Source of the DNA: Marine Group I thaumarchaeote
GTDB taxonomy: Archaea > Thermoproteota > Nitrososphaeria > Nitrososphaerales > Nitrosopumilaceae
Direction of reading: 5' to 3'
Length of the DNA: 64,000 nucleotides
NCBI GenBank assembly: GCA_013390375.1
Contig: JACATA010000002.1
Span: 1-64,000 of the forward strand
Made by a program: the position numbers and the translations under genes. Under the pieces are notes generated by a model. It was given only the letters and a program-made list of their open reading frames with translations, had not been told where the DNA came from and did no database searches. Positions 1 to 64,000 of this stretch are shown piece after piece. Every line of letters starts with the position of its first letter. Positions within the stretch are counted from its first letter, which is position 1.

Positions 1-141
1 ATTTTTGCAATTTCAAAAAATATCGAAAAAAAATTAAGTTTATTTTCTTATCCTCCTGAAAAAATTACAAATATAACTAATTTTATTGAAATTAAAAAAT
101 CCAAGAAATTAAAAGAAATATTGTTGATAGTAAAAAATTAA
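1..141 (+). CDS. C-terminal fragment of an unknown protein (cut by window edge)
   Basis: Frame 1 is open from the first base to a TAA at 139-141 and encodes 46 residues rich in Lys, Ile and Asn, with a short Pro-Pro-Glu-Lys stretch near the middle. It reads like the tail of a soluble protein, and the next 440 bases hold no other gene. No family can be named from so short a piece. It may be only a chance open stretch in A+T-rich DNA. Confidence 0.4.
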   Translation: MFAISKNIEKKLSLFSYPPEKITNITNFIEIKKSKKLKEILLIVKN

Positions 142-582
142 AAATTATCACGGTGGCACGTTTTTCTGAAAAAAAAAAGGATTGGATATTATTGAAAATA
201 TAGCAAAATAATCAAATCTCTCATAGGCCTTGTAGACTGATAATAGTAAACCCTCCGATAGTTTGATACATAATAAAATTACTGAATAAAATAAAGTTTC
301 CCTTACCATTAGAACATAACTTGAATTAATATTGAAGAAGAGTATAAACCCATCAAATTTAAAAATTATAAATGAAATAAAAAGTAAAGGTATGAGTAAA
401 AGGTAATATAAAAATAAATAAAAAAGAAAGGTAAAAATAAAATAAAATAGGATAAATCAAGGATAAAATTAAATGTAAATTAATAGTAAAAAAAATAAGA
501 ATGCAGACGACATGAATGATTTGGATCATTATTGAGAATAATCCACAGGCTTGAAAATATGAATAAAAAAACTGTGCTAGTT
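142..582. other. A+T-rich gap without recognisable genes
   Basis: About 440 bases, extremely A+T-rich. The part from roughly 360 to 500 is low-complexity, built of repeated AATAAA/AAAATAA-like words. I see no credible coding frame, tRNA or stable hairpin. It lies downstream of the minus-strand TFB gene and downstream of the fragment that ends at 141, so it is probably a convergent 3' spacer holding transcription terminators. Confidence 0.5.
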
Positions 583-1494
583 TTATATCAATTCTAAAAG
601 CCCTTTGTACCTGTTTCTAATGGTTACTTCTGTAACGCTAGCAGCTTCTGCCAAATCTCTTTGCGAATAATTTTCACCCGTTTTGCGACAGGAAATATAC
701 AAAGCAGTTGCTGCCAGTGACATAGGATTTTTTCCAGCTGATATTTCAGTTTCTTCAGCTTTTCTAAGAATTTCAGTTGCAAGACGTTTTGTTTTTTCGG
801 AAATTCCAATTTTACTGGCAATTCTGGCTACATTGTGTACTGAATTAACAACAGGAATTTTCAAGTCTAGTTCATTTACTAGCAGTCTGTAATTTGCTGC
901 CAGATCTCTTTTTTTGATATTCGTTGTGTCGGAAATATCCTTGAGTGTTCTTGGGGTCCCGACCTCACGGCATGCGGCATATAATGCTGATGCCATTAAG
1001 GCAGATATTGTTCTACCCTTTACCAATTTTTTGTTTATAGCCTTTCTGTAGATGTATGCAGCTTTTTCCACTACTGAATCAGAGAGGGTGAGTTTATCTT
1101 TGAGCCTGTAAAGTTCATTGAAGGCCTGCTTAAAGTTCCTATCAATAGGCTTATTGTGACTTCTACTATCCCACACTCTTAGACGCTTGAGAGTCTTTTT
1201 CATAGAGCTCGATAGAGGTTTACCTGTGGCATCTCTGTTTGTTGGGTTGATTACTGTTGACAGACCCTGATCATGTATTGTTAAAGACGTACCAACTCCG
1301 GTCCTTTCTTTATTGCCTCTATCATCAGGAAATGAACGCCTCTCTGGACCAGGACTTTCTATGCGCTCAGGTGACACAAAGCCACAAGCACCACAAAAAA
1401 CCTCACCCGTTTCTGCATCTGTGATTAGTGCCTTCTCCCCACATCTTAGGCAGCTTTGTTTGATGTCAGAAATCTGATAAACCATATACCTCAT
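583..1494 (-). CDS. tfb: Transcription initiation factor B (TFB)
   Basis: Archaeal TFIIB homologue that bridges the TBP/TATA complex and RNA polymerase at promoters. The 303 residues have the family layout. An N-terminal zinc ribbon has Cys pairs near 15/18 and 34/37. A B-reader-like segment follows, then two cyclin-fold repeats at about 105-195 and 205-303. The second repeat ends in a helix-turn-helix (ASVTEVTIRNRYKGL) that would contact the BRE. The Met at residue 4 is an alternative start. Thaumarchaeota usually carry several TFB paralogues; which one this is cannot be told from the sequence alone. Confidence 0.95.
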   Translation of the reverse strand: MRYMVYQISDIKQSCLRCGEKALITDAETGEVFCGACGFVSPERIESPGPERRSFPDDRGNKERTGVGTSLTIHDQGLSTVINPTNRDATGKPLSSSMKKTLKRLRVWDSRSHNKPIDRNFKQAFNELYRLKDKLTLSDSVVEKAAYIYRKAINKKLVKGRTISALMASALYAACREVGTPRTLKDISDTTNIKKRDLAANYRLLVNELDLKIPVVNSVHNVARIASKIGISEKTKRLATEILRKAEETEISAGKNPMSLAATALYISCRKTGENYSQRDLAEAASVTEVTIRNRYKGLLELI

Positions 1495-1561
1495 TGAAGC
1501 GTAGGGTATCTTAAACTTGGTGATTAAATTATAAAAAATTCAAAAACTAGGAATGGCTTGC

Positions 1562-2014
1562 CTATCTTTCAATATCTGATTTTAGATTCTGCAATGATTT
1601 TGAGTAAAACCGACTCAAGAATTTAGAAAACTCTAAAAATTCTTTTTTCTTTTTATCACTGACAAAGTAAGACTGCCATGTAACTTTGACTCTGCCACTG
1701 GTAGCTTTTTTCATTGAGATTGTTGCTAAATATGACAGCAACGGCAGTCCTGTAATTGCAATGTAAGAAAAGCATTTTTTCGGAGACCACTCTACAATGT
1801 GTTCTTCAACGTCAGAGCCATCTTCAAAAGAAATTAATCTTATTGCACCCACACCATATTTTTTTTGTGACAAAAACCTGGTTGATTTTTGTTCTTCCAA
1901 CCAACCTAGCTTTGTAATCTTGCTTAGTTTTTTCCAGACTGTTTCTACACTGGCCTTAATCATTACGCTTCTTTTTGCTGATCCCGCATGTTTTTCCATG
2001 TCAAAATTCCTCAT
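1562..2014 (-). CDS. SRPBCC-fold (polyketide cyclase/dehydrase-like) protein
   Basis: A 150-residue soluble protein with the START/SRPBCC pattern. A first strand reads SVMIKASVETVWKKLS, followed by a Trp-rich helix, alternating beta strands (GVGAIRLISFEDG, EEHIVEWSP) and a long C-terminal helix. This fold binds hydrophobic ligands and is common in thaumarchaeal genomes. No catalytic residue is evident, so the ligand is unknown. A start at Met6 (codon at 1999) is equally possible. It lies alone between TFB and the nuclease pair, on the same strand. Confidence 0.6.
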   Translation of the reverse strand: MRNFDMEKHAGSAKRSVMIKASVETVWKKLSKITKLGWLEEQKSTRFLSQKKYGVGAIRLISFEDGSDVEEHIVEWSPKKCFSYIAITGLPLLSYLATISMKKATSGRVKVTWQSYFVSDKKKKEFLEFSKFLSRFYSKSLQNLKSDIER

Positions 2015-2050
2015 TGGTCTAATTAATAGCTAAATCTCTGTTGGATTCTG

Positions 2051-2725
2051 TTATTTTGAAAAATCTGGTTGACCGCTTTTATATTCTTCAATCATCTCTT
2101 CCAGCCTATCGACATGGTTTGACGGGTCGTCCCTGTACACGTCAAGCTCGCCGTCTTCCGTAGTGGTAAGAATTGCTATCTGGTTCACCTTCTCGCCGGT
2201 CCGCTCCTCCCATGCGAGCGAATAAAAGCTGGCTTGGACAAGATGTGTCTCGTTTCTTTCGTCTCTTTTTCGTGTAGACGTTTTGAAATCGATCACAGTC
2301 AGTTCCTTGTCGTATTCCGCTATGCAGTCAACCCTTCCGGCGATGCCAAACCTGGTGCTGTACAATCCTTGCTCTAATGCCCTGATTCTGTCAATCTTGT
2401 CTATAGCCGGTATCATTTGGCTGAACATTCTAGATGCAAGCTCACCATAATTCCCAACAAGGTCAGTTTCAGGCTTGTTTGACAGACAGTTTTCAATTAT
2501 TTGATGGACCTTTGAGCCTCTATCGGTAGCAGCTATCATGACTGCATTTGCAACCTCTTCTCCAACTGCTTTTCTCCAATCTAAAATGCCCTGAGGTGTG
2601 AAATTCTTCAAAAGCGAGGTGATCGAGATGAGCGTCCCGTCAGGGGTATCATAGTACCGGACACCGTTGATATTGATCTGCTTGATCTTTGGAATTTCCG
2701 GATGGAGTAGATGTGTAAACGTCAT
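2051..2725 (-). CDS. PD-(D/E)XK exonuclease, RecB/MGME1-like
   Basis: A 224-residue protein with the nuclease core of the RecB/Cas4/MGME1 group: His74 in SKVHQIIE, Asp133 in AGRVDCIAEY, the Asp146-Phe-Lys148 motif (VIDFKTSTR) and a QxxxY motif (Gln164 to Tyr168, QASFY). All catalytic positions look intact. The compact size without a helicase or iron-sulfur Cys set fits MGME1 or phage-type single-strand exonucleases better than Cas4. Its ATG overlaps the stop of the upstream gene by 4 bases, so the two are probably co-translated. A role in DNA repair or replication clean-up is inference. Confidence 0.75.
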   Translation of the reverse strand: MTFTHLLHPEIPKIKQININGVRYYDTPDGTLISITSLLKNFTPQGILDWRKAVGEEVANAVMIAATDRGSKVHQIIENCLSNKPETDLVGNYGELASRMFSQMIPAIDKIDRIRALEQGLYSTRFGIAGRVDCIAEYDKELTVIDFKTSTRKRDERNETHLVQASFYSLAWEERTGEKVNQIAILTTTEDGELDVYRDDPSNHVDRLEEMIEEYKSGQPDFSK

Positions 2726-3024
2726 GTCTCTAATGATTTTTTGAGGGCTTTAAGAATCTCATCCCTGTGCATTTCAATCACGCCTCTAATGTCAAATGTG
2801 TCAACATATCCGCCAGCTGAGGCTCTAGTTGCTTTCAGCAAATAGCGAAGCGCGCCCTCTTCAATCTTCCCAACATAATATCCATACAAAAAGTCCAGCT
2901 TGCTTTCACACTTCCAAACTTTTTGAACGTCAGGAAACGTCTGGCTTACCTCCATTGGAATCTCCCTTATCCTGCTCTTGATGTAATCGTCCAATGACTT
3001 TCGTATCGTAGAGTCCCGAAGCAT
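2722..3024 (-). CDS. Conserved small protein upstream of the nuclease
   Basis: A 100-residue, charged, mostly helical protein with no recognised domain. I chose the ATG at 3024; a GTG at 3045 would add seven residues of odd composition. It overlaps the nuclease start by 4 bases, so it is likely a partner or regulator of that enzyme. It contains a Trp-Lys-Cys segment (VQKVWKCESKLDF) and a Gly-Tyr-Tyr-Val-Gly turn. Function unknown. Confidence 0.6.
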   Translation of the reverse strand: MLRDSTIRKSLDDYIKSRIREIPMEVSQTFPDVQKVWKCESKLDFLYGYYVGKIEEGALRYLLKATRASAGGYVDTFDIRGVIEMHRDEILKALKKSLET

Positions 3025-3082
3025 GATTTTACAACATATTGCCACCTAAAGACTATTTTATTTCTTGGGCGTATTTTTTTTG

Positions 3083-3322
3083 ATGGCAAACCAAGTTCTC
3101 GTAAATGTAAAGACATCAGAAGGAATCTGGGAAACCACGTTCCAGAAATCTACCAGAATAAAGGATGTGATACTTGGTTCAAGGATGCATTTTCGGTTGC
3201 CAAAAGAAGCCAAGCTTGTTTTATGCAAGCAAGAGTCACCCCATGCAGATTTTGACCCGGACCGTGCGCTGGTAAACTATAATGTTATAGACGGTGATGT
3301 CTTGCTTCTAAAAGAGGTGTGA
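3083..3322 (+). CDS. Small ubiquitin-like (beta-grasp) protein
   Basis: A 79-residue protein whose pattern follows ubiquitin. The first hairpin reads VLVNVKTSEGIWETTF, a helix starts at STRIKDVI, a strand reads AKLVLCKQ, and the C-terminal part ALVNYNVIDGDVLLL matches the SDYNIQ..LHLVL part of ubiquitin. It ends in KEV with no Gly-Gly tail, so it is not an obvious conjugated modifier; a YukD/EsaB-like or other non-conjugated beta-grasp role is possible. I chose the ATG at 3083 over the TTG at 3065, which adds a hydrophobic stub. The next gene follows 3 nt later and is probably in the same operon. Confidence 0.5.
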   Translation: MANQVLVNVKTSEGIWETTFQKSTRIKDVILGSRMHFRLPKEAKLVLCKQESPHADFDPDRALVNYNVIDGDVLLLKEV

Positions 3323-3325
3323 TGA

Positions 3326-3646
3326 TTGTTCTCTAATGGAATGAATCGGAGTTATGACGATTTTATGAAAGAGGCCAACCCCAAGGTTCAGCCCTTGATG
3401 GACTCGCTTAGGAAGTTTTGTTTTTCGCTGGGAAGCAATGTGATAGAAGACGTTCGGATGCACAGGGTTGTCTTTTGCAAGTCATTTGCGTTCAGGTGGT
3501 TTGTGGACGTAGAGCCACAGAACGACTCGGTTCTTCTTAAGATTCAAAAGAACAGGAAGGAGACGCAAACTGTCCAGCTTGGACTGGACCAGGACTTGGA
3601 CAAGACGCAGGCGCTAATTCGTGAAGCGTACAGTTCTATTCACTGA
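3326..3646 (+). CDS. Conserved hypothetical protein, possibly DUF5655-like
   Basis: A 106-residue protein with a helical N-terminus and a beta-rich second half. The run VVFCKSFAFRWFVDVEP followed by SVLLKIQKNR and a last amphipathic helix resembles the small DUF5655 domain, but this is a weak resemblance by eye. The start is a TTG 3 nt after the ubiquitin-like gene; an ATG at 3341 is the alternative. Its last 11 bases overlap the 3' end of the convergent gene that follows. Confidence 0.5.
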   Translation: MFSNGMNRSYDDFMKEANPKVQPLMDSLRKFCFSLGSNVIEDVRMHRVVFCKSFAFRWFVDVEPQNDSVLLKIQKNRKETQTVQLGLDQDLDKTQALIREAYSSIH

Positions 3647-3902
3647 GTTTTGAGACTAGCTTGCGAATTTGCCTCGCCTTTGCAGTTGCCTTTCCAAGGC
3701 GTCGAAGATCTTTTTCATCAATCATCAATGGGGACCTGCTGAACCTTCCATCGTTGTATGAGCAGAACCTTATCACCTTGTCACCGCTGTCAAACTGTAA
3801 AAGCTGGATCGTAGGCTCGTGATATTTGGAAACTATCGAGACTTCTTCAACTACCATGCCATTGCCCCATGGCATCTTGAACGGGCGTGGAATCTTCCTC
3901 AT
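3636..3902 (-). CDS. Conserved hypothetical protein (88 aa)
   Basis: A small basic protein with an N-terminal beta-sheet region containing a Pro-Trp-Gly-Asn-Gly turn and a C-terminal helix rich in Arg and Lys (LRRLGKATAKARQIRKLVSK). The basic helix could bind nucleic acid, but no family is recognised. It converges on the preceding plus-strand gene with an 11-bp overlap. Confidence 0.5.
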   Translation of the reverse strand: MRKIPRPFKMPWGNGMVVEEVSIVSKYHEPTIQLLQFDSGDKVIRFCSYNDGRFSRSPLMIDEKDLRRLGKATAKARQIRKLVSKLSE

Positions 3903-4009
3903 TCCATTACGTTTTACTTCATTTCTGATAAAGCTGATCAGCAGTTTTCATTATCAAAATGGCTGCGAATCATAAGCGGCATTAAATACTTTAAAGACGA
4001 TATGGTATT

Positions 4010-4252
4010 ATGGCAGAAGCATATGTCTTGGTGAACTGTGATCTAGGTGCTGAAGAAGAAATAATTAGTGGACTCAAGCAAATCGAACAAGTAAAGGAAG
4101 TGCATGGAACTTTTGGTGCTTATGACATAATTGCAAAGGTTCAGGCAGAGTCAACCGATAAGCTTAGGGAAGCCATCACGTGGAAGATTAGGAAGATGGC
4201 TAAAATACGTTCAACCCTAACACTAACGGTAGTGGAAGGACAGGGAGAATAA
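4010..4252 (+). CDS. Stand-alone Lrp/AsnC ligand-binding (RAM) domain protein
   Basis: An 80-residue protein that corresponds to only the C-terminal effector domain of Lrp/AsnC regulators: AYVLVNCDLGAEEEIISGL, the Gly-Ala-Tyr-Asp turn (GTFGAYDIIAKV) and the final strand (STLTLTVVEGQ). No DNA-binding helix-turn-helix is present. Such single-domain proteins are abundant in thaumarchaeal genomes and probably sense amino acids and assemble with full-length Lrp proteins. A TATA-like stretch (TTAAATACTTTAA) about 25-30 nt before the ATG suggests a leaderless transcript. Confidence 0.85.
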   Translation: MAEAYVLVNCDLGAEEEIISGLKQIEQVKEVHGTFGAYDIIAKVQAESTDKLREAITWKIRKMAKIRSTLTLTVVEGQGE

Positions 4253-4290
4253 AATTACAACTTCTAATGTTAAATATCATAACACTGTAT

Positions 4291-4424
4291 AGTTTGTTGC
4301 CAATGGCTCACAAAGCTAACGACTAGACGAGTGTGACCTTGCAAAACAGAAAAATTGAAGCTTTTGTAGCAAAGCGGTTGGAGGTAATCTCCAAAAGATG
4401 TTTTGTCTGAAGGGGTCACACCTC
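4291..4424 (+). ncRNA. Candidate structured non-coding RNA
   Basis: The spacer between two genes holds nested complementary blocks. A 10-bp outer stem pairs 4329-4338 with 4414-4424 (one bulged C). CAAAACA at 4342-4348 pairs with TGTTTTG at 4399-4405. Inside are a GCTTT/AAAGC hairpin (4360-4375) and a TTGGAG/CTCCAA hairpin (4378-4394). A further hairpin lies at 4293-4314 (TTTGT/ACAAA plus GCC/GGC). A TATA-like TTAAATAT near 4270 and a T-run after 4425 fit a transcription unit on the plus strand. It lacks 5S rRNA, SRP and RNase P signatures. The class is unknown; strand and ends are inferred. Confidence 0.45.
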
Positions 4425-4446
4425 AATTTTTATCATTTAGTGTTTT

Positions 4447-4710
4447 TCATTTAAAATCGTCTTTTCCCACCCAACCATCTTTCTTGTCAGGCTTTGGTTG
4501 CGGTTCTTGTGGTGGTTCTTCTCTAAATCTTGGCGGCTCGGGCATTCTCTTGCTTGTGAAGAACTGCCTATCGTGGTGTTTTTCCGCCGGTTCCGGTTCC
4601 AGTCCAGCATTTTTGCGTCTATACTTCCTTAAGATGCGTGGAAGTATTCTTGACAGCGGTATGAGCAAAAATATGAGGTATATCCACAAACCTCCAGTAG
4701 GATCTTCCAT
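4447..4710 (-). CDS. Small single-pass membrane protein with proline-rich tail
   Basis: An 87-residue protein with one hydrophobic helix near the N-terminus (GGLWIYLIFLLIPLSRIL), then a basic stretch and a long disordered tail rich in Pro, Glu and Lys. The Arg/Lys cluster just after the helix suggests a cytoplasmic tail. No family is recognised. It follows the sugar dehydrogenase gene by 24 nt on the same strand, so the two may be co-transcribed. Confidence 0.6.
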   Translation of the reverse strand: MEDPTGGLWIYLIFLLIPLSRILPRILRKYRRKNAGLEPEPAEKHHDRQFFTSKRMPEPPRFREEPPQEPQPKPDKKDGWVGKDDFK

Positions 4711-4734
4711 AATGAATTACGACAACTATACCGC

Positions 4735-5916
4735 TTATTTCTTTCTTCTTTTTATTAATATGGCAGCTCCCGCAACAACGGTTGCAATAATTATTCCATA
4801 CACCAGATACCCACCAAGCGATGATGATGGTCCCTTTGTCTCCACTGTCAAGGGAGGTGTTTCCAAAGTTGTGACTCGTAAAATTTTATCATTGTCGCCG
4901 TTGCTTGTCAAAATGAAAACATCCCCGTCAGGGCTTTGCACCAGATCTCTAATTCTGCCGTATTTGTCTTGGAAAATTTTTTCAACAGAGTTTACCATGT
5001 TGTTTTCCAAGTCCAGATCCAGCACCATGACATGCTGCCCCCTCAAGGCTGCGACAAGAAACTTGCCCTTCCACTCAGGAATTTTGTCAGAATCATAGTA
5101 CAAAAGGCCGCTCGGGGCCCACGTTACATCACCGCTGTGCAAGATCGGGTTGGTGTATTCCGGATTATTCGAGTCACCGACTATTACAGGCCAGCCATAG
5201 TTTTTTCCAGGTTCTATCACGTTAATTTCGTCATGGGCATATCCCTTCTCCCCTGACGGTCCGTGTTCTGATGAAACTAGGATTCCATTCTCAGTCCAGT
5301 CTATGCCCTGGGGGTTTCTATGCCCGTAAGAAAAGACTGGAGAACTCTCAAACGGATTGTCAACCGGTATGGTTCCATCAGCGTTGATTCTCAGGATCTT
5401 TCCAGCAAGTGAGTCTATCTTCTGCGATAGGTTTGCGTTCGTCGCATCACCGGTTGTTATGTAAATTTTTTCATCTGGGCCAAACTTTATTCTGCCACCG
5501 TCATGCCATAGAGCTCCGGGAATCTTATCGATTAGGATTTGCTCGTCCGTTAGCTGGTTGTTACTTACAGTATATCTGACAACCTTGTTATGGTGCAGCT
5601 CAAAGCCAAAATATGTTTGGTAGAGATACAAAAAATTATTTTTCTCAAACTCCGGATCTAGTGCCAGCCCTAGCAGACCACCTTCTAACGTGTTACTTGT
5701 TGGAAATGTTGCAACAAGCTCCAAGGACTCATCTTCAATGACCCATAGTTTGCCGTCCCTTTCGGTAAAAAAGATCCTTCCGTCAGGTGCAAAAACAAGC
5801 TCCCACGGTATCTTCAGATTGTCTACTACTGTTTCTACCTTAACTTCCGCAGATGCAGCATCTGCATGAAAAAACAGGCAGATAACGGCTAAAAATAAAA
5901 TGATATTTTTTTTCAA
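4735..5916 (-). CDS. PQQ-type glucose/sorbosone dehydrogenase family protein
   Basis: Secreted six-bladed beta-propeller of the soluble aldose-sugar dehydrogenase (GSDH) family, 393 residues. Family motifs are visible: LWHDGGRIKFGPDEKIYITTGD, HRNPQGID and SSEHGPSG. The N-terminal signal peptide (FLAVICLFFHADAASA) and a C-terminal membrane helix followed by KRRKK place it on the outer face of the cell membrane. The family oxidises sugars with PQQ; whether this archaeon makes PQQ cannot be seen here, so the substrate and cofactor are open. Confidence 0.85.
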   Translation of the reverse strand: MKKNIILFLAVICLFFHADAASAEVKVETVVDNLKIPWELVFAPDGRIFFTERDGKLWVIEDESLELVATFPTSNTLEGGLLGLALDPEFEKNNFLYLYQTYFGFELHHNKVVRYTVSNNQLTDEQILIDKIPGALWHDGGRIKFGPDEKIYITTGDATNANLSQKIDSLAGKILRINADGTIPVDNPFESSPVFSYGHRNPQGIDWTENGILVSSEHGPSGEKGYAHDEINVIEPGKNYGWPVIVGDSNNPEYTNPILHSGDVTWAPSGLLYYDSDKIPEWKGKFLVAALRGQHVMVLDLDLENNMVNSVEKIFQDKYGRIRDLVQSPDGDVFILTSNGDNDKILRVTTLETPPLTVETKGPSSSLGGYLVYGIIIATVVAGAAILIKRRKK

Positions 5917-5954
5917 TCCATTCTGTATAAATATAGGAATTAGTTAGTTTTTGC

Positions 5955-6092
5955 ATGGGAAAGATGACATGCATTGTGTGCGGAACTGGATTCTTCAGTC
6001 CTGACGATTCTCCAAAGTGTGGAAAGTGCAGAGACGAAGTGTCACAGGAAAGTCACGAAGACCATTCTTGCGGCTGTGGACACAGTCACTAA
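5955..6092 (+). CDS. Zinc-ribbon microprotein with His-rich tail
   Basis: An ATG-started frame of 45 residues with two Cys pairs (CIVC near residue 6 and CGKC near residue 22) and a C-terminus rich in His and Cys (HEDHSCGCGHSH). The spacing fits a treble-clef or rubredoxin-like zinc site, and the tail could bind further metal. It lies in the gap between the sugar dehydrogenase and the next plus-strand zinc protein. Coding status rests on the Cys pattern alone. Confidence 0.6.
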   Translation: MGKMTCIVCGTGFFSPDDSPKCGKCRDEVSQESHEDHSCGCGHSH

Positions 6093-6139
6093 ATCTGCAA
6101 AACAATTCTTTTATTGTTTAATGAAGGTTATAGTTTGAT

Positions 6140-6454
6140 TTGGTTGTGCTAGAACTTCACGGCTCAGGCGGCCGTGTTATCGCTGACATTACAGACGAAC
6201 AGGCAAAAAAGGCAGACCTTGGTGTTGGCAAGTGCTTTCTTGCACCAATTGGCAAGCTTGAGGAGCAAAACATGCACAAGTACTTTTGCAAGAAATGTGA
6301 ATCTGAGTTTGACGGCTCACCAAAAATTCAGGTCGAAGAAAGTCCTAACGAGGCAGTTGCAGACGGACTGATTCTGGTAGAGAGGGGTCAGTACACGTGC
6401 CACAAATGTGATTCTATTATTGGCGAATACCGCGTATTTGAGAAAGGGCAGTAA
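6140..6454 (+). CDS. Zinc-binding small protein
   Basis: A 104-residue protein with a beta-rich N-terminal half and two CxxC pairs: FCKKCE near residue 50 and TCHKCD near residue 87, which likely hold one zinc. The start is TTG at 6140, or the GTG two codons later. No enzyme motif is visible. Its neighbour upstream is another zinc-ribbon microprotein on the same strand, about 50 nt away. Confidence 0.6.
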   Translation: MVVLELHGSGGRVIADITDEQAKKADLGVGKCFLAPIGKLEEQNMHKYFCKKCESEFDGSPKIQVEESPNEAVADGLILVERGQYTCHKCDSIIGEYRVFEKGQ

Positions 6455-6460
6455 AAATAA

Positions 6461-7384
6461 CTAATTAATTTTCATAAACGAGTCTTCCGGCAGCTGCAGA
6501 TCACCAAAGACATCCGGATGAAAAATGCTAGCCAAGACCTCAATTCCAGTTATGGTTCGAAGGCTTGGCTTGCTAAAGTACGAGTTTGCATCAACTGCAT
6601 AAACATTGTTTTCCTTTACTGCTTTCAGTTCATTCCACTCCGGATTCCCGGCAAGCACCTTCTTGTATTCATTGACAGTTCGCTTGACATCAAAGCCGCA
6701 TGGCATCATTACAATAATGTCAGGGTTTGCTTCCTTGATCTCTTCTAACTTCATTTTTCTTGATGGCATTTTTTCTGTACTTATCAGATTTTCTCCACCT
6801 GCAGTCTCAATCATCTCTGGAATCCAGTGACCTGAAGTAAAAAATGGGTCCACCCACTCTATTGCAACCACCTTTGGCTTTTCTTCAAACGTTTTGCTTT
6901 TGACAAATTCTAGCCTCTTTGATAGCGAGTCAATCAATTCGTTGCCTTCCTTTTCCTTGCCAATTATTTTTGAGATATCTTTGATGCTTGTCAAAATTTC
7001 ACTAACGTCGTGAGGGTCCATTGTGTAAACCTCTGGCTTTTTTTCCAACATCTCCACGGCCATGTTAACATGTTCTGTATGGGCAGAGCAAACCTCGCAA
7101 ATGTTCTGGGAAATAATCAGGTCAGGTTTTGCGCTTAGAAGATTTTCTTTGTTAAGATTGTAAATCTCCTTGCCTTCCGACATTAACTGGCAAATTTTGT
7201 CATCAATCTGTTTGCTTGACATTGAAGCGGGATCAAATACCGAACTGATAACTCGTGGTTTGGTTTTTGCGCCGCTTGGATAGTTGCATTCATGTGTTAC
7301 ACCAAAAAGTCTGTCCTCTGCACCAAGGCTGTAAATCAGCTCAGTTGCGCTTGGCAGGAAAGTTACAATTCTTTGTGGTTCCAT
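6461..7384 (-). CDS. BtuF-like cobalamin/corrinoid-binding periplasmic-fold protein
   Basis: A 307-residue protein of the periplasmic-binding-protein family PF01497 (BtuF/FhuD). The start RIVTFLPSATELIYSLGAED, the middle LLSAKPDLIISQNICEVCSAH and the later ANPDIIVMMPCGFD are typical of cobalamin-binding members. There is no signal peptide or lipobox, so it looks cytoplasmic or very loosely anchored. No ABC permease or ATPase is beside it. Since the organism uses a B12-dependent ribonucleotide reductase (also in this window), a role in corrinoid salvage or storage fits, but that is inference. Confidence 0.8.
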   Translation of the reverse strand: MEPQRIVTFLPSATELIYSLGAEDRLFGVTHECNYPSGAKTKPRVISSVFDPASMSSKQIDDKICQLMSEGKEIYNLNKENLLSAKPDLIISQNICEVCSAHTEHVNMAVEMLEKKPEVYTMDPHDVSEILTSIKDISKIIGKEKEGNELIDSLSKRLEFVKSKTFEEKPKVVAIEWVDPFFTSGHWIPEMIETAGGENLISTEKMPSRKMKLEEIKEANPDIIVMMPCGFDVKRTVNEYKKVLAGNPEWNELKAVKENNVYAVDANSYFSKPSLRTITGIEVLASIFHPDVFGDLQLPEDSFMKIN

Positions 7385-7407
7385 AACTTAATTCATTCAC
7401 ACTTGTC

Positions 7408-7848
7408 TTAGGAACTCATTAGCCTTTTGATCTCTATCTTCTGACCGTATTTTTCCAACAAGTCATCATAAAGTTTTTTCCGTTCTAACTTGAGATTTTT
7501 ATTTTCATCGTACATTTTTGTAAAGAAACACGCAAGTACTCTTTCATTATTGTCATCGAAAAATCTGACACTGAAGCTTGTACGTTCCGGTTTTTCCTCC
7601 ATCACGAACTCTGCGTGTTTTATCATGTAAGGGTTAACGTGCATGTGGCACGGACCATCGTTATCTCCTATTGTTATCCATTGGTCTTTTTGTTTTATGC
7701 TTAGAGAGTTGCTTCTTATCTCGCTGGTGGCGCCATTTGATTTGATTATAAACAAAACATCATCAACACTGATTATGTCTGACAAAAGTTCTTTCAGCAT
7801 TCTATATTCTAAAAACTTGATCGCTTTTAATCTGGCTAGTATTTCCAT
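7408..7848 (-). CDS. Possible HutX/ChuX-like haem-utilisation fold protein
   Basis: A 146-residue protein. Its middle matches the pattern of the HutX/ChuX haem-carrier family by eye: a Gly-Asp-Asn-Asp turn with CHMHV, then VRFFDDNNERVLACFF, then an acidic helix ending in LLEKYGQ, which is where HutX has its FxRDE..L and RF..LR..Y elements. Sequence similarity is low and some motif residues differ, so this is a suggestion only. It lies 23 nt before the BtuF-like gene on the same strand, and the next upstream gene overlaps it by 13 bases. Confidence 0.4.
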   Translation of the reverse strand: MEILARLKAIKFLEYRMLKELLSDIISVDDVLFIIKSNGATSEIRSNSLSIKQKDQWITIGDNDGPCHMHVNPYMIKHAEFVMEEKPERTSFSVRFFDDNNERVLACFFTKMYDENKNLKLERKKLYDDLLEKYGQKIEIKRLMSS

Positions 7849-8087
7849 TCGTCAGAAAAGCCATTCCATAATGGACGAAAGGGAGCTATGTCCTTCTCTA
7901 TCTCACCTTGTATTCTGTTTGAGATTGCAAAATAGAAATTTTCCAAGGCATCAACACCACCATCGTCAAAGATTTCCTTACCGACCTCAGTAATTCGCGC
8001 CTTTTTTTGCTCTACCTCAGACGAATCTGGGTTTTGCAGGCAGAAAGTATAGAGGTCAATCAGTTCCTCTTCCAGCATGAAATCCAT
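7836..8087 (-). CDS. Conserved hypothetical protein (83 aa), first gene of a putative tetrapyrrole operon
   Basis: A small acidic, helical protein that ends with a Trp-rich tail (PLWNGFSDEWKY). No family is recognised. Its 3' end overlaps the start of the HutX-like gene by 13 bases, so translation is probably coupled. Together with the BtuF-like gene these three form a minus-strand cluster. Confidence 0.55.
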   Translation of the reverse strand: MDFMLEEELIDLYTFCLQNPDSSEVEQKKARITEVGKEIFDDGGVDALENFYFAISNRIQGEIEKDIAPFRPLWNGFSDEWKY

Positions 8088-8157
8088 GAATTTTGCACAC
8101 GAAATAGCAATAAAAATCGTGTAAAGTCTAAATTGATCCTACAATCTATTCGATCAC

Positions 8158-9696
8158 ATGACTGAAGGAATTGACAACGCTCTGCTTGAGCGCTTTGAAC
8201 AAGAGGTATGGAGCAAGGTTCCACATCTGGAAGAGAAGGATGGTGAAGCAAAGGTTGTCAACGCAACACCGCTTATTGATATTACTGAAGATTTTAAGGA
8301 GTGTGCAAAAAATGTCTACAAGATAAATCTAGACGATGCAGATCTGAAAGTTCTCGGCAAGTTCGATTCTGCCTTACTAACAGGCTCGATCAAAGTCAGG
8401 CCTGCAGCCAACATAATCCATGATGCCATTGTTACAGGGAAGCTTAGGAGCGGGCAGACAGTAATAGAAGCCACATCAGGCAACTTTGGGATAGCACTTG
8501 GACTGTTATCCAAACTTGAACTAAATGTAATTGCACTCGTTTCAAGAAAGCTACAGGAGGGAGTCTTTGAGGAGTTAAGAAATGTGAATATACAAACCAT
8601 GGATCTTGACATGGACATTTGCCCTGCCCCGGGAATGGAAGGTAAACAAGATCTTTTGGTTGCAAAAGCAAGTGCCGTTAACATTCGCTCACAGTTATCT
8701 AATCTTGGGTTTGACACTGATATTTTTGACAAAGCAAGCTCTGAGATAGAATCACTTTTAGCTAGCCAAGACATTATAAACTTGGCAAAATATCTTGCCA
8801 AGATCTACGGTTTTTTCTGTCCAGAACAGTATGACAGCCAACTGAACATTGACGCACATAGAACTGTTACCGCAGCTGAGATCGACCAGCAACTACATGA
8901 AAAAGGAGATTCACTGGAAGGCTACAGCATCTTCTGTACATTTGGCACGGGCGGCACGTCTGGTGGCTTGAGCAGATACATGTCTGAAAAATATGGAAAA
9001 AAGTCAGTTTATGTAATATTTCCACCTACCAATCAAGACGTTGCAGGAATTAGGACAAAAGGCAATGCAGACGGCTTGACGTTATACGAACCTGAGATAT
9101 ATGCCGCAGAGCAAGAAATGGATTGGGAGCAGGCAAAACTTCTTCTAAAGTTTTTTGCAGAAAAAGGCCATGACATAGGCGAAAGTAGTGCCCTTGAACT
9201 TTATGCAGCCTTACAGAAGGCAAGCTCTGAAGGCGGCGGAAAGTTTGTCGTAATGATTTGTGACGGCATTGAAAAGTACAAAAAGAATCTGGCATCGATT
9301 GGACAGGAAGGTCCTATGCAGGTCTCGCTACAGGAAGCAAACGCAGGCAACTATGACAAAGTAATCTGGATTCATGCCCAGTATACCCCACTGGAACAAG
9401 GAATAGAGCTGATTGCAAAGTCTCTAGGCATCGACAAAAGCAAGATTTCTGTGCCAGATGCAAGAACTGCGCAGGAACTACTGACAACACGGCAAATTCC
9501 AGAAGCGCTAAGCAAGGACCTAGAAGGTGATGGCAAGCCGTTACTTGTTTGCATGGCTGGAAAAACTTCGCTGATGGCTGCAAAAGTGCTTGCAACCAAA
9601 GGTGTTATCACCGATAGCTTGATTGGCGGGATAACAGAACTGCCTGAAGGAAAAACCAAACAGCTTTCTGATTTGATCAAACAGGCACAAGTTTAG
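8158..9696 (+). CDS. PLP-dependent cysteine-synthase-like enzyme fused to a rhodanese-like domain
   Basis: A 512-residue two-domain protein. The first ~375 residues are a fold-type II PLP enzyme, with the Schiff-base Lys in GSIKVRPAANII, the phosphate-loop-like TSGNFGIALG and a Gly-rich GTGGTSGGLS cofactor loop. The last ~130 residues are rhodanese-like, with a candidate active Cys in LLVCMAGKTS. The substrate cannot be read from the motifs; O-acetyl- or O-phosphoserine sulfhydrylation is one option, with the rhodanese domain supplying sulfur. A TSGNFG loop instead of TSGNTG is a small oddity. The gene is divergent from the minus-strand cluster upstream. Confidence 0.8.
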   Translation: MTEGIDNALLERFEQEVWSKVPHLEEKDGEAKVVNATPLIDITEDFKECAKNVYKINLDDADLKVLGKFDSALLTGSIKVRPAANIIHDAIVTGKLRSGQTVIEATSGNFGIALGLLSKLELNVIALVSRKLQEGVFEELRNVNIQTMDLDMDICPAPGMEGKQDLLVAKASAVNIRSQLSNLGFDTDIFDKASSEIESLLASQDIINLAKYLAKIYGFFCPEQYDSQLNIDAHRTVTAAEIDQQLHEKGDSLEGYSIFCTFGTGGTSGGLSRYMSEKYGKKSVYVIFPPTNQDVAGIRTKGNADGLTLYEPEIYAAEQEMDWEQAKLLLKFFAEKGHDIGESSALELYAALQKASSEGGGKFVVMICDGIEKYKKNLASIGQEGPMQVSLQEANAGNYDKVIWIHAQYTPLEQGIELIAKSLGIDKSKISVPDARTAQELLTTRQIPEALSKDLEGDGKPLLVCMAGKTSLMAAKVLATKGVITDSLIGGITELPEGKTKQLSDLIKQAQV

Positions 9697-9700
9697 GTAG

Positions 9701-9740
9701 TTAAGTACTACTTAATACACTATTACTAAGATTAAGTATC
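9701..9740. promoter_or_regulatory. Operator-like repeat TTAAGTA / TACTTAA
   Basis: TTAAGTA (9701-9707) and TACTTAA (9709-9715) form a 7-bp inverted repeat with a 1-base centre. A third copy of TTAAGTA occurs at 9733-9739. The block lies just after the PLP/rhodanese stop and upstream of the small gene at 9778. This fits an operator for a dimeric repressor, but could also be a short terminator hairpin. Confidence 0.4.
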
Positions 9741-9745
9741 ACTAA

Positions 9746-9781
9746 ATGGCTAAATATGACGAAAAAAACTGTTCTTTATGA
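9746..9781 (+). CDS. Possible 11-aa leader peptide
   Basis: An ATG frame encoding MAKYDEKNCSL ends in a TGA that overlaps the ATG of the next gene (ATGA at 9778-9781). Such an overlap would couple translation. The frame is too short to tell from chance. Confidence 0.2.
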   Translation: MAKYDEKNCSL

Positions 9782-9981
9782 AAATATACGTGGAAACACC
9801 AGTAAAGGTAGAGAAAGGCGACTTCCTTGTTGTTGATGATGTGCATGAAAGTAATTGTCATTGTGGAACAAGAAAATACGTAGTTCAACTAATAAAAACA
9901 ACAGAAGAACCTCTTGCTCAAGGACTCGATAAAGATATCAGAGCTGAAGATTTTCAAGAAAGAACTAGTTGCTATCTATAA
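9778..9981 (+). CDS. Hypothetical small protein with Cys-His-Cys motif
   Basis: A 67-residue protein with a beta-rich start and one CHC cluster in SNCHCGTRKYV. A final Cys lies near the C-terminus. No family is recognised. It stands at the head of a stretch of very small genes, and the operator-like repeat lies upstream. Confidence 0.45.
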   Translation: MKIYVETPVKVEKGDFLVVDDVHESNCHCGTRKYVVQLIKTTEEPLAQGLDKDIRAEDFQERTSCYL

Positions 9982-9998
9982 TTATGATCTTGAAAATC

Positions 9999-10109
9999 TT
10001 ATGATTTGGATTTTTTCTTTAACCAATCCCATTCTGGTCGCTCCTCATCATCGTCTATCATAACTGCTTCAAACAAATTCTGGTTTTTGCTGCCGATAAT
10101 AAATCTCAC
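9999..10109 (-). CDS. Possible 36-aa acidic microprotein
   Basis: A minus-strand frame with a GTG start at 10109 (or an ATG 16 codons later) ends with an acidic then Trp- and Lys-rich tail (DDDEERPEWDWLKKKSKS). Its composition looks more protein-like than the serine- and phenylalanine-rich frame on the opposite strand. It may also be the remnant of a longer gene. Confidence 0.3.
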   Translation of the reverse strand: MRFIIGSKNQNLFEAVMIDDDEERPEWDWLKKKSKS

Positions 10110-10155
10110 TATTCTAGATTCTCTTTTAACTCAAGAAGGTGTACATATTTTGAAA

Positions 10156-10320
10156 ATGACACTAGCTGACCAGGAAAAAATCGAATCTTATAGGAAAAAC
10201 ATCGCAGAAGCTTTACAAATACTTGATGAAATTATTGCAATCATTAGGTTTCAAGATAACCCTGAGGATACAATAATTGATCAAAAGTTAGAAGAGATCA
10301 AAAAAATATTAAATCAATAA
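10156..10320 (+). CDS. Hypothetical helical protein (54 aa)
   Basis: I start this gene at the ATG at 10156, because the open frame upstream of it is low-complexity and lies over the likely minus-strand microprotein. The 54 residues form an amphipathic helical pair (KIESYRKNIAEALQILDEI and DQKLEEIKKIL). Function unknown; a small coiled-coil partner protein is possible. Confidence 0.4.
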   Translation: MTLADQEKIESYRKNIAEALQILDEIIAIIRFQDNPEDTIIDQKLEEIKKILNQ

Positions 10321-10356
10321 TCACGAAATATATTACGTACAAGGTATCTATCTCAC

Positions 10357-10455
10357 GTGAAAACAAACAAAATACAAAAATTCTTGGTAAATAAGCAAAA
10401 AACTGAAGAAAAAAATGCAAAAATGTTAGGCATTAAAGAGTTAATGGATAATTGA
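10357..10455 (+). CDS. Possible 32-aa lysine-rich microprotein
   Basis: A GTG-started frame of 32 residues, rich in Lys and Asn, preceded about 25 nt upstream by a TATA-like AAATATATTA. It could be a real short gene in this small-gene zone or chance; there is no similarity evidence. Confidence 0.25.
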   Translation: MKTNKIQKFLVNKQKTEEKNAKMLGIKELMDN

Positions 10456-10497
10456 AATTCTACGAACACAAGATTTAGAGAGTAAAAAAGAATCTAG

Positions 10498-10728
10498 CTA
10501 GGTTTTGACTTCCCAAGTGTCAAAGAAAGTTTTGCCACATAATTTTTTGATAAAATCCTTCATACATTGATTAACCGACTTCATCGAAATTGACATTTCC
10601 CAAGTGTCAAACTGTGTTTCGCCACATAATTTTTTGATAAAATCCTTCATACATTGATTAACTTGAGCTAGGTCATGTGATAACATTTGCTTATGACAAA
10701 TAGGACAAGTTTCTAATTTATCAGACAT
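10498..10728 (-). CDS. Zinc-finger small protein with tandem 29-residue duplication
   Basis: A 76-residue protein from the ATG at 10728. It begins with CPICHKQM, a CxxC half-site, then carries the block NQCMKDFIKKLCG..FDTWE twice, 29 residues apart. At DNA level the two copies are 87 bp apart and share a long identical stretch. Each copy has two Cys. The repeat suggests recent in-frame duplication. The function is not known; a longer start nine codons upstream would add only hydrophobic residues. Confidence 0.5.
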   Translation of the reverse strand: MSDKLETCPICHKQMLSHDLAQVNQCMKDFIKKLCGETQFDTWEMSISMKSVNQCMKDFIKKLCGKTFFDTWEVKT

Positions 10729-10766
10729 AAAAAATAGAAAAGTCAAGTAATACAAAAATCAGCTAG

Positions 10767-11009
10767 CTATAGTGAGCTGTGAGTTCCGTCACACTTTCCG
10801 GTTTCATCTTTGCTGTGCTTGCATCCGCAAAACGCAATGAATCCTGTTTCGGTAGCTTTGAAAATTCTTGGTCCAAGGCCTGAGCCCGCATGAGAACCGT
10901 CACACATTGGCTGATTTTGGGATTTTCCGCACATGCATACATGATATTCTTTTCCTGCTTCAACTTGCATAGGATATGGCCTTTTTTGTGGAATTTCTGG
11001 TTCTGGCAT
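10767..11009 (-). CDS. CDGSH-type iron-sulfur protein (mitoNEET family)
   Basis: An 80-residue protein with two CDGSH iron-sulfur motifs: CMCGKSQNQPMCDGSH near residues 25-40 and FCGCKHSKDETGKCDGTH near 60-77. Each has the three-Cys/one-His set that binds a [2Fe-2S] cluster, so this is the tandem type found in archaea and bacteria. The role is redox or cluster transfer in the cytoplasm. It lies 37 nt after a zinc-ribbon microprotein on the same strand. A longer frame on the same strand over this region is a shadow. Confidence 0.9.
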   Translation of the reverse strand: MPEPEIPQKRPYPMQVEAGKEYHVCMCGKSQNQPMCDGSHAGSGLGPRIFKATETGFIAFCGCKHSKDETGKCDGTHSSL

Positions 11010-11046
11010 ATTTTTTTTTCATTCATCCTGTTTGTAAACGTAATGA

Positions 11047-11169
11047 TCAAGTCTTTCCTTTTTTCCTCGAACACTCTATGCAGAATTCTCCAACTTCGAA
11101 AACGTAAAGCAGCTTGTTACAATCCTTGCATCTTCTTTCTGTTCTAGTCTTGTCATATCCGTAGGGCAT
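11047..11169 (-). CDS. Zinc-ribbon microprotein (40 aa)
   Basis: An ATG-started minus-strand frame with two CxxC pairs, RRCKDCNK and FCIECSRK, separated by 14 residues, and a basic C-terminus. This is a minimal zinc ribbon. It precedes the CDGSH gene on the same strand, so the two may be co-transcribed. The Cys pattern is the evidence; the partner is unknown. Confidence 0.55.
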   Translation of the reverse strand: MPYGYDKTRTERRCKDCNKLLYVFEVGEFCIECSRKKGKT

Positions 11170-11213
11170 TTGAATTCTAAAAATGATAAATGTCGGACAC
11201 ACGTTATAGTGTT

Positions 11214-11339
11214 ATGCACCCTGACAGTGGGAAGGACTCATTTTTTTCTGCTGGCAAGCCAAAGAATTTACCACGGTTTTATTTTCTAGTCTTGGCGGGT
11301 ATCTTTTTGATGATTTTTATGTTCTTGTGGTTTGATTAA
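11214..11339 (+). CDS. Small single-pass membrane protein (41 aa)
   Basis: An ATG-started frame with a short polar N-terminus (HPDSGKDSFFSAGKPKNLPR) and one strong hydrophobic helix to the end (FYFLVLAGIFLMIFMFLWF). Basic residues before the helix suggest the N-terminus stays in the cytoplasm. No family is known to me. Confidence 0.5.
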   Translation: MHPDSGKDSFFSAGKPKNLPRFYFLVLAGIFLMIFMFLWFD

Positions 11340-11412
11340 TTTTTAACCTTAATTTAGCGCTTTTTGAGCTTAATTTTAGGCTTTTAGACTACAGTTTTTG
11401 GCTTTTTAAGCT

Positions 11413-11760
11413 TCATTTCATTAGCCAGCTCCAATATCTACGCATCAATGGATAATTATCATAAAATCTGATTCTGGCTTTGGACTTCCTTTTCTTCAGC
11501 TGCCCTTCAATATACTTGAGGATATTGTCGCGTCTCTTTCTTTTGCTTGTTAGATCACTTTCAATAATCTTCCTTACAAATTCCTGCTCCAAAAAAATCT
11601 CAAAGAACCACCAGCCAGCAGCCATCTTGGCATCAGGGCTAAACTTGTAGCCGTTCTTTGTATGTGTCCTGAGCTCCAGCTTGTTTAGTATCTCCTTGAA
11701 ATTTTTGATGTCTGCGTCAAAGTCCGTGGTCATGGCAGAAAACAACGGCTGTTTGGTCAT
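11413..11760 (-). CDS. Conserved hypothetical protein (115 aa)
   Basis: A soluble protein with a helical N-terminus, a WWFFEIFLEQEF segment in the middle and a strongly basic second half (KRKRRDNILKYIEGQLKKRKSKARIRF). The aromatic and basic pattern might fit nucleic-acid or membrane-surface binding, but no domain is recognised. It lies 21 nt after the Cys-rich small gene at the end of the CoA operon and on the same strand. Confidence 0.5.
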   Translation of the reverse strand: MTKQPLFSAMTTDFDADIKNFKEILNKLELRTHTKNGYKFSPDAKMAAGWWFFEIFLEQEFVRKIIESDLTSKRKRRDNILKYIEGQLKKRKSKARIRFYDNYPLMRRYWSWLMK

Positions 11761-11781
11761 TTCTCATCTGCACGATAATTT

Positions 11782-11958
11782 CTAACCATAAATTATACAG
11801 TATTCGCAATCACAGCTTGGCTGTTCCTTTGTCTTGGCTAGACATTTTTTGTGCTGGCCAGCTTGGCACTGAACGCAGACCTTCTCCAAATTGTCAACGG
11901 ATGTGTATTTTTTGGATTGGTCAAACCCAAATCCGCCATCTTGTGGTCCTACCATCAT
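11782..11958 (-). CDS. Cys-rich small protein downstream of coaBC
   Basis: A 58-residue frame from tandem ATGs at 11958, 18 nt after the coaBC stop. It has a Gly-rich start and a CVCQ-like metal site: CVQC, then His and Cys (GQHKKC), then CDCEYC. Seven of its residues are Cys or His in a 30-residue span, which suggests one or two zinc ions or a cluster. It is probably translated from the CoA operon mRNA. Confidence 0.55.
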   Translation of the reverse strand: MMVGPQDGGFGFDQSKKYTSVDNLEKVCVQCQAGQHKKCLAKTKEQPSCDCEYCIIYG

Positions 11959-11976
11959 ATCATCTTGTACTTGGTT

Positions 11977-13191
11977 TTAGTTAAGATTTTTTTCAATGCT
12001 TTTACGAATAATTTTTGCAATCTTGCCCTTGGTTTTGCGCCCCGTCTTTACCACACTCTGCGAGTCTACCAAAAAGACCTCGTTATAGTCAGAGTTGTTG
12101 TATCCTGATCCAATGTCGTTGGCTATCATCAGGTCAGCATGAGACTCTTTCAGTTTCTTTCTTGCCTTGGAAACCAGCTCCTTTTTTGATACGTTGGCTT
12201 CAGCCTTGAAACCCACAAGAATTCCCTTGTGTAGTTTTTTGATGTGATCTATGATCTTTGGTGCCCTCCTAAGTTTGATAGCCGTATTTTTGTTGCTTTT
12301 GATCTTCGTGTTTGAGTTTTTTGGAATAAAGTCGGATGCAGCAGCAGCCAGAATCACAACATCAAATTTCTTCCTAAGCTCCTTCTTTACCGCATTAAAC
12401 ATCTCGGTAACTGTCCTCACATGAATAACTTTGGCGCCTTTTGGCGGGACGGCAGTTCCAGGTCCATAAACCAAGGTTACTTTAGCGCCAGCCGAAACCA
12501 GTTCGGATGCCAGTAGGGTTCCTGTCTTTCCAGTGCTGATGTTTGTCATGACGCGGACAGGATCAATCTTCTCAACTGTAGGACCCGCTGTCATTAAGAT
12601 CTTTTTTCCTTTCAGCTTTTTTGACTGGCCAAACTTGGTCAAAACAAAGTCCAACACATCCTCAGGTTCTGGCGCCTTTGCCTTTCCCTCGATCATTTGC
12701 GGAGATACAAAATCCACCTTTTTCTTCAAAAACTGCATGTTTTTGCGAACAGCCGCATTCTCATACATGGCTGTGTGCATGGCAAGACCCATCAATATTG
12801 GAGTTTTAGAGCCAAACGCAACTGTAAGTACTGTCGAAATTGGCGTGTCATCTATGCCATTAGCAAGCTTGCCCACGGTGTTTGCAGTTGAAGGATATAC
12901 GATAATCAGATCAGATCTTTTGTAATCCGCAAGTTCAATGTGCTCCATGTTTCCGGTTAGTTTAGTTATAACATTATTTCCGGTAGCCCATTTCATATAG
13001 TCCGGTCTGATCAGCTTTGTGCTGGCACCGCTCATTACACACTTGACATTTGCACCATGGCGCATCAGCAGTCTTGCAAGTTCGATTGACTTGTATGCTG
13101 CAACCGAGCCGGCAACGCACAAAACAATTTTCTTTCCAGAAAGCTCAGTGCCATAACTTTCCACAATGTCCAAGGATGGGTGTTTGGTCAT
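11977..13191 (-). CDS. coaBC: Bifunctional phosphopantothenoylcysteine decarboxylase / synthetase
   Basis: Two-step enzyme of CoA synthesis: CoaB ligates cysteine to phosphopantothenate using CTP and CoaC decarboxylates the product with FMN. The 404 residues show both halves. The flavoprotein part (KIVLCVAGSVAAYKSIELAR) has the His-like and PASANT-equivalent YPSTANTVGKL segment. The CoaB part starts near 195 with KILMTAGPTVEKIDPVRVMTN and has a KIK-like segment further on. Its ATG overlaps the panB stop by 4 bases, so it is the last enzyme gene of the CoA operon. Confidence 0.92.
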   Translation of the reverse strand: MTKHPSLDIVESYGTELSGKKIVLCVAGSVAAYKSIELARLLMRHGANVKCVMSGASTKLIRPDYMKWATGNNVITKLTGNMEHIELADYKRSDLIIVYPSTANTVGKLANGIDDTPISTVLTVAFGSKTPILMGLAMHTAMYENAAVRKNMQFLKKKVDFVSPQMIEGKAKAPEPEDVLDFVLTKFGQSKKLKGKKILMTAGPTVEKIDPVRVMTNISTGKTGTLLASELVSAGAKVTLVYGPGTAVPPKGAKVIHVRTVTEMFNAVKKELRKKFDVVILAAAASDFIPKNSNTKIKSNKNTAIKLRRAPKIIDHIKKLHKGILVGFKAEANVSKKELVSKARKKLKESHADLMIANDIGSGYNNSDYNEVFLVDSQSVVKTGRKTKGKIAKIIRKSIEKNLN

Positions 13192-13970
13192 TTCTGAACC
13201 TCCATATGGAAAGTGTGCTCTTCAGCCGGGAAGGTACGATTTTCGACATTTTCCACATACTCAGCCACGGCTTTTTTGATCGCTTCCGACAAAGAGAGGT
13301 ACTTTTTGACGAATTTCGGCGTTAGCTTCTCAAAAAGCCCCAGCATGTCATGAATCACCAAGACTTGACCGTCACAGTCCTTTCCGCAGCCTATGCCGAT
13401 TGTTGGGACAAAAACCGCTTCTGTGATACGCTTTGTGGTTTCAGCCGCTACCATCTCTAAGACTATACTAAACACTCCTGCGTCCTGCAGTGCCTTGGCG
13501 TCAGCCAACAAGACTTTGGCATCAGATTCTGTTTTTCCCTGAACCGTGTATTTTTTGGCTGTTTGCGGCAAAAGCCCAAGATGGCCCATCACGGGGATTC
13601 CAGCCTTGATAATTGCCCTGATGATATCTGGAAGCCTTCCCTCCAGTTTTACGGCATCTGCCCCAGCCCTGATCAGCCGCTCAGAGTTTGCAACTGCATC
13701 AGCCTCATTTTCATATGACTTGTTTGGAAGATCCGCAACAATCAGAGCATTTTGCCTTCCGTTGCTGACTGCCTTTGTAAACAGCACCATTTCATCCATG
13801 GTGACCGGAGCGGTGTTTTCATAGCCAAGCATCACCATTCCAGCACTATCTCCTACAAGCAAAACGTCTACCTGGTCACAAAGCGTTGCCATGGTATAGT
13901 CATAGCTGGTAACTACGGAGATCTTCTTGCTGCCTTTTTTTGCTATAATGTCATTTATCGTCTTATGCAA
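13188..13970 (-). CDS. panB: 3-methyl-2-oxobutanoate (ketopantoate) hydroxymethyltransferase
   Basis: Makes ketopantoate from 2-oxoisovalerate and methylene-THF (or an archaeal C1 carrier). The 260 residues form the usual TIM barrel. Motifs seen are VTSYDYTMATLCDQ, VLLVGDSAGMVMLGYENT, the central GIPVMGHLGLLPQTA and IGIGCGKDCDGQVLVIHD. The 5' end overlaps the PPS stop by 8 bases and the 3' end overlaps coaBC by 4, so the three are one translation-coupled unit. Confidence 0.95.
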   Translation of the reverse strand: MHKTINDIIAKKGSKKISVVTSYDYTMATLCDQVDVLLVGDSAGMVMLGYENTAPVTMDEMVLFTKAVSNGRQNALIVADLPNKSYENEADAVANSERLIRAGADAVKLEGRLPDIIRAIIKAGIPVMGHLGLLPQTAKKYTVQGKTESDAKVLLADAKALQDAGVFSIVLEMVAAETTKRITEAVFVPTIGIGCGKDCDGQVLVIHDMLGLFEKLTPKFVKKYLSLSEAIKKAVAEYVENVENRTFPAEEHTFHMEVQK

Positions 13971-14703
13971 GTGAACCTCTCCTCTTCAAATTATTCTTGA
14001 TTTCTGAAATTGTAGAGGACAAAGCCCTCTTGTTGTTAAAGTTAGTTTTTACCGTTTTGGATTTCTTACAGGCTGAGACAAGAAGCCTCATTCCACGAAT
14101 AACATTGTCTACAATTGTGATGTCGGCTGTCTGGGCAGTTCTAGATAGTGGATTAAGATCAAATGTGATGACAGTTTTTCCAATCTTCTGCAGCGCTTCA
14201 GTTCTGTCTCCGTCTTCAAGTGGAACAAGAACTACGTCTGCCGCAAAAATTCCATCCTTGTCCACGATTCGTCTGGGGCTGTCTAGTCCGCCAATTCTCC
14301 GATATGACCTTGGATTTGTGCCTAAAACCTGCTTTGCCCCTGCCTTTTTTAGCGATTTTACAATCTTTTTCTTCCTATTTTCATCATAGTAAAACAGGTT
14401 TACCTCAATCTTTGCCTTGGTAGCTTTGGCAAGCTGGACAATCTCTTTTGGGCAAAGTGCGGCAACATTTCCATTTACAGAGATTACCGGACTTTGGGCA
14501 GAAAGCAATGTGGCAGCAGCAGCGTTAATTGCAGCCTTTGCTGTTCTGGTTGTCTTTTCACCCACCAGATAATCAAATGCTTCCCCGCGTCCGTGAGCTA
14601 AAAGACCTTCTTTTGCAACAAGACCATCATTGTAGCCCTTTACAATTTTCTCCCGTATGCTGAGAGAGACAAAGCGCGGATGAGATTTGGGAATCTTCAA
14701 CAA
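13963..14703 (-). CDS. 4-phosphopantoate-beta-alanine ligase (archaeal phosphopantothenate synthetase)
   Basis: Archaea-specific enzyme (DUF137/PPS family) that joins 4-phosphopantoate and beta-alanine with ATP. It replaces the bacterial PanC route. Recognisable parts are the start IPKSHPRFVSLSIREKIV, the LLAHGRGEAFDYL segment, and GLDSPRRIVDKDGIFAADVVLVPLEDGDRTEAL, all typical of the family. The start codon is TTG. It sits 17 nt after the pantoate kinase gene and overlaps panB, which supports the assignment strongly. Confidence 0.9.
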   Translation of the reverse strand: MLKIPKSHPRFVSLSIREKIVKGYNDGLVAKEGLLAHGRGEAFDYLVGEKTTRTAKAAINAAAATLLSAQSPVISVNGNVAALCPKEIVQLAKATKAKIEVNLFYYDENRKKKIVKSLKKAGAKQVLGTNPRSYRRIGGLDSPRRIVDKDGIFAADVVLVPLEDGDRTEALQKIGKTVITFDLNPLSRTAQTADITIVDNVIRGMRLLVSACKKSKTVKTNFNNKRALSSTISEIKNNLKRRGSLA

Positions 14704-14720
14704 ACCACCGTAAATTATCT

Positions 14721-15617
14721 TTAATCTAGCCTGGCACCGGAATTATCTATCTTTGAGGATAAAACGAGACCGTCATATTTTTCTAAAATTTGTAACGCTT
14801 TCTGTTTTTCACTAGGTGGTACCAACGAAAAGATTGTCTCACCAAACAGTGCAACACCACATTTTATCCCATTTTTACGAAGCTCGCTAGCCACCTTGTT
14901 CATTTTTGGGGTTACTATCTTGATGTATTTTGCAAATTTTATCGATTTATCCTGAAATTCGTTCATGTCCTTGGACTCGATTAATTCCTGAACCATCTTG
15001 CCGCCCAATCCATTCACTAGGGAAATTTTCTCCCCTAGGAATTTTTTAGTAGAAATTGGGTTAAAGCAGATTATCAGGACGTCTAACTTCTCCTTTGGAT
15101 CTATTTTTTCCAGTTCGCCTATTCCTGGCGCGCCAGATTTGGTCCGAATTTCGAACCCTCCGTGATATGATGCCAAGACATCGCCAAGACCAGTCCCGCA
15201 TCTTATTTCAGCCAAGTGGGCAATCTGACCAACCTTGGTTTTTGAAAAACCCGTCTTTAGTGCCTGGTTCAACGCAAGTGCTAATGATAGTGCAACAGCG
15301 GCGCTACAGCCAAGCCCATATCCTACAGGGACATTCAATTCATGAATTACGTCAACGAAATAATCATCATTGCCAGCAAGAAACTCGTTCAGTACATATT
15401 CAGAAACGCGGACATCACCAGTCTTGAATCCCTTAATTTGTATGTGGAATTTTGCAGCATCGCTAGAATTTCTGGAACTTAGAATGACTGTTGTCCTTAC
15501 GCCCTTTTGAATTGAAAACCCAGCACCCAACGAACCAAGACGATTTGGATCTTTCCCATCAATCTCTGCCTTAAAAAAACCTGTAATGTGAGCTGGACAA
15601 AATGCTCTCGCCTTCAT
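14721..15617 (-). CDS. Pantoate kinase (GHMP kinase family)
   Basis: Archaeal PoK phosphorylates pantoate before PPS acts. The 298-residue GHMP-family protein has the start RAFCPAHITGFFKAEI and the glycine-rich phosphate loop VPVGYGLGCSAAVALSLALAL near residue 100, with a late GVALFGETIFSLV strand. As first gene of the four-gene CoA operon with PPS, PanB and CoaBC, its role is well supported. It is divergent from the PhoU-like gene; the 63-base A+T-rich spacer should hold both promoters. Confidence 0.92.
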   Translation of the reverse strand: MKARAFCPAHITGFFKAEIDGKDPNRLGSLGAGFSIQKGVRTTVILSSRNSSDAAKFHIQIKGFKTGDVRVSEYVLNEFLAGNDDYFVDVIHELNVPVGYGLGCSAAVALSLALALNQALKTGFSKTKVGQIAHLAEIRCGTGLGDVLASYHGGFEIRTKSGAPGIGELEKIDPKEKLDVLIICFNPISTKKFLGEKISLVNGLGGKMVQELIESKDMNEFQDKSIKFAKYIKIVTPKMNKVASELRKNGIKCGVALFGETIFSLVPPSEKQKALQILEKYDGLVLSSKIDNSGARLD

Positions 15618-15680
15618 GAATTAGTTTAAATTTATATAAAAATATAAGAATATGGTCTATACTAATTAAACTAGTTTAAA

Positions 15681-16661
15681 TTGTCTAAATTTACACGACG
15701 CCTGCAAAAGATTGGTAGCAGCATCATGGTTTCACTTCCAAAGCAGTGGGTGGATGCCCATAATCTGGTCAAGAGCTCACAGGTCCAGATTGAGACTTTA
15801 GAAAACAGCCTTTCAATCACAATAGATGAGGGCAGGAAATTGTCTAAGGAAATTGAGATAGAATATCCGCTTCCAAACGAGGAAAACATAGCGGCTAACA
15901 TTACCGGTGCATATCTGCTTGGATATGACACCATCAAGATTAAGGGCAAATCTACAATCTCGGTCAAAGACAGAGAGATCATACGTGAGTCAATGAGAAG
16001 ATTGGTTGGCATGGAAATTCTAGACGAAGATGCTTCAAATATTGATGGTCAGTTCCTGCTTGATGAGACGTCGCTCAACCCGAAAAAAATTTTTAAAAGA
16101 ATGAGCTCAATCGCACTTGGCATGTTTGATGAAACACTATCCACCCTAACAACAGGTGATAGCACAAACCTTCAAACAATTCCAAACCGTGACGATGAGA
16201 TAAACAGACAGTATTTCCTCCTAGTTCGCTTCATCAGAAGTACGATGGTTGACAGAAGACTAGCGGGAATTTTTAATCTGGAAAATATAGACATTCTCGA
16301 TTATAGGATAGCTGGGAACATTCTTGAGACTGCTGGCGATACTATTGTTGATCTGTCAAAATCCATAACGGACACTTCCCTATCAGGTACTGATCAGAAG
16401 AAGATATACGAAATTGCAAAAGACATTGAGAATATTCAAAAAAAGGCAATTGACGCATTTATCACAAATAATCGTTCTCTGGCAATAGAGGCCATAAAAT
16501 TACATGGACAGCATCAGGAAAAAGTCTCTAAAATTCGCTCGTCACTTGAGCATAAAAAACAAACACCAATCGCGTTTTTGGACCTAATTTACATATTTGA
16601 AAAAATTGCACAGTCCTGGTCAGACATATCTGATCTGGTCCAACCAACTTATCGAAAATAA
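15681..16661 (+). CDS. PhoU-domain regulator with N-terminal AbrB/SpoVT-like DNA-binding domain
   Basis: A 326-residue archaeal phosphate-uptake-regulator type protein. Residues about 1-45 are a swapped-hairpin AbrB domain (RRLQKIGSSIMVSLPKQWVDAH). The rest is the two three-helix bundles of PhoU (about 110-220 and 225-320) with acidic metal-binding faces such as NRDDEINRQ. Start codon TTG. Such proteins are thought to regulate phosphate transport genes in thaumarchaea; no pst genes are beside it here. Confidence 0.85.
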   Translation: MSKFTRRLQKIGSSIMVSLPKQWVDAHNLVKSSQVQIETLENSLSITIDEGRKLSKEIEIEYPLPNEENIAANITGAYLLGYDTIKIKGKSTISVKDREIIRESMRRLVGMEILDEDASNIDGQFLLDETSLNPKKIFKRMSSIALGMFDETLSTLTTGDSTNLQTIPNRDDEINRQYFLLVRFIRSTMVDRRLAGIFNLENIDILDYRIAGNILETAGDTIVDLSKSITDTSLSGTDQKKIYEIAKDIENIQKKAIDAFITNNRSLAIEAIKLHGQHQEKVSKIRSSLEHKKQTPIAFLDLIYIFEKIAQSWSDISDLVQPTYRK

Positions 16662-16662
16662 A

Positions 16663-17178
16663 TCACAGCAGTTTTTTCTTTGCCGCATATACCATAACTG
16701 CACAAATTGTTTTGGAATCAATTATTTTTCCAGTTTTGATCATGCCTATTAGTTTCTTAATATCCATTTTTACTACCGTGATAAACTCATCGTTATCCAA
16801 TTCTAACTCAAATTTCTTTTTCAGGCCGGACGCAACGAAAATGTGGATTTCCTCTTTGTTGTAGCCAACTGATGGAAAATAGGAAATCAGTTTAGTCATT
16901 TTTTTCGCTTCATATCCAGTTTCTTCAATTATCTCACGATATGCACAATTGATTGGTTTTTCACGTTTTTCAAGTGTGCCTGCAGGAATTTCTAGAATAT
17001 AGCCGTGTGGAAATCTATGCTGTTTTACTAAAATGACTTTACCATTTTCATCAAATGCCAAAATTGCAGCTGCACCTGGATGCTGAATTAATTCACGGCG
17101 AACCTTTCGGCCTTCTATTGTCAGATTGTAAACATCAATGCTGACCGGCTTCCCTTTGTATACTGTCTTTTTTTTCAA
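16663..17178 (-). CDS. Nudix hydrolase (ADP-ribose pyrophosphatase-like)
   Basis: A 171-residue Nudix enzyme. The Nudix box GX5EX7REX2EEXG is complete (GTLEKRE to REIIEETGY, around residues 67-90). The region before it (GAAAILAFDENGKVILVKQHRFP) and the length fit the ADP-ribose pyrophosphatase branch, which cleaves ADP-ribose to AMP and ribose 5-phosphate. It ends one base after the PhoU gene stop, in convergent orientation. Confidence 0.88.
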   Translation of the reverse strand: MKKKTVYKGKPVSIDVYNLTIEGRKVRRELIQHPGAAAILAFDENGKVILVKQHRFPHGYILEIPAGTLEKREKPINCAYREIIEETGYEAKKMTKLISYFPSVGYNKEEIHIFVASGLKKKFELELDNDEFITVVKMDIKKLIGMIKTGKIIDSKTICAVMVYAAKKKLL

Positions 17179-17278
17179 ACTGCTCAGTCATGCAGTTTGA
17201 TCATCTTAAGAATTTTCTTATTCAGCAGCCAAGAAAACTCAGGCTTCAGCACGGTGATACCAATGATACCAACGTCGA

Positions 17279-18199
17279 TCAAATAATTTGTTTGATCGGC
17301 AAGTGCAGCTTCTCTGATCTTGCTGCATTTTTGATTGAATTGCTTATCCAGTTTGTTGGCATCGTTATCTTTTTCGGGAAAAACACTTCCGTAAAGACGA
17401 CACCATCAATCTTCTTGATCTTGTGGTGCATTGTGTCTGCATTATAGATATTATCACTGTACATGAATAAAACCAACAATTCCTTGGCAGTAAACGGAAC
17501 CTGCCAGAAATTGTCGCCAAAACTAGTCTCTATCTCTTTTTTTATTTTTTTAATATTGCTTTGCACCATCGCAAGGAGTGCAAACGCAATGAACTTTTCT
17601 AATTTCCTTGGATCATAAATTATGGTAAATTGAATTGCCGGATTTGCCTCAAATTTTTCAATAGTTCTTGTAACGGTTTTTGTCGACAGTTTTGTAGATT
17701 TGGCAATGGTATCAATTTTTTCTTTTGGGTTTTTCAACAGCTTTTCAAGAATCTTAAAGTCAGTTTTTGTTAGATCCGCCCTAAACTCAGAATCTTTTGC
17801 ATCCATGGTTAGAACGATCCTAGCATTCATAATGAGATTTTTCACCAACTCTATCTTTTGATCTAGGTCTTTTTCCACGACGATTGCACATGCCGTTATG
17901 TCACCAAGGCATGGTACAACAAAAAATGGCTCGCCAATCAGTCTTAGCTTTTTTACTATACCAGCTTCATCGTCACTTGGCGCGATCATGTAGATTACAC
18001 CATATCCCAAAGACGGTGGTTCTACTTTGATGGTAAAGTTTTGAATAACTCCTGACCTTACCATTTTAGTTATTCGTGATTTTACAGAAACGCCTGACAA
18101 ACCAACTTTTTTTCCAATTTGCCTGTCCGGCGTCCTACAGTCAATAGTTAAAATTGCAAGAATTTTCATATCATAATTGTCTAATTTGTTAAGTTTCAA
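17279..18199 (-). CDS. Lrp/AsnC-type transcriptional regulator with two HTH domains
   Basis: A 306-residue regulator with two winged helix-turn-helix units. The first is at about 8-60 (LDNYDMKILAILTIDCRTPDRQIG and VSVKSRITKMVRSGVI), followed by a RAM-like domain. The second HTH is at about 145-195 (LTKTDFKILEKLLKNP and KTVTRTIEKFE), again followed by an effector-like region. This double layout is common in thaumarchaea. It is divergent from the MacB-type export operon, which it may regulate; that is inference from position only. Confidence 0.8.
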   Translation of the reverse strand: MKLNKLDNYDMKILAILTIDCRTPDRQIGKKVGLSGVSVKSRITKMVRSGVIQNFTIKVEPPSLGYGVIYMIAPSDDEAGIVKKLRLIGEPFFVVPCLGDITACAIVVEKDLDQKIELVKNLIMNARIVLTMDAKDSEFRADLTKTDFKILEKLLKNPKEKIDTIAKSTKLSTKTVTRTIEKFEANPAIQFTIIYDPRKLEKFIAFALLAMVQSNIKKIKKEIETSFGDNFWQVPFTAKELLVLFMYSDNIYNADTMHHKIKKIDGVVFTEVFFPKKITMPTNWISNSIKNAARSEKLHLPIKQII

Positions 18200-18299
18200 T
18201 GCATGTATATTATAATTAGTGGTTATTATAGTTAATTATGTCCTATATACTAGTACTATGATACAGATCCTTTATATTTTGTACAATTAGATTTCGTAC

Positions 18300-19580
18300 A
18301 TGGATTACCGATTTCATCTGGCAAAGAGAATGCTGGTAAACAAAAGGGGAAGCTTGATTGGGGCTGTGCTGGCTGTCTCGATTGGAATTTTAGTAATCAA
18401 TGTAAATTTTGTAATTTTTCAGGGAATCTATGATGCCATAATCCGTGACATGTCAGAATATCGTTTTGGAGACATTTACGTTTATGACGAAGAGAAATCT
18501 ACCATTGAAAAATCAGATACTGTTTTAATTAATTGGTTTGAACGAATTCCAGGCGTTGAGGCAGCAACGCCAAGGTTAGAAGCGTCGGCAACTGCAGAGA
18601 CTAGAATTTTAGGACAGCAACATGAGAAGTTTAACGTACCTGTTCTTGGTGTTGATCCCATTTCTGACATTAGAACATCAACTATCCACGAAACGGTAGG
18701 TGATGGGCAATATGTCTATGCGCGCAACTCAATTGTTGTTGGAGAATCGGTTGCATCTGATCTTGGTGGTTGTTCCCGAGGCGGATTTTTCATGTCTAGC
18801 GGAACTGACCCAACAGTAACAGGAGATGTCGACATAGGTGAATGCCAACCAGTCCGGGTTGGTGATAGTGTAAAACTTACTATAACAGACCAATGGGGTA
18901 TCGACCAAAAAAAGCGGTTCGTTGTAACTGGCATTTCTGGAACTGCAGGTGGACAGGGATTTGACAGAAGTGTCATCATTCACATAGATACTTTGCGTGA
19001 CATGTTGGATAGATCAGGTGAATCAGGATCAATTATGGTTAGATTGCAAGAATCAGCAAGCCCCTATGACGCAAAACAAATTAAAAACCAATTCTTACAG
19101 GCATTTCCAAATGATAACCTAAGGGCTGAAACTATTGAAGAATCTGCGGAATCAACTCTTGCAGGATTCAGATCCGGAATTGCCATGATTAATTTAATTG
19201 GTTATTTCGGAATGGGGTCATCTGCATTTGCCATTCTTACCATACAAATGATGTTAGTAAACAGCAAAACAAGGGAAATTGGTATTATGCGAGCCATTGG
19301 TGCTAGACGCAAAGACATTTTGATTCTGTTCATCATGCAGGGAATGATTATTGGTGCAATGGGTGCTGGTGCAGGTACCGCATTGGGTCTGGGTTATACT
19401 ACCTATGCCAAAATAACAAATATGGAGTTTGGGGGCAGTTTGGCACTAGAGGTTAACTATAACTGGCAAAAAATTGGTGAGACAGCTTTCATTGCATTCA
19501 TTCTGGCCATGATTGCGTCAATATATCCCTCGTATCGTGCTACGAAAAAACAACCAGTGGAGGCGATGAGAGCTGTCTGA
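18300..19580 (+). CDS. MacB/FtsX-type ABC transporter permease
   Basis: A 426-residue permease with one N-terminal membrane helix (about 17-40), a large outer MacB-type domain with a Cys pair (LGGCSRGGF and IGECQPVRV), and three C-terminal helices. The FtsX core has the sequence KTREIGIMRAIGARRKDILILFIMQGMIIGA. Such permeases work with the ATPase in the next gene to export lipoproteins, peptides or to drive envelope remodelling. A TATA-like TTTATATTTT at 18271-18280 sits about 20 nt before the ATG. Confidence 0.88.
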   Translation: MDYRFHLAKRMLVNKRGSLIGAVLAVSIGILVINVNFVIFQGIYDAIIRDMSEYRFGDIYVYDEEKSTIEKSDTVLINWFERIPGVEAATPRLEASATAETRILGQQHEKFNVPVLGVDPISDIRTSTIHETVGDGQYVYARNSIVVGESVASDLGGCSRGGFFMSSGTDPTVTGDVDIGECQPVRVGDSVKLTITDQWGIDQKKRFVVTGISGTAGGQGFDRSVIIHIDTLRDMLDRSGESGSIMVRLQESASPYDAKQIKNQFLQAFPNDNLRAETIEESAESTLAGFRSGIAMINLIGYFGMGSSAFAILTIQMMLVNSKTREIGIMRAIGARRKDILILFIMQGMIIGAMGAGAGTALGLGYTTYAKITNMEFGGSLALEVNYNWQKIGETAFIAFILAMIASIYPSYRATKKQPVEAMRAV

Positions 19581-20277
19581 TGTTGCATTACAATTAGAAA
19601 ATGTGACCAAGATCTACGGGGAAGCAGAAACCAAGGTTAGAGCACTTGACAACGTTTCATTTTCTGTAAAAAAGGGCGAATTTGTATTGGTTATAGGAAG
19701 CTCTGGTTCCGGAAAATCTACCTTACTAAACATGATTGGATTGCTGGATAAGCCAACGGAGGGCAAAGTTCTGGTAGATGGGTTTGACACCAGCAACTTA
19801 ACTGATAACGAGATCTCTACTTTTAGAAATAAAAAACTAGGCTTTGTTTTCCAGTTTGCCAATCTTCTGGCTGATCTTACGGTATTAGAAAATGTCCTTC
19901 TTCCCAGCCAAATACAGTTTGATTCTTCAACCGGTGATAAGGCAAAGGAGATTCTTGAAAAAGTTGGCTTGAAAGATCAATTATTCAAAAGGGCAAACAA
20001 AATTTCTGGCGGTCAGGCTCAGAGGGCTGCCATTGCGCGTGGACTGGTAAACAATCCAACAATAGTTTTAGCAGACGAGCCTACGGGAAACTTGGACTCG
20101 GTTACTGCAAAAAATGTCATAGAAGTAATGAAGAAGATGGCAAAGGATCTGGGGCAGACCTTCATTGTTGTAACTCACGAGAGAGCACAGTTTGGAGACG
20201 TTGATCGAATTATTACAATTAAGGATGGTCGTGCATTTGAGGGAGAACACTCCCCAGAGCTGGAGGTTGTTGCATAA
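19573..20277 (+). CDS. ABC transporter ATP-binding protein (MacB/LolD-type), likely CTG start
   Basis: ATPase of the export system: Walker A GSSGSGKST, Q-loop, signature ISGGQAQRA and Walker B IVLADEPTGNLD are intact. The only standard start is GTG at 19603, which removes the first beta strand. The frame remains open to a CTG at 19573; starting there gives SDVALQLENVTKIYG, which matches the usual N-terminus of this family. I therefore suggest a non-standard CTG start that overlaps the permease stop by 8 bases. If GTG is used, the protein is 224 residues. Confidence 0.85.
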   Translation: MSDVALQLENVTKIYGEAETKVRALDNVSFSVKKGEFVLVIGSSGSGKSTLLNMIGLLDKPTEGKVLVDGFDTSNLTDNEISTFRNKKLGFVFQFANLLADLTVLENVLLPSQIQFDSSTGDKAKEILEKVGLKDQLFKRANKISGGQAQRAAIARGLVNNPTIVLADEPTGNLDSVTAKNVIEVMKKMAKDLGQTFIVVTHERAQFGDVDRIITIKDGRAFEGEHSPELEVVA

Positions 20278-21605
20278 TGGATCTCACAAAACTTGTTTTT
20301 TTGTTAGTGCTAGTTTGTAGCATTCCAGTCTTTCATGCTTATGGACAGCTTGATGACAAGCCCCCACAAGGAGTTTTGCGATCGGGCATAGTTGGAGTAA
20401 AGTTACTTGATGCTTACTTTGGAACTTCAACGGAAAAGATGGAAGTTGGACCAGGTGACAAAAACGTTCCATTTACAGTAGAATTTGCTAACATATCAAC
20501 AACCGATATAGTTGGCATTAAAGGACAGCTATCTCTACCGACATACTTCCAGTCACCACAGGGAATAAACTATCCAATCCTTGCGGACAGCAACACAAGG
20601 GCAACGACAGGAAGCAATTTTCATCTTACATTTTATGTAGACATATCTGACGGTGCATTAATCAAAACTTATCCCGGCTCTGTAGAAATAGATTATTCAA
20701 GGTTAAAATCATCTGGGGTAAGACAGAACTCATTTCAGTTTACTTTTACTTTACCAGGAGAAAGCATTCTAAATCTCAAATCTCTCACTCCTGTGATAAC
20801 CTCAATCACAAATAATGACGTAACTTTAGAAATTTCGAACTCTGGCTCCGCCACGTTATCAAATGTTAACATAGTATTACAAAACACAGACACATCAATT
20901 TCTTCTGCAAGCACATCTACTACAAATGTCGAGAAAGTAATTTTTGATCAAAATTACTGGAAAATAGGAAACATTAATCCAAACTCTGCGAAGACATTTT
21001 CATTTAATGTGTTTGTTCCAGAAAGTTTGAAAAATGAACCACTGCGTATTCCCATGAAGATAACTTATTCCAATGCACATGGAGATAAACAATCGCTGAT
21101 AAGAGTTGCAGACCTTTACATTAACGGTTTGATCAAACCGTCGATTTATGGGGTGAAGGTAATCGAACTGTCAGGAAAGAAGACGGTAATTGGTGAAATA
21201 CTAAACGAAGGAAATGCTGATGGTTTGTTTGGATTTGTCAAATTACTGCCACTAGGTGATTCTAACATCAGAGAGTCTTCCCAGTACATCGACGAAATAG
21301 AGCCTGATTCACCGATTCCATTTAACATGCCAATAGAATCTAACGGCTTGCTTAGTTTTGGAGAACATGACATTAGGATCATAGTTTCATACAAGGATGC
21401 AGTTCGTGATGAACATACCATTACGTATGATACTACCATCACAATCAATCCATTTGCAGACAACACGGATTACGGCTCTATAATAGGCGGGTTAATTTTT
21501 CTAGCATTTGTAATTGTAATTGGTTACAAACTATACAGTAAAGGCAAGATTCCATTTATCAAAAAGGGAAAAATTCCATACGTTAGTAAAAAGACAGAAT
21601 CTTAG
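20277..21605 (+). CDS. Membrane-anchored extracytoplasmic protein of the ABC export operon
   Basis: A 442-residue protein with an N-terminal signal peptide (LVFLLVLVCSIPVFHAYG), repeated beta-sandwich segments like the CARDB/S-layer-type domains of COG1361 (VPFTVEFANISTTDIVG; NDVTLEISNSGSATLSNV), and a C-terminal membrane helix (YGSIIGGLIFLAFVIVIGY) followed by a basic tail. Its ATG overlaps the ATPase stop by one base. It may be the outer partner of the transporter. Confidence 0.75.
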   Translation: MDLTKLVFLLVLVCSIPVFHAYGQLDDKPPQGVLRSGIVGVKLLDAYFGTSTEKMEVGPGDKNVPFTVEFANISTTDIVGIKGQLSLPTYFQSPQGINYPILADSNTRATTGSNFHLTFYVDISDGALIKTYPGSVEIDYSRLKSSGVRQNSFQFTFTLPGESILNLKSLTPVITSITNNDVTLEISNSGSATLSNVNIVLQNTDTSISSASTSTTNVEKVIFDQNYWKIGNINPNSAKTFSFNVFVPESLKNEPLRIPMKITYSNAHGDKQSLIRVADLYINGLIKPSIYGVKVIELSGKKTVIGEILNEGNADGLFGFVKLLPLGDSNIRESSQYIDEIEPDSPIPFNMPIESNGLLSFGEHDIRIIVSYKDAVRDEHTITYDTTITINPFADNTDYGSIIGGLIFLAFVIVIGYKLYSKGKIPFIKKGKIPYVSKKTES

Positions 21606-21820
21606 GCATATTCTTTTTGAGGACTAGGCATGAGTATTTGTTAACTGAAATCTTTTTTAATATGCGTTTAAGAGGTATGATGGAAAAGAGACAGTCAAAT
21701 TAAGATTATCTTGATTGGCTTATCTCTTTCTCCACTTTTAATTATTAATCAACTTCCTGAAATAGTGTAGATCGCTCTAGCTAACAATATAAGCAATTAC
21801 AGAAATACCCGATCATCAAA

Positions 21821-22198
21821 ATGAATGAAATTGATGTCCCAAAACATCTAAGGCAATTCATGCTCGAAGGAGCACGAGAGACCAAGCTTGGTGACAAAAA
21901 GGGCGCAAAAAAGCAATACCGTTATGGAAACTTGCACATACGTGAGTATGATGACAAGTATACCGTCCACATGGACAAATACGATCCAAGGAGTGACCCA
22001 ATACGCCATTTAGTGTGGGATGCTCCAGAAGTACTGATTGGCTTGGCTGGCGCAATTATTGGCGGCAGAAAGGTAGGATCTTATCTTTACAATAAAAACA
22101 AAAATGCAAAACAATCATCAATCCTTTCTGGTTTAATTGCTTCTATAGTAATAGGCTACATCAGCTATAGTGTATCTAAAAAATTAAAACCTCAATGA
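21821..22198 (+). CDS. Small membrane protein (125 aa), unknown
   Basis: The first ~70 residues are polar and basic with many Tyr, Asp and Lys; the second half has two hydrophobic helices (EVLIGLAGAIIGGRKVG and SSILSGLIASIVIGYISYSV). It lies 49 nt before the UbiB-family kinase and may be its membrane partner. No family is recognised. Confidence 0.55.
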   Translation: MNEIDVPKHLRQFMLEGARETKLGDKKGAKKQYRYGNLHIREYDDKYTVHMDKYDPRSDPIRHLVWDAPEVLIGLAGAIIGGRKVGSYLYNKNKNAKQSSILSGLIASIVIGYISYSVSKKLKPQ

Positions 22199-22247
22199 GG
22201 CGAGAAATATTTCAACACTTAGAATAATCCAAGTCTTTTTCAAGTTA

Positions 22248-23759
22248 GTGCCAGTATTTCTTGCATTACGCAAAGACAGAAAACTGTGGATAAAACAGGA
22301 TGGAAATAATGTTGACGAAAAGAGGTTTAGAAAAAACGCAAGAAAAATTCTTAACGTTTGTATATCTCTAGGACCCGTTTACATAAAATTTGGACAGTGG
22401 CTCTCTTCACGCGCAGACATACTGCCACAACCATATCTAGAAGAATTATCTAAATTACAAGACAGCGTACCAGCTGTTCCATTTGAGAAAGTTAAGCCGA
22501 TAATTGAGAAAGACATTGGCAAGATTGAAGAAAAGTTTGACGATCTGGATGAAAACTCACTGTCCGGTGCATCGCTTGGTCAGGTGCATCGAGCAACAAA
22601 GAACGGACAGCAAGTAATAGTCAAGGTAAGGCGGCCAGGAATTGAAAAGCAAGTAGAAAGAGATCTCAAGGTTCTGATGAAGATAATTCCTTTTGTAATG
22701 AAGTTCGTTGATCCAAATTTAAGATTCTCAATCATTCCTATAATGAAGCAGTTTGGTGAGTCGATTCATGAGGAGATGGACTATTCCAAAGAGTCTGAAA
22801 ACCTGAAAAAAATAAAAAAGAATATGGAGCCATACGACAACGTAGTAATTCCGGAGGTGCATGACGACTATTCAACAAAGAACGTACTCACGATGGAGTA
22901 CATTCCAGGCATCAAGATAACCAACATTGAGGAGCTTGACAAAAAGGGAATTGACAGGCAAAAACTAGTCATTGATGTACACAAGGTATTCTTTACGATG
23001 CTTTTGCGACATTCCATCTTCCATGCAGACCCGCATCCGGGAAACATCTCGGTTAGGGATGATGGAACATTAATCCTGTACGACTTTGGGATGGTTGGAA
23101 GGCTGAACGATGAGACTAGATTGCGCCTTGTGCGCCTCTATCTTGCTCTTGTGGAAAAAAACCCACCAAGAACTGTAAACGCAATGGATGAGCTTGGAAT
23201 GCTGGCACCCGACTTTAACCGGGAAGTGATAGAAAAGGGAATCGACATGTCCATAAAATCAATGTATGGCAAAAAGCCAGATGAGATGGAAGTAGAAGCA
23301 CTGATGACCCTTGCCAACAAGACGATGTCAAAGTTTCCATTCAAGCTTCCAAAGCATCTTGCATTATACCTTAGAATGTCAACCATCATCGAGGGAATCT
23401 ACCATACCCACAAGGTTGATTTCAAGTTCATCAAAGTTCTAAGACAAATTCTAGAAGAGGAAAGTTTGATCAAGGACGCATACATAGAAGAGATCAAGCA
23501 CTCGTTCAAAAGATTTGCAAAGGCACTTGACGATACTCTTACAATTGCACCAGAGATAAAAAAATTCATGGACGAGAACCGCGTTCTGCAGCAAAAAAGT
23601 AGGCGTGGCTCGAATACGTTGCTGTCAGGAAGCATATTATCAGGAGCCGTATTTTTTGGCTCTGTGTTCCTGTTCCAGTCAAATGAAACACTTGGAATGA
23701 TTGGAATGATTGTGTCTGCAGCAATTATGGGAATATTTGTAGCATCTAGAAATCGTTAA
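22248..23759 (+). CDS. ABC1/UbiB-family atypical kinase
   Basis: A 503-residue member of the ABC1/ADCK/UbiB family. Signature elements present: KFGQWLSSRADILP (KxGQ), the Ala-rich GASLGQVHRA loop in place of the P-loop, the invariant Lys in VIVKVRRPG, the HADPHPGN catalytic segment and the metal-binding DFG-like YDFGMVGR. Two C-terminal membrane helices follow. The canonical start is GTG, but the frame stays open upstream with family-like residues (STLRIIQVFFKLV). The family is an ATPase supporting isoprenoid-quinone biosynthesis or membrane lipid handling. Confidence 0.88.
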   Translation: MPVFLALRKDRKLWIKQDGNNVDEKRFRKNARKILNVCISLGPVYIKFGQWLSSRADILPQPYLEELSKLQDSVPAVPFEKVKPIIEKDIGKIEEKFDDLDENSLSGASLGQVHRATKNGQQVIVKVRRPGIEKQVERDLKVLMKIIPFVMKFVDPNLRFSIIPIMKQFGESIHEEMDYSKESENLKKIKKNMEPYDNVVIPEVHDDYSTKNVLTMEYIPGIKITNIEELDKKGIDRQKLVIDVHKVFFTMLLRHSIFHADPHPGNISVRDDGTLILYDFGMVGRLNDETRLRLVRLYLALVEKNPPRTVNAMDELGMLAPDFNREVIEKGIDMSIKSMYGKKPDEMEVEALMTLANKTMSKFPFKLPKHLALYLRMSTIIEGIYHTHKVDFKFIKVLRQILEEESLIKDAYIEEIKHSFKRFAKALDDTLTIAPEIKKFMDENRVLQQKSRRGSNTLLSGSILSGAVFFGSVFLFQSNETLGMIGMIVSAAIMGIFVASRNR

Positions 23760-24142
23760 TCTAGCGAGATCTCTTTTCCCTTCTTCGTAATTGGGATTTC
23801 AATTGTTAGCACGCCATCAGTATATTTTGCAGAATTTACTTTCTCTTCTCCTTCTTTAACAGTTATTGGCAGTCTCATTTTTTTATCTATTACACGTGGT
23901 CGTTGCTTCATTATGGTTCTGCCATTCGCCACATCTTTTTTTTCTGCGTTGATAGATAGCACATTACCATTCATCGAAACCTTGATGTCACTCTTGTCAA
24001 AGCCAGGAATGTCTACTGTAACAATTAGGTTATCATTTTCTTCATGCAAGTCAATAGGTGGCAATACAAACTCAAAAAACTCTCTTGACTTGTCATCTAC
24101 TTCCTTAAAAAACTCCTTGGCTACGTGCTTTACTAGACCCAT
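23756..24142 (-). CDS. hsp20: Small heat shock protein (Hsp20/alpha-crystallin)
   Basis: A 128-residue chaperone with an alpha-crystallin domain at about 40-120 (LIVTVDIPGFDKSDIKVSMNGNVLSI cut here to its parts: DIPGFDKSDIKVSMN) and the C-terminal I-X-I motif (IEIPI) that links subunits. The N-terminal arm is short. It prevents aggregation of unfolding proteins. It is convergent with and overlaps the kinase gene by 4 bases, and is divergent from tmk. Confidence 0.92.
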   Translation of the reverse strand: MGLVKHVAKEFFKEVDDKSREFFEFVLPPIDLHEENDNLIVTVDIPGFDKSDIKVSMNGNVLSINAEKKDVANGRTIMKQRPRVIDKKMRLPITVKEGEEKVNSAKYTDGVLTIEIPITKKGKEISLD

Positions 24143-24212
24143 TTTTTTAATTGATTTTTTTTATGTTATAAATTTTGATAGATTTTTAATCCTGAGACAG
24201 TCACATTCAGTA

Positions 24213-24791
24213 TTGATTATTGCAATTGAGGGTCTTGATCAAGCAGGAAAGAAAACACAGACAGAAATGTTGGTAAAAGCATTGCGAAGAATAAAAATTA
24301 AGACCGCAGTTTTCAGCTTTCCTGATTATTCAACCATTGTCGGCAAGGAAATCAAAAACCATCTTTCTGGAAAAAGAAATTTTCCTCCAGAAATTATTCA
24401 TTATCTTTATGCAGCAAACAGATTGGAAAAACTTGAGGAGATACAAAAAGCGTCTTCAAAAAATTCTGTATTGGTAATGAACAGGTATTATCACTCTAAT
24501 CTTGTATATGGCATTGCTAACGGGTTGAAGGAAAAATGGTTACAAAAACTGGAAGAGGGTCTTCCAAAGGCAGATCTTGTTATTGTTTTAGACGCTTCAC
24601 AAGACGACTCATTTTCACGCAAAAAATCTAAAAGGGACAGATTTGAAAAAAATAAAAATTTTTCAAAAAAAATATCTCGAATATATCGCAGGCTTGCAAA
24701 AAAACACAGATGGAAGATGGTTTCATCTGACACTAAACAGAATACTCATAAGGAAATTATGAAAATCATTTCCAAGAAAATAGGATCATGA
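24213..24791 (+). CDS. tmk: Thymidylate kinase
   Basis: Phosphorylates dTMP to dTDP. From the TTG at 24213 the product has 192 residues and begins IIAIEGLDQAGKKTQ, where the P-loop is GLDQAGKKTQ. Further family parts are SFPDYSTIVGKEI, the DRY-like region NRYYHSNLVYG and a LID-like KSKRDRFE segment. The long open frame upstream is a non-coding extension over the hsp20 gene. The 3' end overlaps the next gene by 4 bases (ATGA). Confidence 0.88.
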   Translation: MIIAIEGLDQAGKKTQTEMLVKALRRIKIKTAVFSFPDYSTIVGKEIKNHLSGKRNFPPEIIHYLYAANRLEKLEEIQKASSKNSVLVMNRYYHSNLVYGIANGLKEKWLQKLEEGLPKADLVIVLDASQDDSFSRKKSKRDRFEKNKNFSKKISRIYRRLAKKHRWKMVSSDTKQNTHKEIMKIISKKIGS

Positions 24792-26026
24792 AAAAGACAC
24801 ACATTGACATCATTGATCCTATTCATGATTTTGTTAGAGTTTATGATAGCGAGCTGAAAATCATAGACACACCAATTTTTCAGAGACTAAGAAGAATACG
24901 GCAACTTTCAAGCGCACATTTAATCTATCCAGGCGCGCAGCATACCAGATTTGAGCACTCTCTTGGCGTAATGCACATTGCTTCAATGGCTGGCCATGCA
25001 CTTTATGAAAAGGGACTAATTTCTGTTGATGACATTCAAAATTTACGATTTGCCGGTTTGTTACATGACATAGGGCACGGTCCATTTTCACATATTTTTG
25101 AGGAGCTTCTACAAAAGAAAAGACACTCCCATGAGGACATAGGAAAAGAGATCATACTGAAGACAAAGATTGGCGATTTGATTTCAAAAAACGGATACGA
25201 TAAGAGATTCATAACAAAGATGGCTTTCGGCGACTCGAAATTCCAGTTTTTGAATGAAATAATATCTGGTGCTTTAAGTGCTGACATTATGGATTACCTG
25301 CTTAGGGACGGACACTTTACGGGCGCTGAACACGCAAAGATTGACCACAATCGGCTGACATTTTCTTTAGACGTATACAAAAACAAACTGGCACTTGACA
25401 AGTCAGCGCTAGTAAATTTTGAAACTATGATGATATCTAGATATCAGATGTTCAAGGCCGTCTATTTTCATAAGACGGTTAGGGCTGGCGAAGTAATGCT
25501 GCTAGAGTCAATGAATCTAGCAGAAGAGGAACTTGAGCTTACCTCAATGAATCTTGATGATTATCTGAAATTGTCTGACGAAGTAATTCTCTCCAAGCTG
25601 CTAAGCCTTCCTGAACATAATTCCAAACTAAAAACCGCGAAAAAAATTGCTACAGATTATCAAAACAGGAATTTATTCAAACCAGTCTTTGAATTGGCTC
25701 TAACTGGAACTACAATAACAAAAAAGCGCATGCGAGATATTAGAGAAGAGCTTTCAAAAAGTTCCAAGGTAGACATTAATGAAATTTTTGTTGACAGTTC
25801 TAACACATCCTCAATTCCGTTATCTCCATCAAAAAAGGAGTCCAAATCCATTATTCTCTTAGAGGTGGATAACAATAAAACAAAAGCAAAAGAAATACAA
25901 ATTTCAAACATTCAACTTGTTTCGGTAATGTCTGGGTTTATGAAAATTTTAAGGGTTTATACCCCTGCAAAAAATCGAAAAAAAGTTGAAATGGCTGCAA
26001 AATCAATCCTTGGTGATCTGAAATAA
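24788..26026 (+). CDS. HD-domain phosphohydrolase (SAMHD1/dGTPase-like)
   Basis: A 412-residue HD-superfamily enzyme. The metal site is complete: first His in [12 protein letters not shown], the HD pair in [12 protein letters not shown], and the Asp in [11 protein letters not shown]. The start ([27 protein letters not shown] family pattern) and size are those of dNTP triphosphohydrolase-like proteins. Its position between tmk and pyrH and the overlaps on both sides suggest nucleotide-pool control. The true substrate is not known. Confidence 0.85.
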
Positions 26027-26700
26027 TGAAAAAAAGAATTGTCATCAAACTTTCCGGTCAAGTGTTTAGTATGGATCAGACAAAGATGTTGAAGGATTAT
26101 GCAACATTTTTTGTAAAGAAAAGCAAAACATACCAACCAGTAATAGTTGCTGGCGGCGGAAAGATTGCACGATATTTTATCTCTCATGCTAGATCATCAG
26201 GAGCAGACGAATCCACTTTAGACGAGCTTGGAATTGAGATATCGCGACTAAACGCCAAGCTGCTGATTTATGCATTAAAGGGCAAGGCTTACCCCCATCC
26301 CCCAACAACTTTGACTGAAGTAAAAAACGCAGTGGACAGCGGTCTCATCGTTGTTGCAGGAGGGCTACATCCAGGTCAAAGTACAAATGGTACTGCTGCA
26401 CTAATTGCAGAAAAAGTAAGGGCAACCGAGTTTCTAAATGCCACTGACGTTGATGGGATATACGACTCGGATCCTAACAAAAATAAAAAAGCTAAAAAAT
26501 TCACACGAATAGACATAAGGGATCTTCGCAACATGTTAGTACGTGAAGATTCGATGGCTGGCGGTTATGATCTTATGGACATTGTTGCACTAAAAGTAAT
26601 TGAGAGATCAAAAATTAAAACAAGAATTATCAAAGCGGACATTAAAACTATTGAAAATGCTATGAAGGGTCTGCGTGTAGGAACCGAGATAGTTCTATAA
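26026..26700 (+). CDS. pyrH: UMP kinase
   Basis: Archaeal-type UMP kinase of the amino-acid-kinase family, 224 residues; converts UMP to UDP. Start VIKLSGQVF is the phosphate-binding element; also [30 protein letters not shown], and the [15 protein letters not shown] motif typical of the family. Its ATG overlaps the HD gene TAA by one base, so tmk-HD-pyrH are one operon for pyrimidine nucleotides. Confidence 0.93.
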
Positions 26701-26705
26701 GCTGA

Positions 26706-27059
26706 TTACTTTAACTCGTCTTGCACAGTAGGATATGTGTCAGTCCAAATTTTTATCTCCTTGCTTGGAAATTCGGCAATACCAGAAGCCAAAACTTTGT
26801 CGAGTATTTTTTTTGCTTCTTCCTTCTCTAATGCCTTTGTCTGTGCCTTGGTAAATCCGCCTTCGTCTACCAAAAGTATAACAAAACCGTCATCAGTTTT
26901 AATCACTGTAACAAAAGATTCCTCTCCCACGGGAACAAATTTTCCATCAATCTTCTTAGTGGTAAGAGTTAGCATCGCAAAACCAGATATATCAAACAAA
27001 ACCATTTGCGCTTTGTTTGCTCTCTGCTTTCCAATTTGTACTGCTTGAAAATACTGCAT
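26706..27059 (-). CDS. Conserved hypothetical protein (117 aa)
   Basis: A soluble alpha/beta protein with a first-half antiparallel sheet (KAQMVLFDISGFAMLTL; SFVTVIKTDDGFVILLVD) and a helical second half with Lys-rich segments. No motif or family recognised. It is convergent with pyrH, 5 nt away. Confidence 0.5.
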   Translation of the reverse strand: MQYFQAVQIGKQRANKAQMVLFDISGFAMLTLTTKKIDGKFVPVGEESFVTVIKTDDGFVILLVDEGGFTKAQTKALEKEEAKKILDKVLASGIAEFPSKEIKIWTDTYPTVQDELK

Positions 27060-27083
27060 AATATAATGAGTCTATAGCACTAT

Positions 27084-27677
27084 ATGCACTTTATCTCAAC
27101 ATTTAAGAAATGTACACAAGAATCAAAAACGGTGAATCCTAGAATTATTGTTGGCGCTGCAGCTGGTGTACTTGTTGTAATTCTAGTTGTGTTTACGTTA
27201 ACTGGTACTTCAGTAGTTAGTGACGTGGGGGGAGGATTTTTCTCACCGTCAACTCAGCAGCAGGTATTGCCACTTGAGATAGAATTATTTGACATTTCCA
27301 TACTAGAGGTTACTGAAAAGCAGGCAACGCTTGAAATAAAATTTAAGGTTGCGAATCCAAACTTCAAGTCTGTCATGCTTCAACACATAAAATATTCAGT
27401 CTATCATAATGACGCCCGAATTGCTGTAGGTGGGTTGGGCACTATCCCAGAGGGATTTCTTGCATCTCCAAATTACTTTATCATACTCAATGAAAGACCA
27501 TCTATTATTGGTGAAAAATTTACTATCACAAATACTGGCAACACTCCTGAACTTTGGGAAACATTGACCAAAAACGAACTAAATTGGAGGGTTTCTGGTC
27601 AGGCATTCTTCAACCTTAGTTCGATAACTACAGGGCAGGAAAACACTTTAAAATTTGATTTCTCAGAAAATGATTAG
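27084..27677 (+). CDS. Membrane-anchored LEA14/WHy-like protein
   Basis: A 197-residue protein with an N-terminal membrane helix (RIIVGAAAGVLVVILVVFTLTG), then an outer LEA type 2-like beta-sandwich (EIELFDISILEVTEKQ; ATLEIKFKVANPNFKSVML) with the Asn-Pro-Asn turn of the family. Such domains occur in stress and surface proteins. An in-frame GTG at 27132 would start just before the helix and is the alternative. Confidence 0.65.
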   Translation: MHFISTFKKCTQESKTVNPRIIVGAAAGVLVVILVVFTLTGTSVVSDVGGGFFSPSTQQQVLPLEIELFDISILEVTEKQATLEIKFKVANPNFKSVMLQHIKYSVYHNDARIAVGGLGTIPEGFLASPNYFIILNERPSIIGEKFTITNTGNTPELWETLTKNELNWRVSGQAFFNLSSITTGQENTLKFDFSEND

Positions 27678-27740
27678 TTCTGTATCATAAAATTTGAAAA
27701 TTGTGATTATTTGTAAAAATCTAAAAAAAATTAACAATAC

Positions 27741-27748
27741 TATATATG
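27741..27748 (+). promoter_or_regulatory. TATA-like box for the 37-aa membrane microprotein
   Basis: TATATATG lies 22 nt before the ATG at 27771, matching the distance from box A to the start of a leaderless archaeal transcript. Confidence 0.5.
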
Positions 27749-27770
27749 ATGGAGCTTTAGCATTTCAACA

Positions 27771-27884
27771 ATGGCAGAAGCATCTATGGCAGCATTTGGA
27801 GCAGCAATCGGTGTGTTAATTGCTATGGCAGTCGTAGTGTTTGGACTGCGTGGCAAGGGACATGCAAGAGCACCAGACGCATAA
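27771..27884 (+). CDS. Single-pass membrane microprotein (37 aa)
   Basis: An ATG-started frame: a small Ala-rich N-terminus, one membrane helix (AAFGAAIGVLIAMAVVVFGL) and a basic C-terminus (RGKGHARAPDA). A strong TATA-like box and a T-rich run just after the stop define a separate short transcription unit. It looks like a real, probably well-expressed protein; its function is unknown. Confidence 0.65.
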   Translation: MAEASMAAFGAAIGVLIAMAVVVFGLRGKGHARAPDA

Positions 27885-27892
27885 ATATACCA

Positions 27893-27927
27893 TCTTTTCA
27901 ACTTTTTTATTATTTTTCTACTTTTAG
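27893..27927 (+). terminator. T-rich terminator after the 37-aa membrane microprotein
   Basis: Several T-runs (TTTTCAACTTTTTTATTATTTTTC) follow the stop codon, as in archaeal intrinsic poly-U termination. Confidence 0.4.
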
Positions 27928-27972
27928 ATGAATTTTTACATTTTTATGTTCCAAAATTTTAGCTGATTCGTT

Positions 27973-28674
27973 ATGGGACCTTTATTTGCAGGTGGCGGTG
28001 CTGGCGATAGAGACTATAAGCAGGTTGTAAAAGATGCCTTCGACTCTATTGATGAGGTCGTTTCATTAAAGATTGATACAAAGGACACCAACACAATTTA
28101 CCTCCACGAAGCTACAAAATGTCTGCGGCGTTCCTTCTATGATAGAATTGATCCACTCGAGACTGAACAGACACAATTCAACAAAGTCTTGGGAGGATTG
28201 TTCCGAAAAATGAAATCTAATGCTACTGTTGGCAAGTATGACTTGGATGGAGGACTGACTCTGAAAGGGCAGGCAGACATGATTAAGGATGATGTTGTCT
28301 TGCTCTTTAGATCCATTGACAAGTTTCCAGAAAATCCACTGGCTGTAGATATGTTATACCTAAATGCCTGCATGTGGCTGTTCGACAAAATTGAAGGAAT
28401 TATTGTCTACATCACACCAGACGGAAAAGAGGATTCATTTGTTACAAACAGGAATCAAAAGATGTTTGAGGAGGTGGTTAGGCGAACTAAGGTATTTCAT
28501 GACCTACTAGAGAAGAACAACGCTGATCCAAAAGCAAAGCCACCCATAATAGAGCCGTCACTAGACTGTCTAGATTGCCAATACTATGAAAGATGCTATA
28601 TCAAAAAGAAAACAGGAAGAACAATAACCATATCATCACTGTTTGGCCAGTTTGGTAAGGAAGACACGATTTAA
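27973..28674 (+). CDS. Cas4-like PD-(D/E)XK-fold protein, probably catalytically altered
   Basis: A 233-residue protein laid out like Cas4/Dna2-type nucleases. A Cys lies near the N-terminus in LHEATKCLRRSFYDR. A core strand pair follows (LKGQADMIKDDVVLLFRS), and three Cys stand at the end in CLDCQYYERCYIKKK; with the first Cys these could hold a [4Fe-4S] cluster. But where the family has an acidic residue plus an ExK motif, this protein has VVLLFRS, so nuclease activity is doubtful. No cas genes are near. It may bind DNA ends in repair. Confidence 0.6.
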   Translation: MGPLFAGGGAGDRDYKQVVKDAFDSIDEVVSLKIDTKDTNTIYLHEATKCLRRSFYDRIDPLETEQTQFNKVLGGLFRKMKSNATVGKYDLDGGLTLKGQADMIKDDVVLLFRSIDKFPENPLAVDMLYLNACMWLFDKIEGIIVYITPDGKEDSFVTNRNQKMFEEVVRRTKVFHDLLEKNNADPKAKPPIIEPSLDCLDCQYYERCYIKKKTGRTITISSLFGQFGKEDTI

Positions 28675-28681
28675 TGTACTA

Positions 28682-29350
28682 TTACGTGAATTTTGAAAAG
28701 AATTTTAGAACATCAAATTTTTTAGATTTTGACAATGTCGTAAATCCTGTCAATAACTCATTTTGAATTGCAAAAGCGTTGTCAGATACTTCCTGAAATT
28801 TTGAAATGGTAAACGGCAGAAGATTTTTCAGTTTTCCTTCACAAAAAGCTCTAACGTAAACCTCAAACATCGAATATGTAAATTTTGGCGAAATTTTTAC
28901 TAATGTCTTAACAACATCTGCAAATTCTTTTTCTTTTATTTCAGCCTTTGATAAAAACTCGTCCAAAACAGAGTCTTTTTGGTCAAAATCATCAATCGAT
29001 AAGGCCACAAGAAGTCCTTTAGTTGTAAGTTGGTAGTGTGGCATACCACTCTCCTGCAACGCCTTAGGTCCCCGCTTCAGAGGTAACCGTCCAGCCTCCA
29101 CAACGATGTCTAACGGAATAAGAATTTCATCCAAGTCGCGAAAAACCCCGGAATAGATATTTTTCCAAAGAAGATTATTTTTTTTTGCTATATTCTGGGC
29201 AATAGCCGTACGAGTCGTTAATGTAGAACTGTCTTCCTTGGCAAGATGGGATATGATGTGTCTCTGCCTAATAGCCTCCCCCGTCAGCTGTTCTCTTTTT
29301 GTTTTGAACGTTTCAAATACTGAGAGTTTTGGGAATTGTGGCTTCAACAT
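28682..29350 (-). CDS. Conserved hypothetical protein, possible winged-helix regulator
   Basis: A 222-residue soluble protein from the ATG at 29350 (a TTG five codons upstream is the alternative). The N-terminal half has helices and a turn that could form a winged helix (ISHLAKEDSSTLTTRTAIAQ; HYQLTTKGLLVAL). The C-terminal half is an all-helical bundle. No family is recognised. It is divergent from amt, so it might regulate ammonium uptake; this is only a position-based idea. Confidence 0.5.
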   Translation of the reverse strand: MLKPQFPKLSVFETFKTKREQLTGEAIRQRHIISHLAKEDSSTLTTRTAIAQNIAKKNNLLWKNIYSGVFRDLDEILIPLDIVVEAGRLPLKRGPKALQESGMPHYQLTTKGLLVALSIDDFDQKDSVLDEFLSKAEIKEKEFADVVKTLVKISPKFTYSMFEVYVRAFCEGKLKNLLPFTISKFQEVSDNAFAIQNELLTGFTTLSKSKKFDVLKFFSKFT

Positions 29351-29488
29351 AAACCACCAATGCAATTTTTACCATTCATATCCAGTTTCATGCCTAGAAA
29401 GTGTAACACAATATTAGAATATTATGATAATATCATTATATATGTATATTTAGTTAATGACCTAATTTGTAAATAACACAACTTTAGG

Positions 29489-29496
29489 TTTATAAC
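29489..29496 (+). promoter_or_regulatory. TATA-like box of amt
   Basis: TTTATAAC lies 26 nt before the amt ATG at 29522. A second A+T-rich stretch, with TATATATGTATATTTA, lies further upstream at about 29437-29452. Confidence 0.45.
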
Positions 29497-29521
29497 TAGT
29501 TCAATTCGCGCATGCAATTAG

Positions 29522-31090
29522 ATGAACTCTAAAAATCATAAGTATGCTCTATTACTTATGGTCGCAGTCGCGCTCACCGCGACGGGAGCAATGGCTCAGG
29601 CATATGCCCAATCAATCGTTGATGGAATGGATGGGTATCAAGTCGGAGTACCGGGCGCCGGAATCTATACTGGTAATCCCAACGAATGTTGGTATGATAC
29701 AGATGACGATGGCACACCGGACATGTATTGTTTCATAGATACAGGTGACACTGCGTGGATGTTGACAGCATCATCTCTTGTCTTGTTCATGACTCCAGGG
29801 GTAGCATTCCTTTATGGAGGACTAGCAAGATCAAAGAACGCTGTAAACACAATTGGAATGACATTCATTGTCATTGGACTAATCTCAGTACAATGGGTAC
29901 TGTGGGGATATTCCCTAGCATTTGGACCAGTTGACAATGATGCAAACTTGTTCATGGGTAACCTGGACTACGTTGGTTTCAATCAAGTTTCACACTGGGC
30001 ACCACTAGGTGAACCAGGCTCATGTGAAGGCACTTGGTCTGATTATTACCAAATGCAACAGATGAAAACAACAGGTTATTGTAGTCAAGGATGGCCTGGA
30101 ACAGTTCCACATCAATTGTTTGCAATGTTCCAAGCAACATTCGCCATTATCACACCAGCTCTCATTGTCGGTGGCTTAGTTGACCGAATGAAATTCAGCG
30201 CTCTGGTAATCTTCATACTCTTATGGGGAACCTTCGTGTATGACCCAATTGCACATTGGGTCTGGGGAGGCGGATACATAGGAAACTTGGACTTTGATCC
30301 AGACCTGTCACCTTCGTATGGTCTTGACTTTGCAGGCGGTACTGTAGTTCATATAACTTCAGGATTTGCAGCCCTAGCAGCAGCTCTAGTTCTTGGTAGA
30401 CGACTTGGATATGGAAAGGTTCCAATGGAACCACACAACATACCTATGGTCGTACTGGGAGCTTCAATACTCTGGTTCGGCTGGTTCGGATTCAACGCAG
30501 GAAGCGAAGTATTAGCAGACGGTATTACTGTCAGCGCTTGGACTGTAACTAACACAGCAACTGGCATGGCTTCGGTAACTTGGTTACTGATGTCATGGGG
30601 ACATACTGGAAGACCCAGTATCGCAGGTGCTGCAACTGGTGCAGTAGCAGGCTTGGTAGCAATTACTCCAGCATCTGGTTGGGTTGGCCCTATGGCTTCA
30701 ATCATAATCGGAGTTGCTGCAGGAACCCTCTGTTACGGCGCTGTCGCGTTCAAAAACTCGCGCAAATGGGATGACGCCCTCGATGTATGGGGAGTACACG
30801 GAATAGGCGGTTTCACTGGTGCAGTTTTGACCGGAACACTAGCAAGCCCACACATTTGGGATACCGGTGACGGTATTGGTGCGTGGACTGGAACAGCAGA
30901 AGGATTTGAGCAACAAGCTATTAACATAGTGGCAGCATGTATGTCCGTTGCTTACACGTTCGCTGTGACAATTGCTATACTGAAGATTATGGACGCAATC
31001 TGGCCAGGTGGAATTCGAGTTACTCCAAGAGAGGAGGAAGTCGGATTGGACATCGCCCAGAACGGTGAACGAGCATACGTATTCGAGTGA
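29522..31090 (+). CDS. amt: Ammonium transporter (Amt/MEP/Rh family)
   Basis: A 522-residue ammonium channel in the cell membrane. It starts with a signal-like helix (ALLLMVAVALTATGAMAQAYA), then an outer loop with Asp and Cys, then eleven predicted membrane helices. Key elements are the Asp-Phe-Ala-Gly-Gly segment with the first pore His (DFAGGTVVHITSG) and the second pore His in DVWGVHGIGG. The first helix region (TASSLVLFMTPGVAFLYGG) is typical. Extra Cys-containing loops near 35-70 and 145-175 are usual in thaumarchaeal Amt. No GlnK gene is adjacent. Confidence 0.96.
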   Translation: MNSKNHKYALLLMVAVALTATGAMAQAYAQSIVDGMDGYQVGVPGAGIYTGNPNECWYDTDDDGTPDMYCFIDTGDTAWMLTASSLVLFMTPGVAFLYGGLARSKNAVNTIGMTFIVIGLISVQWVLWGYSLAFGPVDNDANLFMGNLDYVGFNQVSHWAPLGEPGSCEGTWSDYYQMQQMKTTGYCSQGWPGTVPHQLFAMFQATFAIITPALIVGGLVDRMKFSALVIFILLWGTFVYDPIAHWVWGGGYIGNLDFDPDLSPSYGLDFAGGTVVHITSGFAALAAALVLGRRLGYGKVPMEPHNIPMVVLGASILWFGWFGFNAGSEVLADGITVSAWTVTNTATGMASVTWLLMSWGHTGRPSIAGAATGAVAGLVAITPASGWVGPMASIIIGVAAGTLCYGAVAFKNSRKWDDALDVWGVHGIGGFTGAVLTGTLASPHIWDTGDGIGAWTGTAEGFEQQAINIVAACMSVAYTFAVTIAILKIMDAIWPGGIRVTPREEEVGLDIAQNGERAYVFE

Positions 31091-31100
31091 AAAACTCCAT

Positions 31101-31124
31101 CTTTTTTTTCTTTTTTTTATTTTA
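31101..31124 (+). terminator. T-rich terminator after amt
   Basis: Two runs of 8 T separated by C, then more T, begin 11 nt after the amt stop. This fits archaeal poly-U termination. Confidence 0.55.
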
Positions 31125-31164
31125 ATCTAGACAAATTCATTTACCGTCAACAATATACAAAATT

Positions 31165-31938
31165 GTGTTAATCACCACAGCAGAACTAGAGAAAATTATT
31201 GATGATCCTAGTCTTATTTTGATTGACGCAAGGTCCTTCCAAGAATATTCTCAGGGACACATTACAAATGCTGTAAACTTGGACCTTTTCTCCTTTCACT
31301 GGATTGATACAAGCCAGAATGGAATATCTTCCTTTAATGAACAGTTTAGAAAAATTTTTTCGCAGGTAGGCGTCTCGGAAGAAAAAAAAGTAGTTTTCTA
31401 TGATAACGTCTCTGGAATGCTTGCCGCCAGAGGAGTTTGGCTGCTTGAATATTTTTCACATCCCAACGTATCAATGCTTGACGGCGGCATTACAAAATGG
31501 AAGAATGAAGGACGTGCTTGGAATACAATTCCAACTGGCTACAAGCCATCCAATTTTTCTGGAAAGCCCAATCCTAAAGTTTTAGCGGGGTTTGAGTATG
31601 TGTTGGATAACCTTAACAAAATTACAATTTTAGATGTGCGTTCAAAGGAAGAGTTTGATGGTGAACTTGTAAGAGCAGCTAGAGGTGGTCACATACCAAC
31701 ATCAACTAACATAGACTATACTGAAAACATTGCCAATGATGGAACTCTCAAAAATAATGATGATCTTTCTAAACTATATCAAATGCCAAAAGATGCAGAA
31801 GTTGTAACTTATTGTCAAGGGGCATATAGGGCGGCAAATACATTTGTGGTATTAAAGAAAATTGGATTCACAAACGTCAAAGTCTATCTTGGTTCTTGGG
31901 GAGAATGGGGAAACAAACCAGAACTTCCCATAGAATAA
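31165..31938 (+). CDS. Thiosulfate/3-mercaptopyruvate sulfurtransferase (two rhodanese domains)
   Basis: A 257-residue protein with two rhodanese domains. The first (about 1-120) has DARSFQEYSQGHITNAVNLDL but no active Cys at the usual place. The second (about 135-257) has the loop TYCQGAYRA with the catalytic Cys. This is the standard arrangement of the family, which moves sulfane sulfur from thiosulfate or mercaptopyruvate. GTG start. It lies between amt and the ATP synthase operon. Confidence 0.88.
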   Translation: MLITTAELEKIIDDPSLILIDARSFQEYSQGHITNAVNLDLFSFHWIDTSQNGISSFNEQFRKIFSQVGVSEEKKVVFYDNVSGMLAARGVWLLEYFSHPNVSMLDGGITKWKNEGRAWNTIPTGYKPSNFSGKPNPKVLAGFEYVLDNLNKITILDVRSKEEFDGELVRAARGGHIPTSTNIDYTENIANDGTLKNNDDLSKLYQMPKDAEVVTYCQGAYRAANTFVVLKKIGFTNVKVYLGSWGEWGNKPELPIE

Positions 31939-31968
31939 AAAACCTCGATCAAGATTTTCATAATATGG

Positions 31969-31977
31969 TTAATATAA
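31969..31977 (+). promoter_or_regulatory. TATA-like box of the ATP synthase operon
   Basis: TTAATATAA lies 23 nt before the ATG at 32001, supporting that start and a leaderless mRNA. Confidence 0.45.
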
Positions 31978-32000
31978 CGTTAGGGAAGCAGCGAGATCAG

Positions 32001-32333
32001 ATGGCTCATAGCAGGAAAAAATTTTCCTATCTCGCTATTGTTGCGGGGGCTGTTATGTTAGTTATGACATTTGTTACACCTCCAGCTTTTGCTGCTGAGG
32101 GTGGAGATTCAGCATTAGCAAAGCCTATTTTGGCACTTGCTGCTGCTATTGCAATAGCAGGAGGTTTGATCGGTACTGGCAGCGCACAGCAGGGAATAGG
32201 TGCGGCTGGTATGGGAATTATAGCAGAAAAACCAGAAAAGTTTGGTCAAGTTTTATTCTTCTTTGTAATTCCTGAAACACTTTGGATTATTGGTTTCGTT
32301 CTGGGAATTATCCTATTGCTTGATATACTCTAA
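32001..32333 (+). CDS. atpK: A-type ATP synthase subunit K (rotor ring, proteolipid)
   Basis: Membrane rotor subunit, 110 residues. A first hydrophobic stretch (YLAIVAGAVMLVMTFVTPPAFA) looks like a cleavable signal peptide. The two-helix hairpin follows: LALAAAIAIAGGLIGTGSAQ, a polar loop at GIIAEKPEKFG, then FFFVIPETLWIIGFVLG with the ion-binding Glu. I chose the ATG at 32001 because of the TATA box 23 nt upstream; an in-frame ATG at 31965 overlaps that box. Confidence 0.9.
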   Translation: MAHSRKKFSYLAIVAGAVMLVMTFVTPPAFAAEGGDSALAKPILALAAAIAIAGGLIGTGSAQQGIGAAGMGIIAEKPEKFGQVLFFFVIPETLWIIGFVLGIILLLDIL

Positions 32334-32344
32334 GGCAAAGCACC

Positions 32345-32899
32345 ATGAGTATAGATCAATTTGTGACTGAGATTCAAAATAGAAAAAAAAACGAACTTGC
32401 TGATCTTGATAAAAAATTAAACGACAAAAAATCAGAAATTGATGCTAAAAAAAATTCTGTTGTTAAGGAGCTTAAGGAGAACTATGCCAACGAGGCAAAA
32501 ACAAAAGCAGAAAGAGAAGGAGCAAGAATAGTTGAGGCTGGAAAACTTGAAGCCAAGAAGATATTGTTCGATGCAATCAACAAAAATTTAGATTCCACGT
32601 TTGATGTTATCAAAAAAGAGCTAGACGGTTACTCAAAAAAACCGGAATACAACCAAGTCCTACAAAAGTTGGTTGACTATTCAAAGAAAGTGCTTGCTAA
32701 GGAACTAGTAGTTCATTGCCGTGAAGAGGACAAGCAATTTTTCAAGAGTGGGGTAAAAGTTGGTTCTACAATTCAAACTCTAGGCGGTTTTATCGCTGAA
32801 AACAAAGAGGGTACGAAAGAAATTGATTTGACTTTTGAAGAACTGCTTAGAAGTAGCGAAGATGAGATAAAGAATACAATCCTGGAGAAGATACTGTAA
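32345..32899 (+). CDS. atpE: A-type ATP synthase subunit E (peripheral stalk)
   Basis: Stator-stalk subunit, 184 residues. The N-terminal ~95 residues are a Lys/Glu-rich coiled coil (LDKKLNDKKSEIDAKKN) and the C-terminal part is the alpha/beta head (GGFIAENKEGTKEIDLTFEELL). It pairs with subunit H. Its stop overlaps the start of subunit C by one base. Confidence 0.9.
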   Translation: MSIDQFVTEIQNRKKNELADLDKKLNDKKSEIDAKKNSVVKELKENYANEAKTKAEREGARIVEAGKLEAKKILFDAINKNLDSTFDVIKKELDGYSKKPEYNQVLQKLVDYSKKVLAKELVVHCREEDKQFFKSGVKVGSTIQTLGGFIAENKEGTKEIDLTFEELLRSSEDEIKNTILEKIL

Positions 32900-33963
32900 T
32901 GGGCGCATCACAATACGCATCTTCATTTGGAAGGTTACAGTCAATTGCAATAAATTTTCTTTCTGAAGAATTTTTACAAAACCTGCTCAAGGCAAATAGT
33001 GTAACAGAGATGGTCAAGCAATTGGAATCAACTTGGTATGGCGAAGAGATCAAAAAGTCTGCATCAGTGTACAAAGAAGCCGAGCTCTTAGAAGTTGCAT
33101 TTAACCGCCACATTGTTGAAACCAATAAAATTATTTCAGAGGCAACACCATTTAGTGGCAAAAACGCGGTTAGAGCTTATCTTTCTAAATGGGATCTTTA
33201 CAATATAGAATTGATTCTCTCTTCCAAGGCAATGGGAAGAGAAATTACAGAAACTGAATCGTTGCTGATTTCTAGCAGAAATGTTCCCGCAGGAATTGCT
33301 GCCGGTAACATATCACACGATGAGATAAAGATCATTCTTGCTGAAACAACCGTTGATGGCGTAGTTAGCAAACTAACAAAATATGATTATGGTGTTGTCT
33401 TGATGAAGCACTTGGATGAGTTCCAAAAGACTGGAGATTTGGGACCAATGATGTCAGCCCTACACGAAGCATACTATCAAAAGTTGCTCGAGTCACTCAA
33501 GTTCTTCCAGGGAGATGAAGGCTCAATCAGAGAATTAATTCGAGCCGAAATAGACAAGAAAAACATTCTGAATCTTTTGAAGGCAAAGGAATCCAACCTA
33601 GAAAAGGACGTGATAACAAAACATCTTGTTGAAGGCGGAAGAATATCCTCAAAGGAGTTACTTGACAGTTATGAGGTAAAGGACGTTATAGAAATGGTTG
33701 GAAAATTTGATTCTTACTTTAAGCTAACTGATGCTATCGAACAATACAAGACTTCAAAAAGCTTGATTGATTTCGAGGTAGCAATTACAAAATTCATCTT
33801 TACAAACTATGTAAAAAAATTGAGAAACATTGCATTGTCAATCGGGACTATTTTCTATTTTCTATTCAGAGCAGAAAATGAACATGAAAATCTAAAAAGG
33901 ATTACATATGGTAAGCGCTACGATCTTCCAATTGATAAAATCAAGGGGATGTTGTTATTTTGA
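32899..33963 (+). CDS. atpC: A-type ATP synthase subunit C (central stalk-rotor link)
   Basis: A 354-residue all-helical subunit that sits on the rotor ring and holds the central stalk. It starts YASSFGRLQSIAINFLSEEF and ends YDLPIDKIKGMLLF, typical of the family; length is as expected. It is read in the operon order K-E-C-F and overlaps subunit F by 4 bases. Confidence 0.9.
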   Translation: MGASQYASSFGRLQSIAINFLSEEFLQNLLKANSVTEMVKQLESTWYGEEIKKSASVYKEAELLEVAFNRHIVETNKIISEATPFSGKNAVRAYLSKWDLYNIELILSSKAMGREITETESLLISSRNVPAGIAAGNISHDEIKIILAETTVDGVVSKLTKYDYGVVLMKHLDEFQKTGDLGPMMSALHEAYYQKLLESLKFFQGDEGSIRELIRAEIDKKNILNLLKAKESNLEKDVITKHLVEGGRISSKELLDSYEVKDVIEMVGKFDSYFKLTDAIEQYKTSKSLIDFEVAITKFIFTNYVKKLRNIALSIGTIFYFLFRAENEHENLKRITYGKRYDLPIDKIKGMLLF

Positions 33964-34319
33964 GTGAACAAGTTTCAAAACAAAAAGCTGATACGAGTGG
34001 CAGATTAGCCGTTGTAGGAGATCGCGAACTTGTAATTGGTTATCGTCTGATTGGAATCGATGATACCTTTATTGTCACCGATGAAGAGGATGCAAGTAAA
34101 AAAATTCAAGAGCTCTACTCATCTGGTGAGTTCGGTTTGATTATTGCAAGCAATTCAATGCGTGATAAACTTTCTTCAAAATTCATCGCAGAAATTGAGG
34201 AGTCCATCGAGCCACTAGTGTTATTTATGCCATCTCAAAAAGAAACTGCTGAAGAAGACAAAGAATCAATTGCTGCATTGGCAAAACGGGTTCTGGGAAT
34301 TAGTATAGAGGTCAATTGA
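33960..34319 (+). CDS. atpF: A-type ATP synthase subunit F
   Basis: Central-stalk subunit, 119 residues, with the CheY-like alpha/beta fold: GRLAVVGDRELVIGYRLIG, then FGLIIASNSMRDKL and LVLFMPSQ. It links subunit D and can modulate ATPase activity. TTG start, overlapping subunit C. Confidence 0.9.
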   Translation: MSEQVSKQKADTSGRLAVVGDRELVIGYRLIGIDDTFIVTDEEDASKKIQELYSSGEFGLIIASNSMRDKLSSKFIAEIEESIEPLVLFMPSQKETAEEDKESIAALAKRVLGISIEVN

Positions 34320-34320
34320 C

Positions 34321-36084
34321 ATGGCAGACGCTATAATTTCAAGAATTACTGGTCCTGTTGTAGTAGCTAAGGATATTGAAGGCGCGCACATGTTTGACGT
34401 TGTTCGTATTGGTGAGATGGGTCTTATGGGTGAAATCATTCGTCTGGAAGGAAACACTGCGCAGATTCAAGTTTACGAGGATACAACTGGTCTCAAGCCA
34501 GGAGAAAAAGTGATAAATACAAATCGACCACTCTCTTTGCAGCTTGGACCGGGACTCTTAACATCAATTTATGATGGAATTCAAAGACCTTTGGATGTCT
34601 TAGCTGCAGAGAGTGGAGACTTTATCAGCAGGGGAAAAATTATTCCTGCACTTGATCAAAAGAAAAAGTGGGAGTTTATCCCAGTAAAGAAAAACGGAGA
34701 CCAAGTTTCTCCCGGTGAGATAATCGCTGAAGTTCAAGAGACTCCGCTAATCAAACACAAAATTATGGTGCCTTACAACGTTTCTGGCGAACTTGTTGAT
34801 ATTTCTGAAGGACAGTTTACTGTAAATGACAAAATTGCAGCCGTAAAAAATAGTAAGACTACTGATATCGGTCTATCAAGTTGGTGGACAGTAAGAATAC
34901 CAAGACCAGTTTTGAGAAAGCTTGCACCTGATCAACCATTACTTACAGGCCAAAGAGTACTTGACACATTTTTCCCTGTTGCTAAAGGAGGTTCAGCTGC
35001 AATTCCAGGTCCATTTGGAAGTGGAAAAACAGTAACTCAACAGCAGCTTGCCAAGTGGGCAGACAGCGAGATAATTGTTTACATTGGTTGTGGAGAAAGA
35101 GGAAATGAAATGTGTGAAGTACTGACACAATTCCCTAAACTAATAGATCCAAAATCAAAGCGTCCTTTAATGGAACGAACTATTCTAGTGGCAAACACTT
35201 CAAACATGCCAGTAGCTGCACGTGAAGCAAGTATCTATACTGGAATTACAATGGGTGAATATTATCGTGACATGGGATACGGTGTAGCACTTATGGCTGA
35301 CAGTACTTCAAGATGGGCTGAGGCATTAAGAGAAATTTCAGGAAGGCTAGAAGAGATGCCTGGTGAAGAAGGATATCCAGCATATCTCGGAAGAAGATTA
35401 GCAGAGTTTTATGAAAGAGGAGGAAGATGCATTGTTATTTCTCCTGAAGAGCGTGAAGGCTCCTTATCTATAGTTGGTGCAGTCTCTCCACCCGGTGGAG
35501 ATTTTTCAGAACCAGTTTCACAAAACACACTTAGAGTAACCCGTGTGTTCTGGGGACTTGATGCCAATTTAGCAAACAGGAGACACTTTCCAGCAATCAA
35601 CTGGCTGACAAGCTATTCTTTGTACATGGATGACATGGCAGACTGGTACAAATCTAACGTTTCAAAGGATTGGATTGACCTAAGAAAAGAGGCATTAGAA
35701 ATTTTACAGAAAGAATCAGAACTGCAAGAGATTGTGCAACTTGTAGGATATGATGCATTACCGGAACCAGAAAAAGGAATCTTGGACACTGCCCGTTCAA
35801 TTCGTGAAGATTACCTCCAGCAAAGTGCATTTGATGAGGTTGATACTTACACATCAATACAAAAACAACACAAGATGTTGTCTACCATTTTAGAATTTGG
35901 TAGGAAGGAGGCTGACGTAATAAAGAAAGGATCTACATCTGCCAAAGTGGGAGCACTTGAATCAAGAGGAATGATACCAAAAATGAAATGGACAAAAGAG
36001 GAAGAATTAGAAAAATTACTAAACGACATTAACAGCAAGATGAAACAAGAATTTGATTCCCTTTCAAAGGAGAGTTCTAACTAA
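34321..36084 (+). CDS. atpA: A-type ATP synthase catalytic subunit A
   Basis: Catalytic subunit, 587 residues. Walker A is [12 protein letters not shown] near residue 235, the metal/Walker B region is [15 protein letters not shown], and the catalytic Glu of the GERGNEM loop is present. The archaeal/vacuolar non-homologous insertion before the P-loop is seen (about 110-200). It forms the A3B3 ring with the next gene, with which it shares a one-base overlap. Confidence 0.97.
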
Positions 36085-37487
36085 TGCCAAACGTATCGTA
36101 TAAAACACTAGACAAAGTTGCAGGCCCACTGATTTTTGTCAAGGGGGTTGATAACGCAGCTTATGGTGAAATGGTTGAGATAAAATTAGAAAATGGAGAA
36201 AGACGACAGGGACAAGTATTAGATACAAGTCAAGGTCTTGCTGTAGTCCAGGTCTTCGGTCAAACTTTAGGTCTTAACACTACTGGTACTTCAACAACAT
36301 TCCTTGGTGAAACAGCAACATTATCAGTATCTGATGAAATGCTCGGAAGAGTATTTGATGGACTGGGAAACCCAAAAGATAATGGACCAAAGATTGTATC
36401 AAAAGAAAAATTTGATCTAGTAGGTTCCAGCATTAATCCATATTCCAGAGAAGAACCATCGGAATTCATTCAAACGGGAATGTCAAACATTGATGGAATG
36501 AACACACTGGTAAGGGGTCAGAAATTACCAATCTTCTCAGCATCCGGCCTACCACATAATCAACTTGCATCACAAATTGCAAGACAGGCACAAGTCCTTG
36601 GCACGGAAGAAAACTTTTCTGTTGTCTTTGCAGCAATTGGAATTACAAGTGAGGAGGCAAACTTTTTCATTAAGCAATTCGAAGAGAGTGGTTCACTTGA
36701 AAGAACTGCACTTTTCCTTAACTTATCTTCTGATCCTTCAATGGAACGTATACTTACTCCTAGACTTGCACTAACCACCGCAGAATTCCTTGCATATGAA
36801 CGCGAACAACACGTCTTGGTCATTTTAACAGATATGACAAACTATTGTGAAGCATTAAGAGAAATTTCTGCAGCACGTGAAGAAGTTCCAGGAAGAAGAG
36901 GTTATCCAGGTTATCTGTATACAGACTTGGCTTCAATTTATGAGCGTGCAGGAAAAATCAAGGGAAGGAAAGGTTCAGTAACACAACTACCAATTCTTAC
37001 AATGCCTGCTGACGACATCACACATCCAATCCCTGATCTTACTGGTTACATTACTGAGGGTCAGATTGTAATGAATAGAGAATTACACAGAGCAAACATC
37101 CAACCACCCGTTGACGTTCTAACAAGTTTGTCACGTTTAATGAACCAAGGAATTGGTGAAGGAAGAACAAGAGAAGATCACAGACAACTTGCGGACCAAC
37201 TTTATGCTGCTTATGCTCAAGGTAAAGATGCAAGAGCACTTGCTGCCATTGTAGGTGAAGGTGCACTAAGTGATCTTGATAGAAAATTCCTTATTGTTGC
37301 AAACGACTTTGAGAAAAAATTTGTTCATCAGGGACCTAACGAGAACCGTTCCATTGAGCAGACACTTTCACTTGGTTGGGATCTATTAGCAGGGCTTTCA
37401 GAGACTGAACTTACCCGTATCAAACCAGAATTTATTGCTAAATATGCAAAGAAGACTAGTACCGGTGGCACAAACAAATCTGAATAG
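36084..37487 (+). CDS. atpB: A-type ATP synthase regulatory subunit B
   Basis: Non-catalytic ring subunit, 467 residues. The P-loop position reads [14 protein letters not shown], which lacks the catalytic Gly-Lys-Thr, as expected for B. The segments [31 protein letters not shown] and [13 protein letters not shown] are family hallmarks. Confidence 0.97.
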
Positions 37488-37496
37488 GTGATTTGA

Positions 37497-38159
37497 ATGC
37501 CATCCAACACTGACATCCGTCCAACTCGCCTCGAATACTTGCGTACAAAAAAACGAATCAAGATTGCAAAAAAGGGACTCAAGCTGTTAAAACTAAAACG
37601 CCAAGCTTTGATTCTAGAATTTTTCAGTATTAGCAAGGCATCATCCAGATTGCGGGGAGAGCTAAATGCCGAACTGATCAAGGGTTACCAAAGCATAAGG
37701 ATGGCGGAGATGATTGATGGCGAAATGAGACTTGAAAACGAGGCAATGAAAATTCCTCAATTAAAAAAATTATTGATTACACCAAAGAACGTTATGGGCG
37801 TAAAGATTCCAAGACTTGAAGGTGGAAGAAGGGAAGAATCACTTACCGACTATTTGTTAGAGATTCCAGTTTCCATCAGTGAAGCAATGAAGGCATTCCA
37901 AGAAGTGCATAAAATTGTCCTAGATGTAGCAGAAAAAGAGACAACACTACGAAAATTACTATATGAGATTGATAAGACAAAACGAAAGGCTAATGCAATC
38001 GAAAACGTCTTCATTCCAAGACTAGAATCCGCTGTTAAGTTCATTACGTTTAGGCTTGAAGAGATGGAGCGAGATACGTTTGCAATGTTAAAGACTGTAA
38101 AACGAAAGATGGAAGAAAGAGAAAAGAAAAAGGTGGAGGCAACAGTAATTGCAAATTGA
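37497..38159 (+). CDS. atpD: A-type ATP synthase subunit D (central shaft)
   Basis: Central rotor shaft, 220 residues. It is a long coiled coil formed by N- and C-terminal helices: TRLEYLRTKKRIKIAKKGLKL and, late, KTKRKANAIENVFIPRLE, the conserved RRVNALE-type motif. It lies 9 nt after subunit B. Confidence 0.93.
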   Translation: MPSNTDIRPTRLEYLRTKKRIKIAKKGLKLLKLKRQALILEFFSISKASSRLRGELNAELIKGYQSIRMAEMIDGEMRLENEAMKIPQLKKLLITPKNVMGVKIPRLEGGRREESLTDYLLEIPVSISEAMKAFQEVHKIVLDVAEKETTLRKLLYEIDKTKRKANAIENVFIPRLESAVKFITFRLEEMERDTFAMLKTVKRKMEEREKKKVEATVIAN

Positions 38160-38208
38160 TTTTAAAAATTCCCAACAAAAAAAATTTTACTATATTAAAC
38201 GGGCAGTT

Positions 38209-38277
38209 ATGATGGGAAACATCTTCATCGCCATTGCTGTAATTTTGTATTTGAGCAAAGAACTTTTGGGTGCATGA
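38209..38277 (+). CDS. 22-aa membrane microprotein inside the ATP synthase operon
   Basis: An ATG frame encodes MMGNIFIAIAVILYLSKELL and two more residues. It is one hydrophobic helix with a short polar end. It begins 49 nt after atpD and ends one base before the ATG of the next operon gene, so the spacing fits a translated gene. A TATA-like ACTATATTAAA lies just upstream. No annotation is known to me; chance is possible for a frame this short. Confidence 0.4.
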   Translation: MMGNIFIAIAVILYLSKELLGA

Positions 38278-38278
38278 T

Positions 38279-38608
38279 ATGTCGTCGTCACAAGATCAAT
38301 ACATCAGCTCACTCAAGAAGATAAAACAAGTAGAAGAAGAAGCTCAAAAGGAGATTGAAAGTTACAAAAGTAAGATTGAGGATCAAATCATTCAGTTAGA
38401 ATCGGAATTAGAAAAGGCAATTACAGCTGCAAAGGCTGATGGTGAAAAACTAGTTGATTCAAGTGTAGCAGATGCTACAAAAAAAGCCGATGCTGAAACA
38501 CAAAAGACAATTGAAGAAGCAAAGACGAAATCTAAAGACGTTGCATCGCAAATCACATCACAAAACGCGCAAGACATTATCAACATTTTACTAAAAGGAG
38601 TAGAGTAG
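38279..38608 (+). CDS. atpH: A-type ATP synthase subunit H (peripheral stalk, G/H family)
   Basis: A 109-residue Glu/Lys/Ala-rich coiled coil (YISSLKKIKQVEEEAQKEIE; LESELEKAITAAKADGE) with the heptad and hendecad spacing of the stalk subunit that pairs with E. I chose the ATG at 38279 over a GTG three codons upstream, which overlaps the microprotein. The next gene begins 3 bases after its stop. Confidence 0.8.
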   Translation: MSSSQDQYISSLKKIKQVEEEAQKEIESYKSKIEDQIIQLESELEKAITAAKADGEKLVDSSVADATKKADAETQKTIEEAKTKSKDVASQITSQNAQDIINILLKGVE

Positions 38609-38610
38609 AA

Positions 38611-40716
38611 GTGTTCAAGCCTGTTAAAATGGCTAAGATAGCTATTATGGGCCTGCGAAAAAATCAGCAGAATGTCGTTTCTATTTTACATGACATGGAA
38701 GTTTTGCAATTAGAACCATTATCAAAAGATGTTTTAGCCATTGTAAAAAATGAGCGTGACAACGAGCTAACAAGGCAGGTCACAGACCAGCTGTTGCGAG
38801 TGAAGGCATTAATGACAGTGCTCCCTAGTATACCGGTAACTGTTAGAAAGCGCTTTGATTCTATTGACGACCTATTGCAAACTGCCAGTACCATTGATGT
38901 TGACGAGCAAGTCGCAAGCCTTGAGAAGGAAAAGGAAGCACTTCTAACTGAAATCAAGGATACTGAGAACAACCTAAAACTTGTTGAAGAATTTAGTTTC
39001 TTCCCTGAAGACCTGAAGATTCTTCAACTGTCATCTGCAAATTCCTATTTTGGAAGAATTCCATCTGACAAGTTTGAAGAATTTAAGAAAACTCTTGACG
39101 CACATAAACAAGACATTATGCTCTATACAAAAGCAGACAAAAAAGTTACACATCTAATCTTGGTAGTATTTCCAACAATTTCATCTGATGCTTTTGCTGA
39201 GATTATTCAAAAACATAATGCCAAAATTGAGGCAGTGCCAAACCTAAACGGAACACCAAACGAAATCATTACAAACCAAAAAAGCAATTTGCAAACAAAA
39301 AATCAAAGGCTTAAACAGATCAATGACGAGTTAAACAAAATTTCAGAAAAACATTTTGCTAATTTAGTTGAAGTTGAAGAACAGTTACAGATAGAAAACA
39401 AAAAACTTGAAGTAATTTCTAACCTTGGCGTAACTAAGGATGCCTTTGCAATGGAAGGATGGGTTCCAAAACCAAAACTCGGTCAAATTGAGTCCACTTT
39501 GAAAAAATTTGCCGAAGGTACGACCATCTACGAACTAGAAACCGAGGATAAACCACCAACACTGATGAGCAATCCAGGAAGATTTAGATTGTTTGAGGCG
39601 TTCGTTCGATTCTATTCCCTGCCACAAAGCAAGGAGTTTGATCCTACGATGGTTTTTGCTCTGGTCTTCCCAATCTTTTATGGATTAATGATTGGTGATG
39701 TTGGCTATTGTCTGTTTATACTTCTTGTCTGTCTGTGGGTTATCAGACGTATAGAAAAAGGAAAACGCAATCTAACCATCTTCCCAAGGCAACTGCGAAG
39801 TTTTGCAATGTTGATATTGAAAAAAAGACAGATGGTAAAGCTATCAAAAGCAATGATTCCCGGTTGTGTTGTTGGAATAGTTTTAGGAGTTATCTTCGAC
39901 TTGTATTTTGGATTTCACCTCAACGGCTACGTGTTTGATGTTCTGGCCAGTGCTGGAGTTACTGGTTTTCCTGAACCTGGCGAAATCTTAAACCGACCTT
40001 CACAAGCATTTCTTGATCCTATTCATAATGCAGGCACACTTCTGCTTTATGCTGGATATATTGGCATTGGATTTGTATCATTTGGTCTAATTCTAGGCAT
40101 CATTAATTGTATTAGAGAAGGTGAAAAAAAAGAGGTCCTAGTCAAGGTTGGCTGGCTAGCATTTGGTTGGGGAGTTGTTCTTCTTGGACTTGCTCTCATA
40201 CATGGAGATGCCATCAATCCAATGTGGCCGAAGTTAATTGAAGTCAATCCAATCGCATTTTTGTACTTTGGATTAATTTTTAGCGGTATTGGATTAATGG
40301 TCTCTTGCGATAAGGGTGCTGGCGCTATGAAAATCATGGCAATAATGGAGTTAGCTACAATTGTAAGCCACATTCTTTCCTATACAAGACTGATTGGAAT
40401 TTTGCTGGCGTCTGTCATACTTGCTCATACAATTGACTACGTATTCTTAAAAGCGCTTAACATTGGATTTCCATTAATTGTCCTTGGTACAATAATATTA
40501 TTCATAGGGCATTTGTTCAACATAATCATTGGAGTCTTTGAACCTGGAATACAAGGCGCGAGGTTGATTTACGTCGAGTACTTCTCCAAGTTTTATCGTG
40601 GTAACGGTAGACCGTTCAAACCATTTGGATCCTTACGAAAGTTCACAGAAGAAAAATATCATACTGAGCAACAAGAAGAAAAAAAACTAGGCAAGCCAAA
40701 ACTAAAGGTTAAATAG
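38611..40716 (+). CDS. atpI: A-type ATP synthase subunit I (membrane stator, a-subunit)
   Basis: The proton-channel stator subunit, 701 residues. The first ~350 are cytoplasmic (VKMAKIAIMGLRKNQQNVVS and long coiled coils). The second half has about seven to eight membrane helices, beginning MVFALVFPIFYGLMIGDVGY. Late segments such as ILSYTRLIGILLASVILAH carry the conserved Arg of the channel. It is the last gene of the operon and is followed by a 175-bp gap. Confidence 0.95.
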   Translation: MFKPVKMAKIAIMGLRKNQQNVVSILHDMEVLQLEPLSKDVLAIVKNERDNELTRQVTDQLLRVKALMTVLPSIPVTVRKRFDSIDDLLQTASTIDVDEQVASLEKEKEALLTEIKDTENNLKLVEEFSFFPEDLKILQLSSANSYFGRIPSDKFEEFKKTLDAHKQDIMLYTKADKKVTHLILVVFPTISSDAFAEIIQKHNAKIEAVPNLNGTPNEIITNQKSNLQTKNQRLKQINDELNKISEKHFANLVEVEEQLQIENKKLEVISNLGVTKDAFAMEGWVPKPKLGQIESTLKKFAEGTTIYELETEDKPPTLMSNPGRFRLFEAFVRFYSLPQSKEFDPTMVFALVFPIFYGLMIGDVGYCLFILLVCLWVIRRIEKGKRNLTIFPRQLRSFAMLILKKRQMVKLSKAMIPGCVVGIVLGVIFDLYFGFHLNGYVFDVLASAGVTGFPEPGEILNRPSQAFLDPIHNAGTLLLYAGYIGIGFVSFGLILGIINCIREGEKKEVLVKVGWLAFGWGVVLLGLALIHGDAINPMWPKLIEVNPIAFLYFGLIFSGIGLMVSCDKGAGAMKIMAIMELATIVSHILSYTRLIGILLASVILAHTIDYVFLKALNIGFPLIVLGTIILFIGHLFNIIIGVFEPGIQGARLIYVEYFSKFYRGNGRPFKPFGSLRKFTEEKYHTEQQEEKKLGKPKLKVK

Positions 40717-40891
40717 AAATTTTCAAAACCTGATTAAATTTTAACAAAATAGTGTTAGAAAATTCACTTTTTTAGTAATCATTTTACTTTGTAATGCTAG
40801 AATGCAAAGATTGCAGGATCTTCACGATGCTCCCCTTTGTGCTGGTTCTGCATTCTTGCACTTGATCTAGTATTGTAAATTTGAAACTTGG

Positions 40892-41353
40892 TTAGGAATA
40901 TCTTAGTTGGTTTACATCCAGCATGCGACTGCAGTACCTACACTTTAACACAAGACCATCTTTATCAATTACATCCATAACCGATTCGATGTGTTCCTTA
41001 CTGTTTGTAACACACTCTGGATTAGAACACCTAAAGATTCGTTCTATTTCATTTGGCAATGAAACATGTCTTTTCTCAACAAGCTGATAATTTTTGATAA
41101 TGTTAACTGTAGCCGAAGGCGATATTACAGCAAGTTTGTTAGTGTCATCTTGCTCTAAAAACTTGTTTTCAACTTTGATAATATCTTTCTTTTTTAATTT
41201 GCCACTTGGTACGTTGAGTGCTATTGTAATTACATCACCTTTTTCAGCATTAATTTCTAGTGCATCAAGTACTTGGAGACCTTTTCCACCGTCAATATGA
41301 TCTATAACCGTTCCATTTTTGATACGTCTGACTATGAGGTCAGTCTCTTCCAT
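40892..41353 (-). CDS. pyrI: Aspartate carbamoyltransferase regulatory subunit
   Basis: Allosteric subunit, 153 residues. The N-terminal nucleotide-binding domain starts LIVRRIKNGTVIDHIDGGKGL and the C-terminal zinc domain has four Cys (RCSNPECVTN and CRYCSRML). It binds CTP/ATP and keeps the catalytic trimers together. It is divergent from pyrB, with only 41 bp between the start codons. A TATATAG on this strand lies about 22 nt before the ATG. Confidence 0.95.
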   Translation of the reverse strand: MEETDLIVRRIKNGTVIDHIDGGKGLQVLDALEINAEKGDVITIALNVPSGKLKKKDIIKVENKFLEQDDTNKLAVISPSATVNIIKNYQLVEKRHVSLPNEIERIFRCSNPECVTNSKEHIESVMDVIDKDGLVLKCRYCSRMLDVNQLRYS

Positions 41354-41394
41354 TAGAATAGTTTGTATTACACCTCTATATATTATTCAAAGAG

Positions 41395-42324
41395 ATGAAT
41401 GAGTTTTATAAAAAGAACATCATTTCTGTGAGGAATTTAGACAAACAAAAACTAGAACTAATTTTTGACGCCACAGATAAAATCATCGATATGAGTCAGG
41501 ACAAAAGACGTGAGATTGCTAGGGGCAAAACCCTTGGATACTTGTTTTTTGAACCAAGTACTAGAACTAGACTTAGTTTCGAATCTGCCATAGCACTGCT
41601 TGGAGGCACATCTCTTGGAATAGCAGATGCCACATCTTCATCAATACACAAAGGGGAAACACTTGGGGACACTGTCAAAGTAATTTCCAGTTACTGCGAT
41701 GTGCTAGTTTTAAGACATTCCTTAGATGGTTCTAGTAGATTTGCGGCAGAGATATCTAACAAACCTGTTATAAATGCAGGAAGCGGCACGGAAGAACATC
41801 CAACACAAACAATTCAGGACCTTTACACAATAAAGAAAGAAAAGAAGAAGATTGACGGTCTAAAAATAGGAATTGCTGGTGATCTAAAATATGGAAGAAC
41901 CGTTTACTCACTTTTGTATGGTTTGCGTAACTATGACGTAGACTTACATCTTATCTCCCCTGAATCTCTTAGAATTCGTTCTGACTCTACCTATGACATT
42001 AAAAAAGAATTATCATATACAGAATCGTCAAATATTGATGAATATATTGAAGATCTAGATGTGTTATACGTCACAAGAATTCAGAAAGAAAGATTTCCAG
42101 ATGAAGAAGAATATGCCAAAGTTAAAGGCAGCTATGTAATTGGCTCTGATATGGTAAAGAAGATGAAGGATGATGCGATCATATTGCACCCCCTACCACG
42201 CATTGATGAGATCTCTGCCGATGTTGATAATACAAAACAGGCAAAGTACTTTGAGCAGGCAGAGTATGGAAAGTATACCCGTGCTGCACTGCTTGGTCTG
42301 ATTCTAAACGAGAACGGCTTCTGA
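41395..42324 (+). CDS. pyrB: Aspartate carbamoyltransferase catalytic subunit
   Basis: First committed step of pyrimidine synthesis: carbamoyl phosphate plus aspartate to carbamoyl aspartate. The 309 residues have the carbamoyl-phosphate loop FFEPSTRTRLSFE (Ser-Thr-Arg-Thr-Arg at 55-59), the HPTQTIQDL segment and the HPLPR motif. Length is normal. It pairs with the divergently read pyrI. Confidence 0.96.
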   Translation: MNEFYKKNIISVRNLDKQKLELIFDATDKIIDMSQDKRREIARGKTLGYLFFEPSTRTRLSFESAIALLGGTSLGIADATSSSIHKGETLGDTVKVISSYCDVLVLRHSLDGSSRFAAEISNKPVINAGSGTEEHPTQTIQDLYTIKKEKKKIDGLKIGIAGDLKYGRTVYSLLYGLRNYDVDLHLISPESLRIRSDSTYDIKKELSYTESSNIDEYIEDLDVLYVTRIQKERFPDEEEYAKVKGSYVIGSDMVKKMKDDAIILHPLPRIDEISADVDNTKQAKYFEQAEYGKYTRAALLGLILNENGF

Positions 42325-42385
42325 ATAGTTCATTTCGAAACATGTTTAGTTTTACCGTATACTAAAAAAGTTAGACTAGGCTAAA

Positions 42386-42396
42386 TTTTAAATATA
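42386..42396 (+). promoter_or_regulatory. TATA-like box of the multicopper oxidase gene
   Basis: TTTTAAATATA lies 21 nt before the ATG at 42418, the spacing expected for a leaderless transcript. Confidence 0.5.
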
Positions 42397-42417
42397 GCCG
42401 AAAAGTGATCAATTTGT

Positions 42418-43476
42418 ATGCTTACCAGTGGACAAAAGATGTTTATTGTAATAGCTACGGTCTCTCTGGGTTTTGTTGGATATCTTGTTTTTCCCACCAT
42501 GGACATTACTGCACAAGAACAGCCAGAAGTTTTTGTAACTCATTCTGGTGCAGTGGTACAGACAACCGGTGATGTATTAGATCCTGTTTATACAATTCAA
42601 GAAGTTGAATTTGATCCAGAAAAATACTTGCGAGATTTTGACTATGGCAAAGTTTCGAAGTTAGAAGATGGTACAACACTTCGTGAGTTTACCATTATAG
42701 CTGAGGATGATAAAATAATGGAAATTGCGCCTGGCATATTTTATAATGTCTGGACATTTAACGGGTCAGTTCCTGGACCCACAATTCGTGCTACGGAAGG
42801 TGACCTAGTAAGAATTTACTTTATTAACAACGGTGACAAGGAGCATACAATTCACTTTCATGGAAACCATCCAGCTGAGATGGACGGCATATTTGAGATA
42901 GTTGGTTCGGGCGGTGGTCAGTTTACTTATGAGTTCATAGCGGGCCCTGTTGGCGTTCACCCGTATCATTGTCATGTAATGCCAGTTGAGGAGCACATTG
43001 GTCATGGGCTTTATGGAGTCTTCATTGTTGATCCAAAAGAAGGTAGACAGCAGGCTGACGAAATGGTCATGGTTCTAAATGGGTTTGATACTGACTTTGA
43101 CGGCGAAAATAATCTATATGCCGCAAACACTATTCCATTTTACTATCAGCACCACCCCATTCAGATTAACATGAATGAACTAATCCGAGTTTATGTTGTG
43201 AACATGGTTGGGCTTGATCCTATAAACAATTTCCATCTACACGGTACCTTGTACAAATACTACCCAACAGGCACTGATCTAGTTCCATCATTTTTTACTG
43301 ACATGGTTACATTTTCACAAAGTGAAAGGGGAATTATAGAGTTTGAATATGAATATACGGGAAGATACATGTTTCATGCGCACCTTACTGAATTTTCTGA
43401 TAAGGGATGGACTGGTCTTTTCTATGTAAAAGATAGTTCTCAGCTAAACACTGAGGTATATAATTTTGGAAGTTAA
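42418..43476 (+). CDS. Two-domain multicopper oxidase (laccase/NirK-like)
   Basis: A 352-residue secreted copper protein with an N-terminal membrane helix or signal (MFIVIATVSLGFVGYLVF). Domain 1 has HTIHFHGNHPAEMDG and HPYHCHVMPVEEHIGHG, giving the type 1 copper Cys and His. Domain 2 has NNFHLHGTLYKYYP and MFHAHLTEF, His pairs without a Cys. This is the pattern of two-domain oxidases with type 1 copper only in domain 1, which form trimers with trinuclear sites. AOA have several; a role in nitrite/NO or electron flow is debated. The ZIP gene overlaps it by 11 bases. Confidence 0.88.
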   Translation: MLTSGQKMFIVIATVSLGFVGYLVFPTMDITAQEQPEVFVTHSGAVVQTTGDVLDPVYTIQEVEFDPEKYLRDFDYGKVSKLEDGTTLREFTIIAEDDKIMEIAPGIFYNVWTFNGSVPGPTIRATEGDLVRIYFINNGDKEHTIHFHGNHPAEMDGIFEIVGSGGGQFTYEFIAGPVGVHPYHCHVMPVEEHIGHGLYGVFIVDPKEGRQQADEMVMVLNGFDTDFDGENNLYAANTIPFYYQHHPIQINMNELIRVYVVNMVGLDPINNFHLHGTLYKYYPTGTDLVPSFFTDMVTFSQSERGIIEFEYEYTGRYMFHAHLTEFSDKGWTGLFYVKDSSQLNTEVYNFGS

Positions 43477-44638
43477 GAGATCATCTAGTACAAAGACAGC
43501 TGTCAGCGCGATCATTCCTTTTGTTTTGTTAGCTGTAATGATCGGATACGTTTTTGGACCGGGCTCAGAACTCATTAGTTTTGGTGTTGTAATACCAGAG
43601 ATATCTATTGAGAAGGTTGAGTTTGTTGATTCGGAAATAATTGCAACTGTACGAAATACAGGACCTATTGCTGTTGATATTGTTATGGCGGACATTGACG
43701 ATATGATACTACCTGCTGCAATTGAACCTGACAAGCATCTTGAACGATTCGAGTCAGCAATTGTTCGAATACCATTTGATTGGAACGAGGGCCAACCGTA
43801 TGCTATAGGACTTACTATAGATGATGGAACTAGATTTGAAAAGCAAGTTGATGTAGCAGCACCTTCGATTCAGCCTACTATTGAAATGATATCATATTTT
43901 GCTGTAATAGGAACATATGTTGGGATTATTCCTGTAATGATAGGTCTTCTTTGGTTTCCGTTTATTTCCAAACTTAGCCGCAGCAAGTACAAATTTTTCT
44001 TGGCACTGACTGTTGGTCTTTTACTTTTCCTAGGAATCAGTTCCGCAGAGGAAGCAATTGAAACATCCGCCGAAAATCTATCTGATGTTTTCAATGGAGT
44101 ACTGTTAGTTGCTACTGTAGCCATAGTGTCTTTTCTTGCTCTGAATTATGTAGGTGAAAAACTCAAAAAGCGTGCAGGTGCATCAAAACTTGCCGGTCCT
44201 GTGGCAATTGCACTAATGATTGCAATTGGAATTGGCTTGCATAATTTTGGGGAAGGTCTTGCTATTGGGGCTGCAATTGTACTAGGTGAAGCTGCACTTG
44301 GCGCTTTCCTGATTGTTGGCTTTGCACTCCATAACACTACTGAAGGGTTTGCCATAGCAGCACCCATGGCACGCACAAAGCTGATGATTGGAAGGCTTGC
44401 TGCATTGGGAATGATTGCTGGTGTCCCTGCAATTTTTGGCACATGGGTTGGTGGATTTGTTTACTCGCCTTTGACAGCTGTTATCTTTTTAGCAATAGGC
44501 ACTGGAGCAATATTTCAGGTAATTGTTTTAATAATGAGATGGATACAAAATGAAGAAGGCAAACTCTCAAACAGTTCAGTACTAGCTGGCATTGCTGTGG
44601 GAATGTTAATCATGTACATTACAAGTATACTAGTCTAA
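43466..44638 (+). CDS. ZIP-family metal transporter with N-terminal extracytoplasmic domain
   Basis: A 390-residue protein. After an N-terminal helix (AVSAIIPFVLLAVMIGYVFG) comes an ~100-residue beta-rich outer domain, then eight hydrophobic helices of the ZIP family. The metal-binding helices are seen: HNFGEGLAIGAAI and ALHNTTEGFAIAAP. ZIPs import zinc, iron or other divalent metals. TTG start. Its 5' end overlaps the multicopper oxidase gene by 11 bases, so the two are co-expressed; supplying metal to copper enzymes is a natural guess. Confidence 0.85.
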   Translation: MEVKRSSSTKTAVSAIIPFVLLAVMIGYVFGPGSELISFGVVIPEISIEKVEFVDSEIIATVRNTGPIAVDIVMADIDDMILPAAIEPDKHLERFESAIVRIPFDWNEGQPYAIGLTIDDGTRFEKQVDVAAPSIQPTIEMISYFAVIGTYVGIIPVMIGLLWFPFISKLSRSKYKFFLALTVGLLLFLGISSAEEAIETSAENLSDVFNGVLLVATVAIVSFLALNYVGEKLKKRAGASKLAGPVAIALMIAIGIGLHNFGEGLAIGAAIVLGEAALGAFLIVGFALHNTTEGFAIAAPMARTKLMIGRLAALGMIAGVPAIFGTWVGGFVYSPLTAVIFLAIGTGAIFQVIVLIMRWIQNEEGKLSNSSVLAGIAVGMLIMYITSILV

Positions 44639-44647
44639 AATCTAATT

Positions 44648-45154
44648 TTAGTTATTTTTCATCGTGCAACAGCTAGCCTTGTTGATGTTTCGCATTGCCC
44701 ACCAGATTGAAAATGATAATGCAGCTATTGAAATAAACTTGAGCTCCAATCCTTGAAGTGGGAAAATTGCTAATCCACCCATTATTCCTAAAACTGCAGT
44801 AAGCGATGTTGTACATGCAGGACATCCTGGCGTAAATGCAGCAAGAGCACCACCAAATATTGCTGACGAACTGCTCTTTTGCAAATTCATTCTTTGTGCC
44901 TTTATGTTGTATACAACTAGTGCAATGTTGATTCCGCCCAGAACTGCTACAACAACTGTTAATCCAATAGAGGCTACAATGTATTGAGGACTAGCAGCAA
45001 TATCCATTGCAAAGTGGTTAAAAACGCTTGATAGGGTCAGAAAATAGTAAACCAAACCAAGTAAAACTCCAGAAATAACCGCGATGGCACCAAAACTTTT
45101 CTGTCTTAGTATATCCTTGATAGTTAATTTTAGCATCATAGTTTTACCTAGCAA
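44648..45154 (-). CDS. Four-helix membrane protein with CPAC motif
   Basis: A 168-residue membrane protein. Four hydrophobic stretches are seen (AIAVISGVLLGLVYYFLTL; YIVASIGLTVVVAVLGG; GGALAAFTPGCPACTTSL; a final FISIAALSFSIWWAM). A GCPACTT motif lies in the third helix region and another Cys pair (ASCCTM) stands near the C-terminus, possible metal or redox sites. No family name is certain. It is convergent with the ZIP gene, 9 nt away. Confidence 0.6.
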   Translation of the reverse strand: MLGKTMMLKLTIKDILRQKSFGAIAVISGVLLGLVYYFLTLSSVFNHFAMDIAASPQYIVASIGLTVVVAVLGGINIALVVYNIKAQRMNLQKSSSSAIFGGALAAFTPGCPACTTSLTAVLGIMGGLAIFPLQGLELKFISIAALSFSIWWAMRNINKASCCTMKNN

Positions 45155-45179
45155 TTCTCTTAATTAAACTCTTGAACCT

Positions 45180-46343
45180 CTAACTCCAAACCTTTTCTTT
45201 AAACGTCCATTTTTTATTCAGAATAAAATTGCTAGAGGCGGCAATAATTACAGCCAGCATTAGCGCAAGAGAATATGCAAACTGGTAATTATCAACCATG
45301 ACGTATACCATTCCAAGCTGTATTAATGCACCTAAGGAACTAAACCCCACAAACTTTCCATACTGCGCAAGGGTTTTCTTAGCTTCAAAGTTTCTATCTT
45401 CAAACGTCCATATCTTGTTTAGAATAAAATTAGAAGACATTGAAACTATTATTCCTATTGTTGTTGCATGAATATACCAGAAATTTATGATTGCATCCGC
45501 AAATAGAAGTGATACAAGATAGTTTACCAAGAGTCCAGATGCGCCTACAGTGTAGAACCTACCTGCCTTGGATATAAAACGAATAGACGTTCGTGGCTCG
45601 CTGACTTTTGCCGTGTGACCATACCTGTACAATTTCCATACAGACCTTACATAGTCAAACATTGTAGAAGAGTCTAGCTTACTTGAACCACGTGTCCTGT
45701 CTGTAAATGTGTAAGGAATTTCTTTCACTTTGGCGCCCTTTGTCTTTACTAAAATTTCTAAAAGCATCTTGTATCCTATAGCATCAAATTTTATACCTTC
45801 TAGAATCTTGCGTCTGAACGCAAAAAACCCTGACATCGGGTCTGACTCGTTTACACCAAGACCTGCTTTTGCAATTCCTTTTGCTGTCTTGCTAATCAAT
45901 TTTCGTTTAGTTGACCATCCACTAACTTCGCCTCCCTCAGTATAGCGTGAAGCTATGGCAATATCATATTTTGAGATCTTTATCTCTTCCACCAATTGTG
46001 GAATTATTTTTGGTGGGTGTGAAAAATCACTGTCCATTACTACAACAGTTTCACCACTTGAATGTTGAATTCCATCTAGTATTGCTGAGCTTAAACCGCT
46101 CTTTGTCTTTCGGTGGATAACATCAACAGTGTATCCAATTTTGTTTTGTGTATCATTTATGTAGTCTTCAACAACTTTTCCTGTTCCGTCTGGAGAGTTG
46201 TCATCAACTACTATTGCTTCGGTAGCAATATCTTTTGGTAGATGATCGCCTATTGTTTTTAAGACTTGGATAATGTTTTCAGATTCGTTATACGTTGGAA
46301 TAATTATAGAGACTTGTACCTCGTTTTGTTTCAAATCACTCAT
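45180..46343 (-). CDS. Dolichol-phosphate mannosyltransferase-like glycosyltransferase fused to GtrA
   Basis: A 387-residue fusion. The first ~245 residues are a GT2 polyprenol-phosphate glycosyltransferase (VSIIIPTYNESENIIQVL; VVDDNSPDGTGKV; the DSD metal motif in VVMDSDFSHPP). The rest has four membrane helices of the GtrA flippase family. It transfers a sugar to dolichol phosphate on the cytoplasmic face and may help flip it, for protein or lipid glycosylation. Fusions of DPM1 and GtrA are known in archaea. Confidence 0.88.
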   Translation of the reverse strand: MSDLKQNEVQVSIIIPTYNESENIIQVLKTIGDHLPKDIATEAIVVDDNSPDGTGKVVEDYINDTQNKIGYTVDVIHRKTKSGLSSAILDGIQHSSGETVVVMDSDFSHPPKIIPQLVEEIKISKYDIAIASRYTEGGEVSGWSTKRKLISKTAKGIAKAGLGVNESDPMSGFFAFRRKILEGIKFDAIGYKMLLEILVKTKGAKVKEIPYTFTDRTRGSSKLDSSTMFDYVRSVWKLYRYGHTAKVSEPRTSIRFISKAGRFYTVGASGLLVNYLVSLLFADAIINFWYIHATTIGIIVSMSSNFILNKIWTFEDRNFEAKKTLAQYGKFVGFSSLGALIQLGMVYVMVDNYQFAYSLALMLAVIIAASSNFILNKKWTFKEKVWS

Positions 46344-46489
46344 ATTTCGTAGACGATTGCTTATGATTATAATACTTTAATCTAATATGCTAATCAAAAT
46401 AGCGAAATGTTTAGAATCAATGTGATTTGGTAACTCATAATTTGTAAACTTAGAAAAACTCCATTTTTCATGAGGAAATTTCAAGATCA

Positions 46490-46499
46490 TTTTTATATT
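46490..46499 (+). promoter_or_regulatory. TATA-like box of the plastocyanin-like gene
   Basis: TTTTTATATT ends 23 nt before the ATG at 46523, as for a leaderless transcript. Confidence 0.5.
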
Positions 46500-46522
46500 G
46501 TCTGGTTTTTCTATCAGATCTA

Positions 46523-47563
46523 ATGAAAATTACGACATTAACTTCTTTGTTCGTACTTTTGTCAGTAGTTTCAATGGTTGCAATTGCACCAAGTGCGTTT
46601 GCAGATCATACATCTGCTACAGTAACAAACGCACTAGGTTCCTCAACCCCAGGTTGTGAAGATACTAACTCATGTTTTGACCCAAATCCTGTGACAATTG
46701 CTATGGGCGGTACAGTTACTTGGGAAAATGTAGATAATGCAGCTCATACTGTAACATCCGGATCACCAGCTGATGGACCAGATGGAGTGTTTGACAGCAG
46801 TCTTATCATGGCAGGCGGTGCTACATTCTCTCACACATTTGATGATGCAGGAACATACGATTACTTTTGTATGGTTCATCCATGGATGGCAGGAAGTGTA
46901 ATTGTTGAAGATGAAGCAGCAGCTGAAGCAGAAGCAGCAGAAGCGGAAGCAGCTGAAGCAGAAGCAGCAGAAGCAGAAGCAGCAGAAGCGGAAGCAGCAG
47001 CAGCAGCAGCAATAGCAGCACTTGAAGCAGAACAAGCAGCAGAAGCAGCAGCAGCAGAATCATTAGCAGCATTAGAAGCAGCAGCAGCAGAATCATTAGC
47101 AGCACTTGAAGCAGAACAAGCAGAAGCAGCAGAAGCGGAAGCAGCAGCGGTAGTAATGGCGGCACCAAGAGAGCCAGCAATAGATTTGGTTGACACTCTA
47201 ATCTACAACATTAGCGGCGGTTCTGTTTCCAGCATAATTACTAACAGTGACGACGCCACTCTTGTAGTTGCAGTTGACGCATCAGATGATGGAGAATTGT
47301 CAATCACCATGAACAGTGATTACATTACTGCATTTGATGATGACAGCTACTTCGTTCTAGTAAACAACGAGGAGGTTTGGTTTAGCCAAGATGGAAACAC
47401 TCTAACTATTCCATTTGAAGCTGGAACCGAGAAGATCGAAATAGTTGGAAGCGCTGTAGTTCCAGAGTTTGGAACAATTGCTATGGTTGTATTAGCAGTA
47501 GCAATAATCAGCATCATTGTAATAACTGCAAAGACAAAGACACAACTAATTCCTAAACTTTAG
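46523..47563 (+). CDS. Plastocyanin-like blue copper protein with Ala/Glu-rich linker and PEFG-CTERM anchor
   Basis: A 346-residue secreted protein in four parts. A signal peptide ends near VAIAPSAFA. A cupredoxin domain (about 35-130) has the type 1 copper ligands: the His in NAAHTVTSG, and Cys, His and Met in YFCMVHPWMAG. Residues about 131-212 are a repeat of Ala and Glu that should form a long helix. A beta-rich domain follows. The C-terminus has the VPEFGTI motif, a membrane helix and a basic tail, the PEFG-CTERM type of thaumarchaeal surface sorting signal. It probably carries electrons on the outer surface. Confidence 0.88.
   Translation: MKITTLTSLFVLLSVVSMVAIAPSAFADHTSATVTNALGSSTPGCEDTNSCFDPNPVTIAMGGTVTWENVDNAAHTVTSGSPADGPDGVFDSSLIMAGGATFSHTFDDAGTYDYFCMVHPWMAGSVIVEDEAAAEAEAAEAEAAEAEAAEAEAAEAEAAAAAAIAALEAEQAAEAAAAESLAALEAAAAESLAALEAEQAEAAEAEAAAVVMAAPREPAIDLVDTLIYNISGGSVSSIITNSDDATLVVAVDASDDGELSITMNSDYITAFDDDSYFVLVNNEEVWFSQDGNTLTIPFEAGTEKIEIVGSAVVPEFGTIAMVVLAVAIISIIVITAKTKTQLIPKL
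46912..47150 (+). repeat. GCAGAA/GCAGCA-type short tandem repeat (Ala/Glu linker)
   Basis: About 240 bases of imperfect repeats of GCA, GAA and GCG codons, interrupted by a few longer units (for example two copies of GCAGAATCATTAGCAGCA). The repeat encodes the helical Ala/Glu linker of the plastocyanin-like protein. It also creates long open frames on the other strand that are artefacts. Confidence 0.85.
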
Positions 47564-47584
47564 GAAATTCCTTTTTTCTATTTT

Positions 47585-48232
47585 TTATTTTCTTTTTACC
47601 ATTGCAATAATAGCTAGGATAACTCCTGCTGCACCAAGAGATGCTCCAAACACTCCAAAGTTGTATGCTGTTTCCACATCAAAGTTTCCAGAGCTAGTAT
47701 CTATTCCACCCACCTGTGACTTTATTGACGAAACATCTTTTTGAAGAGACGTTACAGCATTTTTGAGTGCAACGACTTCTTGCCCTGACGATGAGCCAGA
47801 TGTTGCCGGAAAGTCAAGAACAGATGTGCTCTCAACATCTTCTACAGGAATCACAACATTGATTTCAATACCATTAATCTCTCCTTCAAGTTTTATTTCA
47901 AGCGAACCTATCTTTGTAGGAATTATCTTTGCATAGTAGTGTCCAGGTCTAGGATCAGTGTTTATGTCAAGCACTTTAGAAGCCCCACCAGAAAAAACAG
48001 ATGCCTGCAAATTTTTAAATGCGTTAGTTATGCCCATGGAAATACCTTCAACATCACCAGGCTCTCTAACGTCTATGGTTATGGAATTTAGTATACCTAC
48101 AACTGGAGGTTCATCCTGCCATCCTACCTCAATTTCATATGGACCCACTTCAATGGTTGTGTGTGCATATGCAAAAGAAAAGCTAAATCCTAAAACAATC
48201 AAACCAGCAATAGCAAAAAGCGGATAATTCAC
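47585..48232 (-). CDS. Secreted, C-terminally membrane-anchored protein of unknown function
   Basis: A 215-residue protein from the GTG at 48232 (TTG three codons upstream is the alternative). A signal peptide (LFAIAGLIVLGFSFSFAYA) is followed by an outer beta-sandwich (TIEVGPYEIEVGWQDEPPVV; SITIDVREPGDVEGI) and a short coiled coil. It ends with a membrane helix and KRK. The pattern resembles the CopC-like or YtkA-like outer domains near copper genes. It is divergent from the CopC-CopD fusion, with which it may share control. Confidence 0.7.
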   Translation of the reverse strand: MNYPLFAIAGLIVLGFSFSFAYAHTTIEVGPYEIEVGWQDEPPVVGILNSITIDVREPGDVEGISMGITNAFKNLQASVFSGGASKVLDINTDPRPGHYYAKIIPTKIGSLEIKLEGEINGIEINVVIPVEDVESTSVLDFPATSGSSSGQEVVALKNAVTSLQKDVSSIKSQVGGIDTSSGNFDVETAYNFGVFGASLGAAGVILAIIAMVKRK

Positions 48233-48330
48233 GACTTGCAAAATGTGTGTATACGTTATTATCTTTACTAAAATAGTACAACTTTCAAATTGGTAATTCT
48301 TTAAATTATGAGGGGTTGGTTTTATGTAAA

Positions 48331-51192
48331 ATGAACAAGTTACTTTTTTTGGTATTTTTGATTTTAGTAATTGGAATTCCATCAGCATATGCCCATCCAT
48401 TTTTGCTTGATTCTGAACCACCTCAGGCAGGAAATGCAGCAATTGGAACAACACAAGTCATCATCAAATATTCTGAAGCCATTGAGATTGACTTTTCTGA
48501 ATTGAAGGTGTTTGACAGCAACGGAAACCAAATAGACAGTAGGAACACTGCATATTATGAAGGAGAAAGTTCTCTAGTAATTACAACGCCACCACTAGAG
48601 GATGGCACCTACACTGTAACAAGCAAGGTGTTGTCAAAAGTGGATGGTCACTTGGTGCGTGCTGCAATCATCTTTGGTGTAGGTGAAGCCCAGGTTGATG
48701 TCTCACTTTTAGAAGCACAGGGAGAATCGGAAACAACATTTCTACCTGAAGCAGCAGCAAGATTTCCAGGAATTGTAGGGCAGACAGTTATTCTAGGTTC
48801 TGCAATATCAGCTATTGCGATTTGGGGTACACAGAGAAAACACTTTGGGAAAGAAAACCTCACATTGATAAACCAAACATATCGTTCAAAGTTTTCAAAG
48901 ATAACAGGAGCTGCTCTCGTTGGAGTGCTTGTATCTAATTTTGTTATGCTAGCGGTTCAAACTATTCGGCTTGAAACATCTCCACTTGATGTAATTGGGA
49001 CTTCATTTGGCACTACTTGGCTAACACGGATGATCATAACTATCATTCTTCTTGGTATTTGGTTTTGGATGGAAAGAAAGCCACGTTTAACAAGCAAAAA
49101 ACATGTACCAATGCTTGTTGTATCACTGGCACTAATATTTACAACAACTATGTTTGGGCATGGTGCAGCATCTGAACTTGCAGCACCAATGATCTTGGAT
49201 TATGTACACAATTTGTTGGCATCTGTGTGGATAGGCGGAGTAATTTTCTTTGCTTTTGTAATATTACCTACACTTGCAAAACTGGACTGGATGGAAAAAG
49301 AGAAGATGATACTTGCAATATTGCCTCGATATTCAGGTATGATTACAATCGCATTAGGCATCCTGATTATTACAGGACCAACTCTTTTGTGGTTCTTGGA
49401 GAGTGATGTTACATCCATAACCAATTCAACCTATGGTTTCTTGATATTTGCAAAGATTTTCCTGGCCTTGATAATGATTGGGTTGGGTGCATATTTCCAG
49501 TTTAAAGTTCAGAGACCAGCAGTAAAAAATCTAGGTGGGGCAATAGGCACAGGTGTATTTGGGTTTGGTGAAAAACCCCCAGATGTGTCAAAGGAAAGGT
49601 TTGAACCACCTACCATAGAGGCGTTAGCATCTAAGAAACTTGTAAAGCCTCTCAAAGCTTCTGCCATAACAGGCATCATACTTCTTGGTGTTGTATCACT
49701 TCTTGTCAATTCCTCCCTTCCGGCTGGAGAGGTACAAACAGCTGAGGCACAGAGTGTAACGCTGGGATTTTCATCTGTCTTGTTTTCAGAACAAGCAAAG
49801 TTTGATGTTTCAGTTTTACCTGTGGGTGTGGGTCCAAACACCATCAACGTTATTGTTTCCACTATTGATGGAGAACAGATGTCAGATATTTCTGGTTTGA
49901 AGATCAAAGTGTCAAATCCACAACGAAACATATCACCAATTGAAATTTCAACAACAGAATCACAATCAAGCGATGAGATAACAGAGTTCGAGGGAGAAGC
50001 TACATTCGGGTTTGCAGGTACATGGCAGATAGAGATTGAGGCACAGAGGACACAAGCTGCAAACGAGAGTGTGATATTTGATGTATTAGTCAAACCAACA
50101 CTTTCAGAAATTCGAACTGAAATTACAGAATATGATTTTCCTGAAGATGACTCAGCACCTCTTTACCCTCTGTATGATGGTAACAATACAATATGGATTA
50201 GTGATGCAGCAGAACCGAGGATTTGGAAGTTTACACTAGACGACAAGCAATTCAGTTCGTATGAATTTTTTGGAATTTCCACAATATTTCTTGATATAGA
50301 TCATGATGGCAAGATATGGTTTACTGACACTCCAAATTCTAAGATTGGTAACTTTGATCCTAAGACGGAAAAATTTGAGGTAATAGAAATCCCTCCACTT
50401 ACTGCAAAATCACCATACTCAATTCCTATAGCACTCAAAGTTGATTTTGATAACAACATTTGGGTTGCAGTGGTAGACAAAGACATGTTACTAGTGTACA
50501 ACCAAGATAGCAAAGAGTTTGAAGAATTTCTCAAGCTTCCAACAGTGGAATCTGGTCCATCTGCTCTGCTCTTAGATGATAATGGCAATATGTGGTTTGC
50601 AGAATCACTGTCAGGCAAGATAGGGGTTGTAGATTCCAAAACTTTTGAGATTACTGAATTTGCACCTGACACTTCACTGGATGAACCTTTTGCTTTGTTG
50701 TTTGACAAGTCTGGTTCACTATGGATATCTGAACACACAGGACCGGGAATAACTAAATTCAATTCAATGCTAGAAACATTTGATCATGTAAAGGCTCCCA
50801 ACCCGGAATCACTCCCATTTGGCATGGCTATTGACAAGTATGACAATATTTGGTTTGGACAACATGTAACTGATGAACTAGGAGTTTATGATCCATACAA
50901 TGATCAGTTGATTGAAGTTTCCATTCCAACTCCAGAGAGCTTTACGCAGTTTATTGCAGCTGATGATAAAGGAGATATTTGGTTTGTAGAGCAAAGGACC
51001 AAGAAGCTTGGTGTGGTTTCGATTAGCAGTGTTTCTGGACAGACAAGAGCTATAACTGATGGTGGAAGTGGACCTAGTTTCAACTATGCCGAAATTGTTT
51101 CACCGTTGATTGCTGGTGGTATAGTGGTTTCATCATTATTCTTTGTCAAGAGTGTTAATGACAAAAGAAGAATAGATAAGATGTTAAGCTAA
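48331..51192 (+). CDS. CopC-CopD-beta-propeller fusion protein
   Basis: A 953-residue triple fusion. A signal peptide precedes a CopC domain (HPFLLDSEPPQAGNAAIG; KYSEAIEIDFSELKV) with the N-terminal His of the copper site. A CopD-like block of about eight membrane helices (about 145-455) comes next, with conserved YVHNLLASVWIGGVIFF. Then comes an outer beta-sandwich. Residues about 610-920 are a Vgb/SMP-30-like propeller with repeated Asp-x-Trp-Phe blades (KIWFTDTPNSKIGNF; NMWFAESLSGKIGVV), and a last helix anchors it. Copper uptake is suggested by CopCD; the role of the propeller is unknown. Confidence 0.85.
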   Translation: MNKLLFLVFLILVIGIPSAYAHPFLLDSEPPQAGNAAIGTTQVIIKYSEAIEIDFSELKVFDSNGNQIDSRNTAYYEGESSLVITTPPLEDGTYTVTSKVLSKVDGHLVRAAIIFGVGEAQVDVSLLEAQGESETTFLPEAAARFPGIVGQTVILGSAISAIAIWGTQRKHFGKENLTLINQTYRSKFSKITGAALVGVLVSNFVMLAVQTIRLETSPLDVIGTSFGTTWLTRMIITIILLGIWFWMERKPRLTSKKHVPMLVVSLALIFTTTMFGHGAASELAAPMILDYVHNLLASVWIGGVIFFAFVILPTLAKLDWMEKEKMILAILPRYSGMITIALGILIITGPTLLWFLESDVTSITNSTYGFLIFAKIFLALIMIGLGAYFQFKVQRPAVKNLGGAIGTGVFGFGEKPPDVSKERFEPPTIEALASKKLVKPLKASAITGIILLGVVSLLVNSSLPAGEVQTAEAQSVTLGFSSVLFSEQAKFDVSVLPVGVGPNTINVIVSTIDGEQMSDISGLKIKVSNPQRNISPIEISTTESQSSDEITEFEGEATFGFAGTWQIEIEAQRTQAANESVIFDVLVKPTLSEIRTEITEYDFPEDDSAPLYPLYDGNNTIWISDAAEPRIWKFTLDDKQFSSYEFFGISTIFLDIDHDGKIWFTDTPNSKIGNFDPKTEKFEVIEIPPLTAKSPYSIPIALKVDFDNNIWVAVVDKDMLLVYNQDSKEFEEFLKLPTVESGPSALLLDDNGNMWFAESLSGKIGVVDSKTFEITEFAPDTSLDEPFALLFDKSGSLWISEHTGPGITKFNSMLETFDHVKAPNPESLPFGMAIDKYDNIWFGQHVTDELGVYDPYNDQLIEVSIPTPESFTQFIAADDKGDIWFVEQRTKKLGVVSISSVSGQTRAITDGGSGPSFNYAEIVSPLIAGGIVVSSLFFVKSVNDKRRIDKMLS

Positions 51193-51198
51193 TCAGAT

Positions 51199-51480
51199 TT
51201 ACGAAATCTTCATGATTCCGTTTGAGATGAGCCATTGAAGTCCTGACACAAACGAGTTGTCGTCTATCTGACCGTCAGCCCACCATCCTGCGTTGTTCTT
51301 GATCCAACCGGGAATTACATCGCCAGACCCTGTTCCCTGTTCAGTTGGTGGTATCGTCATGACTCCGTTTGTTATTAGCCACTGTATGCCGGAGACAAAC
51401 GAACCATCGTCTATCTGTCCGTCAGCCCACCATCCCGCGTTGTTCTTAATCCAGCCTGGTATGGAAGTTTCTGCAGTTGG
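51199..51480 (-). repeat. Left arm of a 282-bp inverted repeat (GWIKNNAGWW cassette)
   Basis: Reading both strands base by base, this segment and 53421-53702 are the same length and differ at about 9 of 282 positions. Both end at the stop codon of their gene; the sequence diverges abruptly before the shared block. The two arms flank about 1.9 kb. Confidence 0.9.
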
Positions 51481-52836
51481 TGTGGGAGATTGTTCAAGAA
51501 CTTCCCCAGCTTTTCCAATCTCAAATGTTGTATCAGAAAATACAGAATTTTCCCAGTTTGTAAAACCAGTTCCTGTTAGTGCCAAACTCATGTTATACAT
51601 ACCTTCAGACAGAATGTAGATTGTTTGTGTATCAATTCCCTCAGGTGCCTTTATTCTAACGCTGATTCCAGCTTCATAGATTTGTTGTCCGTTAGGATCC
51701 GAAAGTGAAATTGCATAGTTGATGTCTTTTAGCAATTCTCCATTGTCATCAAAAAATGTGAGCTCAAATGGTATGTTGTTACCCGCACCGTAAGTACGTT
51801 TCCACGCCACATTGGCTTTGTATCCGTTTTCAAACGTGATGGAAAAACTATTCTCCGTTGTTTGTCCTTGTGGTACAAGCTTGAAGAACATTTCTTTGCT
51901 GTCGTAATGGTCAGAGCCTAAAACATCATTTATTCTTTTTAACTCACTGCCAGTAATCAAAAAATGAATTATGTTCTGAGTCTCTGATGAATATGGATCA
52001 ACTAGTAGAGCCCGATTGTCAACTTGCACGCCATCAACATATCCAACAAAGTCGTTTTCAATGCTGTATGGCTCATAGCTTTTTGGAACACGTACTTCTT
52101 GATGAACAACTGCAACTAGATCAATGTAATCTGGCGCCCAATCAAAAGGCATTTGAAATGAAATTGATTTATCAGATTTTTTGAATTCAAAGTTTGAAAC
52201 ATCATCGTAATAGGTCTTTATTGTTACAGGAATAGCGCCATATGCTTTCGGAATAGAAAAGTATTGATCTTGTGCTATGCTTACAAATGTATTAAATTCT
52301 AATGGTTCAGCAACCAATGTTTTGGGACTAGTTGCACCCTCAATGACTACGCTAATGTTGTAAAGGCCACCTTTGATAAAGATAGGACCCTGAATCACAG
52401 GAACGCCACTACCTCGTTCATACAAGCCTCCACTGATAGGCTCTCTTGCTCCTTGATAGATAGTGCATCTCCAAGGTTGAGATTCGAAGCATTCCTTTTG
52501 TGGTCTAATCTGTATATTTAGCTCTCCGTCTTTGTCAAAGAAAATTTCTCTTGCAAGAAGTTCACCAGCTTGAAATATCTGAACTCTATATGTAACCGAT
52601 TCTAGATTTGTATTCGTACCTTGATCAAAGAATCGCACCTTCAAGTTTGCCCTATCAACTTCACCTACAGTAAAATCTGCTGGGCTCATCACTGTCGAAA
52701 CTGTAACCAGCATTCCGCCAAAGTCTATTGGTGGCGCCTGATCTGCACCAAGACCATGTCCAAACACATCATCGCTAAACAGTGGAATACAAGCAAGACC
52801 AAGTAATATAGTCAGTATAATTATTTTGTGGTACAA
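51199..52836 (-). CDS. Secreted surface protein with two C-terminal GWIKNNAGWW repeats
   Basis: A 545-residue exported protein. The signal peptide is at about 1-30 (IIILTILLGLACIPLFS). The middle 400 residues are several beta-sandwich domains. The end carries two copies of a ~45-residue module that begins IPGWIKNNAGWWADGQIDD, continues with SFVSGxQWLI, and ends NGxM.I. The modules are shared almost base for base with the gene at 52947 in the opposite orientation. TTG start. No membrane helix at the C-terminus, so it might attach through the modules to other surface proteins. Confidence 0.8.
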   Translation of the reverse strand: MYHKIIILTILLGLACIPLFSDDVFGHGLGADQAPPIDFGGMLVTVSTVMSPADFTVGEVDRANLKVRFFDQGTNTNLESVTYRVQIFQAGELLAREIFFDKDGELNIQIRPQKECFESQPWRCTIYQGAREPISGGLYERGSGVPVIQGPIFIKGGLYNISVVIEGATSPKTLVAEPLEFNTFVSIAQDQYFSIPKAYGAIPVTIKTYYDDVSNFEFKKSDKSISFQMPFDWAPDYIDLVAVVHQEVRVPKSYEPYSIENDFVGYVDGVQVDNRALLVDPYSSETQNIIHFLITGSELKRINDVLGSDHYDSKEMFFKLVPQGQTTENSFSITFENGYKANVAWKRTYGAGNNIPFELTFFDDNGELLKDINYAISLSDPNGQQIYEAGISVRIKAPEGIDTQTIYILSEGMYNMSLALTGTGFTNWENSVFSDTTFEIGKAGEVLEQSPTPTAETSIPGWIKNNAGWWADGQIDDGSFVSGIQWLITNGVMTIPPTEQGTGSGDVIPGWIKNNAGWWADGQIDDNSFVSGLQWLISNGIMKIS

Positions 52837-52946
52837 CTACAACTATTCTATTTGGGATTTTCGTTATTTAAAGTATGAATAATTACTAAACAGAAAACGT
52901 AACAATCTACGTAACAATTTTTAGTTAGGAAGCAAAAGTAAACATA

Positions 52947-53702
52947 TTGAAATTACTGTACATATTACTTTTGATTCCTTTCATGGTTTATCCTGCTTTT
53001 GCAATTGAATATGATCTAAACTCCTATCATGTTAATGACGATTCGGATGAAAATATTGAATACAGTCAGATTGTCTCAACAAGTGATGGAACACTTGATG
53101 TGGGAATTTACACCATACCTAAAACTCCAAACACTGAAGGAGATACACAACTCAAAATTAGCTTTCTAAAACCAGACACTGAAAAAATTCAACTACACAT
53201 AGACTACCGCGTAAGTGTAACAAAAGATGGTGATTATGTGTTTGGACCCATGTCACGTCTTTTACATACATCTCCTGGTTCTATAACTATTCCAGTACAA
53301 TTTTCTGAAAATGGTTCACATATGATACACATTGAAGTAGAAGGAATTCTCTTTCAACCAATTCCCTTGGAGACTGCTACGTTTACGATGAATATTGGTC
53401 AAGCAGAGCCAGAGGTTGTACCAACTGCAGAAACTTCCATACCAGGCTGGATCAAAAACAACGCAGGATGGTGGGCTGACGGACAGATAGACGATGGTTC
53501 GTTTGTCTCCGGCATACAGTGGCTAATAACAAACGGAATCATGACGATACCACCCACTGAACAGGGAGCAGGGTCTGGTGATGTAATTCCCGGTTGGATC
53601 AAGAACAACGCGGGATGGTGGGCTGACGGACAGATAGACGACAACTCGTTTGTGTCAGGACTTCAATGGCTCATCTCAAACGGAATCATGAAGATTTCGT
53701 AA
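52947..53702 (+). CDS. Smaller secreted surface protein with GWIKNNAGWW repeats
   Basis: A 251-residue exported protein: TTG start, signal peptide (LLYILLLIPFMVYPAFA), a beta-sandwich domain of about 120 residues (YRVSVTKDGDYVFGPMSRLL), then the same two C-terminal modules as the gene at 51199. Over the last 92 residues the two proteins differ at only two positions (Ile/Val and Ala/Thr). It is divergent from that gene, which suggests that one C-terminus was copied to the other. Confidence 0.8.
   Translation: MKLLYILLLIPFMVYPAFAIEYDLNSYHVNDDSDENIEYSQIVSTSDGTLDVGIYTIPKTPNTEGDTQLKISFLKPDTEKIQLHIDYRVSVTKDGDYVFGPMSRLLHTSPGSITIPVQFSENGSHMIHIEVEGILFQPIPLETATFTMNIGQAEPEVVPTAETSIPGWIKNNAGWWADGQIDDGSFVSGIQWLITNGIMTIPPTEQGAGSGDVIPGWIKNNAGWWADGQIDDNSFVSGLQWLISNGIMKIS
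53421..53702 (+). repeat. Right arm of the 282-bp inverted repeat
   Basis: Same cassette as 51199-51480 in the other orientation, about 97% identical by hand count. Most differences are at third codon positions, so protein sequence has been kept. Confidence 0.9.
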
Positions 53703-53748
53703 ATCATGAAATATTATTATTCATATTACTGCGTGAAATAATCAAGAT

Positions 53749-54519
53749 ATGTTACCAATAGGTGATGAAAATCCTCATCCACCAGGATTCAAACCAATAC
53801 TTACATACGCATTAATTGCCATCAACGTGATTGTTTTCTTTTTTGAGGTAGCAGTAACTGGACAATTTTTTGATTTTAGTAATCGTCAAGCAATGAATCT
53901 ATTCTTAAACTGGGGTGCAGTACCTGGCTGTGTTACTGGACAAATAAGCGGAATTAACACAGGAGTTGACATCATCAGCTGTCCTGCGATTTCAGAGCTT
54001 ACGTTACTGACCTCTACTTTCATGCACGGAGGTTTGTTGCATCTTGGTGGAAACATGTTGTTTCTTTGGATCTTTGGTGACAATCTTGAAGCAAAGTTTG
54101 GACGAGTAAAATATCTAGGCATCTATCTGTTATGGGGAGTAGGTGCCGGCTTGATTCACATCATGGGTGATACATCAACTGGTATTCCTGCAGTTGGTGC
54201 ATCAGGCGCAATATCTGGTGTGCTAGGAGCTTATCTTGTAATATTTCCACACGCAAAAATTAAGACAGTTTTGATATTTGGATTTTTCATTAGAATGATT
54301 CACATCAAAGCCATGTACTTTCTTCCATTCTGGCTAATTTTTCAAAACCTGCTACCATTTTTCATAGGGGGATTTGGTGTTGCAGGAGGCGGGGTTGCAT
54401 ATCTTGCCCACATCGGTGGCTTCATACTGGGACTTGCGGTTGGATACATATACAAAAAATCTCATGGTTCTCAGTTTACCTATGGGACGCGCTATGGCTA
54501 TAGAGGAGACTACAGATAA
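53749..54519 (+). CDS. Rhomboid-family intramembrane serine protease
   Basis: A 256-residue membrane protease. The catalytic Ser is in GASGAISGVLG and the His in YLAHIGGFILG. The first helix (LTYALIAINVIVFFFEV), the long outer loop with two Cys and the HGGLLHLGGNMLFLWIFGD segment are typical. It cleaves membrane-spanning substrates; the adjacent surface-protein genes are possible substrates, by position only. Confidence 0.92.
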   Translation: MLPIGDENPHPPGFKPILTYALIAINVIVFFFEVAVTGQFFDFSNRQAMNLFLNWGAVPGCVTGQISGINTGVDIISCPAISELTLLTSTFMHGGLLHLGGNMLFLWIFGDNLEAKFGRVKYLGIYLLWGVGAGLIHIMGDTSTGIPAVGASGAISGVLGAYLVIFPHAKIKTVLIFGFFIRMIHIKAMYFLPFWLIFQNLLPFFIGGFGVAGGGVAYLAHIGGFILGLAVGYIYKKSHGSQFTYGTRYGYRGDYR

Positions 54520-54553
54520 CAACCACTAAATTATACATTGCAAAAAAACGTTC

Positions 54554-54730
54554 ATGCCGCTGATTACAGTGTCAATGTATCCTGGCAGAACTCAACAACA
54601 AAAAGATGATTTTGCAAAGGTAGTAACAAAGTCTGCTGCTGAGATTTTAAAGACCAAGGAAGATCAAGTAATTGTGGTCTTTAAAGAGAATCCAAAAGAG
54701 AATTGGTTTTTAGCAGGAAGCCAACTCTAA
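54554..54730 (+). CDS. 4-oxalocrotonate tautomerase-like protein
   Basis: A 58-residue protein that starts MPLITVSMYPGRT. After Met removal the N-terminal Pro is the catalytic base of this superfamily. The rest has the expected helix and strand (DFAKVVTKSAAEIL; QVIVVFKE). The natural substrate is unknown. The gene lies between the rhomboid and nitrilase genes. Confidence 0.8.
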   Translation: MPLITVSMYPGRTQQQKDDFAKVVTKSAAEILKTKEDQVIVVFKENPKENWFLAGSQL

Positions 54731-54764
54731 CTATCTTTTTATTTTGATCAATGTTATGACGCCT

Positions 54765-55574
54765 ATGTCTAAAATTGCAATAGTGCAATTCAAAGCTTCA
54801 ACTGATAAAACAAAAAACCTTCCAAGGATTTTACGATATATCAAACAGGCTGCAAGGAATCATGCAGATCTTTGTGCATTTCCCGAATACATGATGTTTT
54901 TTACGCCTGCATCACAATCTGCTAAACAAGTTGCACAACAAGCTGAGACAATCAATGGTAAATTTGTATCGGCTATATCAGAATGTGCAAGGCAAAATTC
55001 TATAATTGTAGTTGGAACCATGCTAGAAAAAAGTAAGAAAAAAGATAGAGTGTATGATACCTCGTTCGTAGTAAATAAAAGTGGAAAAATTATTGGAAAG
55101 TATAGAAAGATCCATCTTTATGATGCACTTGGATTCAAGGAATCAGCAAAAATGTTGGCTGGAAAAACTATTCCTTTACCCACAAAAACTTCAGTAGGTA
55201 AATTAGGAATGATTATTTGCTATGATCTTAGGTTTCCGGAGTTATCCAGGGCGCTTGCATCATCTGGTAGTGAAATACTAATTGTACCTTCTGCGTGGGT
55301 TAACGGTCCCATGAAGGAGGAACATTGGTTTACATTAAACAAATCACGTGCAATGGAAAATGGGTGTTATGTAATTGCACCTGACCATCTTGGTCATATT
55401 TACACAGGAAGAAGTTTAGCAGTTGATCCTTACGGTAGAATACTTCTTGATATGAAAAAGCGACAAGGAATAGGTTACGTAAACATCTCTATTTCAGTTG
55501 TTAAAAGCATTCGAAAAAAATTACCACTATTAAAAAATCGTAGGACTGACTTGTATTCCAATTTTAGACTTTAG
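54765..55574 (+). CDS. Carbon-nitrogen hydrolase (nitrilase superfamily)
   Basis: A 269-residue enzyme with the Glu-Lys-Cys triad: Glu in CAFPEYMMFF, Lys in GKYRKIHLYD and Cys in GMIICYDLRFPEL. The family includes amidases such as omega-amidase and deaminated-glutathione amidase; the NIT1/NIT2-like pattern is closest. I chose the ATG at 54765 since a TATA-like T/A run lies about 25 nt before it; upstream starts at 54744 and 54756 exist. Its 3' end overlaps the convergent gene by 11 bases. Confidence 0.9.
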   Translation: MSKIAIVQFKASTDKTKNLPRILRYIKQAARNHADLCAFPEYMMFFTPASQSAKQVAQQAETINGKFVSAISECARQNSIIVVGTMLEKSKKKDRVYDTSFVVNKSGKIIGKYRKIHLYDALGFKESAKMLAGKTIPLPTKTSVGKLGMIICYDLRFPELSRALASSGSEILIVPSAWVNGPMKEEHWFTLNKSRAMENGCYVIAPDHLGHIYTGRSLAVDPYGRILLDMKKRQGIGYVNISISVVKSIRKKLPLLKNRRTDLYSNFRL

Positions 55575-56055
55575 TTTTCCTTGATTTACATCTAAAGTTT
55601 GAACATTGCCTAGTCCATTTTTGTTTTCTATTGTATCTGAATATTACAATAGGCCACTTGCAAAGCTCGCATTTTGTTTTTGTTGCACGCAGTCTAGCTT
55701 TTTGTAACAGTGGTGAAGATGCCTTACAGCCGTTATTGTAGTTGGAGCATCCGATAAATCTCTTTTTTGTTATTGGTGATCTTATGATCATTAGTTGTCC
55801 AATCTTACATTGTGGACATTCAACTAGACCACTTTTTGGCGAATTAGTACCTAAAATTATGTACTTTTTCTTTTTTGCAGAATAGGAAAGGTAACCATTT
55901 GAATCCAAATATTGTGCTAGCTCATTTTTCAAAACTTGTATTTTTTTCTTTGTGGGTATTATCACATTACGTGATTTTGACTTTTTTTGTGTAACTTGGG
56001 AAAGCTGATTTTTTTTTTGCAAAACTATTATTATGTAAAACTTTGTCCTTATCAA
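55564..56055 (-). CDS. Protein with topoisomerase-I-type zinc ribbons
   Basis: A 163-residue basic protein. Residues ~25-75 form a Lys-rich region. Then comes a zinc ribbon (ECPQCKIGQLMIIRSPITKK and RFIGCSNYNNGC) like those at the end of bacterial topoisomerase I. A second set of Cys (KCELCKWPI and QCSNFRCKS) follows. It lacks the topoisomerase catalytic domains, so it may bind single-stranded DNA or RNA alone or assist another protein. TTG start, uncertain by about ten codons. Confidence 0.7.
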   Translation of the reverse strand: MIRTKFYIIIVLQKKNQLSQVTQKKSKSRNVIIPTKKKIQVLKNELAQYLDSNGYLSYSAKKKKYIILGTNSPKSGLVECPQCKIGQLMIIRSPITKKRFIGCSNYNNGCKASSPLLQKARLRATKTKCELCKWPIVIFRYNRKQKWTRQCSNFRCKSRKTKV

Positions 56056-56097
56056 AACTTATGAAGAATTTTTATAAGGAATTGGTCAGCGTTTTTT

Positions 56098-57252
56098 ATG
56101 GAAAAAGTTTGTGTTTTAGGTGCTGGAAGCACCAAGTATGGTAAATTAGAAGACAGCATTACTGATATTACTCTTCAAGCATCAGTTGATGCAATTGAAA
56201 GTGCAGGAATAGAATCAAAAGATATCAAAGCTGGTTACATCTCAAATGTTTTTGGTGTCGCAGATAAGCAGGTACATCTAGGACCTGTAGTAATGAGCAA
56301 CCTTGGCATTTCAGACAGACCTTCACTTTCAATAGAATCAGCATGTGGTAGCGGTTCGGTATCATTTAGAGAAGCATACGCAAACGTTGCTGCAGGATTT
56401 TATGATGTGGCACTTGTAGCTGGAGTTGAAAAGGTTACACATACTGGTACAGAGTGGACTACAACTTACTTTTCATATTGTTCAGATTTTTTTTATGAGG
56501 GTCAGTCAGGTGTTTCCTTCCCAGGACTATTTGCATCAATGGCGAGAGCCTACATGAACGAGTTTAAGGCAACGGAAGAAGATTTTGCACAAGTGGCAGT
56601 TAAGAATCATGATAACGGACTGCTAAATCCAAAGGCGCACCTAAGAAAAAAGATCACAGTTGATGATGTAATGAGTTCTGCCGTGGTTGCAAGCCCACTA
56701 AAACTTTATGATTGCTGTCCATTCTCTGATGGTGCTAGCTCGGTAATATTATGCAATGAGAAGTTTGCCAAAGATCATGGTGCTAACTATATTGAAGTTA
56801 TGGGCTCAGGAAGGGGTGGATCTTCTGCTGCACTACAAGGTAGAGAACATCTTACCACAATACCAAGCACAAAGATAGCAGCTGAGGCTGCGTTCAAGAT
56901 GGCAGGAATTACTCCAAAGGATGTTGATTTTGCAGAGGTTCATGATTGCTTTACCATAGCTGAAATTGTTGACATTGAGGATCTTGGCTTCTTTGAAAAG
57001 GGAAAAGGAGTAGAAGCGGTTAGAGAAGGCCAAACCAAACTGAATGGTCAGATTTCAATTAATTCTTCTGGCGGTCTTAAATCAAAGGGACATCCAATTG
57101 GAGCAACTGGTGTAGGTCAAATAGTAGAGGTTTTTGATCAATTAACCGGGAAAGCGGGCGAACGAACAGTAAAGAATGCAAAAATTGGATTGACACAAAA
57201 CTTTGGTGCGACTGGAGCAAGTTGTGCAGTTCATATTTTTCAAAGTGTGTAA
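56098..57252 (+). CDS. Thiolase (acetyl-CoA C-acetyltransferase, archaeal SCP-x-like)
   Basis: A 384-residue thiolase. The acylated Cys is Cys83 in SACGSGSVSF; the HDCFTIAE segment and GHPIGATG carry the other catalytic residues. Together with the DUF35 gene 2 nt downstream it forms the archaeal pair that condenses two acetyl-CoA or cleaves acetoacetyl-CoA. In AOA such thiolases serve isoprenoid synthesis or the last step of the 3-hydroxypropionate/4-hydroxybutyrate cycle; which one is not visible. Confidence 0.92.
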   Translation: MEKVCVLGAGSTKYGKLEDSITDITLQASVDAIESAGIESKDIKAGYISNVFGVADKQVHLGPVVMSNLGISDRPSLSIESACGSGSVSFREAYANVAAGFYDVALVAGVEKVTHTGTEWTTTYFSYCSDFFYEGQSGVSFPGLFASMARAYMNEFKATEEDFAQVAVKNHDNGLLNPKAHLRKKITVDDVMSSAVVASPLKLYDCCPFSDGASSVILCNEKFAKDHGANYIEVMGSGRGGSSAALQGREHLTTIPSTKIAAEAAFKMAGITPKDVDFAEVHDCFTIAEIVDIEDLGFFEKGKGVEAVREGQTKLNGQISINSSGGLKSKGHPIGATGVGQIVEVFDQLTGKAGERTVKNAKIGLTQNFGATGASCAVHIFQSV

Positions 57253-57254
57253 AG

Positions 57255-57620
57255 TTGACTGAAAAAAAAAATTTTATAGAACATGCCAAAGATGGGAAGA
57301 TCCTATCTCACAAGTGTATTAATTGTGGCTACTTGTCTTTAGCTACTGTATATTTTTGTAAAAAATGTGGGAAACGAGGGTTTGATGATTTTGTATTAGA
57401 TGGTCAGGGCAAAGTTGGAACGTATACAATTATGACGGTTCCTCCTACAGGCTTTGAAAAATATACACCATATGCTTGGGTAATCATAAATCTTGATAAC
57501 TCTGATTTGAGAATATCGGGATTTTTACCAAATATACAAAAATCCGGAGATCTTCCGATTGGTGCGGCGGTAAAAGTGGTTGGTTTTGATGATCGTGGCA
57601 TAGTTTTGAAGAAGCTGTAA
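57255..57620 (+). CDS. DUF35 OB-fold zinc protein, thiolase partner
   Basis: A 121-residue protein from the TTG at 57255. The rubredoxin-like zinc site has CINC and CKKC, followed by an OB fold (GKVGTYTIMTVPPTGF; AWVIINLDNSDLRISGFL). DUF35 proteins bridge thiolase and HMG-CoA synthase in archaea and pass acetoacetyl-CoA between them. It is 2 nt from the thiolase stop. The sequence upstream of this start overlaps the thiolase and is not needed. Confidence 0.9.
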   Translation: MTEKKNFIEHAKDGKILSHKCINCGYLSLATVYFCKKCGKRGFDDFVLDGQGKVGTYTIMTVPPTGFEKYTPYAWVIINLDNSDLRISGFLPNIQKSGDLPIGAAVKVVGFDDRGIVLKKL

Positions 57621-57689
57621 ATCATTTTTAGCATATTATGAAAAAAAATTTTTTAAAATTTAATACGATTTGGCGTTAGATGCTTATCA

Positions 57690-57851
57690 ATGTCTGTTGA
57701 TATAACCTGTGGAAAGTGTGGTGAAAAAATTTCTACAATGCAGATGCTCAAATCTGTAAAAGACGTTATGAAACACTATAATAATAAATGTCCATCTTGT
57801 GGGCAAGTGCTTTCAGTAACTGAGTTTTTGTTGGATGTAGAAAAAAAGTAA
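57690..57851 (+). CDS. Zinc-ribbon microprotein (53 aa)
   Basis: ATG-started frame with CGKC at about residue 7 and CPSC at about residue 34, separated by a helix (MLKSVKDVMKHYNNK). The pattern is a zinc ribbon of the small thaumarchaeal type. It stands alone between the thiolase pair and the NrdD-like gene. Confidence 0.6.
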   Translation: MSVDITCGKCGEKISTMQMLKSVKDVMKHYNNKCPSCGQVLSVTEFLLDVEKK

Positions 57852-57953
57852 CCAAATTTTTTTCTTTTAAACACAAGTTTTATTTTTTGACATTAAAATT
57901 AAAATTTGATCAGGTTACAAACCTTATTTACTTCAATTTTTTTAATAGTTACA

Positions 57954-60143
57954 TTGGGGAGTAGCAAAAAATTAGACCCAGATGAAGAGATCCCTCTTGA
58001 ATCTGGTGTAGACATAGATAATATGGGTGATCTTGATGATCTTGAAGTTGATGATGCTGATGAACTTAGTTTAGACGAGGAGCCACCAGGCAGCCAACTC
58101 CTTCAATCCACTTCCAAACGGGTAAGAATGATCTTTTCTGTTATGGCAAGCCCAAATAGAATTGATATATTAAGAATCTTGAACTCAAAAGGACCACTTA
58201 CTTATTCTGAACTAAAATCTCTTGCAGGATTCAAATCAAAGAAAGAAAGTGGCAAATTTGCATATCATTTAAGAAAATTGCTAAGACAATCACTTGTAGC
58301 GCTAAACAAGTCAGAACGAAGATATACAATTACAAATCTGGGTAAACTTGTCTTAAGCCTTGCAAGGCAGATTGAAGAAAGATCAATTATAGAAAGCGGC
58401 AAGATGTATGTAAGAACATCACATGACTCAATTGAGGAGTTTAATACTCAGAAAATAATCCAGTCACTGGTTCGTGAGGCAGGCTTACCACTAGAACTGG
58501 CACAAAAAATAACTGAAGAGGTTGAAAATCGTATTTATAAATATCAGACTGCATATCTAACAGGTTCGCTCATCCGTGAACTGGTTAATTCAGTACTCTT
58601 AGAACATGGCTACGAAGAATATAGGCACAAACTAGCCAGAGTTGGACTCCCTATATTTGAAGTTCAAGAGATGATATCAAACGCAGAAAATGTAGATAAC
58701 GGTGTAGAGGGATTGTTATTCAAGACGGGCCAAATTGTATTTGCTGAGCATCTTCTCACAAGCACTCTTCCAAAAGATATGGCAGACGCGCATCTCTCAG
58801 GTGACCTTCATATTACTAATCTTGGATTATGGTCAATTTTGCCAGATACTATATTCATAAATGTAAAGGCGTTGATCGAAGACGGCATAGATCTCAAAGG
58901 GAAATCCCTTAGCGTTTGTAGAATTCCATCAGTTAAGACACTGAATGATCTATCTTCTGCATTATCTATGATAATAGCGCTCATCTCAAAGGAAGCTTCT
59001 CAGGAAGTAGTGGTGGATGATCTGATACCATTACTCTCAAGATATTCAAAAGATTTATCTGAACTTGAACGTAAACTTGTTGATTCCTTTACAACATCTT
59101 CTATAGTTGTAGGCTATAACAATATGTCAACAGTGGTCTCATTTAGGATCCCACTGGGAACAGAGCAAAAAATTGTAAAAACTGTGCTTTCTGCCTACAA
59201 AACATATGCAAAGCTTACACCAATTCCAAGGATAGGACTTGTTATTGATTATGAGAAGGGAAGGATAACAGATGTGTCAGAGATATTATCTAAAATTATT
59301 ACTCTTGGAGGCAAAGTAATGTTTGCGAAACATAAAACCTCCCAGAAAGGGATCACCTGTCCAAAAAATTCAACTTCTACTGTATTACATTTGGGTTCAT
59401 TGTCTATCAATCTGCCCCGTCTGGCATTTGAATCAAACAAAGACGAAACTTATTTTCGAGCAAGACTTGCATTGTTAATGAAACCTGCTTTAGATTCTAT
59501 GGCTTTACGCAAGAAAAGCATCTCCAATCTTATCAGGCTGGGGGTTAATCCAATCCTTGCTGCTAACACACAGTACATGCAGCGTAGCACAGTCTCTTTG
59601 GTGATCAACCTAGTAGGTTTACAGAATGCAGTTTATGGTATATTGGGATTCAAAGATGACAAAAAGGGACAAGAGATCCTACACAAGGTAATTGAAACCG
59701 CTGTAGATATTGCATCAAAGAAAGATAAGGATCTTGGAATTAATGTTATCGTATGTATGACTGAGAGTGATGGATCTGAAAGATTTATTGCGCTAGATGG
59801 TAGAAAGTACGGAAAAGGTTCTGTCCAACAAATCACTGACACTGAAACTTATTCACAGGGAATTGTATTTGACATTGATAAGCTATCAAGTCTCACTGGA
59901 AAAAGTGCAGAGATCACAGAATGTAACAAGATTGGTAAAATTCTCAATGGTAGTTTTTTGATACAGATTACGATACCAAAAGGCACTAAGGCGGGTGATA
60001 TCAAAAAGGTCATTGAGAAAGGAGCTAGCATCACCAGCTCATTCAAGCCTGTTATGCAAGCACCAATCTGTGGAAACTGTGGATTCAAAGATGAAAAACT
60101 TGGAGACAAATGTCCTGCCTGTAAGTCTACATATATTATATAG
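57954..60143 (+). CDS. Winged-helix/ATP-cone/NrdD-like protein, probably a regulator
   Basis: A ~729-residue protein. After an acidic disordered N-terminus there is an ArsR-like winged helix (~60-140: MIFSVMASPNRIDILRILNS). An ATP-cone (~150-235: VRTSHDSIEEFNTQKIIQSL) comes next, then a long region with the look of the anaerobic ribonucleotide reductase barrel. The end has two CxxC pairs (CGNCGF, CPAC), like the zinc site of NrdD, but stops at Thr-Tyr-Ile-Ile with no glycyl-radical loop. It is just upstream of nrdJ. I take the TTG at 57954; a TTG at 57906 would add a hydrophobic stub. Confidence 0.75.
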   Translation: MGSSKKLDPDEEIPLESGVDIDNMGDLDDLEVDDADELSLDEEPPGSQLLQSTSKRVRMIFSVMASPNRIDILRILNSKGPLTYSELKSLAGFKSKKESGKFAYHLRKLLRQSLVALNKSERRYTITNLGKLVLSLARQIEERSIIESGKMYVRTSHDSIEEFNTQKIIQSLVREAGLPLELAQKITEEVENRIYKYQTAYLTGSLIRELVNSVLLEHGYEEYRHKLARVGLPIFEVQEMISNAENVDNGVEGLLFKTGQIVFAEHLLTSTLPKDMADAHLSGDLHITNLGLWSILPDTIFINVKALIEDGIDLKGKSLSVCRIPSVKTLNDLSSALSMIIALISKEASQEVVVDDLIPLLSRYSKDLSELERKLVDSFTTSSIVVGYNNMSTVVSFRIPLGTEQKIVKTVLSAYKTYAKLTPIPRIGLVIDYEKGRITDVSEILSKIITLGGKVMFAKHKTSQKGITCPKNSTSTVLHLGSLSINLPRLAFESNKDETYFRARLALLMKPALDSMALRKKSISNLIRLGVNPILAANTQYMQRSTVSLVINLVGLQNAVYGILGFKDDKKGQEILHKVIETAVDIASKKDKDLGINVIVCMTESDGSERFIALDGRKYGKGSVQQITDTETYSQGIVFDIDKLSSLTGKSAEITECNKIGKILNGSFLIQITIPKGTKAGDIKKVIEKGASITSSFKPVMQAPICGNCGFKDEKLGDKCPACKSTYII

Positions 60144-60298
60144 ATTATCTGGTTTTCTTATCAAACAAACCGATTCCAATAATTGTCAAGTTTTTGAAAT
60201 ATGGTTAGAAAAATTGAGCTAAATTAGATCTTAGATCAAAAACTCTTTTGCAGAGAAGTTATATTCTCAACAGCCCTCCAATTTGATGGGGAGACATA

Positions 60299-62956
60299 TT
60301 GGTAGACAGTAAATCGCAGATAGAGCATTCTATTTCTCAAGTTAGGAAGAGAGATGGATCAGTTTCAGACTTTAACAGAGACAAAATATTAAATGCTATA
60401 TACAGAGCTTTTTCAGCATCAAACAAGCCGGATAAGGAACTTGCGATCAAACTCTCCGATGCCGTTTTAATAAAATTAACTGAGCATGGATTTTCAGTAA
60501 ATAATCCACCAAGCGTTGAATCCATTCAGGATTTAGTCGAATCAACTCTTATCGATCAAGGTCATAGCGATATTGCCAAGAGCTATATCCTCTATCGTCA
60601 TGAACGCAGAAAGATTAGAGAAGAAAAGATGAAGGTCTTAAATACTAAAAAGCTAGATTCGGTAGGAAAATCTTTTGATATTAATTGTTTAAGGGTTCTG
60701 GCTTCCCGTTATCTTTTCCGTGATAACAAGAACGAAATCATTGAAAAGCCATCCGAATTATTTGAAAGGGTTGCCGTCCTAGTTAGCATTTCTGACCTAA
60801 TAAGAGACAATTATCTTTTCACCAAAGATGGTGGTATGTCACAAAATATAGAGGAAGCAGCAGAATATCTCAAAAAACTGGATGGTTTTTCCTACAAATT
60901 CAAGATAGGCAGCTATTATCTCAACAAATGGCACTTTAGATGTCTCATAAACTGCTATGTTGAGCTGGCAAAGCAAGGAATGATGAAAGTGTCATTCAAG
61001 GAACTCTTAACCATGCTTGCTTCCAAAAAATTTGATGCATATGCCGACAGGATCTCAGAATACTATGAATTAATGATATCTCAAGACTTTTTGCCAAATT
61101 CACCCACCATGATGAATGCAGGTGGGCGTTTGGGTCAACTTTCTGCCTGCTTTGTTTTAGGGATGCCTGATGATATGCAATCAATAATGAAAACAACCTC
61201 TGACGCTGCCTTGATTTTCAAGTCTGGTGGAGGTGTAGGAATCAACTATTCTGATCTGCGTGATGAGGGAGAGATTGTAGCCTCTACTTCTGGAGTAGCA
61301 TCAGGGCCAGTATCTTTTATGAATATAATCAATACTGTGACTGAAGTAGTGAAACAGGGTGGCAAAAGACGTGGCGCAAATATGGGAATTATGGAAGTTT
61401 GGCATCCAGATATAGAGAAATTCATTACAAACAAGACGGAGCCTGGAGTCTTAGAAAACTTCAATGTTAGTGTTGGTGTCTGGAAGGACTTTTGGGACGT
61501 ACTTGTAAATTCTGGGGATGGAAAATATACACTACGTTCTCCAAAAGATAACTCATCAGCTGGGGAAATAAATGCACATCACTTGATTGATTTGATAGCT
61601 CAATCAGCTTGGAAGAGTGCAGAACCGGGATTAATCTTCTTTGATAACATTAACAAATACAATGTGTTTGCCAAAGCACGTGGTGGTCCACTCCGCGCAA
61701 CTAATCCATGTGGTGAGCAAAGCCTTTACCCATACGAATCTTGTAACTTGGGCTCAATCAATTTGGCAAATCTTGTAAAAAGGATGGCCGATGGTCAGTA
61801 TGAGTTTGACTGGCAAAGATATGAAGAAATTATTATAAAAACCACAAGATACTTGGACAACATTATAGATGTAAATCTATATCCTGTGCCAGAAATAGAT
61901 GTTGCATCAAAGGAGTCTCGCAGGATAGGACTAGGTGTCATGGGAGTAGCGGATCTATTATACAAACTGCGAATTCCATACAACTCAAAGGAAGGCTATG
62001 ATTTCCAATTAAAACTGGCTGAGGCATTAACGTATTATTCTATGGAAGAAAGTGTTGCACTTGCAAAGAGCAGGGGCGAGTTCCCACTATGTTCTAAAAC
62101 AGAATATCCAGAGGGGAAGATTCCAGTTTCAGGATATTATGAAAAACCAAAGGAAGAACAATATTATGATTGGGATGCTCTTATTGAAAAGATCCAAAAG
62201 TATGGAATTAGGAATGTACTGACTACGACAGTAGCCCCTACTGGTACACTATCTATGCTAGCTGACTGTTCTAATGGAATGGAACCAAACTTTGCACTAG
62301 TTTTTGAAAAGAGAGTTACAGTAGGCAGATTCTTTTACACCAACAAAATATTTGAACAGGTCTTAAAAGAAAACAATCTGTATAGTGACGAACTACTTGC
62401 AAAGGTAGCAGATAACTATGGTTCTGCTAAAGGAATACCTGAAATTCCGGATTGGATTCAAAACATATTTGTCACTGCAATGGACATACACTGGTCTGAT
62501 CATCTTTTGGCACAATCTGTATGGCAGGATTGGATTTCAAATGCAATTGCCAAGACAATTAACATGCCCAACGATGTATCTGTTGAGGATGTTAAGGCTT
62601 CGTATCTTTTGGCACATGAGATGGGATTAAAAGGAATAACAGTTTATAGAGATGGTTCGAGACACAAACAAGTCTTGCACATGACAGGTGAAAACTCAGT
62701 AAAGAGATTTGAGGTAAAACCAAGTGATTATGTTGTAAGTTATATCTCAAGTCATATTAAAAACGAGTACATCAAATCTCAAATTAATAATGCACTAGCA
62801 GCTATCAAGCTGGAAGATTCGCATAAGATAACACAAACTACTGTGGAAGTAGAAAAGGAAGAAACTTTGTGCCCCACATGCAAAAACAAGCTTATTTTTG
62901 CTGAAGGATGTAGCCTCTGCATAGACTGTGGGTATAGTGGCTGTACGTCAGGATAA
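60299..62956 (+). CDS. nrdJ: Adenosylcobalamin-dependent (class II) ribonucleotide reductase
   Basis: Converts ribonucleotides to deoxyribonucleotides without oxygen, using B12. The 885 residues start with an ATP-cone (about 12-105), then the catalytic barrel: the start NSPTMMNAGGRLGQ, the active NPCGEQSLYPYESCN segment with the radical Cys, and a second-site APTGTLSMLADC. The C-terminal Cys motif (CPTCKNKL and SLCIDCGYSGC) renews the active-site thiols. TTG start. Length fits. It lies downstream of the NrdD-like gene by 155 nt. Confidence 0.96.
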   Translation: MVDSKSQIEHSISQVRKRDGSVSDFNRDKILNAIYRAFSASNKPDKELAIKLSDAVLIKLTEHGFSVNNPPSVESIQDLVESTLIDQGHSDIAKSYILYRHERRKIREEKMKVLNTKKLDSVGKSFDINCLRVLASRYLFRDNKNEIIEKPSELFERVAVLVSISDLIRDNYLFTKDGGMSQNIEEAAEYLKKLDGFSYKFKIGSYYLNKWHFRCLINCYVELAKQGMMKVSFKELLTMLASKKFDAYADRISEYYELMISQDFLPNSPTMMNAGGRLGQLSACFVLGMPDDMQSIMKTTSDAALIFKSGGGVGINYSDLRDEGEIVASTSGVASGPVSFMNIINTVTEVVKQGGKRRGANMGIMEVWHPDIEKFITNKTEPGVLENFNVSVGVWKDFWDVLVNSGDGKYTLRSPKDNSSAGEINAHHLIDLIAQSAWKSAEPGLIFFDNINKYNVFAKARGGPLRATNPCGEQSLYPYESCNLGSINLANLVKRMADGQYEFDWQRYEEIIIKTTRYLDNIIDVNLYPVPEIDVASKESRRIGLGVMGVADLLYKLRIPYNSKEGYDFQLKLAEALTYYSMEESVALAKSRGEFPLCSKTEYPEGKIPVSGYYEKPKEEQYYDWDALIEKIQKYGIRNVLTTTVAPTGTLSMLADCSNGMEPNFALVFEKRVTVGRFFYTNKIFEQVLKENNLYSDELLAKVADNYGSAKGIPEIPDWIQNIFVTAMDIHWSDHLLAQSVWQDWISNAIAKTINMPNDVSVEDVKASYLLAHEMGLKGITVYRDGSRHKQVLHMTGENSVKRFEVKPSDYVVSYISSHIKNEYIKSQINNALAAIKLEDSHKITQTTVEVEKEETLCPTCKNKLIFAEGCSLCIDCGYSGCTSG

Positions 62957-62970
62957 AACGTAAAAAACAA

Positions 62971-62980
62971 TTTTTATGTA
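62971..62980 (+). promoter_or_regulatory. TATA-like box of tRNA-Gly
   Basis: TTTTTATGTA ends 22 nt before the mature 5' end of the tRNA, at the expected distance. Confidence 0.45.
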
Positions 62981-63002
62981 AGCAAAAAAATTTGCAACCT
63001 AT

Positions 63003-63076
63003 GCGGTCATAGTATAGCCTGGTTAGTATTCGGGGTTTCCAACCCTGTGACGCGGGTTCGAATCCCGCTGACCGCA
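63003..63076 (+). tRNA. tRNA-Gly (anticodon UCC)
   Basis: Acceptor GCGGTCA (63003-63009) pairs with TGACCGC (63069-63075), discriminator A at 63076. The anticodon stem CGGGG/CCCTG carries the loop TTTCCAA, giving anticodon TCC (UCC, Gly). The T arm GCGGG-TTCGAAT-CCCGC is perfect. No intron; CCA is not encoded. Confidence 0.95.
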
Positions 63077-63129
63077 TCTTTTTAATTCAATTCGATCCAA
63101 TTTTTTAGGGGCATAACCCATGTAAAATT

Positions 63130-63432
63130 ATGAAGCACGCAAAAAGAAAAATTGCACTTGAAAGGATGCATGTATTGATTAACAGCGCAATATCAAACGC
63201 TAGATTAAATCCTGATTTAGCTCAAAAGCAGGCCAGCTTAGCGAGAAGAATAAGCACTCATCATAGAATAAAGATGCCTTATGAATTAAGAATAAATTTT
63301 TGTAAACAATGTAAAAATTTTATTGCACCAGGAATTAATTCAAGAATAAGACTTGGGCGAACTCCTCTCAAGGCAATTCGAATAACATGCAACTTTTGTG
63401 AACATACATATCGCAAAGTGATAGCTCAATGA
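63130..63432 (+). CDS. rnp4: Ribonuclease P protein component 4 (Rpp21/Rpr2)
   Basis: One of the archaeal RNase P proteins, 100 residues. The N-terminal helices (AKRKIALERMHVLINSAI and LAQKQASLARRISTHHRIK) and the zinc ribbon with FCKQC and CNFCEH, plus the basic loop RIRLGRTPLKAIRI, are typical of Rpp21/Rpr2. It helps RNase P RNA mature tRNA 5' ends; a tRNA gene lies 54 nt upstream. It forms an operon with rps19e. Confidence 0.92.
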   Translation: MKHAKRKIALERMHVLINSAISNARLNPDLAQKQASLARRISTHHRIKMPYELRINFCKQCKNFIAPGINSRIRLGRTPLKAIRITCNFCEHTYRKVIAQ

Positions 63433-63462
63433 TTTATAAGACGATTTACAAGTTTGACATCA

Positions 63463-63915
63463 ATGGCTAAAGTCTATGATGTACCAGCTGATATCTTAAT
63501 CAACAGACTCTCTGAAATTTTAAAAAATGAAGACATTCCTGCTCCAGACTGGGCGCCATTTGTAAAGACTGGTACACATGCAGACAAACCTCCACAAAAT
63601 TCAGGATGGTGGCATGTAAGGTGTGCCTCAATCTTGAGAAAAATTTACCTTCACGGTCCAATCTCAGTTAACGAATTACGTTCCGTGTATGGTGGTGGCA
63701 GACCAGTTGGTTATGGTGCTGCTCACCACAAAGATGCCAGTGGCGCAATTATAAGAAATGCAATTCATGGGTTAGAAAAACTTGGTTTGGTTACAAAAAT
63801 TGAGAAAAAGGGTCGAATGTTAACAAAACAAGGTACGAAAAAATTAGATGTATTAGCCACTGAAATACTAAAAGAAATGATCACAGAAGAACCACGTTTG
63901 AGCATTTACAGATAG
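63463..63915 (+). CDS. rps19e: 30S ribosomal protein S19e
   Basis: Archaeal/eukaryotic small-subunit protein, 150 residues. Motifs DWAPFVKTGTHADKPPQ, WWHVRCASILRKIYL and YGGGRPVGYGAAHHKDASG are typical. I chose the ATG at 63463 rather than a TTG three codons upstream. It is followed by the PDCD5-like gene, a common archaeal order. Confidence 0.96.
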   Translation: MAKVYDVPADILINRLSEILKNEDIPAPDWAPFVKTGTHADKPPQNSGWWHVRCASILRKIYLHGPISVNELRSVYGGGRPVGYGAAHHKDASGAIIRNAIHGLEKLGLVTKIEKKGRMLTKQGTKKLDVLATEILKEMITEEPRLSIYR

Positions 63916-63922
63916 TGATATC

Positions 63923-64000
63923 ATGAGCTATCCAAATCAGGATGATGAGAATAATACTTCTCAGGAAAAAGACAGTCAATTAAAAGCACAAAAAGAAATG
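63923..64000 (+). CDS. Start of a PDCD5-like DNA-binding protein gene (cut by window edge)
   Basis: ATG at 63923, 7 nt after the rps19e stop, opens a frame of 26 residues up to the window edge. The start is polar and acidic, then Lys/Gln-rich (SQLKAQKEM). In archaea the gene after rps19e is usually the PDCD5/TFAR19 DNA-binding protein, and the sequence fits its variable N-terminus. The call rests mainly on gene order. Confidence 0.6.
   Translation, partial: MSYPNQDDENNTSQEKDSQLKAQKEM

Follow-up and report, generated by a model that had tools for sequence, protein, structure and literature searches.

The window, the stretch of 64,000 nucleotides from a Marine Group I thaumarchaeote contig that was analysed here, carries a gene for an unusual winged-helix protein directly 5' of nrdJ, which encodes a class II ribonucleotide reductase (RNR). 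The features of this locus are as follows.

57906-60143, + strand: open reading frame that holds the winged-helix gene (ORF list)
57923-57931, + strand: TATA-like box CTTATTTAC of the winged-helix gene, with GTTACAAAC before it (read by eye)
57954-60143, + strand: gene for the winged-helix, ATP-cone and pseudo-NrdD protein, 729 aa, TTG start (Pfam, AlphaFold2, Foldseek)
58113-58403, + strand: winged helix, residues 54-150, ArsR-like (DUF7347/HTH_20) (Pfam)
58404-58652, + strand: ATP-cone, residues 151-233 (Pfam)
58653-60053, + strand: NrdD-like body, residues 234-700, without the C79-equivalent Cys and without the thiyl-radical Cys (alignment, profile, Foldseek)
60069-60122, + strand: NrdD-type zinc site, C706-C709...C720-C723 (translation, alignment)
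60144-60298, + strand: spacer between the winged-helix gene and nrdJ, putative regulatory region (sequence reading, comparison with relatives)
60186-60197: TCAAGTTTTTGA within the spacer
60227-60237: two GATC within the spacer
About 60258-60266: TATA-like AGTTATATT within the spacer
About 8 nt 5' of the nrdJ start: GGGGAG within the spacer
60299-62956, + strand: nrdJ, class II (B12-dependent) RNR with its own ATP-cone (TIGR02504)

The TTG at 57954 appears to be the better start for the winged-helix gene because it lies approximately 30 nt past a TATA-like CTTATTTAC that matches the conserved promoter of relatives, an arrangement that is near-leaderless. The first TTG of the frame (57906) was dropped as it lies upstream of this conserved promoter box. 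An element CAYAAGTCTTAWTTA is found 5' of the gene in 62/110 loci of relatives and did not occur in the other 1.9 Mb of strand sequence. A CACAAGT-TATA element picked out by eye as common to the promoters of the winged-helix gene and nrdJ did not hold up, with 0/109 nrdJ spacers containing it. Immediately 5' of the winged-helix gene a 53-aa zinc-ribbon protein with a CxxC...CxxC pattern is encoded (57690-57851, +), and by eye this ORF also precedes the gene in many Nitrosopumilaceae-like loci. Further upstream (53749-57620) are genes for Rhomboid-like, nitrilase, topoisomerase-zinc-ribbon, thiolase and OB-fold proteins, which lie near the winged-helix gene in 65-87 of 91 relative loci. Beyond nrdJ are a tRNA-Gly(TCC) followed by the gene for an RNase P Rpr2-type subunit (63002-63432) and then ribosomal protein S19e (63454-63915).

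All domains of the protein matched Pfam models above curated cut-offs, with E-values of ~5.6e-22 for NRDD, 2e-8 for the ATP-cone and 3e-10 and 1e-7 for DUF7347 and HTH_20 in the winged-helix segment. DUF7347 is matched by 43/45 family members and a profile search retrieved ArsR, HlyU and NmtR structures, so that on profile evidence the winged-helix identity of the N-terminal domain is not in doubt; in the window this segment contains no Cys. The residues before it are acidic and of low confidence in the AlphaFold2 model, which was built from an alignment of 45 relatives and has a mean pLDDT of 83 and a pTM of 0.71 overall. When the model was searched with Foldseek the top 36 PDB matches were all class III NrdD, with E-values down to 1e-20 and TM-scores of ~0.5-0.64 as normalised by target length, and a profile search against structures found NrdD at E=4.5e-37. 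The body is thus, as modelled, a class III RNR fold. Within the ATP-cone the basic positions R154, K/R167, R208, R224 and R229 are invariant or nearly so across the family, are mostly common to genuine NrdDs too, and by analogy probably hold the nucleotide phosphates (PMC11226230). An earlier note, made by reading the sequence, had proposed a winged helix, an ATP-cone, an NrdD-like body and zinc Cys pairs, and all four were confirmed by Pfam, alignment and AlphaFold2/Foldseek, the predicted structure containing an NrdD-like body when compared with NrdD.

In order to follow the catalytic residues, family members were aligned with genuine NrdDs, many of them encoded in the same genomes. The C79-equivalent Cys and the thiyl-radical Cys pair are each present in 0/42 family rows, and the radical Gly position holds a Gly in just one of the 42, while all 13 genuine NrdDs that were tabulated keep their catalytic residues. 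The glycyl loop is absent from the window protein and from all ammonia-oxidiser rows; in the window the stop codon falls 6 residues past the last zinc Cys (C723), which leaves no glycyl-radical loop, as the earlier note had claimed, and no intact radical Gly or Cys site. The protein scores 80 bits against TIGR02487 (NrdD) where the cut-off is 326. NrdG2 exceeded its cut-off in 11/28 genomes searched, all 11 of which carry a genuine NrdD, and no NrdG over cut-off was found in the remaining 17, which include ammonia oxidisers; nor was a genuine NrdD detected in the ammonia oxidisers tested. An active class III RNR was consequently dropped, as the protein retains neither radical Gly nor catalytic Cys and NrdG is missing. 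It is likewise highly improbable that the protein is still an enzyme of another kind, a reductase, glycyl-radical or otherwise, that works by unusual chemistry: the zinc cysteines and the fold have been preserved in most members, as such a reading would expect, but the C79 equivalent, the thiyl Cys and the radical Gly are all missing and the ammonia oxidisers have no NrdG activase.

A maximum-likelihood tree divides the 42 family rows from 24 genuine NrdDs by a single branch with support of 100/99, and a single origin of the winged-helix family is therefore the simplest account of these sequences, although the inner order of the tree is unsure owing to several long branches. Two members, that of a same-genus relative (G108, locus L037) and that of G082 (L041), end without the zinc Cys tail. 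In G108 nrdJ still lies directly 3', and the zinc site seems to be dispensable there.

The family is found across the Thermoproteota, beyond the ammonia oxidisers, with matches in 218/300 sampled genomes of the phylum. It is present in every ammonia-oxidiser family sampled (f1-f3, taken as ammonia oxidisers from named relatives such as Nitrosopumilus, Nitrosarchaeum and Nitrosotalea), and in nearly each ammonia oxidiser it is single copy; the closest named record to the window protein is from a Marine Group I thaumarchaeote (86%). A contig scan returned 80 loci of ammonia-oxidiser type, two of them in contigs labelled as bacterial bins. These two (L080 and L131) carry both the winged-helix gene and nrdJ in records titled Phycisphaerales or Proteobacteria MAG and are likely misbinned.

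Comparison of the ammonia-oxidiser loci shows the winged helix to be by far the most constrained part of the protein. Its 97 residues are identical in 86/91 loci (116/125 over every fetched locus, including some repeats), counts that are not independent because of shared ancestry, and the rest of the protein is ~60% alike within f1 and 32-36% towards f3. Between pairs of loci with an identical winged-helix protein the third codon positions have a median identity of only ~59%, and the constraint therefore acts on the protein. By comparison, the best 97-residue stretches reach a mean of 91% in nrdJ, where no loci are identical, 88% in the upstream thiolase and 78% in S19e. A decaying pseudogene or a remnant retained by chance, which the loss of catalytic residues and the missing Zn tail of G108 might otherwise bring to mind, can hardly be reconciled with a frame that remains open, in conserved synteny, throughout the ammonia-oxidiser family and is under strong purifying selection, and the identical winged helix over diverged third codon positions refutes it for the N-terminal half.

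Such constraint over the whole surface of a 97-residue domain may point to many targets or to a protein partner, and it was counted against a local regulator, as a domain frozen in this way is seldom needed to regulate one or two sites. One reading built on this is that the protein acts globally, as a regulator or a chromosome-bound factor with numerous sites, and links the supply of nucleotides to replication, transcription or the nucleoid, nrdJ being one target of many. A winged helix held more tightly than the catalytic barrel of the RNR or S19e would fit such a factor, as would the presence of one copy in almost all sampled ammonia oxidisers, but the sole cis element found (described below) is near nrdJ-specific and the gene neighbours indicate nucleotide synthesis, and we consider this reading unlikely.

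The neighbour at 60299-62956 scores 725 bits against TIGR02504 (cut-off 400) and by this measure its product is a genuine class II NrdJ, in agreement with the earlier note. As to whether the family always lies beside nrdJ, this holds for the ammonia oxidisers, where nrdJ is immediately 3' on the same strand in 77/77 named loci with enough sequence (gap 145-598 nt; 155 bp in the window), but elsewhere the neighbour is nrdD, nrdA/J, pyrB or neither an RNR gene nor pyrB. The place by RNR genes is conserved. Among 51 genomes from 25 families surveyed beyond the ammonia oxidisers, pyrB (aspartate carbamoyltransferase) adjoins the winged-helix gene convergently in 18 and an RNR gene adjoins it in 7, namely a genuine nrdD in 6 and an nrdA/J-type gene in G019. 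One or the other is nearby in 27 (11 families); neither stands beside it in the other 24, which was counted against a regulatory reading. So was the orientation of pyrB, which is convergent and never divergent in 22/22 loci and therefore shares no promoter with the winged-helix gene there. Short forms in f11 and f16 are divergent to a carbamoyltransferase that scores below the PyrB cut-off and that we read as ornithine-type. In two loci of anaerobic relatives with a genuine nrdD (L047:3727-4050 and L060:3185-3490) a small CxxC glutaredoxin-like gene lies between the winged-helix gene and nrdD and is a candidate RNR reductant. The pyrB of the window itself (41413-42306, +) is 16 kb 5' of the winged-helix gene; many anaerobes and the basal ammonia oxidisers have pyrB right beside the locus.

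Nucleotide synthesis is the only link among nrdJ, nrdD, nrdA/J and pyrB. The order winged-helix gene-nrdD-pyrB occurs in G059, G276, G106 and G142 and the order winged-helix gene-nrdJ-pyrB in the basal ammonia oxidisers G197 and G215, and from these gene orders the locus looks old, with the class of RNR exchanged within it. The neighbourhoods also bear on a rival reading in which the protein serves NrdJ (or NrdD) as an accessory subunit with an allosteric role, a dead RNR that relays nucleotide signals within mixed oligomers and uses the winged helix for protein contacts. Strict adjacency to nrdJ, the NrdD-like fold and an nrdD neighbour in three other families all speak for this, but NrdJ already has an ATP-cone of its own, such a subunit would need a class II partner in certain lineages but a class III partner elsewhere, members of the family are also found by pyrB with no RNR alongside, and the body, the would-be interface, evolves fast (~60%) while the winged helix is frozen. 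An accessory subunit is the weaker explanation because the partner varies in RNR class and is in some genomes pyrB, and because it is the DNA-binding head that is frozen; we regard this explanation as quite improbable.

The spacers 5' of nrdJ hold candidate sites. A palindrome, TATGAA-N-TTCATA, is present in 27/68 nrdJ spacers of relatives with long loci and in none of the 666 kb elsewhere in the same loci. Across 21 genomes it occurs exactly 28 times, 15 of these being the nrdJ spacer (15/21 genomes) and 13 lying at other sites in ~35 Mb, and a reversed-pattern control was far rarer. Its end lies a median of 53 nt 5' of the TATA-like box and 97 nt 5' of nrdJ, and in archaea a site ~53 nt 5' of the TATA box is more typical of an activator than of a repressor. 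The palindrome is absent from the window's own spacer and from the spacers of some relatives; where it is present the winged-helix protein may bind it, judging by the neighbourhood. GATC is about five times as dense in nrdJ spacers as in other gaps (13.3/kb vs 2.7/kb). A further element, CGATCATCG, occurs in 49/109 nrdJ spacers and is rare elsewhere, and in some ammonia oxidisers, e.g. L005 and L006, the spacer shows it together with strong GATC clusters. An Rfam scan found no RNA element in the nrdJ spacer, the only match being the tRNA-Gly at 63003. In the pyrB-linked lineage (22 loci) a search for a cis element common to the promoters of the winged-helix gene and pyrB gave only TATA/BRE-like conservation.

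Taken on the sequence evidence, the protein is probably (a probability of about 0.62) a one-component, nucleotide-sensing transcription regulator derived from a dead class III RNR. We favour this because the winged helix is the most constrained part, because the family has pyrB neighbours with no adjacent RNR and because the spacers of relatives contain dedicated cis elements. The earlier note had left the choice between a regulator and an RNR accessory subunit open, and its proposal is supported with these same observations tipping the balance towards the regulator. We infer DNA binding, the identity of the ligand and the target site. The winged helix would bind DNA and the ATP-cone would sense ATP/dATP or other nucleotides, possibly along with the former specificity site for dNTPs in the NrdD-like dimer. 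Bound ligand would alter the dimer or oligomer and so change its grip on DNA, as in NrdR, and this would in turn set the expression of nrdJ, nrdD or pyrB, with activation and repression both possible. In ammonia oxidisers the chief local target would be the nrdJ directly 3', probably with the regulator's own promoter also, and in anaerobic relatives nrdD and pyrB are the likely targets. A bolder history, which we put forward as doubtful, is that a whole RNR became a transcription factor once, early in the Thermoproteota, reading nucleotide pools by RNR allostery, and that in ammonia oxidisers it outlived its parent enzyme, gained control of the class II nrdJ and settled into the role of a fixed hub, its winged helix of histone-like constancy, tying the supply of nucleotides to some conserved core process, for example replication.

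The nearest functional parallel is NrdR (TIGR00244), the bacterial RNR repressor, which likewise joins a DNA-binding-type domain to an ATP-cone and is encoded beside RNR genes, with nucleotide sensing presumed for both. NrdR has an N-terminal zinc ribbon, no RNR body and ~150 aa, in contrast to the ArsR-like winged helix, dead NrdD body and 729 aa of the present protein. In Streptomyces coelicolor nrdR and nrdJ form a gene pair, nrdRJ, and tight DNA binding by NrdR requires dATP together with ATP or ADP (PMC9110341). With NrdD (TIGR02487, PF13597) the protein has in common its fold, the order of ATP-cone then body and the zinc site, but it lacks the radical Gly and catalytic Cys, has gained a winged helix and forms its own branch. 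The winged-helix domain is held in common with ArsR-type and DUF7347 archaeal regulators. Known one-component ArsR proteins are metal or ligand sensors of ~100 aa, whereas here the sensor would be the ATP-cone and RNR body. The use of an enzyme fold as a ligand sensor fused to a DNA-binding head recalls the ROK/NagC regulators, which derive from sugar kinases, and MocR, which derives from aminotransferases. Enzyme-derived regulators are thus already known as a kind, but we know of none built from RNR, and our searches of the open-licence literature turned up neither a fusion of winged helix and NrdD body nor a regulator made from an entire RNR.

Few archaea are said to carry NrdR (PMC9110341), and RNRdb has 6 archaeal entries for it (PMC2795772). 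In our searches 17/18 genomes, including that of the window and the other ammonia oxidisers tested, had no match to TIGR00244. An NrdR elsewhere in the window's own genome was accordingly dropped, and just two ATP-cones were found in that genome, both at the locus described here. The sole NrdR (G184) lies 5' of a genuine nrdD, and the winged-helix protein of that genome is by pyrB instead. Beyond what the earlier note had envisaged, the family is phylum-wide, has nrdD and pyrB as further partners and belongs to genomes nearly all of which lack NrdR.

How archaea without NrdR control their dNTP supply is a question for which this protein is one candidate answer, and one that is single copy throughout the globally abundant ammonia-oxidising archaea and has a fixed place by RNR. 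If the reading is correct it would be a clear example of an enzyme that became a regulator, with the parent enzyme still encoded alongside in some anaerobic relatives and exchanged for another class of RNR in the ammonia oxidisers. On present sequence evidence the archaeal switch that has been missing, and that adjusts nucleotide supply in ammonia oxidisers, is most likely this protein.
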